Numbered from the stretch's first letter, positions 1 through 64,000 are shown. The stretch: 64,000 nt of DNA from Acidimicrobiales bacterium (GCA_025463925.1 JAODBK010000039.1:1-64000); one strand, 5' to 3'. Numbers and translations are program-made. The notes: a model not told the origin generated them from the letters alone.

Positions 1-2
1 GG

Positions 3-575
3 GCCGGGGGCGAGCCGGTCCGGCGCGCCTGGCGCGAGCCCGGTCGCACCCCGCGACGCGTCGTGCTGCTCTGCGACGTGAGCGGGTCGATGGAGCCGTA
101 CGCGCGCGGCATGGCCCGCTTCCTGCACGCCGCGGTCGCCGGGCGCGGGCGGGTCGAGGCCTTCGCCCTCGGGACCCGGCTCACGCGCGTGACGCGGGCG
201 CTGTCGTCGCGCGACCCCGACCGCGCCCTGGCCGCGGCCGCGCAGGCGGTGGTCGACTGGGGCGGTGGCACCCGCCTCGGCGACGGACTCCGCACGTTCA
301 ACGACCGGTGGGGCACCAAGGGGATGGCCCGCGGTGCGGTGGTGGTCATCCTTTCCGACGGTTGGGACCGCGGCGATCCCGATGTGCTGGCGGAGCAGAT
401 GGCGCGCCTGCGCCGGGTCGCCCACAAGATCGTCTGGGTGAACCCGCTCAAGGCGGCCGCCGGGTACCAACCCTTGGCGCGTGGGATGGCGGCGGCGCTG
501 CCGTACGTTGACGACTTCGTGACGGGCCACTCGCTCGCCTCGCTCGAGGAGCTGGTGAAGGTGATCGCATCGTGA
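3..575 (+). CDS. coxE: CoxE-type VWA-domain protein (5' end outside window)
   Basis: The reading frame is open from base 3 and the start lies before the window; about 190 residues are visible. The metal-ion-dependent adhesion site is intact: DVSGSM, the threonine of GGGTRLGD, and the aspartate of ILSDGWDRGD. CoxE works with the MoxR-type ATPase CoxD in maturing the active site of aerobic CO dehydrogenase and related molybdenum hydroxylases in the cytoplasm. CoxD and the structural genes would be expected upstream, outside the window. The XdhC/CoxI, MocA-like and CoxG-like genes that follow support CoxE over other VWA proteins, though the enzyme served (CO or another substrate) cannot be told from here. 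Confidence 0.85.
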   Translation, partial: AGGEPVRRAWREPGRTPRRVVLLCDVSGSMEPYARGMARFLHAAVAGRGRVEAFALGTRLTRVTRALSSRDPDRALAAAAQAVVDWGGGTRLGDGLRTFNDRWGTKGMARGAVVVILSDGWDRGDPDVLAEQMARLRRVAHKIVWVNPLKAAAGYQPLARGMAAALPYVDDFVTGHSLASLEELVKVIAS

Positions 576-585
576 GGACGGGCCG

Positions 586-903
586 ATGAGGGAAGTGCTG
601 AACGACGTGGAGCGCTGGCGTTCCGCCGGCCGGCGGATCGCGGTGGCGCGGGTCGTCGGTCTCGAGGGATCGGGCCCGCGTGACCCCGGCGCCACGATGG
701 TCGTCAACGAGGACGGCGAAGTGGCCGGGTCGGTGTCGGGCGGATGCGTCGAGGGCGCGGTGCTCACCGAGGCGCTGGAGATCCTCGGTGGCGACGGCAC
801 GCCGCGCCTCGTGACGTACGGCATTGCCGACGAGGATGCGTTCGCGGTCGGGCTCACCTGCGGCGGCACCATCCACGTCTTCATCGAGCCGCTCGACTGG
901 TGA
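586..903 (+). CDS. XdhC/CoxI family protein, single N-terminal domain
   Basis: A 105-residue protein made of only the XdhC_CoxI domain. Hallmarks are the GSVSGGCVEGAV loop and the YGIADEDAFAVGLTCGGTI stretch. XdhC-family proteins bind molybdenum cofactor and help insert its sulfurated form into xanthine dehydrogenase-type enzymes. The usual Rossmann domain is missing here; it is carried by the next gene, whose start overlaps this stop (GTGA at 900-903), so the two are translationally coupled. The ATG at 586 follows the coxE stop by 10 bases. This two-gene arrangement resembles separate CoxI- and CoxF-like proteins rather than a broken gene, since the neighbour has its own N-terminal part. Confidence 0.85.
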   Translation: MREVLNDVERWRSAGRRIAVARVVGLEGSGPRDPGATMVVNEDGEVAGSVSGGCVEGAVLTEALEILGGDGTPRLVTYGIADEDAFAVGLTCGGTIHVFIEPLDW

Positions 904-1700
904 TCTACGAGACGCTGCGCGACGCGATCCGCGACCAGTCGCCGGCGGCGTTGGTCACCGTGGTCGCGGTCGAGCGCGATCTCGCACCGTCGACGTCACT
1001 CGGCGCCAAGCTCCTGGTGCGGCCCGGCCACGATCCCATCGGTTCGCTTGGTGACGCCGACCTCGACCGCGTCGTGGCGCGCGACGCGCTCGGCGAACTC
1101 GAGTCGGGGCTCACCGCGACCCGTCACTACGGCCCGCACGGCGAGGCTCGCCAGGACGAGATCAGCGTGTTCGTCGAGTCGTTCGCGCCACCGCCGCGCC
1201 TGGTCATCTTCGGCGCGGTCGACTTCACCGCAGCGCTGGTGCGCGTCGCCAAGGTGCTCGGGTACCACGTCACCGTCTGCGACGCCCGGCCGGTGTTCGC
1301 CACCAAGACCCGCTTCCCGCAGGCCGACGAGGTCGTCGTCGACTGGCCCAACCGCTTCCTCGCTGCCACCGGGGCCGACCTCGGCCCGCGCGACGCGGTG
1401 TGCGTGTTGACGCACGACCCGAAGTTCGACGTGCCGGCGATCGTCGCCGCGCTCGACACGCGCGTCGGGTACCTCGGGGCGATGGGCAGCCGGCGCACCC
1501 ATGCCGACCGGATGCAGCGGCTGGTCGACGCCGGCGTCGAGGACGCGCCGCTGGCGCGGGTGATGGCACCCATCGGGCTCGACATCGGGGCCCGGACACC
1601 CGAGGAGACGGCCATCTCGATCTGCGCCGAGATCATCGCGCTGCGCACCGGGCGCAAGGCCCCCTCGCTCAGGGACAACGACGGGCCCATCCACGCGTGA
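900..1700 (+). CDS. XdhC family protein with Rossmann domain (CoxF-like)
   Basis: A 266-residue protein starting at a GTG inside the previous stop. The frame is open further upstream, but that part is antisense-like shadow of the preceding gene. Residues about 1-75 are an XdhC_CoxI-type domain (PAALVTVVAVERDLAPSTSLG). Residues about 98-245 are the XdhC C-terminal Rossmann domain, with RLVIFGAVDF near its start, YLGAMGSRRTHADRM, and PIGLDIGARTPEETAISI, a family signature. Role: handling and sulfuration-coupled delivery of molybdenum cofactor to a hydroxylase. It sits in the CoxE-to-CoxG series. The glycine-rich loop reads GAVDFT instead of the commoner GAGHVA, so nucleotide binding may be altered. 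Confidence 0.85.
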   Translation: MIYETLRDAIRDQSPAALVTVVAVERDLAPSTSLGAKLLVRPGHDPIGSLGDADLDRVVARDALGELESGLTATRHYGPHGEARQDEISVFVESFAPPPRLVIFGAVDFTAALVRVAKVLGYHVTVCDARPVFATKTRFPQADEVVVDWPNRFLAATGADLGPRDAVCVLTHDPKFDVPAIVAALDTRVGYLGAMGSRRTHADRMQRLVDAGVEDAPLARVMAPIGLDIGARTPEETAISICAEIIALRTGRKAPSLRDNDGPIHA

Positions 1701-1761
1701 CAAGCGTCACCGGCGGCCGTCCGATTAGGTGCTGATCGGCCCCAATGGGAGAGACTTGGGC

Positions 1762-3084
1762 ATGACGATGAGCCCGGAGGGGACCGGCTCTTCCACACCC
1801 GGCGCGGCCGTCACCGACGCCGAGCGGGACCGGGTGGTCGCCATGCTCCGGAGCCACTGCGGCGACGGCACCATCACCCTCGACGAGTTCGCCGACCGCG
1901 TCGGCGTGGTCTTCGAGTCCACGACGCGCGCCGAGCTGCGGGCCGCGCTCGACGGGCTTCCGGTCGCAGTGCTGCCCGAACCAGGTGACAGCGCGTTGCC
2001 GGCGCCGGTGTCGCACCGCCCGACGACCTCGTCGGTGATCGGCATCATGAGCGGCGGGCAGGCCAAGGGCCGGTGGCGGCCGGCCGACCATGTCAGCGCG
2101 TTCGCGCTCATGGGCGGTGTCGGCATCGATCTCCGGAACGCCGAGCTGACCGGTCCGACGATCGACATCAGCGCGGTGGCGATCATGGGTGGCATCGAGA
2201 TCATCGTCCCCGAGGGCGTGCCGGTCGAGGTCAGCGGGCTGGCGATCATGGGCGGCAAGGAGGTCAAGCTGCGCGACGTCCCGGTGCGTCCCGGGCTCCC
2301 GCTGGTGCGGGTCAAGGCATTCGCGTTCTGGGGCGGCGTGGTCGTGCGCCATCCGCGGGGCAAGGAGCGGGGCGAGCGATTGCACGCGGGCGCGGCGTCC
2401 GCGGTGCACGGCCTGATGCAACGCGAGCGGCACCGCGCCGACGCGCATCGCGAACGGGCCGAACGGCTCGCCGCCGATGCTGTCGACCGCGCCTGGCGCC
2501 ACGCCGAACGCTGGCTCGGGGGCCCGACCGGCAGCCTCGGCCCGGCCGAGGCCGAGGCGGTGCGCAGCGCCGCGCCGGACGGCACCGTCACCTTGCTCTT
2601 CACCGACATCGAGGGGTTCACCTCGCTCACGGAGCGACTCGGCGACCTGCGGGCCCAGGAGGTGCTGCGGGCCCACAACCACATCGTCCGCGACCACGTG
2701 CGGGCGGCCGAGGGCCAGGAGATCAAGTCGTTGGGCGACAGCTTCATGCTGGCGTTCGCGGGCGCCGGCCGGGCCATCCGCTGCGCGATCGCGATCCAAC
2801 GCCAGTTGGCGAAGTGGTCGGCCGACCGGCCGGACGAGGCGGTGCGGGTGCGGATGGGCATCCACACCGGCGAAGCGATCCGCGAGGCCGACGACCTGTT
2901 CGGCCGCACCGTGATCGTCGCGTCGCGGATCACCGACACCGGCCGGGGCGGCGACATCTTGGTGTCGAGCCTTACGTGCGAGCTCACGTCCAGCAGTGGT
3001 GAGTTCCGGTTCGGGGATCCGCGCACGGTCGAGCTCAAGGGCCTCACCGCGCCACAGGTCGTCCATCCCGTGCTCTGGGAGTGA
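1762..3084 (+). CDS. DUF1707 / LiaF-like / class III nucleotide cyclase fusion
   Basis: A 440-residue protein. The ATG at 1762 was preferred to the GTG at 1729 because a purine-rich GGGAGA lies just before it. Residues about 17-70 are a DUF1707 domain (VTDAERDRVVAMLRSHCGDG). Residues about 90-195 have the repeated MGG strands of LiaF-type C-terminal domains. An arginine-rich helix follows, then a class III adenylate/guanylate cyclase domain from residue 274 (LLFTDIEGFTSL, KSLGDSFMLAF, GIHTGEAIREADDLFG). The metal-binding aspartates and lysine are present. The transition-state asparagine of the VNxAAR motif is isoleucine (VIVASR), as in many actinobacterial cyclases, so activity is likely but unproven. 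No membrane span is evident. It overlaps the MocA-like gene by 4 bases and sits inside the cox cluster. Confidence 0.85.
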   Translation: MTMSPEGTGSSTPGAAVTDAERDRVVAMLRSHCGDGTITLDEFADRVGVVFESTTRAELRAALDGLPVAVLPEPGDSALPAPVSHRPTTSSVIGIMSGGQAKGRWRPADHVSAFALMGGVGIDLRNAELTGPTIDISAVAIMGGIEIIVPEGVPVEVSGLAIMGGKEVKLRDVPVRPGLPLVRVKAFAFWGGVVVRHPRGKERGERLHAGAASAVHGLMQRERHRADAHRERAERLAADAVDRAWRHAERWLGGPTGSLGPAEAEAVRSAAPDGTVTLLFTDIEGFTSLTERLGDLRAQEVLRAHNHIVRDHVRAAEGQEIKSLGDSFMLAFAGAGRAIRCAIAIQRQLAKWSADRPDEAVRVRMGIHTGEAIREADDLFGRTVIVASRITDTGRGGDILVSSLTCELTSSSGEFRFGDPRTVELKGLTAPQVVHPVLWE

Positions 3085-3644
3085 CGATCGCGGCGGTCGT
3101 GTTGGCGGCCGGCGCCGGCCGCCGCTTTCACGGCCCGACGCCCAAGCTGCTGGCGACATTCCGCGGCCGCCCACTGTGGACGTGGTCGGTCGACGCCGCA
3201 GTCGCGGCCGCGCTCGACGAGGTCATCGTCGTGATGGGCGCGGTGACGCTCGCGCCGTTGCCGAGCGCCGTCCGCGCGGTGCACAACGACGCGTGGGCCG
3301 AAGGCCAGGCGATGTCGGTGCACGCCGGGCTGCACGCCGCGGCCGCGTCCGGCCACGACGCGGTCGTCGTCGGACTCGCCGACCAGCCCCTCGTCACCGC
3401 GGACGCGTGGCGAGTCGTCGCCGGCGCGGTCGACGCCGATCGGCCCATCGCGGTCGCCACCTACGCCGGCCGCCGCGGCAACCCCGTCCGCCTGGGCGCG
3501 TCCGCGTGGCCGCTGCTGCCGGGCACCGGCGACGCCGGCGCCCGCGTGCTCATGGCCGAGCGGCCCGACCTCGTGGTGGAAGTAGCGTGCGAGGGCGATC
3601 CCGCCGACGTCGACACCGTGGAGGACCTCGAGGCATGGAGCTGA
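3081..3644 (+). CDS. MocA/MobA-like molybdenum cofactor nucleotidyltransferase
   Basis: A 187-residue member of the MobA-like NTP transferase family. The N-terminal signature is VVLAAGAGRRF followed by PKLLATFRGRPL; ADQPLVTADAW supplies the metal-binding aspartate; RRGNPVRLG is typical of the MocA group, which makes molybdopterin cytosine dinucleotide for xanthine dehydrogenase/CO dehydrogenase-type enzymes. The GTG start overlaps the previous stop by 4 bases. Placement between XdhC and CoxG genes supports cytidylyl transfer to molybdopterin rather than MobA-type guanylyl transfer, but base specificity cannot be read directly. Confidence 0.85.
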   Translation: MTIAAVVLAAGAGRRFHGPTPKLLATFRGRPLWTWSVDAAVAAALDEVIVVMGAVTLAPLPSAVRAVHNDAWAEGQAMSVHAGLHAAAASGHDAVVVGLADQPLVTADAWRVVAGAVDADRPIAVATYAGRRGNPVRLGASAWPLLPGTGDAGARVLMAERPDLVVEVACEGDPADVDTVEDLEAWS

Positions 3645-4408
3645 CCAACTCGTTCCAGGTGAACGTCCCGGTGGCCGACGCGTGGGCGATCCTGACCGAC
3701 GTCGAGCGGATCGCGCCGTGCATGCCCGGTGCCGACCTGCAAGAGGTCGAGGGCGACGAGTACCGCGGCGTGGTGAAGGTGAAGGTCGGCCCGATCACCG
3801 CGCAGTACAAGGGCGCGGCGCGCTTCATCGAGAAGGACGACGCCGCGCACAAGGCGGTGCTCAAGGCGGAAGGACGTGACACGCGCGGCGCCGGCAACGC
3901 CAGCGCGACGATCACCGCGACGTTGCGCGAGGTCGGCGGTGGCACCGAGGTGCAGGTCGACACCGACCTCACCGTGTCAGGCAAGGTGGCGCAGTTCGGG
4001 CGCGGCGTGCTGGCCGACGTCAGCGGCAAGCTCCTCACCCAGTTCGTCGACTGCCTGGAGGCCGATGTGCTCGGCGGCAAGCCGGGCGCGGGTGAGACGC
4101 CGCCACCCGAGGGCGACTGGGCCGAGATCGAGGAGCAGGCGCCTCCGGGCCCACCGACCGGCCCACCGACCGGACCGCCGCACGCGGTGCCGAGTGGGTC
4201 GCCGACCGCCGCCGTCGGTCGATCGAACGGCAGTGAAGGCGCGCCGGCGGTGCGCAAGATCGAGTCGCGGCCGGCCGCGCCGGTGGACCTGCTCGGCACC
4301 GCAGGCGCGCCGATGGCCAAGCGGGCGGCGCCCGTCATCGCGATCGTCTTCCTCATGGCCTGGCTGTTCCGGCGCCGCCGACGTTCGCGCCGCCAGTCGC
4401 GAGGCTGA
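3635..4408 (+). CDS. coxG: CoxG-like SRPBCC protein with C-terminal membrane anchor
   Basis: A 257-residue protein. The ATG at 3635 overlaps the MocA-like gene by 10 bases. Residues 1-150 are a CoxG/SRPBCC fold (SFQVNVPVADAWAILTDVER, CMPGADLQEVEGDEYRG). A proline-rich linker with PTGPPTGPP repeats follows, then a single membrane helix near residues 228-245 (APVIAIVFLMAWLF) and a basic tail of arginines, so the domain should face the cytoplasm. CoxG is reported to recruit CO dehydrogenase to the membrane and to bind quinone; the anchor seen here fits that job. It is the last cox-type gene of the cluster; the next gene starts in its stop codon (TGATG). Confidence 0.85.
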   Translation: MELTNSFQVNVPVADAWAILTDVERIAPCMPGADLQEVEGDEYRGVVKVKVGPITAQYKGAARFIEKDDAAHKAVLKAEGRDTRGAGNASATITATLREVGGGTEVQVDTDLTVSGKVAQFGRGVLADVSGKLLTQFVDCLEADVLGGKPGAGETPPPEGDWAEIEEQAPPGPPTGPPTGPPHAVPSGSPTAAVGRSNGSEGAPAVRKIESRPAAPVDLLGTAGAPMAKRAAPVIAIVFLMAWLFRRRRRSRRQSRG

Positions 4409-4845
4409 TGGCGGACGACGCCGACACGGTCGCGATGCTGCTCGGCCGTGAGCCCGCCGGGGCCTACGACGTCGTCGTCCGCGACACCGAAGGCCGGCCG
4501 GTCGTCATCCGCAACGACCCGCTGCTGGTCGACGGCCGGCCGATGCCGACGCGGTACTGGCTCGTGGCCGGCGACGTTCGTGCCGCGGTCAGCCGCATCG
4601 AGGCCGCCGGTGGCGTGCGGGCCGCCGAGGCCACGGTCGACCCCGGCGAGCTGGCCGCGGCGCACGCCCGGTATGCCGCCGAGCGCGACGCCGCGCTCCC
4701 GGCGGGCCACACCGGGCCGCGTCCGAGCGGCGGTGTCGGTGGGACCGCCACCGGCGTGAAGTGCCTGCACGCGCACTACGCCTGGTTCCTCGCCGGCGGC
4801 GACGACCCCGTCGGCCGGTGGGTCGCGGAGCGCGTTCCGACATGA
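4408..4845 (+). CDS. DUF501 domain protein
   Basis: A 145-residue actinobacterial DUF501 protein of unknown function. Family features are the YDVVVRDTEGRPVVIRNDP stretch, RYWLVAGD, and a C-terminal GVKCLHAHYAWFLAGGDDPVG segment with conserved cysteine and histidines. In actinobacteria DUF501 genes usually stand directly before a Ppx/GppA phosphatase, as here (4-base ATGA overlap with the next gene), often near enolase and FtsB-like genes, which are absent. No enzymatic role should be assigned. Confidence 0.85.
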   Translation: MADDADTVAMLLGREPAGAYDVVVRDTEGRPVVIRNDPLLVDGRPMPTRYWLVAGDVRAAVSRIEAAGGVRAAEATVDPGELAAAHARYAAERDAALPAGHTGPRPSGGVGGTATGVKCLHAHYAWFLAGGDDPVGRWVAERVPT

Positions 4846-5759
4846 CCGTCGCGGCCATCGACTGCGGGACCAACTCCACCCGCCTGCTCGTGGCCGACGA
4901 CCGCGGCCGGGCGCTGGAGCGGCTGATGCGCATCACCCGGCTCGGGCAAGGCGTCGACGCGACCGGCCGCCTGGCGCCGCAGGCGATCGAGCGGACCCTC
5001 CTCGTCTTGCGCGAGTACCGCGCCGTGATGGACCGGCTCGGTGTCGAGCGGGTGCGCATGACCGCCACCTCGGCGGCCCGCGACGCCGAGAACCGCGACG
5101 AGTTCTTCGACGCGGCGCGCACCATCGTCGGCGTGGCGCCCGAACTGCTGCCCGGCGCCGAGGAGGGTCGCACCGCGTTCCGCGGTGCGACCGCGGACCT
5201 CGACCCGGCGGCCGGACCGTTCCTCGTCGTCGACATCGGCGGTGGGTCGACCGAGTTCATCGTCGGCCCCGGAGGCGGGGCCGACCCTGAGGGAGTCGTC
5301 TCGGTCGACATCGGGTGCGTGCGCGTCACCGAGAAGTTCCTCACCTCCGACCCACCGGCGCCCGAGGAGCTGAGCCAGACCGTGTCGGTGGTGCGCGACC
5401 ACCTCGACGACGTCGCCCGCGAGCTGCCGGCGGCCAAGGACGCGCGCTGCCTGGTCGGGCTGGCCGGCACCGTCACCACCATCGCCGCGGTCGAGCAGGG
5501 GCTGGTCGAGTACGACCGCGAGCGCATCCATCACTTCGTGCTGACCAAGGCGGCCGCCGAGGACGTGTTCCGCACCCTTGCCACCGAGCCGGCGGCGCAA
5601 CGCCGCCACAACCCCGGGCTCGAGCCCGAGCGCGTCGACGTCATCGTCGGCGGGGCCGCGATCCTCGTCGCGATCATGCGCTTCTTCGACTTCGACGAGT
5701 GCCTGGTGTCCGAGGCGGACATCCTCGACGGCCTCGTGATGTCCCAGCTGGCTGACTAG
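4842..5759 (+). CDS. ppx: Ppx/GppA exopolyphosphatase family protein
   Basis: A 305-residue member of the ASKHA-fold Ppx/GppA family, the short form common in actinobacteria. The two phosphate-binding loops are clear: AAIDCGTNSTRLLV at residues 4-17 and VVDIGGGSTEFIV near residue 130. The activity expected is processive removal of terminal phosphate from polyphosphate and/or hydrolysis of pppGpp. The ATG at 4842 lies inside the stop of the DUF501 gene; the open frame extends upstream but without homology. A palindrome-containing stem follows the stop. Confidence 0.88.
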   Translation: MTVAAIDCGTNSTRLLVADDRGRALERLMRITRLGQGVDATGRLAPQAIERTLLVLREYRAVMDRLGVERVRMTATSAARDAENRDEFFDAARTIVGVAPELLPGAEEGRTAFRGATADLDPAAGPFLVVDIGGGSTEFIVGPGGGADPEGVVSVDIGCVRVTEKFLTSDPPAPEELSQTVSVVRDHLDDVARELPAAKDARCLVGLAGTVTTIAAVEQGLVEYDRERIHHFVLTKAAAEDVFRTLATEPAAQRRHNPGLEPERVDVIVGGAAILVAIMRFFDFDECLVSEADILDGLVMSQLAD

Positions 5760-5775
5760 TCACCGGGGCCGCCAA

Positions 5776-5789
5776 GGGCCGTTCGGCCC
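5776..5789. promoter_or_regulatory. 14-bp palindrome GGGCCGTTCGGCCC upstream of 5858 gene (possible DevR/DosR-type box)
   Basis: Perfect palindrome GGGCCGTTCGGCCC, 69 bases before the ATG of the next gene. It matches the GGGnC....GnCCC core of DosR/DevR (actinobacterial hypoxia/redox) operators. The same 14-mer recurs at 40301-40314 before the GGDEF-EAL gene. A larger stem (5768-5776 with 5798-5806) encloses it, so it could instead be a terminator hairpin after ppx with a TTCG loop. Confidence 0.4.
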
Positions 5790-5857
5790 ATCCACCACTT
5801 GGCGGCGCGCGCCGACCAAGGTGATGGCGACACAGGTACCGGGTGGGGGTGAGACAG

Positions 5858-6247
5858 ATGGACCTCCAGGAGTTCACGCAGGCGATCCACGAGATGTCGG
5901 TGACCGACATCCGTGAAGTGGCGGCCGAGATCGGTGGCCATCAGGCCTCGGTGGCCGACGACATCGCCTGGTGGCAGGCGACGCTCACGATCGACAAGGT
6001 CTTGAAGCACGACGGCCGGTGCCGCACCGCGGCGGTCGCAGCGTCGAGCGCGTCCCGAGCGGTCCTCGCGATCGTGGACCACGCCGACGACTCCTCGCCC
6101 GACTCCGACGTGATCGCGGTGGCCCGCGCCGCCGGCACGATCGCCCGCGGCCTGGTGGCCGGCAAGGACGTCGAGCCGTGCCTCGACCACCTGCTCCGCG
6201 ACTGGCAGCCGGTCCTGCGCCGCGGCATCCGCCACACCGCGGCCTAG
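5858..6247 (+). CDS. Hypothetical protein, alpha-helical
   Basis: A 129-residue protein I do not recognise. The ATG at 5858 is preferred to the GTG at 5843 because GGGGGTGAGA precedes it. The sequence looks all-helical and soluble, with tryptophans in ADDIAWWQATL and RDWQPVLRR and alternating acidic and basic helices; no catalytic motif, membrane span or signal peptide. It stands alone between ppx and an ABC transporter operon. The palindrome upstream suggests it may be a stress- or redox-regulated gene. Confidence 0.7.
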   Translation: MDLQEFTQAIHEMSVTDIREVAAEIGGHQASVADDIAWWQATLTIDKVLKHDGRCRTAAVAASSASRAVLAIVDHADDSSPDSDVIAVARAAGTIARGLVAGKDVEPCLDHLLRDWQPVLRRGIRHTAA

Positions 6248-6277
6248 GCCGCCGACTCCGTGCCTGCCGGCTCCGGG

Positions 6278-6307
6278 TTGACGTCGTGCCCGGCTAATCC
6301 CTACTGT
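6278..6307 (+). promoter_or_regulatory. Predicted sigma70-type promoter of the ABC transporter operon
   Basis: TTGACG at 6278-6283 and TACTGT at 6302-6307 are separated by 18 bases and lie 44 bases before the TTG start of the solute-binding protein gene. The stretch is noticeably less GC-rich than its surroundings. Sequence match only. Confidence 0.45.
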
Positions 6308-6350
6308 GTCGATCGACTTTCTTAGCCGCATCGACTTGGAGGGGATTCCA

Positions 6351-7394
6351 TTGACTCGCCGTCCCGTTGTTCTCGCGCTCGCGCTGGTGATCGCGGCTGG
6401 TGCCCTCGCGGCGTGCGGCTCGTCGAGCAGCTCCGCCAAGAGCCGCGGGCCGGTGACCCTCCGCCTCGGCTACTTCCCCAACATCACCCACGCCACCGCG
6501 CTGGTCGGCGTCGACAAGGGCATCTTCGCCAAGGACCTCGGCAGCAACGTCACCCTGAAGACGTCGACCTTCAACGCCGGGCCGGCGGCGGTCGAGGCGC
6601 TGTTCGCCAATGCGCTCGATGCCAGCTACGTCGGGCCCAACCCGGCGATCAACGCGTGGCAGAAGTCGAACGGCAGCGCGATCAAGATCATCGCCGGCGC
6701 CACGTCCGGGGGCGCGTCGCTCGTCGTGAAGCCGGGGATCAACAGTGCGGCCGACCTCAAGGGCAAGAAGGTGGCGACGCCTCAGCTCGGCAACACCCAG
6801 GACGTCGCCCTGCGCGCCTGGCTGAAGAAGGCCGGCTTGAAGACGGACCCGCAAGGCGGTGGTGACGTGTCGATCCTGCCGCAGGACAACGCGCAGACGC
6901 TCACCACCTTCAAGGCCGGTGACATCGACGGCGCGTGGGTGCCCGAGCCGTGGGCCAGCCGGCTGGTGAGCGAGGGCGGCGGCAAGGTGCTGGTGGACGA
7001 GGCGAGCCTCTGGCCGGACGGCAAGTACCTCACCACCACGCTGATCGTGCGGTCCGCGTTCCTCAAGAGCCATCCCGACGTCGTGCAGAACCTGCTGAAG
7101 GGCCACGTCGAGGCAACCGACTTCGTCAACAGCAACCCGGCCGAGGCGAAGACCGTCGCCAACAACGCCATCAAGGCGCTCACCGGCAAGGCATTGGCGG
7201 CGGCGATCATCGAGTCCTCGTGGCCGCACCTGCAGTTCACCGTCGACCCGCTGGTCGCGACCCTCGACAAGGAGGCCGCCGACGCCCAGGACGTCGGCCT
7301 GCTGAACAAGGTCGACCTCAAGGGCATCGCCGACGTCAAGCTGCTCAACAAGGTGCTCGAGGCGGCCGGCAAGCCCCCGGTGAGCGGGGGCTGA
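6351..7394 (+). CDS. ABC transporter substrate-binding lipoprotein (SsuA/NitT/TauT-like)
   Basis: A 347-residue lipoprotein. The TTG at 6351 was chosen because GGAGGGGA at 6338-6345 is well placed before it and it gives a compact signal peptide ending in the lipobox LAAC with Cys22. The mature protein is an NMT1/SsuA-like periplasmic-binding fold: RLGYFPNITHATALVGVDKG at its start, then QLGNTQDVALRAWLKKAGL and ALFANALDASYVGPNP. Expected substrates are aliphatic sulfonates, taurine or similar small anions; the exact ligand cannot be read. ATPase and permease genes follow with overlaps, so all three form one importer. Confidence 0.87.
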   Translation: MTRRPVVLALALVIAAGALAACGSSSSSAKSRGPVTLRLGYFPNITHATALVGVDKGIFAKDLGSNVTLKTSTFNAGPAAVEALFANALDASYVGPNPAINAWQKSNGSAIKIIAGATSGGASLVVKPGINSAADLKGKKVATPQLGNTQDVALRAWLKKAGLKTDPQGGGDVSILPQDNAQTLTTFKAGDIDGAWVPEPWASRLVSEGGGKVLVDEASLWPDGKYLTTTLIVRSAFLKSHPDVVQNLLKGHVEATDFVNSNPAEAKTVANNAIKALTGKALAAAIIESSWPHLQFTVDPLVATLDKEAADAQDVGLLNKVDLKGIADVKLLNKVLEAAGKPPVSGG

Positions 7395-8200
7395 TGGCGC
7401 TCCGGCTGACTGCCGACGCGGCACCCGCTACCTTCGGACGCTTGGACCAACCCGCCGTCCGGGTGCGCGACGTGTCGAAGGTGTACGGCCCGGCGGGGGC
7501 CCACACCTTCGCGCTCGACCGCATCTCGCTCGACGTCCTGCCGGGCGAGTTCGTGTGCCTGGTCGGCGCGTCGGGCTGCGGCAAGACGACGCTGCTGAAC
7601 CTCATCGCCGGGCTCGACCGGCCCGGCAAGGGCACCATCGAAGTGGGGGAGCAGCCGGCGCTGCTGTTCCAGGAGGCGGCGCTCTTCCCGTGGCTGACCG
7701 CGCAGAAGAACGTCGAGCTGGCGCTCCAGCTGCGCAAGGTGCCGCGACGCCAGCGTGCCGCGCGCGCCGCCGAGCTGCTGCACACGGTGCATCTCGACGG
7801 CTTCGCCGACAAGCGACCGCACGAGCTGTCAGGAGGCATGCGGCAGCGGGCCGCGCTGGCCCGGGCGCTGGCCCAAGAGTCGCCCGTGATGCTGATGGAC
7901 GAGCCGTTCGGCGCGCTCGACGCCATCACGCGCGACCTGCTGCACGACGAGCTCGAGCGGGTGTGGCAGGCGTCCGGCCTCACCATCGTGTTCGTGACGC
8001 ACAACGTGCGGGAGGCGGTGCGGTTGGGCGACCGCGTCCTCGTGCTGTCGAGCCGCCCGGGGCGCGTGGTGGCCGAGTTCCCGGTGAAGCTGGAACGGCC
8101 GCGACGGCTCGAGTCGCCCGAGGTTGCCCAGGTGGCCGGCGACATCGTCAACCGTTTGCGAGCGGAGGTGCGCAGCCATGCCGACGATTCCGAGGCCTGA
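7394..8200 (+). CDS. ABC transporter ATP-binding protein (SsuB/TauB-like)
   Basis: A 268-residue ATPase. The ATG at 7394 overlaps the previous stop by one base. Walker A GASGCGKTTLL, Q-loop LLFQEAALFPW, signature LSGGMRQRAALARAL, Walker B VMLMDEPFGALD and switch histidine VTHNVREAV are intact and belong to the nitrate/sulfonate/taurine importer class. About 20 extra residues precede the domain. It powers the importer made with the lipoprotein before it and the permease after it. Confidence 0.9.
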   Translation: MALRLTADAAPATFGRLDQPAVRVRDVSKVYGPAGAHTFALDRISLDVLPGEFVCLVGASGCGKTTLLNLIAGLDRPGKGTIEVGEQPALLFQEAALFPWLTAQKNVELALQLRKVPRRQRAARAAELLHTVHLDGFADKRPHELSGGMRQRAALARALAQESPVMLMDEPFGALDAITRDLLHDELERVWQASGLTIVFVTHNVREAVRLGDRVLVLSSRPGRVVAEFPVKLERPRRLESPEVAQVAGDIVNRLRAEVRSHADDSEA

Positions 8201-9062
8201 GGACGACCTGCGCCAGCTCGACGCCGAGCTGGCCGGCATCGACCACCTCGACGTCCCGGTCACACCGGCGCCGTCGGGACTGGCGCGGGTCTGGGCCCAG
8301 CTCTGGCCCAAGCTCACCGCGATCGCGCTCTTCTTCGTCATCTGGCAGGTCGTGGTGTGGACGCACTGGCGGCCCGAGTACATCCTGCCGGGCCCGCGCA
8401 AGACGTTCAGCGCGTTGGGCGACGCCATCCGCGCCGGCACGTTGCCGCGGGCCGTGGGCGTCACCATGCGCCGGGCGGCGTTGGGGTACGCGCTGGCCGT
8501 CGTGATCGGCTCGGTGCTCGGGCTCGCGGTGGCCCGCAACCGGATCCTGCGATCGGCGATCGCGTCGATGATCACCGGGCTGCAGACCATGCCGAGCATC
8601 GCGTGGTTCCCGCTGGCGATCGTGCTGTTCGGCCTGACCGAGGGGGCGATGATGTTCGTCGTCATCCTCGGCGCCGCGCCGGCGATCGCCAACGGCGTGA
8701 TCTCCGGCGTCGACCACATCCCCCCGCTGCTCCTGCGGGCCGGCCGCGTCCTCGGCGCGCGCGGTCTGGCGGCGTACCGCCACGTCATCCTGCCGGCGGC
8801 GCTCCCGGGCTTCGTCGCCGGGCTCAAGCAGGGATGGGCGTTCGCCTGGCGCAGCCTCATGGCCGGCGAGCTCATCGTGATCATCGCCAAGCGACCGTCG
8901 CTCGGTCAGCAACTCGAGTTCACGCGAGGCAACCAGGACTACCCCGGCCTGGTGGCGACGATGTTGGTGATCCTCGTCATCGGGATCGTGATCGACAGCG
9001 TCTTGTTCGGGCGGATCGAGCGCGTCATCCGGGGCCGGTGGGGCCTGGTGGACGGGGCCTGA
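8178..9062 (+). CDS. ABC transporter permease (SsuC/TauC-like)
   Basis: A 294-residue inner-membrane permease with about six spans and a BPD_transp_1 domain. The EAA loop that contacts the ATPase is visible as GARGLAAYRHVILPAALPGF. The ATG at 8178 overlaps the ATPase gene by 23 bases and has GGAGG at 8164. The frame extends upstream but only as a shadow of the ATPase gene. Third component of the importer. Confidence 0.9.
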   Translation: MPTIPRPEDDLRQLDAELAGIDHLDVPVTPAPSGLARVWAQLWPKLTAIALFFVIWQVVVWTHWRPEYILPGPRKTFSALGDAIRAGTLPRAVGVTMRRAALGYALAVVIGSVLGLAVARNRILRSAIASMITGLQTMPSIAWFPLAIVLFGLTEGAMMFVVILGAAPAIANGVISGVDHIPPLLLRAGRVLGARGLAAYRHVILPAALPGFVAGLKQGWAFAWRSLMAGELIVIIAKRPSLGQQLEFTRGNQDYPGLVATMLVILVIGIVIDSVLFGRIERVIRGRWGLVDGA

Positions 9063-9087
9063 CAGCTCGATACACCAGAATGGCCGC

Positions 9088-9555
9088 GTGAGGATCTCGG
9101 CGAAGACCGACTACGCCGTCAGGGCGATGACGCAGCTGGCGGCGATGTCCGACGAGGCACCGGTGACTGCCGAGCAGCTCGCGACCGCCCAGGACATCCC
9201 GGTGAAGTTCCTGCTGGGCATCCTCAACGAGTTGAAGCGGGCCCACTTGTTGCGCAGCCAGCGGGGCGCCGAGGGCGGGTACCAGCTGCGGCGGCCGGCG
9301 GCCGAGATCTCGTTGGCGGACGTCATCCGCGCCATCGACGGGCCGCTGGCCAACGTGCACGACATCAGCCTCGAGACGCTCGCGTACCCCGGGCCGGCGG
9401 AATCGCTCCGCGAGGTGTGGATGGCGGTGCGGGGCAGCTTGCGGTCAGTGCTCGAGACCGTGTCGATCGAGGACCTGGCCGCCGGCAAGCTGCCCCGCCA
9501 CGTCCGCACCCTGGCCGAGAAGTACCAGGCCGACGTCCGTCAGCTCAAGCACTGA
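9088..9555 (+). CDS. Rrf2 family transcriptional regulator
   Basis: A 155-residue winged-helix Rrf2 protein (KTDYAVRAMTQLA, then IPVKFLLGILNELKRAHLLRSQRGAEGGYQL). There is no cysteine at all, so it cannot hold the iron-sulfur cluster of IscR or NsrR. It resembles the cysteine-free CymR branch, which senses sulfur status through a partner enzyme. Following the sulfonate/taurine-type importer by 25 bases on the same strand, it is likely the importer's regulator; that link is inference from position. Confidence 0.88.
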   Translation: MRISAKTDYAVRAMTQLAAMSDEAPVTAEQLATAQDIPVKFLLGILNELKRAHLLRSQRGAEGGYQLRRPAAEISLADVIRAIDGPLANVHDISLETLAYPGPAESLREVWMAVRGSLRSVLETVSIEDLAAGKLPRHVRTLAEKYQADVRQLKH

Positions 9556-9558
9556 GGC

Positions 9559-9996
9559 TCAGTCCTCGATGTAGCCGGGGTCGGGATCGTTGTTGATCCC
9601 GCCGGGCCGCCGGGTGATGCGCATGGCCGCCTCCTCCGCCGAGAGGGTGTCCTCCAGCAGCGCGTCCTCGTCGGCGATCAACTCCGGCTCGTCGTCGAAG
9701 AAGCCCTCCTCGGCGCCCGGTTCGTAGAGCTGGCGGGGCGTGTGCCGGACGCCCCGGCCGATGCGCCACTCGTCCGGCTCCTCTTCCCGCAGGCGGTCGT
9801 CGAGCGTCTCGCCCCGCAGCTGCTCCGACGCGGTGACGCCGTACGCGGTGGACGCGAGCGGCGTCTCGGCCGGCGGGACCTCGCCGACGCCGTCGTCCCC
9901 GGTCTCGAGCAGGCCGGCCGGCACCTCCTCGGTCGCCGGCACGCCGTCGTCGACCGTGTCGGGCGACGGCCTGGTCGGCCGCTCGTCATCAGCCAT
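9559..9996 (-). CDS. DUF5709 domain protein
   Basis: A 145-residue, strongly acidic protein matching actinobacterial DUF5709, with ETLDDRLREEEPD as the core and repeats of glutamate- and aspartate-rich segments. No signal peptide, membrane span or catalytic motif is seen; probably largely disordered. It converges on the Rrf2 gene with only 3 bases between stops. Function unknown. Confidence 0.8.
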   Translation of the reverse strand: MADDERPTRPSPDTVDDGVPATEEVPAGLLETGDDGVGEVPPAETPLASTAYGVTASEQLRGETLDDRLREEEPDEWRIGRGVRHTPRQLYEPGAEEGFFDDEPELIADEDALLEDTLSAEEAAMRITRRPGGINNDPDPGYIED

Positions 9997-10043
9997 GCCC
10001 CGCGCCTACCCGCCGCCCGGCTCCCTCACCCTCCCGGTCTCGC

Positions 10044-10094
10044 GTTTCTCATGGCCGTTGGTGTCGGTATGCGACACCAACGGCCATGAGAAAC
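10044..10094. repeat. Perfect 23-bp inverted repeat with 5-base loop
   Basis: Bases 10044-10066 are the exact reverse complement of 10072-10094, separated by GTATG. It sits between two divergently transcribed genes, so it is not a terminator for either. The arms are less GC-rich than the surroundings. Candidate operator, REP/MITE-like palindrome or cruciform; no second copy was noticed in this window. Confidence 0.85.
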
Positions 10095-10102
10095 TCCGTT
10101 GG

Positions 10103-10354
10103 GTGAAGAAGCAGGCCGACTACGGCGCCGACGACCATCCCGCGGATGACCCCGACCGGGCGCCGCTCACGTGGGTCGTCAACGCCATGGACGACTGCGA
10201 CGAGTGCGGCGACCTGCGGGTCGAGCTGATCGTCGAGGAGACCGGCAAGCACGGTGCCGGACTGGTCGGCCACTTCTCGCCCGACTCGGCCCGCAAGTTG
10301 CGGGCCGCGCTGGCCGCGGCGTTGCGCGAGATGGGCGAGCCGCCAGGCCCCTAG
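10103..10354 (+). CDS. Small hypothetical protein with DxCxxCxDL motif
   Basis: An 83-residue soluble protein beginning at GTG 10103, nine bases after the inverted repeat. Its only marked feature is MDDCDECGDLRVELIVEE, a CxxC pair that could bind a metal or be redox active, followed by a beta strand and a helix (SARKLRAALAAALREMG). I do not recognise the family. An internal ATG (residue 29) is a less likely start because it would remove the first strand. Confidence 0.6.
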   Translation: MKKQADYGADDHPADDPDRAPLTWVVNAMDDCDECGDLRVELIVEETGKHGAGLVGHFSPDSARKLRAALAAALREMGEPPGP

Positions 10355-10392
10355 ACCTGGCCGGGTCGGGGAACCACCGGTAGCGTGCCGAC

Positions 10393-11466
10393 GTGGCGAT
10401 GTCCGATCCGGTGTTGATGGGTCCGGGACCGTCGAACCCGTACCCGGAGGTCATGGCGGCGCTCGGCCGACCGCTGCTCGGGCACCTCGATCCGGAGTTC
10501 CTCGCGCTGCTCGACGAGACGGGTGACCGGCTCCGCGCCGTGTTCCGGACGACGAACCCGCTGACGTTGCCGATCAGCGGAACCGGGTCGGCCGGCATGG
10601 AGGCGTCGTTCGTCAACGTGGTGCGGCCCGGCGACGTGGTGGTCGTCGGCGTCAACGGTCTCTTCGGCGAGCGCATGTGCGACGTCGCGTCGCGCTGCCG
10701 GGCCGAGGTCGTGCGGGTCGACGCCGATTGGGGCGCGCCGATCGATCCATCGCGACTGCTCGCCGCGCACCCGTCGCCCGCGGTCATCGCGGTGGTGCAC
10801 GCCGAGACGTCCACCGGCGTGCGCAACGACATCGAGGAGCTCGGCGCCGGCAAGGGCGACGCCCTGCTGCTCGTCGACTGCGTGACGTCGCTCGGCGGCA
10901 TCCCGGTCGAGGTCGACGCGTGGGGCATCGACATCGCGTACGCCGGGACGCAGAAGTGTCTCGGCGTCCCGCCCGGTCTGGCGCCGATGACGGTGAGCGA
11001 GCGGGCCCGCGAGCGGTTGGTCGCGAAACCGCAGTCCTGGTACCTCGACCTCGGGATGATCAGCCGGTACCTCGACTCGGGCGCCCGCACCTACCATCAC
11101 ACCGCGCCGATCTCGATGGTCTACGCGCTGCACGCCGGGTTGGGCGTGGTGCTCGACGAGGGGCTCGAGCGGGCGTGGGCCCGCCACCGCGAGTGCGGCG
11201 GGGCATTGCAGGCCGGGCTGGAGAAGCTGGGCCTCGAGCTCTTCGCGGCCGAGGGTCACCGGCTGCCGCAGTTGACGTCGGTGCTCGCCCCGGTGGGCGT
11301 CGACGAGAAGGAGGTGCGGGCCCGGTTGCTCGCCGGCGGCATCGAGATCGGCGGCGGCCTCGGACCCTTGGCCGGCAGGGGCTGGCGGATCGGGTGCATG
11401 GGCCACACCGCGCGGGCGCGCAACGTCACGTTGTTGCTGGCCGCGCTGGGCGAGGTCCTGGCTTGA
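10393..11466 (+). CDS. PLP-dependent class V aminotransferase (alanine-glyoxylate type)
   Basis: A 357-residue fold-type I enzyme of the alanine-glyoxylate/serine-glyoxylate aminotransferase group. N-terminal MGPGPSNPYPEVMAAL, the cofactor-phosphate region ISGTGSAGMEAS, the PLP aspartate segment LLLVDCVTSLGGIPVEVD, and the Schiff-base lysine in GTQKCLGVPPGL are all present. It transfers an amino group between alanine or serine and glyoxylate-type acceptors using PLP. GTG at 10393 or ATG at 10399 are equivalent starts. It overlaps the acyl-CoA synthetase gene by 4 bases (TTGA), so the two are co-translated. Confidence 0.88.
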   Translation: MAMSDPVLMGPGPSNPYPEVMAALGRPLLGHLDPEFLALLDETGDRLRAVFRTTNPLTLPISGTGSAGMEASFVNVVRPGDVVVVGVNGLFGERMCDVASRCRAEVVRVDADWGAPIDPSRLLAAHPSPAVIAVVHAETSTGVRNDIEELGAGKGDALLLVDCVTSLGGIPVEVDAWGIDIAYAGTQKCLGVPPGLAPMTVSERARERLVAKPQSWYLDLGMISRYLDSGARTYHHTAPISMVYALHAGLGVVLDEGLERAWARHRECGGALQAGLEKLGLELFAAEGHRLPQLTSVLAPVGVDEKEVRARLLAGGIEIGGGLGPLAGRGWRIGCMGHTARARNVTLLLAALGEVLA

Positions 11467-13328
11467 CGTACGCGTGGCACCCGGCGGCCGACGCGATGGC
11501 GTCGACCAACGTCGGCCGCTTCATGACCGAGCACGAGATCGCCGACATCTCGGAGCTGCGGGCCCGGTCGGTCGCCGACCCGGAGTGGTTCTGGGACGCG
11601 GTCGTCGCCTTCCTCGGGATCCGCTTCGACCGGCCGTACTCGAAGGTGCTCGACACCAGCGACGGCATCCCGTGGGCGACGTGGTTCGTCGGCGGCGAGC
11701 TGTCGTTCGCCGGCAACTGCCTCGGCCACCCGGGCGCCGATCCGGCGGTCGTCTGGGAGGGCGAGGACGGCTCCGTCCGCCGCTGGGACTACGCCGCGCT
11801 GAACGCCGCGGTCGACGCGATCGCGGCCGACCTCCTGACCGCCGGAGTGGAGCCGGGCGACCGGGTCGGGATCTTCATGCCGATGGTGCCCGAGGCGGTG
11901 GCGGCCGTGCTGGCGGTGGCCAAGGTGCGCGCCATCTTCCTCCCGTTGTTCAGCGGCTACGGCGCCGAAGCCCTGGCCACGCGGCTCGATGATGCCGACG
12001 CCACGGTGCTGCTCACGACGGCGTCGACGTCGCGCCGCGGCAAGCCGATCGACATGCAGTCGACCGCGGACGAAGCCGCCGCGCTCTGCCAGTCGCCGGT
12101 GCAGACGATCGTGCTGGACGCGATGGACGACCCGGCGGCGCCGGCGCTCGGCTTCGCCGCGGTCGAGAGCGAGCACCCGCTGTTCCTCGCGTACACGTCG
12201 GGCACGACCGGCCGGCCGAAGGGCTCGGTGCACGTGCACGGCGGGTGGTTGGCCAAGGTCGCCGAGGAGGGCGCGTTCCAGACCGACTGCCGACGCGGCG
12301 ACACGCTGTTCTGGTTCACCGACATGGGTTGGATCATGGGGCCGTGGGAGGTGACGGCGGCGCTGGCCAACGGCGCCACGCTCGCGCTGTTCGAGGGCGT
12401 GCCCGACTGGCCCGAGCCCGATCGGCTGTGGGCGTTCGTCGAGCGCCACCGCGTCACCATCCTCGGCATCAGCCCGACGCTCATCCGGGCGTTGATGCCC
12501 CATGGCGACGAGCCGGTGACCAAACACGACCTCTCGCGCCTGCGGGTACTGGCGTCGACCGGTGAGCCGTGGAACGAGGATCCGTGGCGGTGGTACTTCG
12601 AGGTGGTCGGCGGCGGCCGGTGCCCCGTCATCAACATCTCCGGCGGCACCGAGGTCGGCGCGTGCTTCCTGTCGCCGCACCCCGTCGAGCCGCTCAAGCC
12701 GATGACCCTCGGGGGCCCGTCGCTCGGGATGGCCGTCGACGTGTTCGACGACGCCGGCGCGCCGTTGCGGGGCGCGGTCGGCGAGCTGGTGTGCACCGCG
12801 CCGTGGCCCGGCATGACGCGTGGACTGTGGCGCGATCGCGAGCGGTACCTCGAGACGTACTGGAGCCGGTGGCCCGACGTCTGGGTGCACGGCGACTGGG
12901 CGTCCATCGACGACGACGGCGACTGGTTCCTCCACGGTCGCAGCGACGACACCATCAAGGTGGCCGGCAAGCGCCTCGGGCCGGCCGAGGTGGAGTCGGT
13001 GCTCGTGTCGCACCCGGCGGTGGTCGAGGCGGCCGCGGTCGGCATCCCCGACGCGGTGAAGGGCGAAGGGCTCTGGTGCTTCGTCGTGCTGGCCGCGGCG
13101 GCGCCGCCCACCGACGAGCTGCGACGCGAGCTCACTGACCTGGTGGCTGCCAAGGTCGGCACGTCGTTCCGGCCGGCGGCGGTTCGGTTCACGACCGCCC
13201 TGCCCAAGACCCGCAACGCCAAGGTCCTCCGCCGGGCCATCCGGGCGGCGGTGATCGGCGCCGACGCCGGGGACCTGTCGTCGCTCGAGGACCCGGCTAC
13301 CGTCGATGCGGTGAGGGCGGCGGTGTGA
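11463..13328 (+). CDS. AMP-dependent acyl-CoA synthetase/ligase
   Basis: A 621-residue member of the adenylate-forming family, close in layout to acetyl-/propionyl-CoA synthetases. The TTG at 11463 sits in the previous stop; the frame is open upstream but as shadow. Visible motifs: phosphate loop YTSGTTGRPKGSVHVHGG, GGTEVGACFLSPH, hinge region DWASIDDDGDWFLHGRSDD, and the C-terminal lysine region LPKTRNAKVLRR that completes adenylation. It activates a carboxylic acid to acyl-AMP and then acyl-CoA; chain length is not evident. It is coupled to the aminotransferase before it and the acetyltransferase after it. Confidence 0.87.
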   Translation: MTYAWHPAADAMASTNVGRFMTEHEIADISELRARSVADPEWFWDAVVAFLGIRFDRPYSKVLDTSDGIPWATWFVGGELSFAGNCLGHPGADPAVVWEGEDGSVRRWDYAALNAAVDAIAADLLTAGVEPGDRVGIFMPMVPEAVAAVLAVAKVRAIFLPLFSGYGAEALATRLDDADATVLLTTASTSRRGKPIDMQSTADEAAALCQSPVQTIVLDAMDDPAAPALGFAAVESEHPLFLAYTSGTTGRPKGSVHVHGGWLAKVAEEGAFQTDCRRGDTLFWFTDMGWIMGPWEVTAALANGATLALFEGVPDWPEPDRLWAFVERHRVTILGISPTLIRALMPHGDEPVTKHDLSRLRVLASTGEPWNEDPWRWYFEVVGGGRCPVINISGGTEVGACFLSPHPVEPLKPMTLGGPSLGMAVDVFDDAGAPLRGAVGELVCTAPWPGMTRGLWRDRERYLETYWSRWPDVWVHGDWASIDDDGDWFLHGRSDDTIKVAGKRLGPAEVESVLVSHPAVVEAAAVGIPDAVKGEGLWCFVVLAAAAPPTDELRRELTDLVAAKVGTSFRPAAVRFTTALPKTRNAKVLRRAIRAAVIGADAGDLSSLEDPATVDAVRAAV

Positions 13329-13933
13329 AGGCCTCGGCGGTTCCGACCGAGCTCAAGGGTCGTCGCATCGTGCTGCGGCCGCTGGCGGCCGACGACTTCG
13401 ACGTGTGGCGCGAGGTGCGGTGGCGGGCCGCGGCGTGGCTGCTGCGATGGGAGCCGCGGCCCTCGGCCGGTTCGCCCGATCCGACGGCCAGCGCGCCGGC
13501 ATTCGCGGCGCGGTGCGGCGCCCGCCAGCGCGAGTGGCACCTCGGCACCGCGTACGGCTTCGGCATCTTCCTGGGCGACACGTTTGCCGGTGAGATCAAC
13601 GTCTCGGGGGTGCAGCGCGGGCCGTTCCAGAACGCGTACGTCGGCTATTGGATCGACGAAGTCCACGCCGGCAACGGCTACGTGCCCGAGGCCCTGGTGG
13701 TGGTGGCGCAGTTCGCGTTCGAGGAGCTGGCGTTGCACCGGCTGCAGGTTGCGATCATCCCGCGCAACGCGCCGAGCCGGCGCGTCGTCGAGAAGCTCGG
13801 GCTCCGCGAGGAAGGCGTCGCGGTGCGCTATCTCCAGATCGACGGCGCGTGGGAGGACCACGTGCGCTACGCGATCACGGCCGAGGAGTGGATCGACCGT
13901 CGCGACGAGCTGCTCGGCGCCTGGGTGGTGTGA
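13325..13933 (+). CDS. RimJ/RimL-like GNAT N-acetyltransferase
   Basis: A 202-residue GNAT of the RimJ type, as judged by GRRIVLRPLAADDFDVWREV at the start, the NAYVGYWIDEVHAGNGYVPE acetyl-CoA region, and the C-terminal RLQVAIIPRNAPSRRVVEKL. It would acetylate an N-terminal or lysine amino group on a protein, possibly ribosomal protein S5-like. The GTG start overlaps the synthetase stop by 4 bases. Its 3' end faces the stop of the MaoC gene. Confidence 0.87.
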   Translation: MKASAVPTELKGRRIVLRPLAADDFDVWREVRWRAAAWLLRWEPRPSAGSPDPTASAPAFAARCGARQREWHLGTAYGFGIFLGDTFAGEINVSGVQRGPFQNAYVGYWIDEVHAGNGYVPEALVVVAQFAFEELALHRLQVAIIPRNAPSRRVVEKLGLREEGVAVRYLQIDGAWEDHVRYAITAEEWIDRRDELLGAWVV

Positions 13934-13952
13934 GCGCGGCTGTGAGCGCGCG

Positions 13953-14381
13953 TTACCCGGCAGGGAGCGTCAGCGTCGCCGTGCCCGAGACGTGCTCGCC
14001 GAGGTCGTTCATCGCGCGGAACGCGACCTCGACCACGCCTTCCGCCCCCGAGCGGGAGGTGGCGGTGACCTCGCCGGTGTAGGTGAGGACCGAGCCTGGG
14101 AACACTGGTGCGCCGAGCCGGACCGCGATGCGCGTGATCATTGCTTCCGGGCCGGCCCAGTCGGTGAGGAAGCGGCTGGAGTACGCAGTGTCCGAGAGGA
14201 TGTTCATGAAGATGTCGGGCGAGCCCTGCGCGTTGGCGTAGTCACGATCGTGGTGCACCGGCATGAAGTCGCGCGTGGCGATGGCGCCGGCGACGATCAC
14301 GGTCGCGGTGACGTCGATGACGAGCGGCGGGAGCGCATCGCCGACGCGAACGGCGGCCCACTCGAGCGTGCGGAAGCTCAT
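13953..14381 (-). CDS. MaoC-like hot-dog dehydratase
   Basis: A 142-residue MaoC-type hot-dog protein. The active-site segment RDFMPVHHDRDYAN holds the catalytic aspartate-histidine pair of the hydratase family. The ATG at 14381 overlaps the upstream partner by 4 bases. With that partner it probably forms a two-subunit (3R)-hydroxyacyl dehydratase/enoyl hydratase like the HadA-HadB pairs. It is last in a minus-strand lipid operon (acyltransferase, SDR, two dehydratases). Confidence 0.85.
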   Translation of the reverse strand: MSFRTLEWAAVRVGDALPPLVIDVTATVIVAGAIATRDFMPVHHDRDYANAQGSPDIFMNILSDTAYSSRFLTDWAGPEAMITRIAVRLGAPVFPGSVLTYTGEVTATSRSGAEGVVEVAFRAMNDLGEHVSGTATLTLPAG

Positions 14382-14938
14382 GACGTCTTCGCGGGCGCGA
14401 ACTTCAGGATGCGGAAGCGCTGGCGCCCGACGACCGCGCCGGCGGCGTCGACGTAGGTCGTCACCCAGGTGACGAAATGGCCGCGGCCGATGCGCGTCTG
14501 CTTCTCGTCCGAGATCGACTCGATCACGGTGGTCGACGAGATCACGTCGCCGGGCCGCAGGTAGCGCTCGATCTCGAACTCCGAGTTCGATGCCAGCGTC
14601 CCGACGAAGCCGGCGTCGTCGAGCACCGAGAGCGGGCTGGTGCCGGCGGTCGCGACCGGCGATCCGCCGCGCTCGCGAATGCCGGTGATCTCGACGGTCG
14701 CCATCGTCCACGACTGGAGCATCAGCGGCGGGCTGACGATGCCACCGAACCGCGTCGTGGCGGCGTACTCGGTGTCGGTGTACACGGGGTTCCGATCCTC
14801 GAACGCCGCCGCCCAGTGCCGGATCATCGGCAGGTTGACCGGGTCGGGCGCGACCGACGGGCGGCCCGTCCCGACGGGCGCGCCGATCAGTGCGTCGAGC
14901 TGCGCGCGGAAGGCGTCGTCATCAGCGGAGTCGGCCAC
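14378..14938 (-). CDS. FAS1-type/MaoC N-terminal-like dehydratase subunit
   Basis: A 186-residue hot-dog protein with a FAS1_DH_region-type sequence (MIRHWAAAFEDRNPVYTD near residue 40, RFGGIVSPPLMLQSW, then EIERYLRPGDVISSTTVIE). This subunit usually gives the acyl-binding half and pairs with a catalytic MaoC protein, here the overlapping downstream gene. GTG at 14938 shares one base with the TAG of the SDR gene; the open frame upstream is a shadow of that gene. Role: dehydration of 3-hydroxyacyl-CoA or -ACP, substrate unknown. Confidence 0.82.
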   Translation of the reverse strand: MADSADDDAFRAQLDALIGAPVGTGRPSVAPDPVNLPMIRHWAAAFEDRNPVYTDTEYAATTRFGGIVSPPLMLQSWTMATVEITGIRERGGSPVATAGTSPLSVLDDAGFVGTLASNSEFEIERYLRPGDVISSTTVIESISDEKQTRIGRGHFVTWVTTYVDAAGAVVGRQRFRILKFAPAKTS

Positions 14939-15984
14939 TACTCGGCGTTGCGCACCACCGCAGGGGAGTGGCGGAAGAAGTTCTCGACCTCGGCCTCGTA
15001 CTTGTAGGTCGGGTTGCTCTCGCCGACGGTGCTCCGCAGCCGGCTGGCCTGGGCAAAGCTCTCGACCGCGCCGGCCGTCGTGTAGCGGTACTGGAAGCCG
15101 GCCCGCTTCAGCCGGCGGTTGTCGGCGCCCCGGCCGTATCGCAACAGCGCGAGCGTCTCCTCGGGGAGGTCGACCCGCAGGAGCCGGTCGAGCGGCGCCG
15201 CGGCCAGGCCGGTGAGGATCGGCGGCATGGCGATCGTCCGCTTGCCGCAGATGTGCGCGACCTCGGTCCACGGCACGCGGCCGTCCCCGGCGACGTTGTA
15301 GATGCCCGGGACTTGATTCGTCATGACGAATTCGATGGAGCGGACGACGTCGTCCTCCTCGACGAACTGCACCAGCGGGTCGTAGCCCAGGATCTTCGGC
15401 ACGAGTGGCAGCTCGAGGGCCTTGCTGATGGGTGTGACGATGTCGGTGCCCAGCACGTTGGAGAACCGGAGCAGCGTGACCATCACGTGCGGGTTGTCCT
15501 CGGCGAAGTCGTGCAGGTAGCCCTCGACCTCGATCAGCGACCGCTCGACGCGCGTGCGGGGCGAATGGGTCCGCGGCGTCTCCTCGCGGAACCAGGCCGG
15601 GTCCTGGTACGTCGATCCGTAGACGAGCGTCGACGACTTCACGACGATGTGGCGTACCGGGCTGTCGGCGGCGCCGGCCGCCGCCAACAGGTTCATGGTG
15701 CCGATGACGTTGATCTCGTGCAGCGCCCGGCCACTCATGTGCGTCGAGTCGACGACGAGGAACGTGTGCAGGATCGTGTCGATCTGCGCGGCCTTCACGA
15801 TGCGGGCGAGGATCGAATAGCTCTGGTCGGCCCGCACGAACTCGGTGCGCTCGAGCGGCATCGACGGTTCGCGGGTGTCGAGGCCCACGATCACGTCGAT
15901 GGTGGGGTCGCGCTCCAGCGACTGCGCCACCCGTCCGCCCCAGAACGTGCTCAGCCCGGTGACGAGGACCCGCCGGCCGGTCAT
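14938..15984 (-). CDS. NAD-dependent epimerase/dehydratase family protein (extended SDR)
   Basis: A 348-residue extended short-chain dehydrogenase. The nucleotide-binding start is RRVLVTGLSTFWGGRVAQSL, slightly off the usual GxxGxxG. The catalytic tyrosine is in SSTLVYGSTYQDPAW and not followed by the usual YxxxK lysine, so catalysis may be atypical. ATG 15984 gives a start right before the Rossmann strand; a GTG eight codons upstream is possible. Genes on both sides suggest a lipid or sterol-like substrate (3-beta-hydroxysteroid dehydrogenase-type proteins have this look), which is inference. Confidence 0.8.
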   Translation of the reverse strand: MTGRRVLVTGLSTFWGGRVAQSLERDPTIDVIVGLDTREPSMPLERTEFVRADQSYSILARIVKAAQIDTILHTFLVVDSTHMSGRALHEINVIGTMNLLAAAGAADSPVRHIVVKSSTLVYGSTYQDPAWFREETPRTHSPRTRVERSLIEVEGYLHDFAEDNPHVMVTLLRFSNVLGTDIVTPISKALELPLVPKILGYDPLVQFVEEDDVVRSIEFVMTNQVPGIYNVAGDGRVPWTEVAHICGKRTIAMPPILTGLAAAPLDRLLRVDLPEETLALLRYGRGADNRRLKRAGFQYRYTTAGAVESFAQASRLRSTVGESNPTYKYEAEVENFFRHSPAVVRNAE

Positions 15985-15991
15985 CGGCTGC

Positions 15992-16876
15992 TCACCCGAA
16001 CCACACACTCTTGCGGGCCTGCAACATCTCGTACACCGTCGCCTGCAGGCGGACGCGGATGTCCTCGGCGGCGTCCATCACCCGGCTCTTCGAATAGCGG
16101 TCCTGGTCGGGCGGCACGTCGAAGTGCACAGGGTCGAGCACCGTCAGGCGGAACTTGGCCGGGAACGGGAGCACCAGGCCGAGCAAGGGCCCGAACACGA
16201 GCATGTTGGCGGTGATCGGCGCGTAGGGCACCCCGAGCATCTGCGCGATGCGCGGCACCTTCCAGAGGATCGGCATCGCCTCTTCCGACCCGACGACCGC
16301 GATCGGCACGATCGGCACGCCGGCCCGCATCGCGATCTCGACGAAGCCGCCGCGCCCGAAGCGCCGCAGCTGGTAGCGGTCCTGGTACAGCTTGCCGGTG
16401 CCCTTGGTGCCCTCGGGGAACACCAGCGCGAGCTGCTGCTGCTCCCGCAACAGGCGGTGGGCGTTCTCGGGATGCGCGGCGACGCCGCCCGTCCGGGCCC
16501 ACAGCGTGCCGACCACGGGGAGGGCCTTGAACAGGTGCTCGGCCATCCCGTACACCGGGCGGCCCAGCTCCTGCTCGATCCCATGCATGATCACCGGCGC
16601 GTCGGACGGGATGGCGCCGGCGTGGTTGGCCACGATGAGGGCCCCGCCGCTGGTGGGGATCTTCTCGAGCCCCTCCCACTCGGCGCGGAACCAGTTGCGG
16701 TAGAGGGGGTCGTACAGGCGCCGGGCCAGCTCGCGGATGTGCTCGGACCGGCCCCATTCGTCGACGTCGCTCAGCCGCGGGTCGGGCAGCGCCTCCTCGT
16801 CGGGCGGCGTCTGGCGGGGGAGGTGCACGAGGGCGCCCGGGCTCGCGGTCTTGAGTTGTCGCTCCTGGGGCGCCAT
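15992..16876 (-). CDS. PlsC-like lysophospholipid acyltransferase family protein
   Basis: A 294-residue membrane-associated acyltransferase. The catalytic block reads ANHAGAIPSDAPV, with six residues between His and Asp rather than the classic HX4D, a spacing seen in the branch of large actinobacterial acyltransferases. The acyl-phosphate site is VFPEGTKGTGKLY. It likely transfers an acyl chain to a glycerol- or other alcohol-bearing lipid at the inner membrane face. It is 7 bases before the SDR gene and 9 after the nuclease gene in one minus-strand operon. Confidence 0.83.
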   Translation of the reverse strand: MAPQERQLKTASPGALVHLPRQTPPDEEALPDPRLSDVDEWGRSEHIRELARRLYDPLYRNWFRAEWEGLEKIPTSGGALIVANHAGAIPSDAPVIMHGIEQELGRPVYGMAEHLFKALPVVGTLWARTGGVAAHPENAHRLLREQQQLALVFPEGTKGTGKLYQDRYQLRRFGRGGFVEIAMRAGVPIVPIAVVGSEEAMPILWKVPRIAQMLGVPYAPITANMLVFGPLLGLVLPFPAKFRLTVLDPVHFDVPPDQDRYSKSRVMDAAEDIRVRLQATVYEMLQARKSVWFG

Positions 16877-16885
16877 CCAGGGATG

Positions 16886-17836
16886 CTAACCGTCGAGGTC
16901 CTCCCGCAATCCAGCCCAGACCCCGGCTCCTTCGCAGGCGTCGCGGGCCGGGCACCAGCGGCACGCCGGGTTGGGGACCTCGCGCGGTGCCCGTCGCTGG
17001 AGCTGCAGCTCGATGATGCGGCCGACCCCGTCGATCACGCGGTCGCACGCCTGGTGCAGCAGGTCGCCGGTGACGTCTTCGACGCGGAACGTCGCGCTGT
17101 CCAAGTAGTACGTCGCCACGCGCCAGGGCGGCACCCCGCTGCGGATCGCTTCGAGCAACGCGTAGAAGCGCAGGTCGTCGACGTGGTTGGCGTACGCCGG
17201 CCCGGTCTTGAAGTCGACGATGAGGACGCGCGCGGTGGTGCCGCGCGGCGCGCCGAGCGCCAGGTCGACCTTGCCGCGCAGGACGACCCGCTCGTCGCAG
17301 AGGTCGACCCGCACGCGCGCCTCGGGCCGCGGCGTCCACGAGCGCTGCAGCGGCGGGAACGACTCGACGAAGCGGGCCACCCGCTCGTGGGCCTCGGCCC
17401 GCAGCTCGGCCAGCTCGATCGCCGGCGCGTCGCGCAGCCAGGCGCCGAGGCCGTTGGTGTCGTCGCGGTCGTCGACCAAGCGGTCGATGGCGGCGTCGAC
17501 GAGGTCGAGCGGCGTGGGCTCGCCGCCCAGGAACACCGAGAGCTCGAGCGCCTTGTGGGCGATCGTCCCCTGCGCGACGCGCGGGCTCCAACCGTCGAAA
17601 CCGGCCCGCTCCCGCTCGACCTCGTACCGCTCGCAGGCCATGACGTCGGCCAGCCGTGACTTGTTGACCGCGACCTCGCCGCGCCCGAGGTCCTCGGCGT
17701 GGCTGGCCAGCCCGTCCTCCAGGCGGTCGCGCAGGTCGACGGCGAGGTCAGCCGGGAACGTCGGCCGCTCGCCGCCGAGGTCGAGCAGCTCCTCCCGGGC
17801 CCGCCGCTGGGCCGGCGTCAGCGCGTCGAGTTCCAC
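16886..17836 (-). CDS. PD-(D/E)XK nuclease family protein with four-cysteine Fe-S signature
   Basis: A 316-residue RecB/Cas4-like nuclease. Catalytic pieces are GKVDLAL and VLIVDFKTG (aspartate and DxK), with the conserved downstream DDLRFYALLEA helix. One cysteine lies early (MACERYEVE, about residue 69) and three near the C-terminus (PACRWCPARDACEG), the arrangement of the 4Fe-4S staple of Cas4/AddB-type enzymes. No CRISPR array or cas gene is near, so a DNA-repair or processing role is more likely. First gene of the operon leading into the acyltransferase. Confidence 0.83.
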   Translation of the reverse strand: MELDALTPAQRRAREELLDLGGERPTFPADLAVDLRDRLEDGLASHAEDLGRGEVAVNKSRLADVMACERYEVERERAGFDGWSPRVAQGTIAHKALELSVFLGGEPTPLDLVDAAIDRLVDDRDDTNGLGAWLRDAPAIELAELRAEAHERVARFVESFPPLQRSWTPRPEARVRVDLCDERVVLRGKVDLALGAPRGTTARVLIVDFKTGPAYANHVDDLRFYALLEAIRSGVPPWRVATYYLDSATFRVEDVTGDLLHQACDRVIDGVGRIIELQLQRRAPREVPNPACRWCPARDACEGAGVWAGLREDLDG

Positions 17837-17901
17837 CGCGCCTCAGGGTACGGCGGGGGTGTGACACCACCGCGGAGCGACATCCCCAGCTGGTGGCCGG
17901 C

Positions 17902-18477
17902 TCACTCCTCGGCGTCGACGGCCAGTCGCAGCGACATCGCCCGGGCGCCGCCGATGACCGCGACCGCGGTGAGCCCGACCACGCCGACGAGGAAGCCGTA
18001 CAGCTCGAGGCGGAAGAAGCCGGGCACCGGGCGGCCGGCGACCTGGAAGCTGCGGAGGTTGTAGCGGACGGCGAGCAGGGTGCCGATCATGACGAGCGGC
18101 GCGATGACGAGGTCGAGCCCGAGCGCGACGGATGCCAGCATCTCGTGGCGGTCGGACGTCGCCTTGTCGAGCATCGGTGGGACGGACACCAGCAGGACCG
18201 CGACCACGAGGGACAGCACCATCACCGCGGCGCCGACCCGGCTCAGGTTGAACGGGTAACCGATGCGATGGAGGACGTCGAACGGGTGGCCGGTGACCTG
18301 CCCGTTGGTGAGGTCGTTGCTGCTGGCGGACATGCCCTCGGCGAGGAACAGCAGGAACTGCGCGGTCACGGTCAGCGCGAGGCCGAAGCCCATCGCCGTG
18401 AGGGGCCCGCTCCACGGCCAGACCGGGTCGGGCCCGGGTGGATCTGGGGTGGCGTCCTCGGTCAGGGGGTCCGACAT
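17902..18477 (-). CDS. Hypothetical four-span membrane protein
   Basis: A 191-residue integral membrane protein with about four hydrophobic spans, including GPLTAMGFGLALTVTAQFLL, VGAAVMVLSLVVAVLLVSVP, LDLVIAPLVMIGTLLAV and ELYGFLVGVVGLTAVAVIGG. The acidic, proline-rich first 20 residues should be cytoplasmic. ATG 18477 is chosen because the frame further upstream is antisense to the next gene and carries no homology. It lies 65 bases upstream of the nuclease gene on the same strand. Family not recognised. Confidence 0.72.
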   Translation of the reverse strand: MSDPLTEDATPDPPGPDPVWPWSGPLTAMGFGLALTVTAQFLLFLAEGMSASSNDLTNGQVTGHPFDVLHRIGYPFNLSRVGAAVMVLSLVVAVLLVSVPPMLDKATSDRHEMLASVALGLDLVIAPLVMIGTLLAVRYNLRSFQVAGRPVPGFFRLELYGFLVGVVGLTAVAVIGGARAMSLRLAVDAEE

Positions 18478-18505
18478 CGCGTCATTGTCACACCCCGATG
18501 GTTGG

Positions 18506-18835
18506 ATGGGAGACGTGCCCGATGCCCCGCCCGCCCCGATCCGTTTCGGCGACACCGCCCGGTCGGTCGCGGCCGCCGCCCGCCGGCTCGGCCTGGCCGT
18601 CCCGGTGTTCGTGAGCCCACCCCGCCTGCCCCGCGTGGCCCGGAGCCTGCGGCGGCGGGCCGACGGCACCGCCGTGGTCGCCGTCCGGCTCGGCGGCCGG
18701 ACGGCCGAGGCAGTGGCCGCCGACCTGGTCGACGGCGTCGTGGTCGCCAACCGGCTCACCGGCGACCGGGCGGATGCCGCCCGGTCCACGCTGCTGGCCG
18801 CGGCCCGCGACGGCGGCACGGCGGCCGCGGCATGA
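18506..18835 (+). CDS. Small hypothetical protein
   Basis: A 109-residue alanine- and arginine-rich protein divergent from the membrane protein gene. ATG 18506 and GTG 18515 are both possible; the purine run GGGAG sits before the GTG. The order RARSLRRRADG, VVAVRLGGRTAEAVAADLVDG suggests a small alpha/beta domain, but I cannot assign a family. Its TGA overlaps an ATG at 18832 that opens a frame into the short ORF before egtB, so it may be the first gene of the ergothioneine operon. Confidence 0.55.
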   Translation: MGDVPDAPPAPIRFGDTARSVAAAARRLGLAVPVFVSPPRLPRVARSLRRRADGTAVVAVRLGGRTAEAVAADLVDGVVVANRLTGDRADAARSTLLAAARDGGTAAAA

Positions 18836-18896
18836 GCGCAGCCCCGGCGGTGGTCCCGCCGGCATCCGCCGACGGGCATAAGTTCGTAGACCGACG

Positions 18897-18920
18897 GGCG
18901 GGGGACCGAGTGCTCCCGCC
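18897..18920 (+). promoter_or_regulatory. GC hairpin before the short ORF and egtB
   Basis: GGCGGGGG (18897-18904) can pair with CTCCCGCC (18913-18920), one G-U pair, around an 8-base loop. It ends 8 bases before the ribosome site GAGGAGA (18929-18935) of the 40-codon ORF. Placement suggests translation or attenuation control of the egt genes; it does not match a riboswitch class I know. Confidence 0.3.
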
Positions 18921-18939
18921 ACCATCCCGAGGAGATTGC

Positions 18940-19062
18940 ATGACCATCAGCACCGCACCGGGCGGAGTCCAACGGACACCCCGCCCCCCGAGCAGCATCC
19001 AGCTCTGGCTCGCGCCACCGCGCAACACCGATTGGGTCGCGGCCCGCATCGCGTTCGGATGA
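18940..19062 (+). CDS. 40-residue ORF translationally coupled to egtB (leader peptide candidate)
   Basis: A short frame with a strong GAGGAGA ribosome site at 18929-18935 and an ATG at 18940. Its stop overlaps the egtB ATG by 4 bases (ATGA at 19059-19062). The product has a proline-rich first half and an aromatic second half (SSIQLWLAPPRNTDWVAARI), with no cysteine or histidine. The best ribosome site of the locus stands before this ORF and none before egtB, so egtB is probably translated by coupling. An in-frame ATG at 18832 could make a 76-residue form. Function unknown. Confidence 0.45.
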   Translation: MTISTAPGGVQRTPRPPSSIQLWLAPPRNTDWVAARIAFG

Positions 19063-20321
19063 GCGTCACCCGACCGGTCGCCGGTGGCACCACCATCGGT
19101 GTCGACCGGTACCTCGACGTCCGCGGCCTCACCGAGGCGCTTGCCGCGCCACTGTCGGCCGAGGACCAGACCGTCCAGTCCATGCCCGACGTCAGCCCGA
19201 CGAAGTGGCACCGAGCCCACACCACCTGGTTCTTCGAGACGTTCCTCCTGTCACCGCAGCTCGCCGGGCACCGCGAGTTCCACCCGGCGTACGGATTCCT
19301 CTTCAACTCGTATTACGAGACGGTCGGCGCCCGTCACCCCCGCCCGCAGCGCGGGCTCCTGTCCCGCCCCGGCATCGAGGAGATCGGCCGCTACCGCCGC
19401 CACGCCGACGCCGCCATGCTCGACCTGCTCGACAGCGAGCCGGCGGCCCACGTGGCGTCGCTGATCGAGCTCGGTCTCCACCACGAGCAGCAGCACCAGG
19501 AGCTGCTGCTGATGGACATCAAGCACGTGCTGTCCCTCAACCCGCTGCGGCCGCAGTACCGCTCGCCCTCCGGGCCGACCGTCCACCACGACGCCGCGCC
19601 GCTGCGCTGGATCGAGCATCCCGGCGGGCTGGCCGAGATCGGGCACGCCGGCGGCGGCTTCGCGTTCGACAACGAGACGCCGCGCCACGCGGTGCAGCTG
19701 GTGCCGTTCGCGATCGCCGACCGCCCGGTCACGTGCGGCGAGTGGCTCGCGTTCGTCGACGACGGCGGCTACCGCCGGCCCGAGCTGTGGCTGTCCGACG
19801 GCTGGGCCGCGGTGACTGCCGATCGAGCCGATCGATGGGAGGCGCCGCTCTACTGGTCCGGCGAGTCGGGCGAGGAGGTGTTCACCCTCACCGGCGCCCG
19901 CGGCGTCGACCCGGCCGAACCCGTCTGCCACGTGAGCTACTACGAGGCCGACGCGTTCGCGCGATGGTGCGGCGCGCGGTTGCCCACCGAGGCCGAGTGG
20001 GAGGTGGTCGCCGCCGGCCGGCCGGTCGACGACGGCCACTTCCTCGACCTCGACGTCCTCCACCCGCGCGCCGCGTCGACGCCGTCGTTGTTCGGCGACG
20101 TGTGGCAGTGGACGTCGTCGGCGTACCTGCCGTACCCCGGCTTCCGGCCGGCCGGCGGCGCGGTCGGCGAGTACAACGGCAAGTTCATGGTCAACCAGCA
20201 CGTCCTCCGGGGCGGCGGCTGCGCGACCCCGGCCGGGCACACCCGCGCCACGTACCGCAACTTCTTCCCGCCCGCCGCCCGGTGGCCGTTCACCGGCGTC
20301 CGGCTTGCTCGCGACCTCTAG
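19059..20321 (+). CDS. egtB: Ergothioneine biosynthesis protein EgtB
   Basis: A 420-residue mononuclear iron enzyme that joins trimethylhistidine (hercynine) to a cysteine-containing thiol and oxidises it to the sulfoxide. An N-terminal DinB-like domain supplies the iron ligands (KWHRAHTTWFFETFLL near residue 52, HHEQQHQELLLMDIKH near 140). The C-terminal formylglycine-enzyme-type domain ends in GEYNGKFMVNQHVLRGG and TYRNFFPPAARWPFTGVRL. ATG 19059 overlaps the short ORF. EgtD follows after 32 bases; egtA and egtC are not in the window, so either cysteine is the thiol donor or those genes lie elsewhere. Confidence 0.9.
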   Translation: MSVTRPVAGGTTIGVDRYLDVRGLTEALAAPLSAEDQTVQSMPDVSPTKWHRAHTTWFFETFLLSPQLAGHREFHPAYGFLFNSYYETVGARHPRPQRGLLSRPGIEEIGRYRRHADAAMLDLLDSEPAAHVASLIELGLHHEQQHQELLLMDIKHVLSLNPLRPQYRSPSGPTVHHDAAPLRWIEHPGGLAEIGHAGGGFAFDNETPRHAVQLVPFAIADRPVTCGEWLAFVDDGGYRRPELWLSDGWAAVTADRADRWEAPLYWSGESGEEVFTLTGARGVDPAEPVCHVSYYEADAFARWCGARLPTEAEWEVVAAGRPVDDGHFLDLDVLHPRAASTPSLFGDVWQWTSSAYLPYPGFRPAGGAVGEYNGKFMVNQHVLRGGGCATPAGHTRATYRNFFPPAARWPFTGVRLARDL

Positions 20322-20353
20322 CCCGCTCACCCGCTCACGAGAGGCGAACCGCG

Positions 20354-21328
20354 ATGACCCCCCTGTTGACCGTTGACGTCCATGTCGCGCCCGACGCGCG
20401 CCGCACCGCGCTCGAGGCCGACGTCCGCGCCGGGCTGACCGCCCAACCGAAGACGCTGCCGCCCATCTGGTTCTACGACGAGCGCGGCAGCCAGCTGTTC
20501 GACGAGATCACCCGCTTGCCCGAGTACTACCTCACCCGGGCCGAACGCTCGATCCTCGACCGCCACGCCCGCGAGATCGTCGACGTCAGTGGCGCCGACA
20601 CTCTCGTCGAGCTGGGCTCGGGCACGTCGGAGAAGACCCGCCTCCTGCTCGACGCCATGGCCGGGCGCGGCCGGCTGCGCCGCTTCGTCCCGTTCGACTG
20701 CAGCGAGGAGATCCTGCGCGTCGCCGCCAAGGACATCACCGACGCGTACGGCGTCGAGGTCGGCGCGGTCGTCGGCGACTTCCACCGCCACCTCGGCGAG
20801 ATCCCGCGCCACGGCCGGCGGCTCGTGGCGTTCCTCGGGAGCACCATAGGCAACCTCACGCCGGTCGAGCGCCGGCGGTTCTTCACCGACCTCGACGTCA
20901 CGATGGGCCACGACGACCGGCTGCTGCTCGGCACCGATCTGGTGAAGGACCGGTCGCGGTTGGTCGCGGCGTACGACGACGCCGCCGGCGTGACCGCCGA
21001 GTTCAACCGCAACGTGTTGCGGGTGCTCAACGCCGAGCTGGGCGCGCACTTCGATCCGTCGGCGTTCGATCACGTCGCCCGGTGGGACGAGGCCAACCGA
21101 TGGATGGAGATGCGCCTGCGGTCGCGCCACCGGCAGGTCGTCGAGATCGAGCAGCTCGCGATGCACGTCGCCTTCGAGACCGGCGAGGAGCTGCACACCG
21201 AGATCTCGGCCAAGTTCACCCACGGCCAGGTCGAGCAGGAACTGTGGGACGGCGGCTTCGTCGTCGAACGGACGTGGACCGACCCGGCCGGCGACTTCCT
21301 CCTAACCTTGGCCCGCCCGTACTGCTGA
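20354..21328 (+). CDS. egtD: L-histidine N-alpha-methyltransferase EgtD
   Basis: A 324-residue SAM-dependent methyltransferase that converts histidine to hercynine by three methylations, the first step of ergothioneine synthesis. The SAM site is VELGSGTSEKTRLLLDAM; the family-typical WFYDERGSQLFDEITRLPEYY stands near residue 38; GSTIGNLTPVERRRFF and the C-terminal ISAKFTHGQVEQEL complete the match. ATG 20354 has GAGAGG upstream; the long open frame before it is a shadow of egtB. Operonic with egtB. Confidence 0.92.
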   Translation: MTPLLTVDVHVAPDARRTALEADVRAGLTAQPKTLPPIWFYDERGSQLFDEITRLPEYYLTRAERSILDRHAREIVDVSGADTLVELGSGTSEKTRLLLDAMAGRGRLRRFVPFDCSEEILRVAAKDITDAYGVEVGAVVGDFHRHLGEIPRHGRRLVAFLGSTIGNLTPVERRRFFTDLDVTMGHDDRLLLGTDLVKDRSRLVAAYDDAAGVTAEFNRNVLRVLNAELGAHFDPSAFDHVARWDEANRWMEMRLRSRHRQVVEIEQLAMHVAFETGEELHTEISAKFTHGQVEQELWDGGFVVERTWTDPAGDFLLTLARPYC

Positions 21329-21343
21329 CCGAGGGGAGGGGTC

Positions 21344-22735
21344 GTGGACGACGCGACCGCGACGTGGACTGCGACCCGCCTGGCCGCGGCGCTCGCCGCC
21401 AAGGAGATCAGCAGCCGCGAGCTGCTGCAGTTGTACGTCGATCGCATCGCGCGGCTGAACGGTCCGGTCAACGCGGTCGTCACCCTCGATGCCGAGCGGG
21501 CGACGGCGGTCGCCACCGCGCTCGACCAGGCCACGGCCCGGGGCGAGCGGCGGGGACCGCTGCACGGGCTGCCGATCACGGTCAAGGACGCGATCGAGGT
21601 CGAGGGCGTGCGGTCCACCGGCGGCGCGGTCGAGCTCACCGACCACGTGCCGGCGGCCGACGCGGTCGCGGTGGCGCGGTTGAAGGCGGCCGGCGCGGTG
21701 GTGTTCGGCAAGACCAACGTGCCGCGATGGTCCGGTGACCTGCAGACGTACAACGACATCTTCGGCACGACCAACAACCCGTGGGCCCTCGACCGGGTGC
21801 CGGGCGGTTCGTCCGGTGGCCCGGCGGCCGCGGTGGCGTGCGGGTTCACCAGCTTCGAGCTCGGCACCGACATCGGCGGCTCGATCCGTGTCCCGTCGCA
21901 CTGCTGCGGTGTCTACGGGCTCAAGCCGAGCTTCGGCGTCGTGCCCCAGCGCGGCTACCTAGACCACGTCGGCGGCGGCACGACCGACGCCGACATCAAC
22001 GTCTTCGGTCCGATCGCGCGCGGCGCCGACGACCTCGACCTGCTCGTGTCGGTGCTGGCCGGGCCCGAGCCCGAGCGGGCCACCGGGTGGCGGCTCGACC
22101 TGCCGCCGCCGCGCCACGCCGACCTGTCGTCCTACCGCATCGGCGTGTGGTTCGAGGAGCCGAGCTGCCCGATGGACCGCGAGATGTTGGGCGTGCTGCG
22201 GGCGGCGGTCGACGCGCTCGCCGGCGCCGGCGCCAAGGTCGAGGAGGCGCACCCGCCGGTCGACTTCGTCGAGCAGGTCGCGCTCTTCAACGCCCTCATC
22301 CTCCCGGCCATCAGCCCCAGCCTCGACGCCGCCGTGGCCGACACCATGTCGGGCCCGCACCGGCAGTGGCTCGCCAACGACGAGCGGCGGGCCGCGCTGC
22401 GGCGGGTGTGGGCCGAGTGGTTCGAGACGTACGACCTGCTGCTGTGCCCGGTGATGAGCACGCCGGCGTTCCCGCACGACCAGTCGGGCGACTTCCTGGA
22501 GCGCACGATCACCGTGAACGGCACGGCGGTGCCGTACCTCAACAACGTCGCGTGGACGGGCCTCGTCGGTGTCGTGGGCCTGCCATCCGCGGTGCCACCG
22601 ATCGGCCGCACCCCGTCAGGTCTCCCCGTCGGCCTGCAGGTCGTCGCCCCGTTCCTCCGCGACCGCGACGCGGTGCACGTCGCCGGCCTGCTCGGCGACC
22701 TGGCCGGCGGCTACCAGCCACCCCCCGGCTGCTGA
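21344..22735 (+). CDS. Amidase signature family protein
   Basis: A 463-residue amidase. The Ser-cisSer-Lys triad is visible: Lys81 in TVKDAIE, the serines of PGGSSGGPAAAVA (156/157), and nucleophile Ser180 in TDIGGSIRVPS. It hydrolyses a carboxamide to acid and ammonia; the natural substrate cannot be told, and similarity to GatA-type enzymes is only at motif level. The GTG start has GAGGGGAGG before it and lies 15 bases after egtD, so it may be co-transcribed. It is not EgtC, which is a class II glutamine amidotransferase. Confidence 0.88.
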   Translation: MDDATATWTATRLAAALAAKEISSRELLQLYVDRIARLNGPVNAVVTLDAERATAVATALDQATARGERRGPLHGLPITVKDAIEVEGVRSTGGAVELTDHVPAADAVAVARLKAAGAVVFGKTNVPRWSGDLQTYNDIFGTTNNPWALDRVPGGSSGGPAAAVACGFTSFELGTDIGGSIRVPSHCCGVYGLKPSFGVVPQRGYLDHVGGGTTDADINVFGPIARGADDLDLLVSVLAGPEPERATGWRLDLPPPRHADLSSYRIGVWFEEPSCPMDREMLGVLRAAVDALAGAGAKVEEAHPPVDFVEQVALFNALILPAISPSLDAAVADTMSGPHRQWLANDERRAALRRVWAEWFETYDLLLCPVMSTPAFPHDQSGDFLERTITVNGTAVPYLNNVAWTGLVGVVGLPSAVPPIGRTPSGLPVGLQVVAPFLRDRDAVHVAGLLGDLAGGYQPPPGC

Positions 22736-22763
22736 CCCGCGCCGGCGACCTGGCCGGCGCGGG
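22736..22763. terminator. Bidirectional terminator hairpin
   Basis: A perfect 11-bp stem (22736-22746 with 22753-22763) and a 6-base loop GACCTG, starting right after the amidase stop and facing the converging acetyltransferase gene. No U-run, as is usual in very GC-rich actinobacteria. Confidence 0.7.
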
Positions 22764-22772
22764 GAGGCAGCA

Positions 22773-23846
22773 TCAGAAGTGGCGGCGGTAGACGAGGTAG
22801 TTGGCGCACACCGACGCGCCGAGCTTCTCGGCGGTGCGGCGCGACGGCCAGTTGTCGTCGACCACCAGCGTGTAGCTCACGTGGGTGCTGCCGCGCCGGA
22901 CGAGCTCGAGGTACGAGCGGGCCGCGATGGCGAGATTGACGCCGCGGCCGCGGGCGCTCTCGTGGACGCCGATGCCGAGCATGTTCACGCGTTCGGCGCC
23001 CGACAGCTCGCGGCCGGGAGCGACGGTCGCGATCATCGTCAGATCGGGGATGCCGAGTATCACCCCAACCGGCTGCTCGTCGCGATACGCCAGCACGGAG
23101 ATGTCGTAGGCACCCATCGGCCCGACGAAGTCGAAGAGCTCGCGCCACTCCGCCTCCGACGACGGGCTGATGCCCCAATGACGCTCGAAGGCGTGCTCCC
23201 ACACCGCGGTGAAGTCGCCGACCCGGCGGTCGTCGGGGACGTCGCTCATCGTCACGACGCGGAACCCCGCCTGCTCGGCGCCGCCGACCATGTGCTCCCA
23301 CCGCTCGACGAGCGCCGGGGTCACCTCGATCTTGTAGTCGACCCACCCCTTCTCGGTCTCGAACCGCGCCTCCTTCAGCAACGAGTGGTAGTAGGGCGGG
23401 TTCTGGCGCGTCGAGATCGGCGGCAACAGCTCGTACTCGTCCATCACGTACGGCAGGTCGAACGACGGGCCCATGCCGGTGCGGGCCGATTCCAGCCCGT
23501 GCCCGCGGAGCCAGTCGCACGCCTCGTTCATCAACATGCGCACTGCGTCCGTCGTGCCGGGGAGCGCTTCGAACATGACGAGGTGCCCGAGCTGCTCGTC
23601 CCAGTGCTTGATGTAGCGCTCGTCGACGACTGCGGCGACGCGGGCGACGATGGCGCCGTCCTGTCGCGCGACCAATGGGAGCGCGTCCCGACCCTCGGCG
23701 CTGGGGCCCTCACCGCGGAGCAGCGGCAGCTGCATGTCCGGGATGACCGGCCAGTACGCGCCACGGGTCGAGTTGACCTCGTCGGCGAAGGCGCAGAACG
23801 CGCTGAGCTCGGCGTCACCGCTGGGCCGCTCGATGGTGATGCTCAC
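22773..23846 (-). CDS. GNAT-fold N-acetyltransferase family protein
   Basis: A 357-residue protein with the layout of a tandem GNAT. The C-terminal half has the acetyl-CoA-binding pattern GIGVHESARGRGVNLAIAARSY and ends THVSYTLVVDDNWPSRRTAEKLG, typical of GNAT strand 6 and helix 4. The N-terminal half is a degenerate copy. The GTG at 23846 overlaps the VOC gene stop by 4 bases (GTGA). The substrate is unknown. Confidence 0.78.
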   Translation of the reverse strand: MSITIERPSGDAELSAFCAFADEVNSTRGAYWPVIPDMQLPLLRGEGPSAEGRDALPLVARQDGAIVARVAAVVDERYIKHWDEQLGHLVMFEALPGTTDAVRMLMNEACDWLRGHGLESARTGMGPSFDLPYVMDEYELLPPISTRQNPPYYHSLLKEARFETEKGWVDYKIEVTPALVERWEHMVGGAEQAGFRVVTMSDVPDDRRVGDFTAVWEHAFERHWGISPSSEAEWRELFDFVGPMGAYDISVLAYRDEQPVGVILGIPDLTMIATVAPGRELSGAERVNMLGIGVHESARGRGVNLAIAARSYLELVRRGSTHVSYTLVVDDNWPSRRTAEKLGASVCANYLVYRRHF

Positions 23847-24235
23847 GTGGTCACCTCGACGAGCTCGACCCAGTTGCCTTCGGGGTCCTCGATGATGGCG
23901 ACCCGCAGGCCGGGCATGAACTCCATCGGCGGGATCGGCACCGCGTGGCCGGCGTCCTGGCACGTCTGCACCGCCGAGTCGAGGTCGTCGACGGACAGCG
24001 TGATGTACCGGATGCCGGTGCCGCCCATGATGCCGCCGGGCGGGTTGGCCGCTTCGGGCGGCGTGTCGAAATGCACCAGCTTGACGACGGTGGGGCCCCA
24101 CGCCAGCCGCTCCTGCACGCCGCCCGGAATCGGCAACGGCGCCAGCTGGGCCAGCCCGAGGGTGTCGCGGTAAAACGCCAACGTGGCCTTCGCGTCGCGC
24201 ACCAGGATCCCCACTTCGACACGTCGCTCGCTCAT
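23843..24235 (-). CDS. VOC family protein (glyoxalase/bleomycin-resistance fold)
   Basis: A 130-residue single-unit VOC protein (VGILVRDAKATLAFYRDTLGL at the start, VAIIEDPEGNWVELVE at the end). The first-strand histidine that usually binds metal is absent (VEVGIL) and the third strand reads IRYITLSV, so it may not bind metal in the standard way. It is divergent from the second VOC gene with 28 bases between starts and coupled to the GNAT gene downstream. Confidence 0.83.
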   Translation of the reverse strand: MSERRVEVGILVRDAKATLAFYRDTLGLAQLAPLPIPGGVQERLAWGPTVVKLVHFDTPPEAANPPGGIMGGTGIRYITLSVDDLDSAVQTCQDAGHAVPIPPMEFMPGLRVAIIEDPEGNWVELVEVTT

Positions 24236-24263
24236 TGGCGCGGAGCATACGTAGGCTCACCGC

Positions 24264-24743
24264 ATGCTGCTCGACGGCGTCAACCACGTGGCGATCCTCA
24301 CCAATGACGCGCCCCGCCTCCACGAGTTCTACCGCTCGGTGTTCGACGCGACCGTCTCCGACGAGATCGAAGCCGGGCCCGGCGCCAAGCTCTCGTTCAT
24401 CGACATCGGTGCCGGCCGCGAGTTGAACATCTTCCATGTCGACGGCAACACCGAAGCGCAGCGCCAGGTGCCGATGTTCGGGCGGGGCCGCATCGACCAC
24501 CTCGGGCTGCAGGCCGTCTCGGTCGACGCCTTCGACACCATCCGTGAACGGCTGATGGCGCGCCGCTCGACCGACGGGTTCGTCACCGACTTCGGGCAGA
24601 TCCTCAGCCTGTTCTTCACCGATCCCGACGGGCTCGAGGGCGAGGTCTGCGTCGCCAACCCCGACGCCCGACCGGGCGTCGTCAACCCGCCGGGCACGCC
24701 GGCCCCGGCCTACGAGATCGGCAATCCGGGGCGCGTCCACTAG
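24264..24743 (+). CDS. VOC family protein (metal-binding residues kept)
   Basis: A 159-residue VOC protein. Unlike its divergent neighbour it keeps the standard ligands: histidine in VNHVAILTND, histidine in RIDHLGLQAV, and glutamate in LEGEVCV. That suggests a metal-dependent dioxygenase or lyase, substrate unknown. It is followed by the peroxiredoxin gene after 10 bases and probably shares its transcript. Confidence 0.83.
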   Translation: MLLDGVNHVAILTNDAPRLHEFYRSVFDATVSDEIEAGPGAKLSFIDIGAGRELNIFHVDGNTEAQRQVPMFGRGRIDHLGLQAVSVDAFDTIRERLMARRSTDGFVTDFGQILSLFFTDPDGLEGEVCVANPDARPGVVNPPGTPAPAYEIGNPGRVH

Positions 24744-24753
24744 CGTCGTCGTC

Positions 24754-25221
24754 GTGAAAACTGGGGATCACGTCGGGGACTTCGAGTTGCCCGACCAGAC
24801 GGGCACGCCGCGCAAGCTGAGCGACTTCCTCGCCAAGGGGCCGGTGGTGCTGTTCTTCTATCCCGCGGCCATGACCTACGGCTGCACCAAGGAGAGCTGC
24901 CACTTCCGCGACCTCAAGGGCGAGTTCGAGGCGGTCGGCGCCCAACGGGTCGGCATCAGCGCCGACACCGTCGACAAGCAGAAGCAGTTCGCCGACAAGC
25001 ACGGCTTCGACTACCCGCTGCTCGCCGACACCGAGCGCGCCGTCGCCGAGCAGTTCGGTGTGAAACGCAAGATCAGCATCACGCCGGTGAAGCGGTCGAC
25101 GTTCGTGATCGACACCGACGGCACTGTGCTGGCAGTGATCAGCAGCGAGGTCAGCATGAACACCCACGCCGACAAGGCGCTGGAGCTGCTTCGCCAACGG
25201 TCCGCCCGCGCCGCCGGCTGA
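24754..25221 (+). CDS. Bcp-type peroxiredoxin
   Basis: A 155-residue thioredoxin-fold peroxidase of the bacterioferritin-comigratory type. The active site is FFYPAAMTYGCTKESCHFRD: peroxidatic Cys44 and a nearby Cys49. The family usually has TPGCT; here proline is tyrosine. It reduces hydrogen peroxide and organic peroxides using thioredoxin. The GTG start at 24754 fits the compact N-terminus (KTGDHVGDFELPDQ). Together with egtB/egtD nearby it adds to thiol-based oxidant defence. Confidence 0.9.
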   Translation: MKTGDHVGDFELPDQTGTPRKLSDFLAKGPVVLFFYPAAMTYGCTKESCHFRDLKGEFEAVGAQRVGISADTVDKQKQFADKHGFDYPLLADTERAVAEQFGVKRKISITPVKRSTFVIDTDGTVLAVISSEVSMNTHADKALELLRQRSARAAG

Positions 25222-25334
25222 CGATCGGGCCCGGGTCAGGCGTCGTCGACCGAGACGATGGCCGCGCGCGCGGCGCTCGTGATGACCGGTCAGCCAAGAC
25301 CCAGGAGCGACGCGATCAGCAGCGCCACACCACT

Positions 25335-25384
25335 ACGTGGTGCTAACACGACGCCTCCGCACCGGCTGACCACCTTGGTTGCCG
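25335..25384 (+). repeat. Duplicated leader segment, copy 1 (before first FtsX-like gene)
   Basis: Fifty bases matching 28645-28694 at 44 positions. It lies 95 bases before the GTG of the first permease gene; weaker similarity continues up to the start. Less GC-rich than neighbours. Leader and gene were probably duplicated together. Confidence 0.75.
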
Positions 25385-25479
25385 TCGACCGCTCCGCCAG
25401 ACTGCAACTGGGACTTGGCGCCATCGCGCGCCTTGGAGGTCAAGGCTGACGTGAGGCTGCGAGGGATGCGGACGTCACC

Positions 25480-28017
25480 GTGAATGGCCATGTCCGTCGC
25501 GTCGCCCGGTATCGGTTCCGGGCAACGTTCGGTCGCCGATGGGGCGGCTACCTGGCGATCGTGCTCCTCATCGGGTTGGTCGGTGGAATCGCCTTGGGCT
25601 CGATCGCCGCTGGGCGGCGAACGCAGTCGGCGTACCCGAGTTTCCTTGCGAACACCCGTCCGTCGGACCTCGACATCGCCGTCTTCGGCGCCGGCGCGGG
25701 CAGCGGATCGGCGCCCAGTCCCTCTCCCGCGGCGGTGACGAGCGCGCTCGCCCACCTGGCCCACGTGAAGCGGGTCGACAGTGCGGTGACGCTCAACATC
25801 GCCCCGGTGGGACCGGACGGCGCCTCCAACGCCGACGCCTTCAACACGTTCAACCAAGTGGAAACCCTTGGCAGCGTCGACGGCCTGTTCTTCAGCCAGG
25901 ACCGGGTCGCGGTCCTTCACGGCCGCATGGCCGATCCGACGAGGGCCGACGAGTTCGTCATGACCGCCGACGCCGCCCGGATGGCTGGAGCGCACGTCGG
26001 TCAGGTCATCCCGTTTGGCGAGTACACCAACGCGCAGACCAATCTGGCGGGCTTCGGAACGGCGAGCGTGGCGCCCAATCGTCGTTTCGACGCCAAGCTG
26101 GTCGGGATCGTCGTACTCAACAACCAGGTCGTCCGCGACGACATCGACCGCCTCCCGACCTTCGCGGTGTTCACCCCGGCGCTCACCCGACAGGTGATCG
26201 CCGACTGGCACGACACGACCTACGGGCTCCAGCTCGACCACGGCACCCGTGACCTGCCCGCAGTGGAGCAGGCATTCGTCCGCGTGATCCCGCCGGGGAC
26301 CTCGTACCAGTTCCACATGATCTCGCGGGTCGAGGCTCGGGTGGAGCGGGCCGTCAAGCCAGAGGCGATCGCCCTTGCCGTGTTCGGCGCGATGGCCGCG
26401 CTGGCCGCGCTGGCCATCGCCGTCCAGGCAATCTCCCGACAGTTGCGGTCAGATGATGAGGATCTGCAGGTGCTGCGCGCCCTGGGCGCGGGTCCGGCGA
26501 CAACGGTCGGCGACGGGTTGATCGGGGTTCTCGGCGCCGTTGTCCTTGGCTCGGCGCTCGCCGTTGCAGTTGCCGTCGGAATCTCGCCGCTGGCGCCACT
26601 CGGCCCGGTGCGCCCCGTCGACCCGGCGTCGGGGATCGCCTTCGACTGGACGGTGCTCGGCGTCGGGTTGCTGGTCATGATCGGTGGGCTCGGAGCGATC
26701 GCCGTGTTGCTGGCCTACCTGGGGGCGCCCCATCGTGTCGCCCGCCGGTCCCGACTCGTCGCCGCCCGCAGCTCGAATGTCGCGCGCGTGGCTGCTTCAT
26801 CGGGACTGTCGGCGCCCGCGGTGGTCGGCGCGCGCTTCGCGCTCGAGCCCGGACGGGGCCGCACCGCGGTGCCGGTGCGCTCGGCCCTGGTGGGGACCGC
26901 GCTCGCCGTGTCGATGGTCGTGGCGACCCTCACCTTCGGCAGCGGACTGCACACCCTGGTGTCGCGTCCCGCGCTCTACGGGTGGAACTGGAGCTACCTC
27001 CTCAACTCCGACGCCAACACCGTCCCCCCGCCGGTCTTGGCCCTCCTTGCTCACGACCCTGACGTCGCCGCCTGGACCGGAGTCACCGACATCAACGTCC
27101 AGATCGACGGCCAGACGGTCCCGATCCTCGACAGTGACCCGCGTCCGGCGCTCGCGCCCCGAATCCTGTCGGGCCACGCTTTGGCCGGCGACGGCCAGGT
27201 CGTCCTCGGCGTGGCCACGATGGCGCAGTTGCACAAGCACGTCGGCGACACCGTCGTCGTGACCTTCGGTGCCCAGGGCCGGCCCTTCGACCTCCTGGTG
27301 GTGGGTACGGCCACCATGCCCGCGGTCGGCTTTCCCAACTACATCGCCGACCACCCCTCGATGGGCACCGGGGCGCTGGTCGCGGTGCCGGCCGTCGTGC
27401 GGGCGCACTCGCAGCGCAACCCCGACCCCAACCTCAACGGGCCCCAACTGGTCTTCGTCCGGCTCCGCCACGGCATCGGCCGCGCCGCGGGCCGAGCCGA
27501 CATGCAACGCATCGCCGATGCCGGTACCAAGGTCCTCTCAGCCGACCCCGACGCCGGCGGCAGCGTCGCGGTCGTGGGCGTGCAGCACCCGGCCGAGATC
27601 GTGAACTACCGGTCCACCGGTGCGACGCCGGTCCTCCTCGCCTCAGCGCTCGCGGTCGGCGCCATCGTCGCCCTCGGTCTCACCCTCGCGGCGTCGGTCC
27701 GGCGACGCCGACTCGACCTCGCGCTGTTGAAGACGCTGGGCTTCACGAGGCAACAACTCGCGGCCGCCGTGGCCTGGCAGGCGTCCATCGCCGCCATCGT
27801 CGGAGTCGTGGTCGGGGTGCCGCTCGGCATTGCCGTCGGTCGCCAGCTCTGGATTCTTTTCGCGCGCAACATCGACGCCGTGCCCCAACCGACCGTGCCG
27901 GTGACGCCGGTGATCCTCGTTGCCGTCGGCGCCATCGTGCTCGCGAACGTGGTCGCCACCCTTCCGGCACACCGCGCAGCCCGCACGCGGGCGGCGCAAG
28001 TTCTGCGAAGGGCATGA
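25480..28017 (+). CDS. FtsX-like ABC transporter permease, paralog 1
   Basis: An 845-residue membrane protein with FtsX-type domains. The N-terminal span YLAIVLLIGLVGGIALGSIA is followed by a large extracytoplasmic region (about residues 45-270), a block of spans (LAVFGAMAALAALAIAVQAI onward), a second outside region, and C-terminal FtsX-type spans ending GAIVLANVVATLPAHRAAR. The segment RRRRLDLALLKTLGFTRQQLAAAV is the typical cytoplasmic coupling loop. Such permeases need an MacB/LolD-like ATPase, but none is encoded next to it. It has 8-10 predicted spans. The paralog at 28792 shares its layout. Confidence 0.85.
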   Translation: MNGHVRRVARYRFRATFGRRWGGYLAIVLLIGLVGGIALGSIAAGRRTQSAYPSFLANTRPSDLDIAVFGAGAGSGSAPSPSPAAVTSALAHLAHVKRVDSAVTLNIAPVGPDGASNADAFNTFNQVETLGSVDGLFFSQDRVAVLHGRMADPTRADEFVMTADAARMAGAHVGQVIPFGEYTNAQTNLAGFGTASVAPNRRFDAKLVGIVVLNNQVVRDDIDRLPTFAVFTPALTRQVIADWHDTTYGLQLDHGTRDLPAVEQAFVRVIPPGTSYQFHMISRVEARVERAVKPEAIALAVFGAMAALAALAIAVQAISRQLRSDDEDLQVLRALGAGPATTVGDGLIGVLGAVVLGSALAVAVAVGISPLAPLGPVRPVDPASGIAFDWTVLGVGLLVMIGGLGAIAVLLAYLGAPHRVARRSRLVAARSSNVARVAASSGLSAPAVVGARFALEPGRGRTAVPVRSALVGTALAVSMVVATLTFGSGLHTLVSRPALYGWNWSYLLNSDANTVPPPVLALLAHDPDVAAWTGVTDINVQIDGQTVPILDSDPRPALAPRILSGHALAGDGQVVLGVATMAQLHKHVGDTVVVTFGAQGRPFDLLVVGTATMPAVGFPNYIADHPSMGTGALVAVPAVVRAHSQRNPDPNLNGPQLVFVRLRHGIGRAAGRADMQRIADAGTKVLSADPDAGGSVAVVGVQHPAEIVNYRSTGATPVLLASALAVGAIVALGLTLAASVRRRRLDLALLKTLGFTRQQLAAAVAWQASIAAIVGVVVGVPLGIAVGRQLWILFARNIDAVPQPTVPVTPVILVAVGAIVLANVVATLPAHRAARTRAAQVLRRA

Positions 28018-28122
28018 TCGGGAACGTTCCGTTTCGCGGCTCGGGTCGTCTGCGTTGCGAGCTGGATGAAGTGGGCTCGGGCATCCGACACGTGCCCGAT
28101 CGATGCATCCCGCCTGACGCGA

Positions 28123-28150
28123 CGAGGGCTCGGCGGTGACCGAGCCCTCG
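28123..28150. terminator. Hairpin between converging genes
   Basis: An 11-bp perfect stem (28123-28133 with 28140-28150) and loop CGGTGA, between the stop of the first FtsX-like gene and the stop of the converging small gene. No U-run. Likely works for both strands. Confidence 0.7.
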
Positions 28151-28161
28151 GAACGATGTGA

Positions 28162-28422
28162 TCAGTTCAACGTCAACCCGATCGCCTGGTCGGCCGAGAC
28201 CTCGAAGAACTCGTTCACCGCCAGGCCACTGCTTCGCTCGTCCACGAAGTCGCGCACCGCGTCCACCGATGGCGCTTGCCATATGCACAGGGCGCTCGAC
28301 CCGTCGACCGAGGGCAGCATCTGGTCAACCTTGAAGCCCTCGGGCAGCGACGCCAGGGCCTCCTGGGCGACCGCGAAGAACTTGTCCGGATCGGAGATCC
28401 GGTGAATCGCCGCTACGTGCAT
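28162..28422 (-). CDS. Small ferredoxin-fold-like protein (DUF4242-like, unclear)
   Basis: An 86-residue protein with the order strand-helix-strand-helix of dimeric ferredoxin-fold proteins (MHVAAIHRISDPDKFFAVAQ, GFKVDQMLPSVDGSSALCIW, SVDAVRDFVDERSSG). ATG 28422 follows GGGGGGATG and is preferred to an upstream frame start. It may bind a metal or small ligand, as some DUF4242 relatives do, but I cannot prove the family. It lies inverted between the two FtsX-like paralogs and was not duplicated with them. Confidence 0.6.
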   Translation of the reverse strand: MHVAAIHRISDPDKFFAVAQEALASLPEGFKVDQMLPSVDGSSALCIWQAPSVDAVRDFVDERSSGLAVNEFFEVSADQAIGLTLN

Positions 28423-28791
28423 GTCATCCCCCCGGCCGGCGATCAAGCTCCTCGCGAAGTGCGCAGCAGCTGACGGCTCGGCCCTGCCGAACCGTCACGC
28501 CGACCGCCAAGCACGCTAAGGCCCCAGCCTTCGGCGCGCCATGGCCCGATCGGGCCATCCCGAACTGACTACGTATTCATCGAGAAGAACGGGGGTAACT
28601 GAACGGTGGCCGCGACTCGACGCCGGTTGCGCTCGGAAGGCCCAACGTGGTGCTAGTACGTCGCCTCCCCACCGGCTGACCACCTTGGCCGCCGCTCAGG
28701 CGTCGACCACACTGCGACGGGACCGGCGCGACCGGCGAGTCTCGGAGGTCGACGTGTATGTGACGCTGCAAGGGCTGGCCGACCCACCCAC
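28423..28791. other. Intergenic region without a supported gene
   Basis: About 370 bases, less GC-rich than the coding parts, between the divergent small gene and the second FtsX-like gene. It holds the second leader copy (28645-28694). A plus-strand frame runs through 28541-28795, but it has no ribosome site and its amino-acid similarity to the first leader is limited to the duplicated bases, so I do not call it a gene. Confidence 0.6.
28645..28694 (+). repeat. Duplicated leader segment, copy 2 (before second FtsX-like gene)
   Basis: Matches 25335-25384 at 44 of 50 bases and stands 97 bases before the second permease start. Shared spacing to the start in both copies suggests a conserved promoter, operator or RNA leader. 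Confidence 0.75.
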
Positions 28792-31338
28792 GTGAGGGGC
28801 GACGTCCTGCGGATCGCCCGGTACCGACTTCAGGCCACCTTCGGTGCCCGTTGGCGTGGGCTTCTCGCGCTCGCGCTGCTGATCGGGGTGGTCGGCGGCA
28901 TTGCGACGGGGTCGGTTGGCGCGGCGCGACGAACCCAGTCGGCGTTTCCGGCCTTGGTGGCCGGCACCAATCCGTCGGACCTGTCTGTTGTGCCCGGCGC
29001 GGGCGGCGGTGGTGCCAACTACTCCGCGGCCCTGACGAACACGATCGCCCGCCTGCCCCGCGTGAAGCGGGTCGAAAGCGGGTCGGTCCAGCTCATCGTC
29101 CCGCTGTGGCCGAACGGCGCCCCACGCGTCGACCCGAACGCGATCGCGGCAAAGGTGATCGGCATCGGGAGCATCGACGGTCTGTACTTCGATCAGGACC
29201 GGGTGTCGATCACGAAGGGCCAGATGGCCGACCCCAACAGGCCCGACGAGATCGTCATGGGTGCGGACGCGGCCCGCGTGCTCGGGCTGCGCGTCGGTCA
29301 GGTCGTGCCGCTGGGCTTCTACACCAGGATGCAGACGGATTCGCCGGGCTTCGGCACCGACAAGGTCCAGCCGGCCCTGCGCGTCGAAGCCAAGCTCGTC
29401 GGGCTCGGGGTGCTGAGCAGCGAGTTGATCCAAGACGACATCGACCGCTACCCGGCGCACGTCCTTCTGACCCCGGCGCTCACCCGGATGCTCCTGACGC
29501 CGGCGCTGGCCACCAACGCGGGCTTCACCGACTACGGGCTCCAGCTCGCCCATGGCGGCCGGGATGTCGTCGCTGTTGAGGAGGAGATCAACCGTGCCGT
29601 GCCGAGCGCCACGCTGTTGGAGTTCCACACCAAGTCGGTCGTCGAGGCCCAGGCCGAGCGATCGATCAAGCCGGAGTCGATCGCGCTCGGCGCGTTCGGC
29701 GCGATTGCGGCGCTGGCGGCGCTCGTCATCGCCGGCCAGGCCATCGCGCGACAGCTCCGGGTCGGCGCCGACGACCTCCAGGTCCTGCGCGCCCTCGGCG
29801 CCGGGCCGGCCATGGCTTCTGCCGCGGACCTCGCCGGTGTTCTCGTCGCGGTGCTTCTCGGGTCACTGATCGCGATCGCAGTCGCCGTCGGCCTCTCGCC
29901 GCTCGCGCCCATCGGTCCGGTTCGCCACGTCTCCTCCTCGAGGGAGATCGCGTTCGATTGGACCGTTCTCGGAATCGGGTTCGCGGCGCTGGCCGGAGGC
30001 CTCAGCGCGTTCGCGGTCGGGCTGGCGTACCGACTGGCACCCCATCGGGCCGCTCGACGCCAAGGCCTCCGGGCCACGAGGCGGCCGCGGATCATGCATG
30101 CCGCAGTCGCGTCCGGCCTTCCGGCACCGGCCCTCGCGGGCGTGGGGTTCGCGCTCGGCCGCGGGCCTGATCGCGAGGCGTCACCGCTGCGCTCGGCCAT
30201 CGTGAGCAACGTGCTCGCGGTCGCAACGCTCGTCGCCACGCTCACCTTCGGGAGCAGTCTCGCGACCCTGGTTACCCATCCAGCGCTGTACGGATGGAAC
30301 TGGAGCTACGCACTTCGCGCGACCTCCGGGTCGGCAGAAACCCCGCCTCAGGTGCAGGCGCTCCTCGATCACGACCGGGTTGTCACCGGGTGGACTGCCG
30401 CCGAGTACTTCGACCTCCAGTTCGACGGACAGGAGGTTCCCGTGCTGTTGGCGATCGGCAAGCCGGGCGTGACGCCGCCGATCTTGTCCGGCCAGCCGAT
30501 CAACGGCCCCGGCCAGGTGGTGCTGGGTGTCGCAACCCTCGCCCAACTCCACAAGCGCGTCGGCGATTCCGTCCTCGCCACCTACGGATCGTCCGCGTTC
30601 AGGTCCCGCCTCAGGATCGTCGGCACGGCCACGCTGCCGGCTGTCGGATTCAGCGAGGGTCTGCACACCTCGATGGGCACCGGCGGGCTTCTTCAGCCCC
30701 CGGCCGAGATGGTCTCGTCCCTCAACGGCGACCCCGGCTGTGGACCGACGACGGATGTGGTCTTCATCCGACTGCGCCGCGGGCTGAGCGGGACCGCTGG
30801 CCTGGCTGAGGTGCAACGGCTTGCTGACGGGGCCAACAAGGTGCTCGCGGCGTTCCCGTCGAACGCCAGTTGTTCAGGCGACACGTTCGGCGTGTTGCCA
30901 GTCCAGCGACCCGCCGAGATCGTCAACTCCAAGTCGATCGGCGGTACCCCGACGATTCTCGCGTGCGCCCTCGCGGGCGCCGCGGTCGTTGCCCTGGCAC
31001 TCACGCTGCTCGCGTCGGTGCGCCGCCGGAGACGAGAGCTCGCGCTCCTGAAGACCCTGGGCTTCACCCGTCGACAACTCGCGGCGGTTGTGGTCTGGCA
31101 ATCGTCGATCGCCGCAGGCGTCGGACTCGCGGTGGGGGTGCCCTTCGGCGTCGCGATCGGTCGTCAGCTCTGGATCCTGTTCGCGCGTGACATCTATGCG
31201 GTCCCGAAGCCGACGCTGCCCATCACGACCGTTCTCGCGCTCGTCGTCGCTGCGCTCGTGCTCGCGAACCTCGTCGCCGCCATCCCTGGTCGCCGCGCCG
31301 CACGGACGCCAGCCGCGGAAGTGTTGCGAACGGGGTGA
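28792..31338 (+). CDS. FtsX-like ABC transporter permease, paralog 2
   Basis: An 848-residue paralog of the protein at 25480, alike end to end: MRGDVLRIARYRLQATFG at the start, then [39 protein letters not shown], and the coupling loop RRRRELALLKTLGFTRRQL. It is a multi-span permease with two large outside domains, expected to act with an ATPase in export or in mechanotransmission rather than import. No ATPase is adjacent. It stands 141 bases or more before the c-di-GMP riboswitch; no link between them is shown by the sequence. Confidence 0.85.
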   Translation: MRGDVLRIARYRLQATFGARWRGLLALALLIGVVGGIATGSVGAARRTQSAFPALVAGTNPSDLSVVPGAGGGGANYSAALTNTIARLPRVKRVESGSVQLIVPLWPNGAPRVDPNAIAAKVIGIGSIDGLYFDQDRVSITKGQMADPNRPDEIVMGADAARVLGLRVGQVVPLGFYTRMQTDSPGFGTDKVQPALRVEAKLVGLGVLSSELIQDDIDRYPAHVLLTPALTRMLLTPALATNAGFTDYGLQLAHGGRDVVAVEEEINRAVPSATLLEFHTKSVVEAQAERSIKPESIALGAFGAIAALAALVIAGQAIARQLRVGADDLQVLRALGAGPAMASAADLAGVLVAVLLGSLIAIAVAVGLSPLAPIGPVRHVSSSREIAFDWTVLGIGFAALAGGLSAFAVGLAYRLAPHRAARRQGLRATRRPRIMHAAVASGLPAPALAGVGFALGRGPDREASPLRSAIVSNVLAVATLVATLTFGSSLATLVTHPALYGWNWSYALRATSGSAETPPQVQALLDHDRVVTGWTAAEYFDLQFDGQEVPVLLAIGKPGVTPPILSGQPINGPGQVVLGVATLAQLHKRVGDSVLATYGSSAFRSRLRIVGTATLPAVGFSEGLHTSMGTGGLLQPPAEMVSSLNGDPGCGPTTDVVFIRLRRGLSGTAGLAEVQRLADGANKVLAAFPSNASCSGDTFGVLPVQRPAEIVNSKSIGGTPTILACALAGAAVVALALTLLASVRRRRRELALLKTLGFTRRQLAAVVVWQSSIAAGVGLAVGVPFGVAIGRQLWILFARDIYAVPKPTLPITTVLALVVAALVLANLVAAIPGRRAARTPAAEVLRTG

Positions 31339-31483
31339 ATTCGATCCTGTAGTGGCGGCACAGCTCGGTCCGCCGCGACCCCCTGCCGACGGGCAGCCGG
31401 CAGCCGCGGCCAACGCTTGGCCAACTCAGGCGAGCGCCCTTCAGAGTCTGCTGAGGGCCGACGACAGTGGCTGGGACGGACGA

Positions 31484-31567
31484 AAGCCGTCAGGACGAAA
31501 ACGCAAACCCATCGCAAGGTGGGGACGCAAAGTCACCGGGGCCCACCGCGGGTCGGCCGGACTACCG
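31484..31567 (+). promoter_or_regulatory. Cyclic di-GMP-I riboswitch (GEMM)
   Basis: The core matches the GEMM consensus: GCAAACCCATCGCAAGG (31502-31518), a GNAA-capped P2 stem, then GGGGACGCAAAGTCACCGGG (31520-31539), and a closing CCGGACTACCGA. These are the joined segments around the ligand in the class I c-di-GMP aptamer. It lies 22 bases before the ATG of a secreted protein, so c-di-GMP should switch that gene and perhaps the whole downstream operon. ON or OFF type cannot be read: no clear terminator follows, so control may be at translation. Confidence 0.82.
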
Positions 31568-31589
31568 AACCTCGAGGAGCATCAACATC

Positions 31590-31988
31590 ATGAACCTCAC
31601 CAAACGCGCCAAGATCATGGTCGGCGCGGTTGCCGTCGTCGGCGCCCTCGCCGCCGCCGGGACCGCCTTCACCAGCAGCGGGATCACCAACAACGCCGGT
31701 TCCACGCAGTTCGTCGGCGGGACCGTCAGCCAGAGCGTGACCGGCGCCACGCTCTCGAGCGTGGCCTACACCTTCGGAGACGCGCCGGCCAACACGGCCG
31801 TCCACTCGGCTCTGCTGACCTTCGCTGACAGCAACGCGGACGCCAAGACCCCGACGGTGGCGTTCACCGGCGGCAACGCGGTCGCGTTCACCTGCACCGC
31901 CATCGAGGCGACCGGTCACACCTCGACCTGCACAACCGCAGGCGCCGACCGGACAGGCGTCACAAGCATCGCCATCACCGTCGCCTAG
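31590..31988 (+). CDS. Secreted TasA/CalY-like protein with SipW-type signal peptide
   Basis: A 132-residue exported protein. Lysine-rich start MNLTKRAKIM, a hydrophobic segment VGAVAVVGALAAAGTAF, then TSSGITNNAGSTQFVGGTVS, the look of SipW-processed matrix proteins. The mature part (about 100 residues) is threonine-, serine- and alanine-rich with predicted beta strands and one cysteine pair (FTCTAIEATGHTSTC) that may form a disulfide. ATG 31590 has GAGGAG at 31573-31578; a frame upstream overlaps the riboswitch and is not used. The cognate peptidase gene lies downstream past the inserted element. Confidence 0.75.
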   Translation: MNLTKRAKIMVGAVAVVGALAAAGTAFTSSGITNNAGSTQFVGGTVSQSVTGATLSSVAYTFGDAPANTAVHSALLTFADSNADAKTPTVAFTGGNAVAFTCTAIEATGHTSTCTTAGADRTGVTSIAITVA

Positions 31989-32051
31989 TCGACACAGGTC
32001 GCGGTGGCCCGTCTCGTCAGGAGCGGGCCACCGCGTCTGGAACAGGAAGCC

Positions 32052-32059
32052 ACTTGAAC
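32052..32059 (+). repeat. Target site duplication, left copy
   Basis: ACTTGAAC directly before the left inverted repeat, identical to 33540-33547. Eight bases is the usual duplication made by IS1595-family elements. Confidence 0.9.
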
Positions 32060-32083
32060 GGGGATGTGTGACTTGACACACAC
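32060..32083 (+). repeat. Left terminal inverted repeat of the IS1595-like element
   Basis: Twenty-four bases beginning GGGGATGTGTGACTTG and ending in a run of CA dinucleotides; the exact reverse complement of 33516-33539. Confidence 0.92.
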
Positions 32084-32173
32084 AAGCTGACCTGGGACTA
32101 TGAAGTCGCGGAGAAGCTGAGCGTTACCAAGCTTGCGAACCTCGTACAGACCGAGGGTGACGCGTACGCCTTC

Positions 32174-32551
32174 ATGGAGAAGCTGCGTTGGGGCTACGGC
32201 GAGCCGGTCTGCCCGCATTGCGCCAACATCGGGGCCTACTTCATCAAGCCCCGTAACGGCGAGACCCGCCAGACCAACCGCGGCTCAGGAACTCAGCGCC
32301 GGTTGTGGACCTGCAAGGCGTGCCGCAAGCAGTTCACCGTGCTCGTCGGGACCATCTTCCACGGCAGCCACATCGCGGTGCGGACCTGGCTGTTGGTGCT
32401 GTTCGAGATGTGCTCGAACAAGAACGGCATCGCGGCCCGTGAGATCGAGCGGAAGTACGGCCTGACCCCAAAGTCGGCCTGGTTCATGACGCAGCGCATC
32501 CGCGAGGGCATGAAGCGCGACCCACTCGCCGGGATGCTGGCCGTCTGTTGA
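32174..32551 (+). pseudogene. IS1595 family transposase, N-terminal part only
   Basis: A 125-residue product with the zinc ribbon PVCPHCANIG ... WTCKACRKQF and the helix-turn-helix LFEMCSNKNGIAAREIERK, ending RIREGMKRDPLAGMLAVC. The ISXO2/IS1595 DDE catalytic domain that should follow is missing; no piece of it was found in the rest of the element. The frame is open back to 32072 and the residues there (LSVTKLANLVQTEGDAYAF) look genuine, so the real protein may begin upstream at a non-standard codon. Truncated, so it should not catalyse transposition. Confidence 0.8.
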
Positions 32552-32564
32552 CGGCGAAGAAGCA

Positions 32565-32741
32565 ATGATGAAATGGCTAATCGAACGAGAGGCGACTCGC
32601 CCGCCCAACGAACTCCATGTTCGAGGCAAGAGGTACGAAGCGAAGGGGCCAAACGGCGAGACCATTCACTACCTCGTCACGATGTTCCCGCCGAACGGCG
32701 ACCCAATCGGGCACATCTTCATTACGGAGATTGAGCCATGA
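32565..32741 (+). CDS. Small passenger protein A
   Basis: A 58-residue frame (MMKWLIERE at the start, ETIHYLVTMFPPNGDPIGHI near the end) directly after the truncated transposase. Codon use and strand-like ending look protein-coding, but I do not know the family and no good ribosome site is seen. It overlaps the next ORF by 4 bases (ATGA). Confidence 0.5.
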   Translation: MMKWLIEREATRPPNELHVRGKRYEAKGPNGETIHYLVTMFPPNGDPIGHIFITEIEP

Positions 32742-32890
32742 GCGCTGAGAAACCATCCGACCAAGGCCATCACCCGACGCCCGAGGAACGGGACGAGCCG
32801 GTCGCCATCCCGCTCGATTTCACCGAAGCGGTAGCGGGCCTCCTGGCCGTCGACCCCGACGACGAACCAACCGAGGACGCCGAGAAGTAA
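32738..32890 (+). CDS. Small acidic passenger protein B
   Basis: A 50-residue acidic frame with the pattern EPVAIPLDFTEAVAGLLAVD. Similar short DFxxAxxGLL proteins often accompany transposases of this type, function unknown. GGAG at 32724-32727 supports the start, which is coupled to passenger A. Confidence 0.5.
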   Translation: MSAEKPSDQGHHPTPEERDEPVAIPLDFTEAVAGLLAVDPDDEPTEDAEK

Positions 32891-32895
32891 GAGGC

Positions 32896-33078
32896 GTGCC
32901 CCGTTGGAGGCGACCAGTCGACCCGTGGGCTGACGACGCTGAGGAAGCGGCGGTCGTCGCTCGGGTCGCAGCCTCAATCGCTGGCGTATGGATCGTGATC
33001 GTCCTCTTGCTGGTTGCCGTTGCCGTCGTTGCTGCCATCCTGATTGCGCCGATCGGGTGGATGTTCAGCGGGTTTTGA
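32896..33078 (+). CDS. Small passenger membrane protein C
   Basis: A 60-residue frame with a GTG start. An acidic and tryptophan-containing head is followed by one hydrophobic span (SIAGVWIVIVLLLVAVAVVA) and a short tail, so a single-pass membrane protein. It is coupled to the excisionase-like frame by a TTGA overlap at 33075-33078. Family unknown. Confidence 0.45.
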   Translation: MPRWRRPVDPWADDAEEAAVVARVAASIAGVWIVIVLLLVAVAVVAAILIAPIGWMFSGF

Positions 33079-33282
33079 CCGAAACCCTCACAGCCACCGC
33101 CGCTGCCCGCATCCTGGCCGTGACCATGAAGACGATGCTGGGGCTGATCGAGGCCGGCGATCTACCGGCCACCCGCGCCGGCCGTCACTGGCGGGTCGAC
33201 CCCGCCGACCTGGCCCGCCTACATCGACTCGCTACGGATCGAGCCCAGCCAACTCGCGCACCTGCGGAGGAAGCGGGGCTAG
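33075..33282 (+). pseudogene. Excisionase/MerR-like helix-turn-helix gene, frameshifted
   Basis: TTG start overlapping passenger C. The first 40 codons give a typical excisionase-type winged helix (TATAAARILAVTMKTMLGL then EAGDLPATRAGRHWRVD). After ADLA the frame drifts into unlike sequence, whereas a one-base shift gives YIDSLRIEPSQLAHLRRKRG and a TAG at 33280-33282, which continues the family pattern. A one-base insertion near 33217 would explain this. The unshifted frame runs to 33470. Confidence 0.6.
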
Positions 33283-33330
33283 CGCGGATGCACCATGTTC
33301 GGGTGGCTCGACCAGGTCGATACCTAGAAC

Positions 33331-33516
33331 ATGCCTGCAACCACGATGCGAAGCCTCAGCAACATCCACGAACTCGAAATGGTCCGGGGCAAGCTGGATC
33401 GAATGGCCGCCCGCCGTTGCGACGGGGGATGGCAGCCCGCGGACTCAGCGGTCTACGAAGCCTTGGGTGACCACGAGCGGAAGCTGTTGGGCATGACCGA
33501 CGCCTTCCCTACCTAG
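33331..33516 (+). CDS. Small passenger protein D
   Basis: A 61-residue frame whose stop ends exactly at the first base of the right inverted repeat. Sequence such as IHELEMVRGKLDRMAARR suggests a short helical hairpin. No strong ribosome site. Low confidence that it is expressed. Confidence 0.35.
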   Translation: MPATTMRSLSNIHELEMVRGKLDRMAARRCDGGWQPADSAVYEALGDHERKLLGMTDAFPT

Positions 33517-33539
33517 TGTGTGTCAAGTCACACATCCCC
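33516..33539 (-). repeat. Right terminal inverted repeat of the IS1595-like element
   Basis: Exact reverse complement of 32060-32083, followed at once by the second ACTTGAAC copy. Confidence 0.92.
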
Positions 33540-33547
33540 ACTTGAAC
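33540..33547 (+). repeat. Target site duplication, right copy
   Basis: ACTTGAAC, identical to 32052-32059; marks the former intact sequence between the secreted-protein and peptidase genes. Confidence 0.9.
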
Positions 33548-33559
33548 TCACCTTCGACC

Positions 33560-35026
33560 ATGCACCGATCCCTGCGCCGTCTCGCGGCTGGTGGCCTCAT
33601 CGCGCTGATCGCCATGGTCACGGTGGCGATCGGATCCGGACGCGTCGCCTACGAGGTGACCAACGGCGTCAGCATGAGGCCGACCTACCGCACCGGAGAT
33701 CTGGTCGTGGTCGCCCGAGCCAGCGCCTACCGCCACGGTCAGATCGTCGCCTACCGCGCCGGCCAGCACGTGGTCTTGCACCGCATCATTGGCGGCGACG
33801 CCACCGGGTTCGTGATGAAGGGCGACAGCAACCAGTCCATCGACCCGACCCGGCCGACCGCCAAGCAGCTGATCGGCCGGGCCGTCCTGCACCTTCCCAA
33901 GTTCGGTGCCGCGCTGCGATCGCCGATCAGCCGCGGCCTGCTCGTCGTGGTCGTCCTCGCCCTGTTCGGAGTCCTCATGAGGAGCCCCAATGCCAAGCCG
34001 GCTGGCGTTCACCCGTCCGCAAGACGCACCCGTCGAGCGCCCACGCTCTGGAAGAGCCTGGCCGCTCTCGATGTCCTCGTGCTTGTCGCCCTCGGCATGA
34101 CGTTTGTGCTCGCTCCGCATCCCGTGTCCCCAGTTGGCGGGCCGACCCAGACCGGTGCGTTGAGCTACCACGCCGCCGTTCCGATCAGCGACACCTATCC
34201 GACCGGCACGATCAGCACGGGCGACCCCGTGTTCGTCAAACTGGTGCAGGCTCTCGGCGTCTCCTTCCATTACGCCACCGATACCCCACCAGGGTCCGTG
34301 CGTGGAACAGCGCGACTTGACGCGGCCGTGTCGACAGTGAGCGGATGGCACACGACCCTGCCGATGGTGGCCCCCACTGCGCTGGTGGGCGGCGCCGCTG
34401 ACATGAATGGCACCCTCGAGCTGGCCCGCATCCAGGCGCTGGCCACCAGCGTCGAGAAGGCGACCGGACTCGGCTTCGGTACTCTGGATGTCGACGTCAC
34501 CGCCTCGGTCGATGTCAGCTTCAACGGAGCCAAGCCCCTGCTCTACAGCTCCCACCTACCGCTTCAGCTCTCGACATTGGAACTGACCTTGTCCGGTGTG
34601 AAGCCCAGCCCGTCTCCGCACGGGCCGGCCGTCACCTCCACCGTCGCACTCGACCCGCCCTCATCCCTCGCGCGGCACCAGCCCGGGACCGTGCCGCAGC
34701 AGATCCGCCTCGGCCTCCTGGCCGCGCTGATCCTGTGCGTGGGGACGACCGTGGTGATGTGGCCGCCGTCGGCCGTCAGTGACGACGACCGCGCCGGCGG
34801 AGGGGCGCAGCGGGTTCGAGCAGTCGGCCTCCAACGGTCCAACACCACCCGCGTCCAGCTCGCGGACCGCGCCGCACTCGAACGACTCGCCGCCCGCGTC
34901 GGCTGTCCGATCGTGGACGTCGACGATGGCTTGTCGGCGGTCGTGACCGCCGACAGCCTCTACTGGGTGGCGCCGCAAGCCCTTCCGGCCGAGTCAGGCG
35001 CCCCTGTACCGGCCACGGCGGCCTGA
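33560..35026 (+). CDS. SipW-type signal peptidase I (S26B) with DUF5305-like domain
   Basis: A 488-residue membrane protein. ATG 33560 lies 12 bases past the target duplication; upstream in-frame codons fall inside the inserted element. An N-terminal span (GGLIALIAMVTVAI) precedes the S26B peptidase: nucleophile Ser38 in NGVSMRPTY, His74 in VVLHRIIGG replacing the bacterial lysine as in ER-type/SipW enzymes, and KGDSN at 87-91. Spans near 125 and 165 flank a linker, then about residues 190-385 resemble DUF5305, then a final span (LGLLAALILCVGTTVVMWP) and a cytoplasmic tail. It should cleave the TasA/CalY-like protein upstream. Its stop overlaps the EAL gene start (TGATG). Confidence 0.8.
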   Translation: MHRSLRRLAAGGLIALIAMVTVAIGSGRVAYEVTNGVSMRPTYRTGDLVVVARASAYRHGQIVAYRAGQHVVLHRIIGGDATGFVMKGDSNQSIDPTRPTAKQLIGRAVLHLPKFGAALRSPISRGLLVVVVLALFGVLMRSPNAKPAGVHPSARRTRRAPTLWKSLAALDVLVLVALGMTFVLAPHPVSPVGGPTQTGALSYHAAVPISDTYPTGTISTGDPVFVKLVQALGVSFHYATDTPPGSVRGTARLDAAVSTVSGWHTTLPMVAPTALVGGAADMNGTLELARIQALATSVEKATGLGFGTLDVDVTASVDVSFNGAKPLLYSSHLPLQLSTLELTLSGVKPSPSPHGPAVTSTVALDPPSSLARHQPGTVPQQIRLGLLAALILCVGTTVVMWPPSAVSDDDRAGGGAQRVRAVGLQRSNTTRVQLADRAALERLAARVGCPIVDVDDGLSAVVTADSLYWVAPQALPAESGAPVPATAA

Positions 35027-37284
35027 TGGTGTCCATCGCACCGTCGGCGCGCTCTTCGGCACCGGATCGACTCGGAGTGCCCGATCTCGCACTGGGTTGT
35101 CCGGACTTCGAGTTGATCGCCGAGTCGATCCCCCACATCGTGTGGCTGGCTTCGCCCGACGGAGCCACGACCTACTTCAACCGCCGGGGCGTCGACTACA
35201 CCGGGCGTCGGCCCGAGGCGAACTACGACTGGGGCTGGGTCAACCTCGTCCACCCCGACGACGCCGAGCGGGCCCGGCTGGGCTGGGAGCACGCGATCGA
35301 AACGGAGACCCCGTACGTGCTCGAGTACCGCATACGCCGCTTCGACGGAGCCTTCCGGTTGCATTGCTTCCGCGCCCTGCCGATGCGCGACGCCGCCGGC
35401 GGGATCACCATCTGGATCGGCACCGCCACCGACATCGACGACAACAGGCAACTGGAGCTGTCGCTGCGCAGCTCGGAGCAGGAGGCCATCCAAACATTGA
35501 CGGTCCTGCAGCAGATCGAGTCGGCCGCTCCGTGGGGCTTCGGCTTCGTCGATCGGGACTTCCGCATCCTTCGCATCAACGAGAGCCTCGCTCGGATCAG
35601 CGGCACCTCGGTCGACGAGCAACTCGGTCGGACCGTGGCTGAGCTGCTGCCGCCTGCCATCTGGTCCCAGATCGAAGACGCCTACCACCGGGCGCTTGCC
35701 GGGGACGCGGTCGTCAACCTCGAGGTCAGCGGACCAAGTGCATCGGAGCCGGGCAGGACCCTTCATTGGTTGACGAGCTATCACCCCGTTCGGGTGGACG
35801 GCGAGATCATCGGCGTCAGCAACCTCATCGTCGACATCACCGAGCGCAAGGAGGACGGGGAGTTCCGCGCCGCCGTGATGGACAACATGGCCGAGGGCCT
35901 CTACACCCTCGACGGCGACGGCATCCTCAGATACATGAACGGCGCGGCCGCAAAGATGCTCGGCTGGACCGAAGACGAGTTGCGCGGCAAGCCGATGCAC
36001 GAGGCGGTCCACTTCCAGCGAGCCGACGGCACGCTGTGCCCCGGCGAGGACTGCCAGTTGCTCAAGGTCCGAGCCGAAGGTCTCGACGTCCGGATGTCCG
36101 ACGAAACCTTCACCCGCAAGGACGGGACAACATTCCCGGTCGCCTTCTCGGCCGCGCCGGTCCGCATCGGCGGGACCATGCGAGGTGTGGTGGTCGTGTT
36201 CCGGGACACCACCGAAGAACTCGCGGTCACCGCCCAGGCATTGCGGGAGCTGGCCAAGCTCAGCTGGGTCGGACGCATCCGCGACGCCATCGACCAAGGC
36301 CGCCTCGTCCTTTACTCCCAGCCGATCGTGCCCCTCGGCGAGGGTGAGCCGAGTGAAGAACTGCTGCTGCGGATGATCGGCCCATCAGGCAACGTGATCC
36401 TGCCCGGCAGCTTCCTGCCGGTCGCCGAGAAGTACGGGCTCATCGGTGAGATCGACCATTGGGTCATCGCCGAAGCGATCCGCCTCGCCGCCGCCGGCCG
36501 TCGGGTGGAAGTGAACCTGTCCGCCATCTCGATCAACACGCTCGACATGCTCACCTTCATCGAGCGCAACATCCGCGAGACCGGCGCCGACCCGGGCAAC
36601 ATCGTGTTCGAGATCACCGAGACCGCCCTCATGCAAGACATCGACGCGGGCGCCTCCTTCGCCCGAGGACTGGCGGAGCTCGGCTGCCGATTCGCGCTGG
36701 ACGACTTCGGCACCGGTTTCGGGAGCTTCACCTACCTGAAGAGGCTTCCCGTTGACTATCTCAAGATCGACATCGAGTTCGTCCGTGACCTGACCACCAA
36801 CCCCGCCAACCGCCACCTCGTGCGGGCCATCGTCTCCCTCGCCCAGGCTTTCGGAGTGCGGACGATCGCCGAGGGAGTCGAAGACGAAGACACCCTCCGG
36901 TTGCTGGCCGAGGAGCACGTCGACTATGCGCAAGGTTTCCACCTCGGGCGACCCGTCCCGGCCGACCCCCGTCTGGGGCCGTCCCGCATGGAGTTCCCCG
37001 GCCTGAGCATCGACACCGCCACCCGCGAGGTCGTCAGTGCCGGTCGAGTGGTGGAGTTCACCAGCCGCGAGTTCGACCTCCTGGCCCAGCTCGCCTCTTC
37101 ACCGCGGCATGTCTTTTCTCGCGACCAGCTCCTCCGTAGCGTCTGGCACTCCCAGTCCGACTGGCAGAGCGCCAAAACTGTCAACGAGCACGTCCGCCGC
37201 ATCCGTCACAAGATCGAGCCCGACCCCGGGAAACCCCGCTGGATCAAGACCGTCGCCCGAGCCGGCTACCGGTTCGAGGCTTGA
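35026..37284 (+). CDS. PAS-PAS-PAS-EAL c-di-GMP phosphodiesterase with OmpR-type DNA-binding domain
   Basis: A 752-residue cytoplasmic protein. Three PAS domains (about 28-140, 155-275, 282-400) precede an EAL domain (about 410-645) and a C-terminal winged helix (655-750; TSREFDLLAQLASSPRHVFS, TVNEHVRRIRHKIEP, WIKTVARAGYRF). EAL residues needed for hydrolysis are present: ELLLRM, NLSAIS, FEITET, LDDFGTGFGSFTYLKR, LKIDIEF, AEGVED and AQGF. So it probably degrades c-di-GMP and also binds DNA, with activity set by the PAS ligands. No response-regulator receiver is present. Start overlaps the peptidase stop by one base, placing it in the riboswitch operon. Confidence 0.87.
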   Translation: MVSIAPSARSSAPDRLGVPDLALGCPDFELIAESIPHIVWLASPDGATTYFNRRGVDYTGRRPEANYDWGWVNLVHPDDAERARLGWEHAIETETPYVLEYRIRRFDGAFRLHCFRALPMRDAAGGITIWIGTATDIDDNRQLELSLRSSEQEAIQTLTVLQQIESAAPWGFGFVDRDFRILRINESLARISGTSVDEQLGRTVAELLPPAIWSQIEDAYHRALAGDAVVNLEVSGPSASEPGRTLHWLTSYHPVRVDGEIIGVSNLIVDITERKEDGEFRAAVMDNMAEGLYTLDGDGILRYMNGAAAKMLGWTEDELRGKPMHEAVHFQRADGTLCPGEDCQLLKVRAEGLDVRMSDETFTRKDGTTFPVAFSAAPVRIGGTMRGVVVVFRDTTEELAVTAQALRELAKLSWVGRIRDAIDQGRLVLYSQPIVPLGEGEPSEELLLRMIGPSGNVILPGSFLPVAEKYGLIGEIDHWVIAEAIRLAAAGRRVEVNLSAISINTLDMLTFIERNIRETGADPGNIVFEITETALMQDIDAGASFARGLAELGCRFALDDFGTGFGSFTYLKRLPVDYLKIDIEFVRDLTTNPANRHLVRAIVSLAQAFGVRTIAEGVEDEDTLRLLAEEHVDYAQGFHLGRPVPADPRLGPSRMEFPGLSIDTATREVVSAGRVVEFTSREFDLLAQLASSPRHVFSRDQLLRSVWHSQSDWQSAKTVNEHVRRIRHKIEPDPGKPRWIKTVARAGYRFEA

Positions 37285-37470
37285 CCTTGTGGGCGTCCAA
37301 CTCGGCGATGAAGCCGGGCGTGGCTCGTCGGATCGGTTCCCCGGAGTTCGCATTGATCGAGTGAATCTTCGCTCGCGGTGCAACCGGGAGCGTCGGGGCC
37401 GCGGCGGTGGCCAGCGAGATGAACGACGAGGGCCACTGCACCCGAACCGGGCGAGCGTGGAGCGCCAAGG

Positions 37471-37545
37471 TGGGGGTGGAGGGAGTCGAACCCTCACTGG
37501 AAGGTGGTTTAAGCACCTCGCCTCTGCCAATTGGGCTACGCCCCC
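37471..37545 (-). tRNA. tRNA with anticodon UAA (Leu), short variable arm
   Basis: Cloverleaf on the minus strand: 7-bp acceptor with one C-A mismatch, D-arm GCCCAATTGGCAGAGGC, a perfect 5-bp anticodon stem around CTTAAAC (anticodon TAA), only 6 variable bases, and T-arm GAGGG-TTCGACT-CCCTC. Discriminator A73 fits leucine; CCA is not encoded. Leucine tRNAs normally have a long variable arm, so this class I form is unusual. Its promoter would lie within the first codons of the glucosidase gene at 37554. Confidence 0.85.
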
Positions 37546-37553
37546 GCGGCCCC

Positions 37554-40226
37554 ATGTTGCCCGCGCGCGGGCGTGGCATCATCTCGGCCATCGACACGGC
37601 CGAGCATCGCCGCCTGTCCGAGGCTCGGGCCGGGACCGCCCGCTGGCGGCGGTGGGGACCCTACGTGTCGTCGCGGCAGTGGGGCACCGTGCGCGAGGAC
37701 TACTCGGCTGACGGCGATGCGTGGGCGTCGTTCCCCTTCGACCAGGCGCGCAGCCGCGCCTACCGGTGGGGTGAGGACGGGCTCGCCGGCATCTGCGACC
37801 GCTGGCAGCACCTCTGCTTCGCGATCGCGCTGTGGAACGGCCGCGACCCGTTCCTGAAGGAGCGGCTGTTCGGCCTGACCAACGGCGAGGGCAATCACGG
37901 CGAGGACGTGAAGGAGCGGTGGTGGCCCCTCGACTCGACGCCGACGCACTCGTACATGCGCTGCCGCTATCGCTACCCGCAGGCCGAGTTCCCGTACGCC
38001 GAGCTGCGCGAGATGAACCGCCGGCGCGATCGCACCCAGCCGGAGTACGAGCTCATCGACACCGGCGTCTTCGACGACGATCGGTTCTTCGACGTCGACG
38101 TGACCTACGCCAAAGCCACGCCCGACGACATCTGCATCCGGATCGACTGCCACAACCGTGGGCCCGACCCGGCGCCGTTGCACGTGCTCCCGACCCTCTG
38201 GCTGCGCAACACCTGGGCGTGGGGCCGCGACAACCGCAAGGGCCAGCTCGGCGCCGTCAGCGAGCGCGACGTGCTCGCCGAGCACGCCGAGCTCGGCCGC
38301 TTCTGGCTGAGCGCCGACGGCAGCCCGACGCTGCTGTTCTGCGACAACGAGAGCAACACCCAACGCCTCTGGGGTCAGCCGGGCGGACCGCCTTGTCCGA
38401 AGGACGGCATCAACGACCACGTCGTCGGTGGCGCGCCGACGGTGGACCCCGAGCGGCGCGGCACCAAGGCGGCGGCGTGGTACCGGCTCGACGTGCCCGC
38501 CGGCGAGACCCGGACGATCCGCCTGCGCCTCGCCGACCGCGCGCCCTCGGCGACGACCTTCGGCGCGGCGTTCGACGACGTCATGTCGCAACGGGCCGCC
38601 GAGGCCGACGAGTTCTTCGACCGCGTGCTGGTCGATCCGGCCGGCTGCAGTGACGACGTCAAGCAGGTCCACCGCTTGGCGATCGCCGGTCTCATGTGGG
38701 CCAAGAAGCACTATCGCTACGACGTGCGCGAGTGGCTCACGGGTGACCCGGGGCAACCGCCGCCGCCGCCCGGCCGCGGCGCCATCCGGAACGGTGCGTG
38801 GCGGCATCTGAACAACGCCGACATCATCTCGATGCCCGACGAGTGGGAGTACCCCTGGTACGCGTCCTGGGACCTGGCGTTCCACACCATCCCGCTGGCC
38901 TCGGTGGACCCCGACTTCGCCAAGGACCAGCTGATCCTTCTGTGCCGCGAGTGGTACATGCACCCGAACGGCCAGCTGCCGGCGTACGAGTGGTCGTTCG
39001 ACGACGCCAACCCGCCGGTCCACGCGTGGGCCGCGCACCGGGTGTTCGAGATCGACGCGCAGGGCAGTGGCACCCCGGACTTCGAGTTCCTCGAGCGGGT
39101 GTTCCACAAGCTGCTGATCAACTTCGGCTGGTGGGTCAACCGCAAGGACCTCCACGGCGACAACGTGTTCGAGGGCGGCTTCCTCGGTCTCGACAACATC
39201 GGCCTGTTCGACCGGTCGGCGCCGTTGCCGGCCGGTGTCCGGCTCGAGCAATCGGACGCGACGAGCTGGATGGCGATGTTCTGCCTCGACATGCTGGGCA
39301 TCGCGCTCGAGCTGGCGCACCACGACCGCGCCTACGAGGACGTAGCGACCAAGTTCTTCGAGCACTTCCTCGGCATCGCGCACGCCATGGACGACATCGG
39401 TCCGGACGGCCTCTCGCTCTGGGACGAGAACGACGGCTTCTTCTACGACGTGCTCTCCGTCAACGGACGGTCCGTGCCGCTGAAGGTGCGGTCGTTCGTC
39501 GGCCTCATCCCGCTGTTCGCGGTCGCGACGGTGGACCCCGACGTGTTGATGAACCTGCCGGACTTCTCGGCGCGCGTCATGTGGTACGTGAAGCACCGAC
39601 CGGACCTCTGCGAGCATGTCTTCGAGATGACCGAGCCCGGCGTGGGCGAGCGGCGCCTGCTCTCGGTCCTGTTGCCGGCGCAGTTGCGACGGGTGCTGCA
39701 GGTCGCGCTCGACGAGGCGGAGTTCCTGTCGCCGCACGGCGTGCGCTCGCTGTCGCGGCGCCATGCCGCGGAACCGGCGGCGATCGACCTCGCCGGCATG
39801 ACGTACCGGGTGGACTACGAGCCGGCGGAGTCGACCAACGCGCTGTTCGGCGGCAACTCGAACTGGCGCGGGCCGGTGTGGATGCCCGTGAACTACTTGC
39901 TTGTCGAGGCGCTCCGGCGGTTCCATCACTACCTCGGCGACACGTTCACGGTGGAGCTGCCCACCGGATCGGGTCACCAGGCGACGCTGGCGGAGGTGGC
40001 CGACGAGCTGTCGCACCGGCTCATCGCGCTGTTCGTGCGTGGGCCGGACGGTCGGCGACCGGTGAACGGCGGCGACGATCGCCTCGACTTCGGACCGCGG
40101 TGGCGCGACGTGGTGACGTTCAACGAGTACTTCCACGGCGACACCGGCGCCGGGCTGGGCGCGTCGCACCAGACGGGATGGACCGCGCTGGTCGCCGAGC
40201 TGATCCGTCGCTCCGCCGCGGACTGA
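37554..40226 (+). CDS. GH63-like glucosidase (MGH1-type)
   Basis: An 890-residue soluble protein. The N-terminal half is beta-rich ([34 protein letters not shown]), the C-terminal half an (alpha/alpha)6 barrel of the GH63/GH37 clan with [57 protein letters not shown] and [16 protein letters not shown]. Acidic catalytic residues are expected in the WDLAFH and EWSFDD stretches. Such proteins split terminal glucose, or mannosylglycerate/glucosylglycerate, from sugars; the substrate here is unclear. ATG 37554 is 8 bases from the tRNA gene on the other strand; the open frame upstream crosses the tRNA. Confidence 0.85.
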
Positions 40227-40300
40227 GCCGACGGTTCGTGCGCGAACGCGCAGATTGTCCGGGGGATCGGGCGCGGCCGGGAGCCAAATCCGCGAGGTCT

Positions 40301-40314
40301 GGGCCGTTCGGCCC
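40301..40314. promoter_or_regulatory. Second GGGCCGTTCGGCCC palindrome, before the GGDEF-EAL gene
   Basis: Identical to 5776-5789. It is 53 bases before the ATG at 40368 and on no gene. Matches the DosR/DevR-type operator core; no larger enclosing stem is present, unlike the first copy, which favours a protein-binding site over a terminator. Confidence 0.4.
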
Positions 40315-40367
40315 CTCACGTGCCGTCGCCGACGGTCGATAGGAAGGGCGGCGAGAGGACGTCCTTC

Positions 40368-42404
40368 ATGGCTGTGAGAGGCCGCCGGCGGTGGTCGGCC
40401 TGCCTGGGTGTCGCGGTGCTGACCGTGGCCGGATGGATCGCGCTCGGCCTGACCGTGCACCGCGGACCGGTGGACCTCGGCTCGCCCGGGCTCTGGGTCT
40501 ATGGGTCGCTGGTCCTCCTCGGTGAGGTCCTCCTGGCCAGCGCGCCGACGCATCAGTCGGCCATCAACACCTCGACGGTGTTCGCGCTGGCGCTGCTCCT
40601 CCGGGCCGGCGCGCCGAGCGCCGTGCTGGCGTTGGCCACGGCCTCCCTCATCGCCAACTTCGTCATCCGGCGGTCGCTCGTCAGGGCGGTCACCACGGTC
40701 GCCGTCTACTCCCTGGCGCTGATCGCGGCGGGCGCCACCATGCAGGTGCTGGCCCACGGGTCGGTGTGGACCGGCGTCGACCGATTCCGCGTCGGGTCGC
40801 TTCCGGCGATCGCAGGGGTCGGCCTCATCTTCGTGTTCGTCGGCGTCTCGCTCGACGGGCTGGTCGATGCGTTGCTCCACGACGCGCCGATGCTCGCCGG
40901 GCTCCAGCCGTTCTTCGGCGTCGAGGCGATCGCCGCCATCGCGGTGATGGCGCTGGCCCCGGTGGTCGACGTGGCCGCCAAGACGAGTCTGGCGCTGCCA
41001 CCGTTGCTCGTGCTGCCGCTCATCGCCGTCCAGCGGACCGCCGCGGTGTCACGCGCCAAGGAGCACCAGGCGCTGCACGACGTGCTGACCGGGTTGCCCA
41101 ACCGCGCGCTGTTTCGCGACCGGATGCACCAGGCGATCGCGGAGGCCCGCCGCAGTCACCGCCTGATCGCGGTGATGGTGATCGACCTCGATCACTTCAA
41201 GGAGGTGAACGACACCCTTGGCCACCACGTCGGCGACCTCTTGCTCGCGCAAGTGGGACCCCGCCTGGCCGGGTGCCTCCGGGAGTCGGACACCGTGGCC
41301 CGGCTCGGCGGCGACGAGTTCGGCATCGTCCTGCCGGCGCTGCTCGACTCCGAGACCGCGCCCAAGGTCGCGGCCAAGCTGCTGCGCGCCCTCGACCAGC
41401 CCTTCATGGTGCACGGGCTCGAGCTCGACGTCGGCGCCAGCATCGGCGTGACGCTGTTCCCCGAGCACGGCGAGGATCCTGACGCCCTCCTGCAGCGCGC
41501 CGACGTCGCGATGTACCAGGCCAAGCAGCAGACCGGCGGTTTCGTGGTCTACGCCCTCGACCGCGACCCGCACAGCGTCGGCCGCCTCGCGATGTTGACC
41601 GACCTGCGGCGCGCGGTGGAGGAGGGGCAGCTCACGCTCTTCTACCAACCGAAGGCCGACCTGCGGACCGGCCAGGTGATCGGTGTCGAGGCCTTGCTGC
41701 GTTGGCGCCACCCGCAACGCGGCCTCATCCAGCCTGGCGACTTCATCCCGCTGGCCGAGCGGACCGGCCTCATCCAGCCCATCGCGCTGTGGGTGCTGAA
41801 CGAGGCGCTGGCCCAGACGAACCTGTGGCGCCACGAGGGGCTGGCGCTGTCGATGGCCGTCAACCTGTCGGTGCGCAACGTGCACGACTTCGCGATCACC
41901 GAGGACCTGGCCACGCTGCTCGAGCGGTGGGAGGTGCCGGCCCACTTGCTGCAGCTCGAGGTCACCGAGAGCACGATCATGCACGACCCTGCAAACGCGA
42001 TGGCGGTGCTCACGACGCTCGACGGCATGGGTCTGCGGCTGGCCATCGACGACTTCGGCACCGGGTACTCGTCACTCGCGTACTTGAAGCGGCTGCCGGT
42101 ATCGGAGCTCAAGATCGACAAGTCGTTCGTGATCGCGATGACGACCGACGAGAGCGACGCCGTGATCGTGCGGTCGACGATCGAGCTGGCTCGCAACCTC
42201 GGCCTGCGGGTGGTCGCCGAGGGCGTCGAGACGGCCGAGGCCTGGAACCAGCTCAACGCGCTGCGCTGCGACGTCGCCCAGGGCTTCTACCTCAGCCCGG
42301 CGGTGCCGGCCCAGGCGCTCACCGACTGGATGCACCGTGAACGCCGCCCTGAGCTTTGGCTGCCGGGGCGCAACGGTTCCCCCGCTAGCGTTGTGGAGGA
42401 ATGA
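40368..42404 (+). CDS. Membrane GGDEF-EAL protein
   Basis: A 678-residue protein. ATG 40368 (GAGAGG upstream) was preferred to GTG 40320. Residues 5-225 hold about six membrane spans. GGDEF domain: RLGGDEFGIVLP intact, with an RxxD inhibitory site (RESD) at the right distance. EAL domain: EALLRWRHPQ, NLSVRN, LEVTEST, IDDFGTGYSSLAYLKR, LKIDKSF, AEGVET, AQGFYLSP. Both halves keep catalytic residues, so it may make and break c-di-GMP. It would feed the pool read by the riboswitch at 31484. Its stop overlaps the queD start (ATGA). Confidence 0.87.
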   Translation: MAVRGRRRWSACLGVAVLTVAGWIALGLTVHRGPVDLGSPGLWVYGSLVLLGEVLLASAPTHQSAINTSTVFALALLLRAGAPSAVLALATASLIANFVIRRSLVRAVTTVAVYSLALIAAGATMQVLAHGSVWTGVDRFRVGSLPAIAGVGLIFVFVGVSLDGLVDALLHDAPMLAGLQPFFGVEAIAAIAVMALAPVVDVAAKTSLALPPLLVLPLIAVQRTAAVSRAKEHQALHDVLTGLPNRALFRDRMHQAIAEARRSHRLIAVMVIDLDHFKEVNDTLGHHVGDLLLAQVGPRLAGCLRESDTVARLGGDEFGIVLPALLDSETAPKVAAKLLRALDQPFMVHGLELDVGASIGVTLFPEHGEDPDALLQRADVAMYQAKQQTGGFVVYALDRDPHSVGRLAMLTDLRRAVEEGQLTLFYQPKADLRTGQVIGVEALLRWRHPQRGLIQPGDFIPLAERTGLIQPIALWVLNEALAQTNLWRHEGLALSMAVNLSVRNVHDFAITEDLATLLERWEVPAHLLQLEVTESTIMHDPANAMAVLTTLDGMGLRLAIDDFGTGYSSLAYLKRLPVSELKIDKSFVIAMTTDESDAVIVRSTIELARNLGLRVVAEGVETAEAWNQLNALRCDVAQGFYLSPAVPAQALTDWMHRERRPELWLPGRNGSPASVVEE

Positions 42405-42748
42405 GGACCAGCGTCACTCGCATGTTCGCCTTCGAGGCCGCGCACCAGCTGCCGTGGCACGCCGGCAAGTGCGCCGGGCTGCACGGTCATGGGTACCGCC
42501 TCGAGGTCACCGTGGAGGGGCCCGTCGGGCCCCAGGGCATCGTGCTCGACTTCGCCGAGGTGGCCGAGGTCGTCGAGCGCGAGGTGGTCGCCCGCTTCGA
42601 TCACACGTATCTCAACGACCTGATGGACAACCCGACCGCCGAGCTGCTGGCCCACGACATCTGGAAGACGGTCGAGGCCGCGGGTCTCACCGTCGGCCGC
42701 ATCCGGCTGTGGGAGACCGCCGACTCGATGGTCGAGGTCACCGCTTGA
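42401..42748 (+). CDS. queD: 6-carboxytetrahydropterin synthase QueD
   Basis: A 115-residue T-fold enzyme converting dihydroneopterin triphosphate to 6-carboxytetrahydropterin in preQ0 synthesis. Zinc ligands: histidine in FEAAHQLPWHAGKC and the pair in GLHGHGY; active-site cysteine in AGKCAGLHGH; the base glutamate in RIRLWETADS. Starts inside the GGDEF-EAL stop codon and shares a TTGA overlap with queC. Confidence 0.9.
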   Translation: MRTSVTRMFAFEAAHQLPWHAGKCAGLHGHGYRLEVTVEGPVGPQGIVLDFAEVAEVVEREVVARFDHTYLNDLMDNPTAELLAHDIWKTVEAAGLTVGRIRLWETADSMVEVTA

Positions 42749-43482
42749 CGCTGGGTCGTTCGACGGGCCTCGTGGTCCTGTCCGGTGGCCTCGACTCGAC
42801 GGTGTGCAGCGCCCTCGCGGCGCGCGACTGCGACGACGTCGCCGCCATCACCTTCGACTACGGCCAACGCCACCGCGTCGAGCTCGACCGGGCCGCGCTG
42901 GTCGCGCAGCACTACCGCGCCGACCACCTCGTCGTGCGGATCGACGCGTCGCAGTGGGGCGGCTCGGCGCTCACCGACGAGACGATCGCCGTCCCGGACG
43001 CGTCCGCGGCCGGCCCGGGAGACGGCGGCGGCATCCCGGCGACGTACGTCCCGGCCCGCAACCTCATCTTCCTGTCGGTTGCGATGGGCGTGGCCGAGGC
43101 GCGCGATGCCGACGCGGTCTACCTCGGGGTGAACGCGCTCGATTACAGCGGCTACCCCGACTGCCGGCCGGAGTTCGTCGAGTCGTTCCGAGCCACTGCC
43201 GCGCTGGCGCTCAAGCGCGGCGTCGAGGGGCGGCCGGTCGACATCCGCACGCCACTCATCGACCTGAGCAAGGCCGGCATCGTGCGGCTCGGCCTCGAGC
43301 TCGACGCGCCGCTGCACCTCTCCTGGTCCTGCTACCACGGTGGCGTCTCACCGTGCGGCCGCTGCGACGCCTGCGCGCTGCGGGCCAAGGGATTCGCCGA
43401 AGCGGGCGTCCCCGACCCGGCCCTCGGCTTCTCCCCGGCCGAACCGGCGGATCACGCCGCTTCGACGGGGCAGAACGGGTGA
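42745..43482 (+). CDS. queC: 7-cyano-7-deazaguanine synthase QueC
   Basis: A 245-residue PP-loop ATPase that turns 7-carboxy-7-deazaguanine and ammonia into preQ0. The PP-loop is VLSGGLDSTVCSALAA, with DYGQRHRVEL, NALDYSGYPDCRPEF, and the zinc site CYHGGVSPCGRCDACALR. TTG at 42745 sits in the queD stop; the open frame upstream is a shadow. Coupled to queE by a 4-base overlap. Confidence 0.92.
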   Translation: MTLGRSTGLVVLSGGLDSTVCSALAARDCDDVAAITFDYGQRHRVELDRAALVAQHYRADHLVVRIDASQWGGSALTDETIAVPDASAAGPGDGGGIPATYVPARNLIFLSVAMGVAEARDADAVYLGVNALDYSGYPDCRPEFVESFRATAALALKRGVEGRPVDIRTPLIDLSKAGIVRLGLELDAPLHLSWSCYHGGVSPCGRCDACALRAKGFAEAGVPDPALGFSPAEPADHAASTGQNG

Positions 43483-44168
43483 CCGACCTCGTCGTCGCCG
43501 AGGTGTTCGGCCCGACGTTCCAAGGGGAGGGCCCGTCGGCGGGCCGGCGGGCCGGCTTCGTGCGGGTCGGCCGGTGCCCGCTGTCCTGCTCGTGGTGCGA
43601 CACCGCGTACACGTGGGACTGGGATCGGTTCGACCCGGCCAAAGAGCTGTCGCGCCGGGGCGTGGACGACGTGCTGGCCGAGGTGGACGCGATGGACGTC
43701 GACCTGGTCGTGATCACCGGGGGTGAGCCGCTCGGGCAGCGCGCCGGTTTGTCCGCGCTGGCGCGCGGATTGCACGATCGCGGCACGCGGATCGAGGTCG
43801 AGACCAGCGGTGTGCTGGCGCCGTCGCCCGACGTCGTCGCGGTGGTCGACCAGTGGAACGTGTCACCGAAGCTGGCCAACAGCGGGATGGAGCCGGCGCG
43901 GCGGATCGTGCCCGACGCGCTGGCGGCGTTCGTCGCCACGGGTCGGGCGATCTTCAAGTTCGTCGTCGTCGAGCCGGCGGACCTCGACGAGATCGCCGGC
44001 CTGGTCGACGAGCACCGACTGCGACCGGTGTGGGTCATGCCCGAGGGCACCGACGCGGCGACGCTCGCCGAACGGCTGCGCGCCCTGGCCGAACCCGTGC
44101 TGGCGCGGGGCTGGCACCTCACGCCGCGATTGCACGTGCTCCTGTGGGGCGACCGCCGCGGCGTATGA
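43479..44168 (+). CDS. queE: 7-carboxy-7-deazaguanine synthase QueE
   Basis: A 229-residue radical SAM enzyme that contracts the ring of 6-carboxytetrahydropterin to 7-carboxy-7-deazaguanine. The cluster motif is [10 protein letters not shown] (CX3CX2C), with [17 protein letters not shown] before it, [10 protein letters not shown] and VETSG after it. Start GTG 43479 overlaps queC by 4 bases. QueD, QueC and QueE make preQ0; GTP cyclohydrolase, QueF, Tgt and QueA are not in the window, so use of preQ0 for queuosine versus another product cannot be decided. Confidence 0.92.
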
Positions 44169-44193
44169 CGCGCCAGTTGTCATGATGGGAGGG

Positions 44194-46335
44194 ATGGCGC
44201 GGCGCACCGACGTATGGCCCGGCCGCCCCGATCCGCTCGGGGCGACGTGGGACGGAGAGGGCACGAACTTCGCGCTGTTCTCGGAGTCGGCGGCGAGCGT
44301 GGACCTCTGCCTGCTCGCCGGCGGCCGCGAGACGCGCGTGCCCCTCACGGAGTGCACCGGCTTCGTCTGGCACGGCTACGTGCCGGGCATCGGGCCCGGT
44401 CAGCACTACGGGTACCGGGTCCACGGCCCGTACGAGCCGGCGGCCGGCCTCCGGTTCAACCCGAACAAGCTGCTGCTCGACCCGTACGCGCGCGCCATCG
44501 ACCGGGTGTCGGACTGGAACGACGCGGTGTTCGGCTACGACGATGCCGCGGGGTCGGACGGTGAGGAGCGGCCGTCGACCACCGACTCCGGGCCGCACGT
44601 GCCCTGGTCGGTCGTCGTCGACACGTCGTACCCCTGGGGGTACGACCACGCGCCCAACACGCCGTGGGCCGACACCCTGATCTACGAGACGCACGTCAAG
44701 GGGATGACGATGCGCCACCCGGGCGTCCCAGAGCACCTGCGGGGCACGTACGCCGGGCTGGCCAGCCCGGTGATCCTCGACCACCTCACCGAGCTCGGCG
44801 TCACCGCGGTCGAGTTGCTGCCGGTGCACCACTTCTTCTCGGAGCCGCCGCTCGTCGGCCGCGGCCTGCGCAACTACTGGGGCTACAACACCATCGGCTA
44901 CTTCGCGCCGCACGGTGGCTACTCGTCGGGCGGTCGTCGCGGCGAGCAGGTGCGCGAGTTCAAGTCGATGGTGCGGACGCTGCACGCCGCCGGCATCGAG
45001 GTGATCCTCGACGTCGTCTACAACCACACCGCCGAAGGCAGCCACCTCGGGCCGACGTTGTGCTTCCGCGGCATCGACAACCGCGCGTACTACCGGCTCG
45101 ACGAAGCCGATCCCAGCCGGTACGTCGACTACACCGGCACCGGCAACACCCTGAACGTGCGCAACCCGGAAGTGCTGCGGCTGATCATGGACAGCCTCCG
45201 GTACTGGGTCACCGAGATGCACGTCGACGGCTTCCGGTTCGACCTGGCCGCGGCACTGGCCCGGGGCTTCCACGACGTCGACCGGCTGTCGTCGTTCTTC
45301 GATCTCATCCACCAAGATCCGGTGATCAGCCGGGTGAAGCTGATCGCCGAGCCGTGGGACCTGGGGGAGGGCGGCTACCAGGTCGGCAACTTCCCGGTGC
45401 TGTGGACCGAGTGGAACGGCAAGTACCGCGACGCGGTGCGCGACTTCTGGCGCGGTCGCGAGTCGGGCCTGGCCGAGATGGGCTACCGGCTCACCGGGAG
45501 CTCCGACCTGTACCAGGACGACGGTCGCCGGCCGAACGCGTCGATCAACTTCGTGACCGCCCACGACGGCTTCCCGCTGGCCGACCTGGTGAGTTACGAG
45601 CGCAAGCACAACGAGGCCAACGGCGAGGCCAACGCCGACGGCACCGACGACAACCGCTCGTGGAACTGCGGCGTCGAGGGCCCGACGCGCGATCCGGCGG
45701 CCCTCGCGCTCCGGGGCCGGCAGCAGCGCAACTTCCTGACGACGTTGCTGCTCAGCCAAGGCGTGCCGATGCTGCTCGCCGGTGACGAGATCGGGCGGAC
45801 CCAGGGGGGCAACAACAACGCGTACTGCCAGGACAACGAGACGTCGTGGTTCGACTGGACGCTCGACGAAGGCAAGGAATCGCTGCTCGAGTTCACGCGG
45901 TCGGTGATCCGTCTCCGCCGCCAGCATCCGGTGTTCCGGCGGCGGCACTTCTTCCAGGGCCGCGCCATCCATGGCGGCGACCGGGCCGACATCGGGTGGT
46001 TCGGGCCCGACGGGCACGCGATGACCGAGGATGAGTGGGGCTCGAGCCAGGTGCGTGTCCTCGGCATGTTCCTCAACGGCGAGGGCATCGCCGAACCGGG
46101 CCCTCGGGGCGAGCGTGTCGTCGACGACAGCTTCCTCGTGCTGCTGAACAGCGAGCGCGAGCCGACCGACGTGCGGCTGCCCGACGGCGAGTGGGCCCAG
46201 GCCTACGAGGTCGTGATCGACACGTCCGGCCGCTACCCCGGCTCACTCACCGAGCCCGACGGCCTGAAGCTCACCGCCGACGACGTCCTCCCGATGGAGG
46301 GCCCATCCGTCGTCGTCCTCCGCCGCACCGCCTGA
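44194..46335 (+). CDS. glgX: Glycogen debranching enzyme GlgX
   Basis: A 713-residue GH13 enzyme. N-terminal CBM48-like domain ([20 protein letters not shown]), then GH13 regions: [20 protein letters not shown] with the nucleophile aspartate, IAEPWDLG with the acid/base glutamate, and [10 protein letters not shown]. It cuts alpha-1,6 branches of glycogen after phosphorylase trimming. ATGs at 44182, 44185 and 44194 are all possible; 44194 matches the family start best. It follows queE by 25 bases without functional link. Confidence 0.88.
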
Positions 46336-46348
46336 CCTCCGGCCGGGG

Positions 46349-46579
46349 TCATTCCCGCAGGTCGATCACCCCGTCCTCGCTGATCTCCCAGGTGCGCCCG
46401 CAGGTCAGGCAGTGCTGCCGCTGCGAGTGCCTGGTGACGTCGATGTGGTCGAGGTACCCACGGCCGCCGCACGCCGGGCAACTCGTCGCGAATCCCAAGC
46501 GGACGACGACTTCCGGCTCGTCGACGGGCGGCTCCTGTCGCGTCGCCTCACGCGCCCGCCTTCGAGGTAGGAGTGCCAT
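46349..46579 (-). CDS. Small zinc-ribbon protein
   Basis: A 76-residue protein with two CxxC pairs (TSCPACGGRGYLD, HCLTCGRTWEIS) forming a zinc ribbon. The basic head MALLPRRRAREATRQ is followed by an acidic linker. ATG 46579 is preferred to an upstream frame. It converges on glgX and is divergent from the NAPRT gene. A nucleic-acid-binding role is possible; the family is not recognised. Confidence 0.72.
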   Translation of the reverse strand: MALLPRRRAREATRQEPPVDEPEVVVRLGFATSCPACGGRGYLDHIDVTRHSQRQHCLTCGRTWEISEDGVIDLRE

Positions 46580-46703
46580 GTCAACCCCCAGCGCCTCTGG
46601 CCCTTCGGTTCCCCCCCGACCGAAAGCATGATGCCGGGGCGCCGGTGACCGCAACCCGGCAATGACGCCACGGTCGAGCCGCCGCGAGCCAGACTCCCCC
46701 GGC

Positions 46704-48014
46704 ATGCCCGGCGCCCTGCTGACCGACTTCTACGAGCTGACGATGCTCACCGCCTACCTGCGCCGGGGCATGACGCAGCCGGCGACCTTCAGCCTGTTCG
46801 CCCGTTCCCTGCCGCCGGCCCGCGGCTATCTCGTGGTGGCCGGCGTGGAGTCGGCGTTGGCCGCGCTGGAGGCGTTGTCGTTCGACGACGCCGACCTGGC
46901 GTGGTGCCGCGACGCGCTCGACCTGGACGACGCGACCACCACCGCGCTGGCAGAGCTGCGATTCACCGGCGAGGTGTGGGCGGTGCCGGAAGGCCGCATG
47001 GTGCTGGCCGGTGAGCCGTGGCTGGAGGTCACCAGCGCGCTGCCGGAGTCGCAGCTGGTCGAGACGCTGTTGCTGAACCGGCTGACGTTCCCGACCGCGG
47101 TGGCGTCGAAGGCGGCGCGCTGCATCGAGGCGGCGCGCGGCCGGCCGCTGGCCGACTTCGCCATGCGGCGGACGCCGAGCTTGGACGCCGCCGATGCCGT
47201 GGCTCGCGCCACCGCGTTGGTGGGCTTCGCGAGCACGAGCAACGTCGACGCGGCCCGCCGTCATCACTTGCCGACGACAGGGACGATGGCCCATTCGTTC
47301 GTGCAGGCGTTCGCGTCGGAGGCCGAGACGTTCGCGGCATACGCCGAGGACTTCCCGGAGCGGCCGACGTTCCTCGTCGACACGTACGACACCGAGCGCG
47401 GGGTCCGGGCGGCGATCGCGGTGATCCGCGAGAAGGGCCTCGGCGACGTGGCCGCCATCCGGCTCGACAGCGGCGACCTCGGTGCGCTGGCCCGGATGGC
47501 GCGGGCCCTGCTCGACGACGCCGGCCTGCCGGCGGTGCGCATCGTGGCCAGCGGCGGGCTCGACGAGCACAAGATCGACGCGCTGGTGCGCGGCGGCGCG
47601 CCGATCGACGCCTTCGGTGTCGGCAGCCAACTCGGCACGGTTGCCGACGCGCCCGTCATCGACACGATCTACAAGTTGGTGGACCTCGCCGGCCGGCCGA
47701 TCGCAAAGCAGTCCACCGGCAAGGCGACGTGGCCCGGCGCGAAGCAGGTCGTCCGCGCCGGCGGCGGCCACGATCTGCTGGCCCTGCGAGACGAGCCGGT
47801 GCCGGCCGGGGGCGAGCCGCTGCTCGTGCCGGTCATGCGCGGTGGCCGCCGGCTGGACGACCGACCCGACCCGTCGTTGGCCGCGGCGCGGCGCCGGTTC
47901 GAGGCCGACCGCGACTGGCTGCCGGCGGCGGCCCGCCGACTGCGCGACCCGGTCGCGCCCGAGGTGCGCATCACCGACGCGCTGGCGACGTTGACGGAAT
48001 CGGTCCGCAGTTGA
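46704..48014 (+). CDS. pncB: Nicotinate phosphoribosyltransferase
   Basis: A 436-residue enzyme that makes nicotinate mononucleotide from nicotinate, PRPP and ATP in NAD salvage. Family motifs: ALLTDFYELTMLTAYLRRGM at the start, NRLTFPTAVASKA, ADFAMRRTPSLDAADAVARA, RLDSGDLGALARM (the phosphoribosyl site) and FGVGSQLGTVADAP. ATG 46704 gives the usual N-terminus; ATG 46662 would add 14 unlike residues. Its stop overlaps the AftD-like gene start (TTGA). Confidence 0.9.
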   Translation: MPGALLTDFYELTMLTAYLRRGMTQPATFSLFARSLPPARGYLVVAGVESALAALEALSFDDADLAWCRDALDLDDATTTALAELRFTGEVWAVPEGRMVLAGEPWLEVTSALPESQLVETLLLNRLTFPTAVASKAARCIEAARGRPLADFAMRRTPSLDAADAVARATALVGFASTSNVDAARRHHLPTTGTMAHSFVQAFASEAETFAAYAEDFPERPTFLVDTYDTERGVRAAIAVIREKGLGDVAAIRLDSGDLGALARMARALLDDAGLPAVRIVASGGLDEHKIDALVRGGAPIDAFGVGSQLGTVADAPVIDTIYKLVDLAGRPIAKQSTGKATWPGAKQVVRAGGGHDLLALRDEPVPAGGEPLLVPVMRGGRRLDDRPDPSLAAARRRFEADRDWLPAAARRLRDPVAPEVRITDALATLTESVRS

Positions 48015-51000
48015 CGAATCAGCAGTCGGCGAATCAGCAGTCGACGCCCGACCGCGCCGTGCGGTGGGCGCCGGCATTGTTCGCGCTCATCGCGTACGTG
48101 CCGCTGCTGCTGACGCGTCCCGGACGGGTCGGCGCCGACACCAAGCAGTACCTGTACCTCGACCCGGCCACCCTGCTGCACCGCGCCGTCAGCATGTGGG
48201 ACCCGAACGTCGGCATGGGGACGGTGACCCACGAGAACATCGGCTACCTCTGGCCGATGGGTCCCTTCTACCGGTTGGCCGCCGCCGTCGGGATGCCGAT
48301 GTGGGTCGCGCAGCGGCTGTGGCTCGGAAGCTTGCTGCTGCTCGCCGGGCTCGGCGTGCGCTACCTGCTGCGGGTCCTCGGTTGGCGTTCGTGGCCGCTC
48401 GTCGTGGCATCGCTGGCGTACATGCTCACGCCGTACGTCATGCAGTACGAAGCCCGCATCTCGGCGATCCTCATCGCATGGGCCGGGCTGCCGTGGATGC
48501 TCGGGCTCGCGATCATGGCGCTGCGTCGCGGCGGGTGGCGCTACCCGGCGCTGTTCGCGCTCGTCGCCGCGACGTGCGGCTCGGTGAACGCGACCAGCCT
48601 GATCTACGCCGGGCTGGCGCCCGTGCTCTGGATCGTGTTCGCGGTGTTCGTGCACCGCGACACACCATGGCGACACGGGCTCGTCACCGCGCTGCGCATC
48701 GGCGGGCTGACGTTGCTGGCGTCGGCGTGGTGGATCGCGGGGCTGGCGACGCAGGCCGGTTACGGCCTGAACGTGCTCCGGTACACCGAGACCGTCGAGG
48801 TCGTGGCTCGTACCGGCCTTCCGTACGAGGCGCTGCGTGGCCTCGGCAACTGGTTCTTCTACGGGCGGGACGCCGTCAACGCGTGGGTGCAGCCGGCGGC
48901 GCAGTACACGCAGGACTGGTGGCTGCTCGCCATCAGCTTCGCGGTACCGCTGCTGGCGTTCGGCGGCGCCGTCATCGCGCGGTGGCGTGACCGCGTGTTC
49001 TTCGTCGCGCTGGTGCTGGTCGGTGTCGCGCTGGCCGTCGGCGTCCACCCGTACGAGCACCCGGCGCCACTCGGCGCCGCGTTCAAGGCGATCGCGACGT
49101 CGTCGACCGCGGGGTTGGCGTTGCGCAGCACTGGCCGCGCCGTCCCGCTGGTCGTGCTCGGCACCGCGGTGCTGCTGGCCGCGGGCCTCGAGACGCTGCG
49201 CCGCCGTTGGACCAAGTTGGCGACCGTTGCCGGCGGCCTGGTCGTCGTGCTCGTCGCGATCGACATGTTCCCGCTGTTCGCCGGCGAGTTCGTCGACGCG
49301 AACCTCAACCGGCCCGAGGCCATCCCGACGTACTGGCGGCAGGCCGCGGCGTGGCTCGACGCGCAGGGCCACGCGACGCGAGTGCTGGAGCTGCCCGGTG
49401 CCGACTTCAGCCACTACCGGTGGGGCGCGACACTCGACCCGGTGACGCCCGGGCTGATGAACCGGCCGTTCGTCGGGCGCGAGCTCCAGCCCTACGGGTC
49501 GCCGGCGTCGACCGACCTGTTGATCGCGCTCGATCGCCGGATGCAGGAAGGCGTGCTGGAGACGTCCGCGCTGGCGCCGGTGGCCCGGTTGATGGGCGTC
49601 GGCGACGTCGTACTGCGGTCGGACCTGCAGTACGAGCGGTTCCGGTCGCCGCGCCCGAAGCCGACGTGGCAGCTGTTCTCGGCGGCGGCTGCCGGCCTGG
49701 CCGCACCGATGACGTTCGGCCCGCCCTACCCGAGCGGGCCGACGGTGATCCCGCTCATCGACGAGACGACGCTGGCGACACCGCCGGACGCGCCCGACCC
49801 GCCGGCGGTGGCCGCGTTCCCCGTCGACGACTCGCTCCCGATCGTGCGAGCCGCGCTCGCCGAGCGCCCGCTGGTGATCGCCGGCAGCGGCGAGGGTGTG
49901 GTCGACGCCGCCGCCGCCGGACTGCTGCCGCGCGGTCAGCCGGTGCTGTACGCCGCGGCCCTCGACGTGGCGCCGGGCGGGTGGACGGGTGCACTGGCCG
50001 CCGGCGCCGACCTCGTGCTCACCGACTCCAACCGGCGGCGGGCGATGCGGTGGGGGACGATCCGGGAGAACAGCGGGTACACCGAGCAGGCCGGCGAGCA
50101 GCCGCTCGTGCCCGACCCGACCGACGCCCGGCTGCCGCTGTTCCCAGGCACCGGCGACGCCGCCATGACGGTCGCGCAGTTGCGCGGCATCGCCGGCGTG
50201 CGGGCCTCGCACTACGGCAACCCGGTGTCCTACGCGCCGGGTGACCGCCCGGCGCTGGCGCTCGACGGCGACCCGCTGACCGCGTGGAAGGTCGGCGCGT
50301 TCAACGGCGTCAAGGGCGAGCGGCTGCGCATCGACCTCGCCGGCGATGTCACGACCGACCGCGTGCGCGTCGTGCAGCCCCAGGCCGGTCCGGCCGACCG
50401 GTTCATCACCCGCACGACGCTGCACTTCGACCGCGGCCTGGACGTCACCGTGGACCTCGGCCCCGACTCGCGCCGGCCGACCGGTCAGTTGCTGACGTTC
50501 CCGTCGCGCACGTTCACGCGGCTCGAGCTGGTGATCGACGCCGACAACGTCGGGCAGCGGGCCGACTACCGCGGCACCAGCGGCGTCGGCTTCGCCGAGG
50601 TGTCGATCGGCGACGGCACCCTTCCCGGCGGAGCGGTGCGGGCCGACGAGGTGATCCGTCTCCCGGTCGACCTGCTCGGCGCGGTCGGCAACGCCGACAC
50701 CGCTCACCGGCTGATCGTGCTGCTCGATCGGCAGCGCAGTGACCCGCTCGAGTCGTTCAAGACCGACGAGGAGCAGTCGGTGGTGCGCACCTTCGACCTG
50801 CCCTCGGCCCGCACGTTCTCGATCACGGGCGCGGCCCGGGTGTCGGCCTACGCCGACAACGACGTCGTCGACACGCTGCTCGGCCGTCCGCCGGTTGCCG
50901 TCGGCGTGACCGCGTCGAGCCGGCTTCCCGGCGACCTCGCGGCGCGGCCGCAGTCGGCGCTCGACGGCAACCCGGCCACTGCATGGCAGTCGGCGTTCGG

Positions 51001-52318
51001 CGATCCCGTCGGCCAGTGGATCGAGGTCAATGCCGCGGCGCCGTTCACCGTCGACTCGTTGGCGCTGACGTTGCTGGCCGACGGGCAGCACTCGGTGCCG
51101 ACCAAGGTGCGGCTGGTTCCGGACCATGGCGCCGCGGTGACGGTCGACGTCCCGGCTTCGGGGCCGTTGCGGTTCCCGGCGATGACGACGACGAAGCTGC
51201 GGGTCGAGATCGTCGCCGCCCGCCGGGTCACGACGATCAACTACTTCTCGAAGACGCCGGCGCCGTTGCCGATCGGGATCTCCGAGATCGGCATCCCCGG
51301 CGTCACGCTGCCGGCGACGTCGGCCCGGTTCGACAGCGGGTGCCGGGCCGATCTGCTCACCGTCGACGGCACCCCGGTCCCGCTGCGAGCGCAGGGGAGC
51401 ACCGCTGACGCCGGGCAGCGCCTCGGCCTGGCGTACGCGCTGTGCGGCCCGCCGCTCCGCTTGGGCCCGGGGCCGCACGTGGTGCGGGCCGCGCCCGGCC
51501 GGCTGACCGGGCTCGACCTCGACCGCATCGTGCTCGGCTCCGAGCGCGGCGGTGGCCCGCTGGTGCCACCGGCGTCGACGCCTCGCCTGATGCCGCCGGT
51601 GCAGGTCGTGAAGCAGGGCCGGTCGTGGATGGACGTCCGGGTCGACGCGCCGGGCGCGCCGTTCTGGCTGGTGCTCGGCCAGAGCCTCAACAAGGGCTGG
51701 ACCGCGACCGCCGCCGGCGTCGGCGACCTCGGCGAGCCGCAACTCGTCGACGGCTACGCCAACGGCTGGCTCGTCACGCCGAAGGCCGCCGGCCCGATGA
51801 CGGTGCACCTCCGGTGGACGCCGCAGTCCCGGGTCGACGTCGGCCTCTGGCTGTCGGCCCTCGCCGCCGTGCTGTGCGTCGCGCTCGCCGTCATCGACCC
51901 TCGCCGCCGCCGCGCTCTTCGCGAGCGACCGGCGACCGACACCGGTCCTTCGCGAGAGGTCGCGGTGGGGTCGGGGTCGCCGCGGAAGACGATCGGGCTC
52001 GGCGTCGGGATCGCGGTGGGCGCGGTGGTGCTGGCCGGCGCGTGGGGGATCGTGGCCGGGGTGCTCGCCGCGGTGGTGCTGGCTCGGCCGCGGTTGCGGT
52101 GGGTGCTGACGGGCGGCGCGCTGGCGTCGTTCGGCGCGGCCGCGCTCTACGTCGTGCAGCTGGAGGTCCGCTACCGGTTCCCGGTGAAGCTCGAGTGGCC
52201 GCAGCACTTCGAGAAGGTCGCCGGGCTGGCGTGGCTCGGCGTGCTGTTGCTGGCCGCCGACGCGGTGATCGGCTACGCGCGCCGGCGCGCCGACGAGGCC
52301 TCGTCGGCCAGCGCCTGA
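48011..52318 (+). CDS. AftD-like alpha-(1-3)-arabinofuranosyltransferase (DUF3367)
   Basis: A 1435-residue membrane glycosyltransferase of the GT-C type, near the usual AftD length. TTG 48011 lies in the previous stop; the open frame before it is a shadow of pncB. The N-terminal 430 residues have about 11 spans (APALFALIAYVPLLL, then WPLVVASLAYMLTPYVMQYE), a large outside part with two discoidin-like regions (LDGDPLTAWKVGAFNGVKGE and LDGNPATAWQSAFGDPVGQW) follows, and spans return after residue 1275. AftD adds arabinofuranose to arabinan from decaprenyl-phosphoryl arabinose. Its 3' end overlaps the converging GT4 gene by 46 bases. Confidence 0.82.
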   Translation: MTNQQSANQQSTPDRAVRWAPALFALIAYVPLLLTRPGRVGADTKQYLYLDPATLLHRAVSMWDPNVGMGTVTHENIGYLWPMGPFYRLAAAVGMPMWVAQRLWLGSLLLLAGLGVRYLLRVLGWRSWPLVVASLAYMLTPYVMQYEARISAILIAWAGLPWMLGLAIMALRRGGWRYPALFALVAATCGSVNATSLIYAGLAPVLWIVFAVFVHRDTPWRHGLVTALRIGGLTLLASAWWIAGLATQAGYGLNVLRYTETVEVVARTGLPYEALRGLGNWFFYGRDAVNAWVQPAAQYTQDWWLLAISFAVPLLAFGGAVIARWRDRVFFVALVLVGVALAVGVHPYEHPAPLGAAFKAIATSSTAGLALRSTGRAVPLVVLGTAVLLAAGLETLRRRWTKLATVAGGLVVVLVAIDMFPLFAGEFVDANLNRPEAIPTYWRQAAAWLDAQGHATRVLELPGADFSHYRWGATLDPVTPGLMNRPFVGRELQPYGSPASTDLLIALDRRMQEGVLETSALAPVARLMGVGDVVLRSDLQYERFRSPRPKPTWQLFSAAAAGLAAPMTFGPPYPSGPTVIPLIDETTLATPPDAPDPPAVAAFPVDDSLPIVRAALAERPLVIAGSGEGVVDAAAAGLLPRGQPVLYAAALDVAPGGWTGALAAGADLVLTDSNRRRAMRWGTIRENSGYTEQAGEQPLVPDPTDARLPLFPGTGDAAMTVAQLRGIAGVRASHYGNPVSYAPGDRPALALDGDPLTAWKVGAFNGVKGERLRIDLAGDVTTDRVRVVQPQAGPADRFITRTTLHFDRGLDVTVDLGPDSRRPTGQLLTFPSRTFTRLELVIDADNVGQRADYRGTSGVGFAEVSIGDGTLPGGAVRADEVIRLPVDLLGAVGNADTAHRLIVLLDRQRSDPLESFKTDEEQSVVRTFDLPSARTFSITGAARVSAYADNDVVDTLLGRPPVAVGVTASSRLPGDLAARPQSALDGNPATAWQSAFGDPVGQWIEVNAAAPFTVDSLALTLLADGQHSVPTKVRLVPDHGAAVTVDVPASGPLRFPAMTTTKLRVEIVAARRVTTINYFSKTPAPLPIGISEIGIPGVTLPATSARFDSGCRADLLTVDGTPVPLRAQGSTADAGQRLGLAYALCGPPLRLGPGPHVVRAAPGRLTGLDLDRIVLGSERGGGPLVPPASTPRLMPPVQVVKQGRSWMDVRVDAPGAPFWLVLGQSLNKGWTATAAGVGDLGEPQLVDGYANGWLVTPKAAGPMTVHLRWTPQSRVDVGLWLSALAAVLCVALAVIDPRRRRALRERPATDTGPSREVAVGSGSPRKTIGLGVGIAVGAVVLAGAWGIVAGVLAAVVLARPRLRWVLTGGALASFGAAALYVVQLEVRYRFPVKLEWPQHFEKVAGLAWLGVLLLAADAVIGYARRRADEASSASA

Positions 52319-53487
52319 AGCGTCCCGGCCGCCGTCGCGTCCCACGTGAACCGGGCGGCGTGGGCCACCGCGCCGGTCGTCAGCCGGTCGCGGAGTTGGA
52401 CGTCGGACAGCACCCGGTCGAGGGCCGGCGCGATGTCGCCGTCGACCAGCAGGCCGCTCGCGCCGTCGACGACCGCGTCGCGATGGCCGGCGATCGCGCT
52501 GACGACGGCCGGCGTGCCGCAGGCGGCTGCTTCGGTGATCGTCATGCCCCAGCCCTCGCGGGCCGAGGTGCTGGCGAGCACCCACGCCCGCCGGTACAGG
52601 TCGATGAGGTCGGCGTCCGACAACCGGCCCGGCAGCCGGATCCAGTCGCGCGCGCCGCCGGCCCGGACCTGGGCCTCGAGGTCGGCCCGCTCGTACCCCT
52701 CGCCGACGATCACGGCTTCGAGATGTGGATGCCGCGCCTTCAACCGGATCAGCGTGCCGATGAGTCGATCGAACTGCTTCACCGGCACCAGCCGACCGAC
52801 CGCCGCGACCAGTGGGTGACTCGACTTTGCGCCGGCCGGCGCGAAGCGCGGATCGACACCCGGAGGCACCACCGAGACGTTGTCGGCCGGCAGCCGCAAC
52901 AGCTCGACGATCTCGTCCTTGCTCGACTGTGACAGCGTGACGATCCGCGCGTGGCGGTACACCGGCGGGGCCAGCTTGAACTCGATCAACTCGCCGACGC
53001 GCGCCAGCGCGCGAGGCCTGATGACCATGCGCCACATCTCGGCGTGCACGTGGTGCAGGAACACGATGCGCGGGCAATGGGCCCACCACGGCGAGAAGAA
53101 CGGCATGCCGTTCCAGATCTCGACCAGCCCGTCGCGCGGCCCGGTGCGGCCGATCAGGCCGGACAGCGCGGTGCGTGGGAACACCGCGTAGCGCCCCGCC
53201 TTGCGGATCACGCGGTACCCGTCGCGATGGTCGTACATCGGGAAGCCGGCGGCCTCCGACGAGCGCATGGTGACGTCGAGCCCGGCCTCGGCCCAGATGC
53301 GGGCGATCGTGGCCGCGTGCAGCTCGGAGCCGCCGGCTTCGGGATCGTCGAGGTCGCGCCACGCCAGCATGTGGATGCGGTGCAGGCCGGCCCGGCCGGC
53401 GATGGCGGCGAGATCGGGGCGAGTCACGGACGACGCCAGCGCGAGCGAGACGTCGGCTGCCGACGAAGGGACCTGCGCGTGGACCAC
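52273..53487 (-). CDS. GT4 family glycosyltransferase
   Basis: A 404-residue GT-B enzyme. The acceptor half starts HRIHMLAWRDLDDPEAGGSELHA, and the donor half holds VAAVGRLVPVKQFDRLI and EGWGMTITEAAACGTPAVVS, the EX7E motif of retaining GT4 enzymes. It transfers a sugar from a nucleotide sugar in the cytoplasm. The GTG at 53487 is 7 bases after the flippase stop, so they form one transcript. Confidence 0.86.
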   Translation of the reverse strand: MVHAQVPSSAADVSLALASSVTRPDLAAIAGRAGLHRIHMLAWRDLDDPEAGGSELHAATIARIWAEAGLDVTMRSSEAAGFPMYDHRDGYRVIRKAGRYAVFPRTALSGLIGRTGPRDGLVEIWNGMPFFSPWWAHCPRIVFLHHVHAEMWRMVIRPRALARVGELIEFKLAPPVYRHARIVTLSQSSKDEIVELLRLPADNVSVVPPGVDPRFAPAGAKSSHPLVAAVGRLVPVKQFDRLIGTLIRLKARHPHLEAVIVGEGYERADLEAQVRAGGARDWIRLPGRLSDADLIDLYRRAWVLASTSAREGWGMTITEAAACGTPAVVSAIAGHRDAVVDGASGLLVDGDIAPALDRVLSDVQLRDRLTTGAVAHAARFTWDATAAGTLQALADEASSARRRA

Positions 53488-53494
53488 GGCTCCG

Positions 53495-54832
53495 TCACGC
53501 TACCGGATCGAGCACCGCGCTCCGGGGAACCGGCCGAGCGCTGATCACCATGGCGCCGAGCACCACGGCCAGCCCTCCCTGGAGGGCCAGCTCGGCCCGC
53601 GCGGTGTCGATCGGGTGGCCGCCGGCGGCGGCCAGCACCACACCCAGGACGGCCGCGGCCACCGCCAGCACCGCGACGACGGCCCGCCGACCGATGCCCA
53701 GCAGGTAGTGGGTGCAGAGCACGCTGACGGCGAGGCCGGCCATGGCCAGCGCCAAGGTGGCGAACGCCGGCGCGGCGCCCACCTTGTCCGGCCCGAACGC
53801 CACCCGCAGCAACAGTCGCGGCGCGCCCGTGGCCAGCGCGACCAACACCGCGACCGGCACCGCGGCCAGGCCGAGGGCGGCGGCGAGCTGGCGCAGGGCA
53901 TGACCGCCCCGGTTGAAGCGGGCCACCGCTTCCGGCAGCAGGTACCCGGACAGCACGGTGGCGCCGAACACGACGGCCTTGCACGCGACCGAGATGGCGC
54001 CGTACGCGCCGACGCGATCGGGCGCCTGCCGGCCGACCGCGATCACGTCCATGTTCTGGAGGATGGCGAGCAGGCCGAGGGCGGCCAGCGCGGTCGCCAG
54101 GTCGAGCGTCAGGTGCCGCCGGCCCGGCAGCGCGCCGTCGCCGAACGCATCGGATGCATCGGATGCGTCGGACGCCGCCGCCGGCAACCGGGCGCCGGCG
54201 GCGACCGAGCGGCGGGCGTCGGCGATGGAGGCGGCCATCGCCACGACCAGCGCGATGGCGGCGCCCTCGATGCCGAGCCCGGCCCCGACCAGCGCGACGG
54301 TCAGCAGCGTGCGCACCCCGCCCTCCACGACGAGATTGCGCGCCAGGGCGCGGTAGTCATGGCCGGCCTGCACCAGCCCGCGCTCGATCGAGAGCAGCGC
54401 CCAGCCGCCCCCGGCGATCAACACCTCGGCCACCCCGTCGGCGTGGGGGAGGTGCAGCGCGTCGGCCAGCGGTTGTCGGATGGCGATCGCGATCACCGAC
54501 CAGCCGATCAGCGCCAGCGCGCCGCGCCGCCGCACGCGCATGATCCACGGGCCGACGCGGTCATGGGCGCCGGCCAGCTCCCACGCCGCGACCCGTCGCA
54601 CCACGGCGACGAGCAGTGCCGAGCCCGGCATCGAGAGCCCGACGAACAACGCGATCAGCTCGGTGAGCGATCCGTACGCGCGCGTCGACATCAGGTGGGC
54701 GATCACCACGGTGACCGCGACGTTGGCGCCATTGGCCACGACGCCGGCGACCGCGATGGGCCCGGCCCGGCGGAGCGACGCGCGCAGCTGCTCGGCCGCG
54801 CCGGTGGACGCGGGCGCGGATGCCGCCGTCAT
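53495..54832 (-). CDS. Wzx/MATE-like polysaccharide flippase family protein
   Basis: A 445-residue membrane protein with 12-14 spans, in the oligosaccharidyl-lipid flippase/MATE superfamily. Examples: GPIAVAGVVANGANVAVTVV near the start, ALVVAMAASIAD, and LDLATALAALGLLAILQNMD. A linker of SDA triplets near residue 225 matches a DNA tandem repeat at 54142-54177. It should move a lipid-linked glycan across the membrane. ATG 54832 shares one base with the acyltransferase stop (TGATG). Confidence 0.8.
   Translation of the reverse strand: MTAASAPASTGAAEQLRASLRRAGPIAVAGVVANGANVAVTVVIAHLMSTRAYGSLTELIALFVGLSMPGSALLVAVVRRVAAWELAGAHDRVGPWIMRVRRRGALALIGWSVIAIAIRQPLADALHLPHADGVAEVLIAGGGWALLSIERGLVQAGHDYRALARNLVVEGGVRTLLTVALVGAGLGIEGAAIALVVAMAASIADARRSVAAGARLPAAASDASDASDAFGDGALPGRRHLTLDLATALAALGLLAILQNMDVIAVGRQAPDRVGAYGAISVACKAVVFGATVLSGYLLPEAVARFNRGGHALRQLAAALGLAAVPVAVLVALATGAPRLLLRVAFGPDKVGAAPAFATLALAMAGLAVSVLCTHYLLGIGRRAVVAVLAVAAAVLGVVLAAAGGHPIDTARAELALQGGLAVVLGAMVISARPVPRSAVLDPVA
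54142..54177. repeat. 9-bp tandem repeat in the flippase gene
   Basis: Four imperfect copies of CGGATGCAT, encoding the SDASDASDA linker between the two halves of the flippase on the minus strand. Length would be prone to slippage in 3-residue steps without breaking the frame. Confidence 0.7.
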
Positions 54833-56088
54833 CAGCGGTCGGCCGGCGCCAGGTCCAGCTCGACGCGCTCGGGTGATGGCCGACGGAACCACCCCGCAAC
54901 CGTCGCGCCGAGCGGCCGATCCTTCAGCTTCAGGAACGGGCGCTCGACGATGTAGTAGCTCAGCGACGCGGTGATCACCGTCAGGACGAGGTCGACGATC
55001 GTCGTCTTCAGGAAGCTCTGATGGAACAGCTGGCCGCCGGTGGAGTAGCGGTACTCGGTGATCCAGAGCTCGTGCCAGATGTACACGCCGTAGGAGATGA
55101 GGCCGAAGTACGCGATCGGTCGCCACCGCAGGAACTTCCGCACCAGCGTCTCGTGCTGCGGGCCGAACACCGCGGGGATCAGCAGGAGGAACCCGAACGC
55201 GCCGTAGAGGGATTGCCGCGCCAGGGCCGGTCCCACACCGGTGTGGTACAGCGGCTTGCGCGACAGCGGCACCTGCGTCGCCACCGCCCAGAACGCGACG
55301 AAGGCGAGGGCCCAGCACAGCCAGGGCACCCATCGCCGGCCGAGGATCGCCGGCTCGGCGCCGTGCATGCGCCACCACGTGCTGACGACGGCGAGGAACA
55401 TGCCGGCCGCGAACAGGTCGAAGTAGCTCGGCAGCCAGGCCGGCATGATCGCGGCGAGCTTGGTCGGCGCCCACGCGTAGATCCAGATGCGCGTCGCGAA
55501 GCTGATGGCGGTGAGCGCGCCGATCCCGATGAGCTCGACCCGAACCTGGGCCTCGGGTGGCCGAGCCGTTCGTCGGAGCAGCCACGCGTAGAAGGGGAGG
55601 AACAGGTAGAAGGTCATCTCGGTGCAGAGCGACCATGCCTGGCCGATGCCGCCGAGGATGTGCTTGAAGCTGTAAATCTGCAGGAAGCCGTAGTGCAGCA
55701 CCGCGCCGGTGAAACCCTGCATCTGGATGTCGCCGAAGACGTACCCGATGACGGTGAGCGCGACGAAGTAGGCCGGCAGGATGCGCAGCAGTCGCCGCCG
55801 GAGGAAGCGCTTGGTGCCGAGCGGCGGCTTGCCGGACAGCGCGGCGCCGACGAACGGGCGGTAGAGCAGGAAGCCCGAGATCAGGAAGAACACCGCGACG
55901 CCGATCTCGAGGCGGCTGGTCCAGTCGCCCCAACCCGAGCGGCCGGTGAACCCCGACGCGAAGGCGGTGTGCACCACCAGCACCGTGCCGGCGGCGATCG
56001 CCCGCAGGCCGTCGAAGCACGGGAAGTGGGCATCGCCGGCGGCGGCGCGGGTCGGCCCCTTGTCGTCATCGACGCGGACGCCGGTCAT
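54832..56088 (-). CDS. OafA/YrhL-type acyltransferase (Acyl_transf_3)
   Basis: A 418-residue protein with about ten spans. The N-terminal signature FPCFDGLRAIAAGTVLVVH carries the arginine and histidine typical of the family, and FFLISGFLLYRPF follows. It O-acylates extracytoplasmic sugars. The C-terminus is cytoplasmic and short, with no SGNH domain attached. It overlaps the flippase start by one base and stands 7 bases after the GT39 stop. Confidence 0.88.
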   Translation of the reverse strand: MTGVRVDDDKGPTRAAAGDAHFPCFDGLRAIAAGTVLVVHTAFASGFTGRSGWGDWTSRLEIGVAVFFLISGFLLYRPFVGAALSGKPPLGTKRFLRRRLLRILPAYFVALTVIGYVFGDIQMQGFTGAVLHYGFLQIYSFKHILGGIGQAWSLCTEMTFYLFLPFYAWLLRRTARPPEAQVRVELIGIGALTAISFATRIWIYAWAPTKLAAIMPAWLPSYFDLFAAGMFLAVVSTWWRMHGAEPAILGRRWVPWLCWALAFVAFWAVATQVPLSRKPLYHTGVGPALARQSLYGAFGFLLLIPAVFGPQHETLVRKFLRWRPIAYFGLISYGVYIWHELWITEYRYSTGGQLFHQSFLKTTIVDLVLTVITASLSYYIVERPFLKLKDRPLGATVAGWFRRPSPERVELDLAPADR

Positions 56089-56095
56089 CGGGGGC

Positions 56096-57421
56096 TCACG
56101 AGCTGACGGTACCGACGGGGATCCGGTCGACCGGCGATTCCGCCGGCCGGTCGGTGGCGCCGGCTGGCCGGCGGACTCGAGCCAGCACGTGGTCCAGGAA
56201 CACCGCGGCCAGCACCGCCAGCGCGACTTCGGCCGACACGCGGTAGCGCGTGTTGCCGAACGTCATCGCCATGCCGACCGACACCGTGACCGCCAGCGCG
56301 AGCAATGGGTACGACGGGATGCGGCGGCGGCGCAGCACCACCACGCCGCCGATCGCGAGCGGCACCAGCAGGGCGAACATCGCCAGCCCGAGCTGGTTGA
56401 CCCAGATCTCGCGGCCCTCGAGGACGTCGAGGTGGGTCATCTGGAGCGGTCGGTACATGTTCCAGCCGCGGCCGAGCCGGGCCGCCACGACGATCGGGAC
56501 GCGGCTCTTGTGGTCGCGCATGTAGTCGAGCGCGACCTTGCGGTAGTGCGAGAACACCACCGACTGGTCGTTGCTGGTGACGTCGTTCTCGTGCGCGACG
56601 ATGCAGCGCATGTCCCAGAAGCCGATGAGGTCGCCGCGGTACGTGCTGTCGCAGTTCGACACCAGCAGCGTCTCGTCGATCCCGTTCGACAGGTACACCG
56701 GGTGCTCGAACGTTGCCAGGTTGCGGCCGATCCAGGGCGCGATGACGAGGACGGTGACACCGCCCATCACCGCGAGGTGCGCGATCCGCTTCCGCCAGTC
56801 GCCGGCGGCGCCGATCGCCAACGGGATGCCGACGAGCGGCCCGAGGAGGATCGTCTCGGGGTGCACGAGGGCGGTGACGCCGACCGCGGCGCCGAAGCCG
56901 GCGGCGACGGCCCAGCTCGGTCGCCGCCAGAACCGGTAGGCGACCAGCATGGTGACCGTGACCGCGAGCAGCAAGGGCGTCTCCGACTGGGCCAGGCCGT
57001 CGTTGGCCCAGAAGTTGGGGTAGAGCGCGGCGACGCCGGCGGCGATGAGCCCAGCGCGCTCGCTCGCCACTCGCCGGCCGAGCAGCCCGACGGCGCCGAT
57101 CGTCCCGGTGCCGATGACGCAGGCGAAGAGCTTGTGGGCGTTGTAGCTGCGCAAGCCGAGGAGATCGGCGCCGGCGAGCAGGATGGTCCACAGCGGGGGA
57201 TGGTCGGCCGCCGGCCGCGCGACGTGGTCGAAATGCCAGAGGTACGGCACCGGGAAGTTCTTGCCGTGCAGGATCGCGTCGGCCTGCCAGTGGTAGAAGA
57301 ACGCGTCGCCCCAGAGCTTCTGGTCGTGCTTGACGATCAGGACGTAGGCCACCCGCACGACCAGGCCCACCAGACAGATCGCGGCGAGGCCCAGGGTGAA
57401 GCGCGAAGCGCGGCGACGCAC
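56096..57421 (-). CDS. GT39-like (ArnT/PMT-type) glycosyltransferase
   Basis: A 441-residue GT-C membrane protein with about ten spans. The first outside loop has WGDAFFYHWQADAI and the second the ADHPPLWTIL motif common to polyprenyl-phosphate-sugar transferases of the PMT_2 type. GTG start at 57421. It should transfer a sugar from a lipid carrier outside the membrane; the DPM1-like enzyme at 59186 could make that carrier. Confidence 0.84.
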   Translation of the reverse strand: MRRRASRFTLGLAAICLVGLVVRVAYVLIVKHDQKLWGDAFFYHWQADAILHGKNFPVPYLWHFDHVARPAADHPPLWTILLAGADLLGLRSYNAHKLFACVIGTGTIGAVGLLGRRVASERAGLIAAGVAALYPNFWANDGLAQSETPLLLAVTVTMLVAYRFWRRPSWAVAAGFGAAVGVTALVHPETILLGPLVGIPLAIGAAGDWRKRIAHLAVMGGVTVLVIAPWIGRNLATFEHPVYLSNGIDETLLVSNCDSTYRGDLIGFWDMRCIVAHENDVTSNDQSVVFSHYRKVALDYMRDHKSRVPIVVAARLGRGWNMYRPLQMTHLDVLEGREIWVNQLGLAMFALLVPLAIGGVVVLRRRRIPSYPLLALAVTVSVGMAMTFGNTRYRVSAEVALAVLAAVFLDHVLARVRRPAGATDRPAESPVDRIPVGTVSS

Positions 57422-57430
57422 CCGTCGAGA

Positions 57431-58807
57431 CTACAAGGGCCAGCCGTAGGCGCGGTGCGTCACTGCCGCCACGCCGACGGCGAGCAGCACCGCCGCGATC
57501 CCCACGAACGCGAGGTCGTTGGCTCGGCGCCGCGTCCTGGGCAGGCCGAGCAGGAGCGCCGGCAGCACCGGGAGCAGGTACCGCCCGTAGATGCCGTCGA
57601 CGCGGCGGGCGCCGACGCCGTCGGCGTACGCGTAGACCACGACCGAGATCGCGAGGAGCGTGACCAGCCCGACCGCGACTGCCAGCGCGCGCGCCGCTCG
57701 ACCCGGCCCGCCGGCGTCGCCGGCCTCGATGGCCGGCACCGGCATGACCGCGGCGGCCACGGTGAGGGCGTACGACCCGACGACCGCGACGAGCGGCATG
57801 GCGGCTGCGGGGAAGCGACCGACCGGCGTGACTGCCTGCCGGAGCCACTTGCCGAGCGACTCCCACGTCGTGACGGACAACGTGCTGACGAACGACCACG
57901 GCGCGGTGACGACGCGGTGGAGCTGCGCGGCCGGCCGGATGTCCAGGTGGACGTCGATGATCGGGCGGTAGGGCACGTAGAGGTGGGTCGACGTGCGCGA
58001 CCACAGTGCCGCGACCGCGAAGCCCACCAGCACCGCGCCGACGGCGCCGAGCCGCTCGTCTCGGGTGAGGCCGCGCCGCGGCGCGAGGAAGACGAGCGAC
58101 ATCAGCACGTACGGCGGCTTGGCCAGACCGAGGAGCGCGCCCAGGACGACGGCTTCGACGATCCCGCGCCGCCCGGGCGCGCGGTCGCCGAGGGCCGAGG
58201 CCAGCACCAGCAGGCACAGCCCGGTGGTCGCGGCGTCGCTCGACGCCGATGCCGCCTGGAAGACCGCCATCGGCGTGAGCGCGACGGCGAGCGGCAGCCA
58301 GCGAACGCTGGGGAACCGCCGCGCCGCGACGGCGGCCAGCGCGAGGAACACCAGCAGGTTGGCGAGGCGCGCCGCGTACAAGAGCACCAGGGTCGACGCG
58401 CCGAGCACCCGACCGACGAGGATCGCCGCCGTCTGCGGGAGGTAGCCGGCCGGTGGGTAGACCGCGGTGTTCCGGAAGTCGGCGAAGGTCCGCGGCCCAC
58501 CCGTCGTGCTCGACCAGTACGGCCCCAGCGCACCGAGCGACGTGCGGCGCCGGACCCGGTCGAGCCCGGCGACGTCGCGCACGACCGCGCCGGGCAGGTC
58601 GCCGCCGAGCTGGTCGCCGCGGCGCGTCGCGACGAGGTGGCCCTCCGACAGCTGGTAGGCGCGGAAGAAGTGGGTCGCTTCGTCGGCGGCCGCGAACGGC
58701 GGCGTCAGCGCGACGAACGCCAGCCCGAAGGCGAGGCCGACGCCGAGGAACAGACGGGTTCGCCGGCGGGCCGCCGGGTCAGACGCGGTGGGCGTCGGGT
58801 TCGTCAC
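57431..58807 (-). CDS. DUF2142 membrane protein
   Basis: A 458-residue protein with about ten spans and the DUF2142 start (LTPPFAAADEATHFFRAYQL), a GT-C-like family found in surface polysaccharide loci. The aspartate/glutamate pair in that loop could be catalytic. It overlaps the DUF2304 gene by 29 bases and ends 9 bases before the GT39 start. Role inferred as transfer of a lipid-linked sugar. Confidence 0.85.
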   Translation of the reverse strand: MTNPTPTASDPAARRRTRLFLGVGLAFGLAFVALTPPFAAADEATHFFRAYQLSEGHLVATRRGDQLGGDLPGAVVRDVAGLDRVRRRTSLGALGPYWSSTTGGPRTFADFRNTAVYPPAGYLPQTAAILVGRVLGASTLVLLYAARLANLLVFLALAAVAARRFPSVRWLPLAVALTPMAVFQAASASSDAATTGLCLLVLASALGDRAPGRRGIVEAVVLGALLGLAKPPYVLMSLVFLAPRRGLTRDERLGAVGAVLVGFAVAALWSRTSTHLYVPYRPIIDVHLDIRPAAQLHRVVTAPWSFVSTLSVTTWESLGKWLRQAVTPVGRFPAAAMPLVAVVGSYALTVAAAVMPVPAIEAGDAGGPGRAARALAVAVGLVTLLAISVVVYAYADGVGARRVDGIYGRYLLPVLPALLLGLPRTRRRANDLAFVGIAAVLLAVGVAAVTHRAYGWPL

Positions 58808-59189
58808 TGGCGGGCGCGTGGGGTGGTCCGACGGCCATGCGCAGCAGCGCGACCTCCTCGGCGAGCGCGCGGTTGCGGTCCTCCAAGCGCGACAGCTCCC
58901 ACGAGAAGTGGACCGCGACGAGGAAGAGGAAGGTGACCGCCAGCAACAGGAAGGTCGCCGGCGGGTAGTCGATGCCGAGTCGGCGCGAGACGGTGTCGAG
59001 GATGCTCGGCCCGATCGCGAGCAGTGTGATGCCGACGCCGACCGACAGCCACAGCAGCGAGTACTTGGCCCGCAGCTGCCGGCGCCGCACCAGCCGCATG
59101 ATGAACAGCAGGCTGCTCACCGTCACGATGCCGACGAGCAGGTGGGCGCGCGGCGGCATGCCGGTCGCGATCGTGGTGAGAGCGGTCAT
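58779..59189 (-). CDS. DUF2304 membrane protein
   Basis: A 136-residue protein with three spans (LLVGIVTVSSLLFIMRLV, LLWLSVGVGITLLAIGPSI, FLLLAVTFLFLVAVHFSWEL) and a C-terminal coiled coil RLEDRNRALAEEVALLRM. DUF2304 proteins nearly always pair with a DPM1-like GT2, as here, where the ATG at 59189 overlaps the GT2 gene stop by 4 bases. It probably anchors or helps that enzyme at the membrane. Confidence 0.87.
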   Translation of the reverse strand: MTALTTIATGMPPRAHLLVGIVTVSSLLFIMRLVRRRQLRAKYSLLWLSVGVGITLLAIGPSILDTVSRRLGIDYPPATFLLLAVTFLFLVAVHFSWELSRLEDRNRALAEEVALLRMAVGPPHAPASDEPDAHRV

Positions 59190-59908
59190 GACGCCTCCGG
59201 GGTGTGCCGGCCCCGACGGGACGCCGAGCTGATGAGCACGACGAACAGCCGGAGGTAGTGGTAGATCAGCTTGAAGTTGCGGTTCGACGCGACACCGGCG
59301 ACGCGGTCGCGCATCTGGATCGGGACCTCGGCCACCCGCAACCCGCCGTACACCGCGAGCAGCAGCGCCTCGACGGAGTCCATGTAGTCGACGGGGTAGG
59401 TCGTCGCGAAGAGGACGAGGGTGTCGCGGTTGAACGCGCGGAAGCCGGACGAGGTGTCCGAGAAGTTGCGGCCCGACAACATCCGCACCGTGAAGTGCAG
59501 CAGCCGCATGGCGCGGCGTCGGACCAGGCCGACGCGATAGTCGTTGGTCTCGCCGGCGAAGCGGCTGCCGATCGCCATGTCGGCGCCGTCGTCGAGCAGC
59601 GCCAGGAGCTTGGCGATCTCCGACGGGTCGTGCTGGCCATCGGCGTCGAACTGGACGGCCCGCTCGTACCCGGCGCGCAGGGCGTAGCGGAACCCGGTGC
59701 GCAACGCGCCGCCGATGCCGAGGTTGTAGGGAAGCGGCGCCACCAGCACGCCGGCGGCCCGCGCCACCTCGGCGGTGCGGTCGCGTGACCCGTCGTCGAC
59801 GACGAGGACGTCGAGGTCGGGGCAGACGGCGGCGAGGTCGGCCAGCACGCCCGGGAGCGCGTCCTCCTCGTTGAGTGCCGGGATGATGACGAGGGTGCGC
59901 GGTGTCAT
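59186..59908 (-). CDS. GT2 family glycosyltransferase (DPM1-like)
   Basis: A 240-residue GT-A enzyme similar to dolichol/polyprenyl-phosphate mannosyltransferases. TLVIIPALNEEDALPGVL opens it; LVVDDGSRDRT and QFDADGQHDPSEI hold the metal- and nucleotide-sugar-binding aspartates; SGFRAFNRDT near residue 160 is family-typical. It makes polyprenyl-phosphate-linked sugar used by GT-C enzymes such as the GT39 and DUF2142 proteins next to it. ATG 59908 chosen because the upstream part has no homology. Confidence 0.87.
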   Translation of the reverse strand: MTPRTLVIIPALNEEDALPGVLADLAAVCPDLDVLVVDDGSRDRTAEVARAAGVLVAPLPYNLGIGGALRTGFRYALRAGYERAVQFDADGQHDPSEIAKLLALLDDGADMAIGSRFAGETNDYRVGLVRRRAMRLLHFTVRMLSGRNFSDTSSGFRAFNRDTLVLFATTYPVDYMDSVEALLLAVYGGLRVAEVPIQMRDRVAGVASNRNFKLIYHYLRLFVVLISSASRRGRHTPEAS

Positions 59909-59945
59909 CCCACCCGCCACCGACGCATGGACGCACGGTAGTTGG

Positions 59946-61607
59946 TCATGGGTCCGGCACCTCGTACAAGAGCTCGCCGTCGAACGTGCCGAGCAGCCGA
60001 AGGGGCGCCGCAGTGGCCGGATCGCGGAGCGGCTGCCACGGGCTCCCGGGCGGGAGCGAGCGGACGACGACGAACCGCACTCCGATGCGTCGCAGATAGC
60101 CGAGGCCCGGCTCACCGGGCAGTGATCGCACCAGCTCGGTCATGCGGAAGTAGGACGGCGGGAAGTAGCCCGAGTACCCGTTGGGCGTTGGTCGATGGTG
60201 GGCGGTCGTGCGGTACACCGCGTCGGTCTGGTCGAGCAGCGAGAGGTACGGAACGCTGATCCCGGGGACGTCGACCGGGAGGTACAGCACGCCACCGCGC
60301 TCGCGGCGACGGGCGAGCGCGACGTCGACTGGCCGCCGCCGCACGTCGGTGAGCGTCCCGTTCCAATTGCGGAACCCCTCGCCGACGATGGCGAGCACCG
60401 CGACGGTCGCCACGGTGACCGCGACCGCGCGTCGCGAGCGCCCCACGCGCGCGAGGGCCGCCGCGCCCATCCCGGCCAGCAGGCCCAGCCCGAGCAGGCC
60501 GATCATCCACGCCCGGCTCGTGGCGCGCAGCGCCGGTCCGCCCGGCAGCTCGAAGACCAGCCGGTAGGGCGCGAACCGGCGCCATCCGGTGTCGGCGGTT
60601 CCGATCGCTGCGACCGCGCCGACGACGGTGAGGGCGGCGCCGGTGATCGCGGCCCTCCGGTCGCGGCCGCCGGCCCGCCACCCGACGACGAGGCCGGCGA
60701 GCGCGAGCGCGAGGACGGTGACGCCCGGGAAGACCGGCGGTCGGACCACCGGCCACGTCCGCCCACCGCCGAGGAGGTGGCCCCAGATGGACAGCCGCGG
60801 GTCGGCGTGCCAGAAGTCGGCGCCCTCGAGCCGCAGGTCTGCGAGCGTCCAGCGGAAGCCGGGCAGCGCTCGGTGGCGCGCGACGTACGGGAGGGCGAGC
60901 AGCCCGACCGCGGCCACCGAGCCGGCGAGCGCGGCGGCCGCCGGGCGCCAGGCGCGGCGTCGCACGACGAGGACGACCGCGGCGGCCGCGATCGCGTAGA
61001 GGCCGGGATAGAACGACACCGAGGCCTGCCACGCGACCGCGGCGACGAGGCCGGCGACCGCGGGCCAGGGTGAGCGACCGTCGTCGACGCGGTCGACGAT
61101 CAACCAGGCGGCGAGCGCGGCCAGCGCGACGCCGGGTCGCATGACCACCTGCAGGTGGCCGGCCTCGAGGGTGCCGTACGGCCCGAACGCGAACGCCGCC
61201 GCGGTCACCGCGCCGGCGACTCGTGAACGGGTGACGACGCGCCCGAACGCGTAGGCCGCCGCCGCCGACAGTGCGAAGCCGAGCAGGATCGCGGCGTTCA
61301 GTCGACCGATGGCGCTGACGCCGAGCCACCGCAACGGCACGAGGGGCGCGGCGATGCCGATGAGCGGGTCCGAGTAGGCGAGCGTGCCGCGCTCGGGATG
61401 GAAGATGTTGGCATCGAACAGGTGGCGCGGGCTCGTCAACGCGTGCTGCACCCAGTCGATCGTCCACGCTTGGAACCGCGGATCGAACGGGTCGTGCGCG
61501 GTGTGCCCCATTCGTGCCGCCAACGGCCACGTCGTCACGATGGCGATCGCGATCCCGACGGCGACGACGGCGACGGCCTCGATGGCCGACCGGCGACGGG
61601 GCGTCAT
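59946..61607 (-). CDS. Large membrane protein, GT-C-like
   Basis: A 553-residue protein with about 11 spans and a short outside C-terminal domain. The first outside loop contains AHDPFDPRFQAWTIDWVQHA with aspartates where GT-C enzymes have catalytic acids, and FFPPSYFRMTELVRSLPGE lies in the C-terminal part. The family is not certain; position among glycan genes suggests a lipid-linked sugar transferase. ATG 61607 used; ATG 61667 adds 20 unlike residues. Confidence 0.7.
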   Translation of the reverse strand: MTPRRRSAIEAVAVVAVGIAIAIVTTWPLAARMGHTAHDPFDPRFQAWTIDWVQHALTSPRHLFDANIFHPERGTLAYSDPLIGIAAPLVPLRWLGVSAIGRLNAAILLGFALSAAAAYAFGRVVTRSRVAGAVTAAAFAFGPYGTLEAGHLQVVMRPGVALAALAAWLIVDRVDDGRSPWPAVAGLVAAVAWQASVSFYPGLYAIAAAAVVLVVRRRAWRPAAAALAGSVAAVGLLALPYVARHRALPGFRWTLADLRLEGADFWHADPRLSIWGHLLGGGRTWPVVRPPVFPGVTVLALALAGLVVGWRAGGRDRRAAITGAALTVVGAVAAIGTADTGWRRFAPYRLVFELPGGPALRATSRAWMIGLLGLGLLAGMGAAALARVGRSRRAVAVTVATVAVLAIVGEGFRNWNGTLTDVRRRPVDVALARRRERGGVLYLPVDVPGISVPYLSLLDQTDAVYRTTAHHRPTPNGYSGYFPPSYFRMTELVRSLPGEPGLGYLRRIGVRFVVVRSLPPGSPWQPLRDPATAAPLRLLGTFDGELLYEVPDP

Positions 61608-61668
61608 CGGTTGATCATGGCGTGCCAGAGCGAGCCCACTCGACGGCTGCGTCGGGCGACCGACCACG

Positions 61669-63084
61669 TCACGCGGCTTCTGAGTCGGCGTCCTTCATGA
61701 GATTCGCGCTGAGCCGGGCGGCCAGCGGCTCCCGGCCGAACGCCTTGACCGCGAGCGACTCCCACAGCTCCCGCCGCCGCCGCCACGCGGCACCTGCCAG
61801 TCGACCCAACGGCAGCTTCTGCAGCGGCAGGTACCCGAGCTCCCAGATCGTGAGCAGTCCCCAGAACAAGAAGTCCTCGTTGACGCCGCCCGGCCGCAGC
61901 TCGATCTCGAGCCGCATGGAGATGTGCACGAAGTGGACGATCGTGTTGGCGATGGCGTCGGCGAGCACTCCGTCCGGGGTGCGCACGATCGATGCCCGGC
62001 CACCCGGCGCCACCGCGGCGCGGTAGACGGCGCGCCGCCGGAAGTCGATCACCCAGAACGGCGCGTCGTCGGACGCGACGTGGAAGACGACCGGCCGCGG
62101 GACGAGCCGGCCGGTCCCCGGCGGCAACGCCGCCAGGAACGCGGTGAAGTGCTCCCGGAAGGCCGGCCACTCGAGCTTCCGGTCCCGTTCCTCGGCGGTG
62201 CGGCGGGCGATCGCCGGCTCGGCCAGCTCGGCCATCTCGTCGAGCCACTTCTCGCGGTCGGTGTAGTAGTCGACCGCGTCGAGCTCGAACCCGTCGCTCG
62301 GCGTCCAGGAATCGCCCGGCCCCATCAGCACGAGCTCGGTGCCCGCGACCGGGTGCCGGGCGAACGCCTGGGCGATCTCGGGCGGCGTGATGACGTGCTG
62401 GTTCAGGTGCCGGGTCTCGGGGTGCAGGAAGCACACCATGCTGGCGAACGGCACCGCGTACGTCGGCCGCGCCTCGGCGACGGTCGCGAGGAAGTCGGCG
62501 GCGTAGTCGGCCCGGTCGAGCACCTCGAGGTCTGCGGGATCCTCGGCGGTGTAGCAGTTCGGGTAGCCCTGGGCCCATGAGTGGTTCTTCAGCAGGAAGG
62601 TCGGCGGCCCGAAGACGCCGAGCACCTCCTTCAGGGCGCGGCCGCGCACCTTGCAGTCGTTGAGGTCGGCGATCGTGGTCGTGCCGTCGGTGACGAGGAA
62701 CGCGCTGTCGTCGAAGCCGTACTGGAACGACGCGGCGCGCAGTCCCGAACCCAGGTCGACGACCTCACCGTGGCGCAGCTCGCGTACGTCGGAGAAGCCG
62801 AGCCGGCGCACCTCGTCGGCCATCACGTCGACGCCGAACTGCGGCATGAGCACCGTCGCCCGGCGGTCGATCCGCCGCATCGACGGATAGTGGAAGTGGT
62901 CGAAGTGGTGGTGGCTCAGGTAGACGACGTCGGGCGACAGTGCGCCGTCCGGTGGGTCGCCGGTGGGCGGGAAGTGCCACCAGGAGCGCCAGTAGCACGA
63001 CCCCGACAGCCACGGGTCCACCAGCACCGTCGTCCTGTCACCCTCGATGAACAGCGCACCGTGCCCGAGGGTCGTGAGCCGCAC
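61669..63084 (-). CDS. MBL-fold metallo-hydrolase with C-terminal extension
   Basis: A 471-residue protein. The N-terminal half is a UlaG-type metallo-beta-lactamase domain: SHHHFDHFH with His58, His60, Asp62 and His63, preceded by LGHGALFIEGDRTTVLVDPW. The C-terminal 200 residues include an extra region (VIDFRRRAVYRAA, IANTIVHFVHISMRLEIE) seen in Rieske-like or CMAH-type relatives but without clear motifs. It could hydrolyse a nucleotide-sugar or lipid derivative. GTG start 63084, 4 bases after the oxidoreductase stop. Confidence 0.78.
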   Translation of the reverse strand: MRLTTLGHGALFIEGDRTTVLVDPWLSGSCYWRSWWHFPPTGDPPDGALSPDVVYLSHHHFDHFHYPSMRRIDRRATVLMPQFGVDVMADEVRRLGFSDVRELRHGEVVDLGSGLRAASFQYGFDDSAFLVTDGTTTIADLNDCKVRGRALKEVLGVFGPPTFLLKNHSWAQGYPNCYTAEDPADLEVLDRADYAADFLATVAEARPTYAVPFASMVCFLHPETRHLNQHVITPPEIAQAFARHPVAGTELVLMGPGDSWTPSDGFELDAVDYYTDREKWLDEMAELAEPAIARRTAEERDRKLEWPAFREHFTAFLAALPPGTGRLVPRPVVFHVASDDAPFWVIDFRRRAVYRAAVAPGGRASIVRTPDGVLADAIANTIVHFVHISMRLEIELRPGGVNEDFLFWGLLTIWELGYLPLQKLPLGRLAGAAWRRRRELWESLAVKAFGREPLAARLSANLMKDADSEAA

Positions 63085-63088
63085 CGCG

Positions 63089-64000
63089 TTACTGCTGGCT
63101 GCGGGTTCGGGCCGCGGCGTCCATGGCCGAGCGCGCGATCACCGGCGCATCCCGCCCGGTGGACGACTTCTCCTCGTGGTACTCCTCTTCGACGTTCACC
63201 GCCCAGATGTCGTGCGGCGGGTCGGCGCCCAGGATGTTGTCGACGGTGAGCATGGCGGTGTACATCGAGTGGTCCTGGTTGTTGTACCGGTGCATGCCGT
63301 TGCGACCGACCGCGAAGACGTTCGGCGTGTGCGCTTCGAGCCATCGGCGCAGAACCTCGACGTTGGCGGCGTACGTGTCGTCGTAGGTCGGGTAGGCCTT
63401 CGGCATCCGCACGACGTAACCGGCCTCCACCTTGGTCGGATCGACCAGGTTCAGCGCGGCCAGCTCGCGCTTGCCGAGCTCGATGAGGTCGCGGTCGGCG
63501 GCGTTCCAGAGCTCGTCGCCCTCGAACACGAAGTACTCGAGGCCGAGGCAGGTGCGGCCCTCCTTGATCATGTACGGCGACCAGCTGCCGAAGTTCTGGA
63601 TGCGGCCGAGCTTGACGTCCGGCGAGTGGACGTAGATCCAGTTGTCGGGAAAGCCCGACGCTTCCGGCACGACCAGTGCGACGGTGAGGAAGTCGCGGTA
63701 CTGGAGTCCTTCGGCCGCAGCCCGGACGTCGTCGGGGATCGGCGGGTCCATGATCTCGAGCAGCTGGCCCATCGGCATCGAGCTGACGACGTGGCTGCAC
63801 TCGTAGACGGTGGGCGCGCCTCCCGTCTCGGCCCGCACCGACACCGCCTTGCCGTCCTCGTGCCGGATCCGGGTGACATAGCTGTTCATCACGACCTTGG
63901 TGCCGGCGGCCTCGACGAGATCGCGGCAGCGCTCCCACATCATCCCGGGCCCGTACTTCGGGTACTGGAACTCCTCGATGAGGGACGTGATGTCCTTCTG
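63089..64000 (-). CDS. FAD-dependent oxidoreductase, UDP-galactopyranose-mutase/amine-oxidase-like (5' end outside window)
   Basis: The last 304 residues of a protein that continues past the window; codon phase at 64000 is intact. Visible are VSSMPMGQLLEIMDPPIP (typical of the FAD-binding fold second half), KSRAYPTYDDTY-like KAYPTYDDTYAANVEVLRRW, and GRNGMHRYNNQDHSMYTAML near the end, a pattern of NAD(P)/FAD-binding proteins near UDP-galactopyranose mutase. Neighbouring glycan genes fit a sugar-nucleotide flavoenzyme. The FAD-binding GxGxxG is outside the window, so the family is not final. Confidence 0.78.
   Translation of the reverse strand, partial: QKDITSLIEEFQYPKYGPGMMWERCRDLVEAAGTKVVMNSYVTRIRHEDGKAVSVRAETGGAPTVYECSHVVSSMPMGQLLEIMDPPIPDDVRAAAEGLQYRDFLTVALVVPEASGFPDNWIYVHSPDVKLGRIQNFGSWSPYMIKEGRTCLGLEYFVFEGDELWNAADRDLIELGKRELAALNLVDPTKVEAGYVVRMPKAYPTYDDTYAANVEVLRRWLEAHTPNVFAVGRNGMHRYNNQDHSMYTAMLTVDNILGADPPHDIWAVNVEEEYHEEKSSTGRDAPVIARSAMDAAARTRSQQ

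Follow-up and report, generated by a model that had tools for sequence, protein, structure and literature searches.

A predicted c-di-GMP-controlled operon for a small exported protein, a SipW-type peptidase and a DNA-binding EAL protein in an Acidimicrobiales genome

In the 64,000-nt stretch of Acidimicrobiales DNA analysed here (the window), positions 31484–37284 probably hold a c-di-GMP-controlled operon for a surface or matrix protein with EAL-based removal of the signal, as judged from sequence. At the sequence level, a c-di-GMP riboswitch was supported as the control of the exported protein and of the SipW-type peptidase that accompanies it, because the module was found again in this genome and elsewhere in the order, with aptamers of both classes. 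The EAL gene was present inside the operon only in the window, and an insertion element now parts the first gene from the other two.

Riboswitch, exported protein and peptidase

A c-di-GMP-I riboswitch aptamer (RF01051) was located at 31492–31569 on the plus strand. It aligned to the complete covariance model (positions 1–87) with 52.5 bits in cmscan, above the curated gathering cut-off of 35 (E = 2e-7 for the window searched against all Rfam families), which places it in this family. The sequence-only reading had recognized a GEMM-type aptamer ahead of a small exported gene and had made the idea depend on a match to RF01051; the full-length match bears out the aptamer. Binding of c-di-GMP by this aptamer is predicted.

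The aptamer ended about 5–6 nt before a putative ribosome-binding site (AGGAG, 31575–31579, plus strand), which was assigned from the leader sequence and a comparison of leaders. The distance from the aptamer to the start codon (ATG at 31590) was 20 nt in the window and 18–20 nt across the five class I loci described below. These short leaders suggest translational control of the genes behind them. With the 3' end of the aptamer in the nascent mRNA leader about 6 nt from the ribosome-binding site, ligand binding would set the expression of gene 1, most likely at translation initiation. Folding of the window leader gave a Shine-Dalgarno (SD) accessibility of 0.35 whether it was free or aptamer-folded, with no clear switch, and when the five leaders were folded with and without the aptamer, the ON/OFF answer was inconsistent between loci. 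A single leader of the five (L143) had an anti-SD inside the aptamer, which hints at ON.

It is very improbable that the aptamer ligand is another cyclic dinucleotide, for example 3',3'-cGAMP, with the EAL enzyme standing outside the loop. All five leaders had a G at the putative G20 position, which we take to be correctly placed by Vc2 numbering, and the same operon type carried class II c-di-GMP aptamers in relatives. Both points weigh against such a ligand, although the class I scaffold does include cGAMP-binding variants, and with a G20A change cGAMP becomes a ligand of a class I aptamer (PMC6274999).

Gene 1 (31590–31988, plus strand) encodes a small exported protein of 132 amino acids with a signal-like helix at the N-terminus. 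In the family alignment, the protein and its relatives were marked by an AFTASN-like segment, a GYTV-like block and two near-invariant cysteines. Searches of Pfam, NCBIfam and the PDB gave no match, whether the small protein was used by itself or together with its family (17 sequences), and the profiles PF12389 and NF046066 were matched neither by the window protein nor by its 16 relatives. When the family was compared with the TasA-type profile, the signal peptides alone aligned. The AlphaFold model (3 sequences, pLDDT 40) was all-beta after the signal helix and too poor for use. Neither the profile comparisons nor the PDB search thus gave any sign of TasA/CalY homology for the window protein. 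The sequence-only reading had called this protein TasA/CalY-like. That label is best read as a description of its position, its export and the style of its signal peptide, since the profile matches were missing and the alignment was confined to the signal peptide; the implied sequence kinship was not detectable. The family, nameless so far, is defined here.

Gene 1 was followed by a GC-rich intercistronic hairpin (32000–32035, plus strand), found as an inverted repeat and by folding, with 12-bp perfect arms and no T-run. A comparable hairpin was present in the same place at C112, L142 and L143, that is, at four of the five class I loci including the window, and the intergenic regions containing it folded at −38 to −59 kcal/mol. 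The hairpin probably keeps peptidase levels below those of the structural protein.

The second gene (33560–35026, plus strand) encodes an S26B signal peptidase that continues into a DUF5305-like part at its C-terminus. The protein scored 53.8 bits with TIGR02228, the NCBIfam archaeal/S26B model (cut-off 51.85), and Ser38 and His74 were invariant in an alignment of 16 S26B sequences. A Ser-His pair is expected for an S26B-type signal peptidase, and with the profile score it assigns the protein to S26B. The equivalog model of Bacillus SipW (NF046067) was not reached (21.9 vs 190). The DUF5305 match of the C-terminal half was weak in the window protein itself (E = 0.23) and significant in the homologues from C112, G288 and Chloroflexi. 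The structure model of the peptidase (2 sequences) had a pLDDT of 39. The constant pairing of the two genes suggests that the peptidase would process the small exported protein.

Recurrence of the module in the order

A second locus (C112) in the same genome carried the module uninterrupted: an aptamer, a gap of 18 nt, a 124-amino-acid AFTASN protein, the hairpin and an S26B-DUF5305 peptidase. It was flanked downstream by a convergent EAL gene and upstream by a divergent gene for an OmpR-type response regulator. The same core order of aptamer, exported protein and S26B peptidase was found in two further genomes (G288 and G206), and in a third (G023) a c-di-GMP-I aptamer preceded a camelysin/TasA-type protein and an S26B peptidase. 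The expectation of the sequence-only reading that all four parts would keep their order in relatives thus held for riboswitch, exported protein and peptidase at these four loci, but not for the EAL gene, which was part of the operon in the window alone. A scan of genome contigs yielded one homologous locus only, in a Chloroflexi MAG, with no riboswitch detected, and when more S26B loci were scanned sensitively with Rfam, no additional class I aptamer came up.

The association was quantified in 298 genomes of the order, the order being the kinship label carried by the genomes. Aptamers were counted if they lay on the same strand at most 3.5 kb upstream of an S26B match. This applied to 5 of 90 class I aptamers (0.040 expected under uniform placement) and to 11 of 114 class II-type aptamers (0.045 expected under uniform placement), together 16 loci against about 0.09 expected. 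The Poisson probabilities of 8e-10 (class I) and 3e-23 (class II-type) ignore kinship among the genomes and give orders of magnitude only. Since an aptamer was present at 16 of the 108 listed S26B loci, an aptamer ahead of such loci is common but not general.

Class II-type aptamers at S26B loci were found in G012, G022, G066, G158, G295, G046, G193, G017, G201, G153 and G224. The G012 aptamer was of type II-GAG (66 bits), the G022 aptamer scored 44.8 bits with RF01786 and 46.3 bits with RF03169, and G066 had a weak aptamer at one locus and one of 48.6 bits at another. At the examined loci, genes for TasA-like or other exported proteins came next; for G153 and G224, the gene caller did not resolve which gene separates the aptamer from S26B. 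In sensitive scans, class II-type aptamers appeared before three TasA/exported-protein operons (strong at L137, just under the RF01786 cut-off at L129 and weak at L126). TasA/camelysin-type proteins occupied the slot of the small protein at several class II loci and in G023. Five of the six TasA-type proteins tested matched PF12389, and among PDB proteins their profile matched the matrix protein TasA (E = 1e-4). Since aptamers of class I and of class II type both occur at S26B loci, SipW-type operons have been placed behind different riboswitch classes.

Six c-di-GMP aptamers were detected in the genome of the window (four class I, one II-GAG and one II-GCG), and each precedes a gene whose product starts with a signal-like segment. 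These products include a CAP-domain protein on C55 (the one case in which the CAP domain was checked by Pfam), one with an Ig domain on C32 and, on C14, a protein of 169 amino acids. In relatives, class I aptamers also stood before type IV pilin genes and many genes for CAP-like proteins. As other aptamers, too, lie ahead of exported-protein genes, the module appears to be one part of a wider surface protein set under the control of c-di-GMP-binding RNAs.

Several further aptamer arrangements were observed. At L036, a class I aptamer (4764–4838, plus strand) and a II-GCG aptamer (8625–8709, minus strand) point towards one another, ahead of two convergent genes for exported proteins. A II-GAG aptamer at L173 (9564–9654, minus strand) lies ahead of three genes for exported proteins, from which a regulator gene diverges. 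L071 (G016:C51) contains three tandem copies of a c-di-GMP-I aptamer and a type IV pilin gene (aptamers at contig positions 60736, 61582 and 62394, minus strand), and at L161 in G006 a c-di-GMP-I aptamer (9741–9818) lies before an exported-protein gene that is apparently frameshifted. In many leaders of CAP-like genes, for example G023:C11:18031 (L044), the aptamer is followed by a run of G, the sequence CCCTCC and an SD of GGAGG, which suggests a three-strand translational switch.

The inserted element and the EAL–winged-helix gene

An IS1595-type insertion element of 1,480 bp (32060–33539), detected in a repeat search and bounded by 27-bp inverted repeats (96%), lay between genes 1 and 2. 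It was flanked by a perfect 8-bp target-site duplication, recognized as a direct repeat (ACTTGAAC; left copy 32052–32059, right copy 33540–33547). A truncated IS1595-family transposase (32174–32551, plus strand) matched PF12760 (2e-9) and positions 2–55 of 215 in NF033547, corresponding to the zinc ribbon and the start of the catalytic domain only. The inverted repeats, the target duplication and the transposase fragment place the element in the IS1595 family, and since only a fragment of the transposase is left, the element is non-autonomous. Its terminal pattern was single in the genome assembly, with no second copy. The element also bears short ORFs beyond the transposase fragment.

The sequence-only reading had missed this element, as well as the DUF5305-like part of the peptidase and the strong hairpin after gene 1. 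It had described one operon over 31484–37284, and the order and coordinates of the parts agreed with that description. However, the element splits genes 1 and 2, so in this strain the four parts do not form one uninterrupted series, and co-transcription across the region is uncertain here. As a result of the insertion, the riboswitch would be sure to control gene 1 alone, and genes 2 and 3 would follow if transcription reads through.

A complete element with its target duplication, present in a single copy between genes 1 and 2, together with the uninterrupted paralogue at C112, might indicate a decaying operon. Gene 1 alone would then be expressed, the peptidase and EAL genes would be silent or driven by a promoter of the element, and the C112 copy would do the work. 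We consider this unlikely: the two ORFs 3' of the element, 488 and 752 codons long, run without interruption and scored as coding, so decay is not visible, and the transposase fragment is co-directional, with no terminator demonstrated in the element.

Gene 3 (35026–37284, plus strand, 752 codons) encodes a protein with the Pfam architecture PAS-PAS-PAS-EAL-winged helix. In addition to the PAS domains, EAL (PF00563, 204 bits, 3e-60) and Trans_reg_C (7e-22) were matched, the latter in line with the DNA-binding part that had been read from the sequence. All eight residues that we take to contact metal and substrate (E of ExLxR, N, E, DD, K, E and Q) were readable in the translation of the EAL domain. 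The protein is a predicted c-di-GMP phosphodiesterase with a DNA-binding domain. As described before, the peptidase and EAL ORFs (33560–35026 and 35026–37284) overlap, with the stop codon of the former and the start codon of the latter sharing the sequence TGATG. Cotranslated with the peptidase, the PAS-sensing EAL protein is predicted to be both a c-di-GMP-degrading enzyme and a DNA-binding protein. Through it, the riboswitch would sense less of its signal, and the protein would perhaps regulate the window locus or its sister. A further gene, 3 kb downstream of the operon (40320–42404), encodes a GGDEF-EAL protein whose GGDEF motif is intact.

At most homologous loci, the neighbourhood comparison revealed no EAL or GGDEF neighbours. 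The exceptions were the EAL gene at C112 and a GGDEF-EAL gene downstream of the G017 locus; GGDEF genes lay further off at G066 C26 and at the Chloroflexi locus L123. An orthologue in G016 (67% over PAS-EAL) stops before the winged helix and is encoded away from any TasA/S26B locus. Within the genome, the winged helix of the response regulator encoded divergently from C112 came closest (66%). This likeness would be accounted for if a DNA-binding domain linked to the locus had been fused to the EAL protein.

The functional unit may comprise riboswitch, exported protein and S26B peptidase, with the EAL–winged-helix gene a neighbour engaged in global regulation and no dedicated loop. We give this reading slightly less than an even chance. 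The absence of EAL genes from most homologous loci, the G016 orthologue without a winged helix and the IS element that parts the EAL gene from the riboswitch-controlled gene all point towards it, but the EAL gene overlaps the S26B gene, and at the sister locus, too, an EAL gene and a near relative of the winged helix are neighbours. The feedback loop that had been proposed from the sequence is partly supported, with an EAL gene inside the operon in the window, a convergent one at C112 and none at most other loci. With an EAL part that is not general and a winged helix akin to the C112 regulator, local c-di-GMP feedback by the EAL protein is plausible, within the preferred reading of an operon for a surface or matrix protein under c-di-GMP control.

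Comparison with known systems

The TasA matrix operon of Bacillus is under SinR-type repressors. As in the tapA-sipW-tasA operon of B. subtilis and the sipW-calY operon of B. cereus, an exported matrix protein would here be combined with a dedicated S26B peptidase, and true TasA/camelysin proteins fill the slot in relatives. Unlike in the Bacillus operons, the small protein of the window lacks detectable homology, the peptidase has a DUF5305-like extension and an EAL gene is attached. A literature search of papers available without subscription found no c-di-GMP riboswitch before either Bacillus operon and no description of such riboswitches before TasA/SipW operons in general.

In Clostridioides difficile, class I and class II c-di-GMP riboswitches set surface-protein and type IV pilus genes (PMC6200980, PMC6366702). 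The placement of both classes before surface and pilus genes is shared with the order studied here, whereas the phylum and the gene set differ, the abstracts of those papers name no TasA/SipW operon, and the short leaders of the order point to control at translation.

We suggest, tentatively and with less than even confidence, that TasA/SipW-type operons across the order have repeatedly come under various classes of c-di-GMP riboswitch, and that the operon of the window, with its own DNA-binding phosphodiesterase, forms a local sense-and-erase loop. If true, this would constitute a direct RNA-level route from c-di-GMP to the extracellular matrix in a little-studied group, and the leaders, the peptidase and the phosphodiesterase are testable genes.

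The DNA-binding domain of PdeL from Escherichia coli is of the LuxR type. Like this trigger phosphodiesterase (PMC5052742), the window protein has a DNA-binding domain in the same chain as the EAL domain (Trans_reg_C, 7e-22). Unlike PdeL, it combines a C-terminal OmpR-type winged helix with three PAS domains, and its gene sits in an operon whose riboswitch is predicted to read the same molecule.
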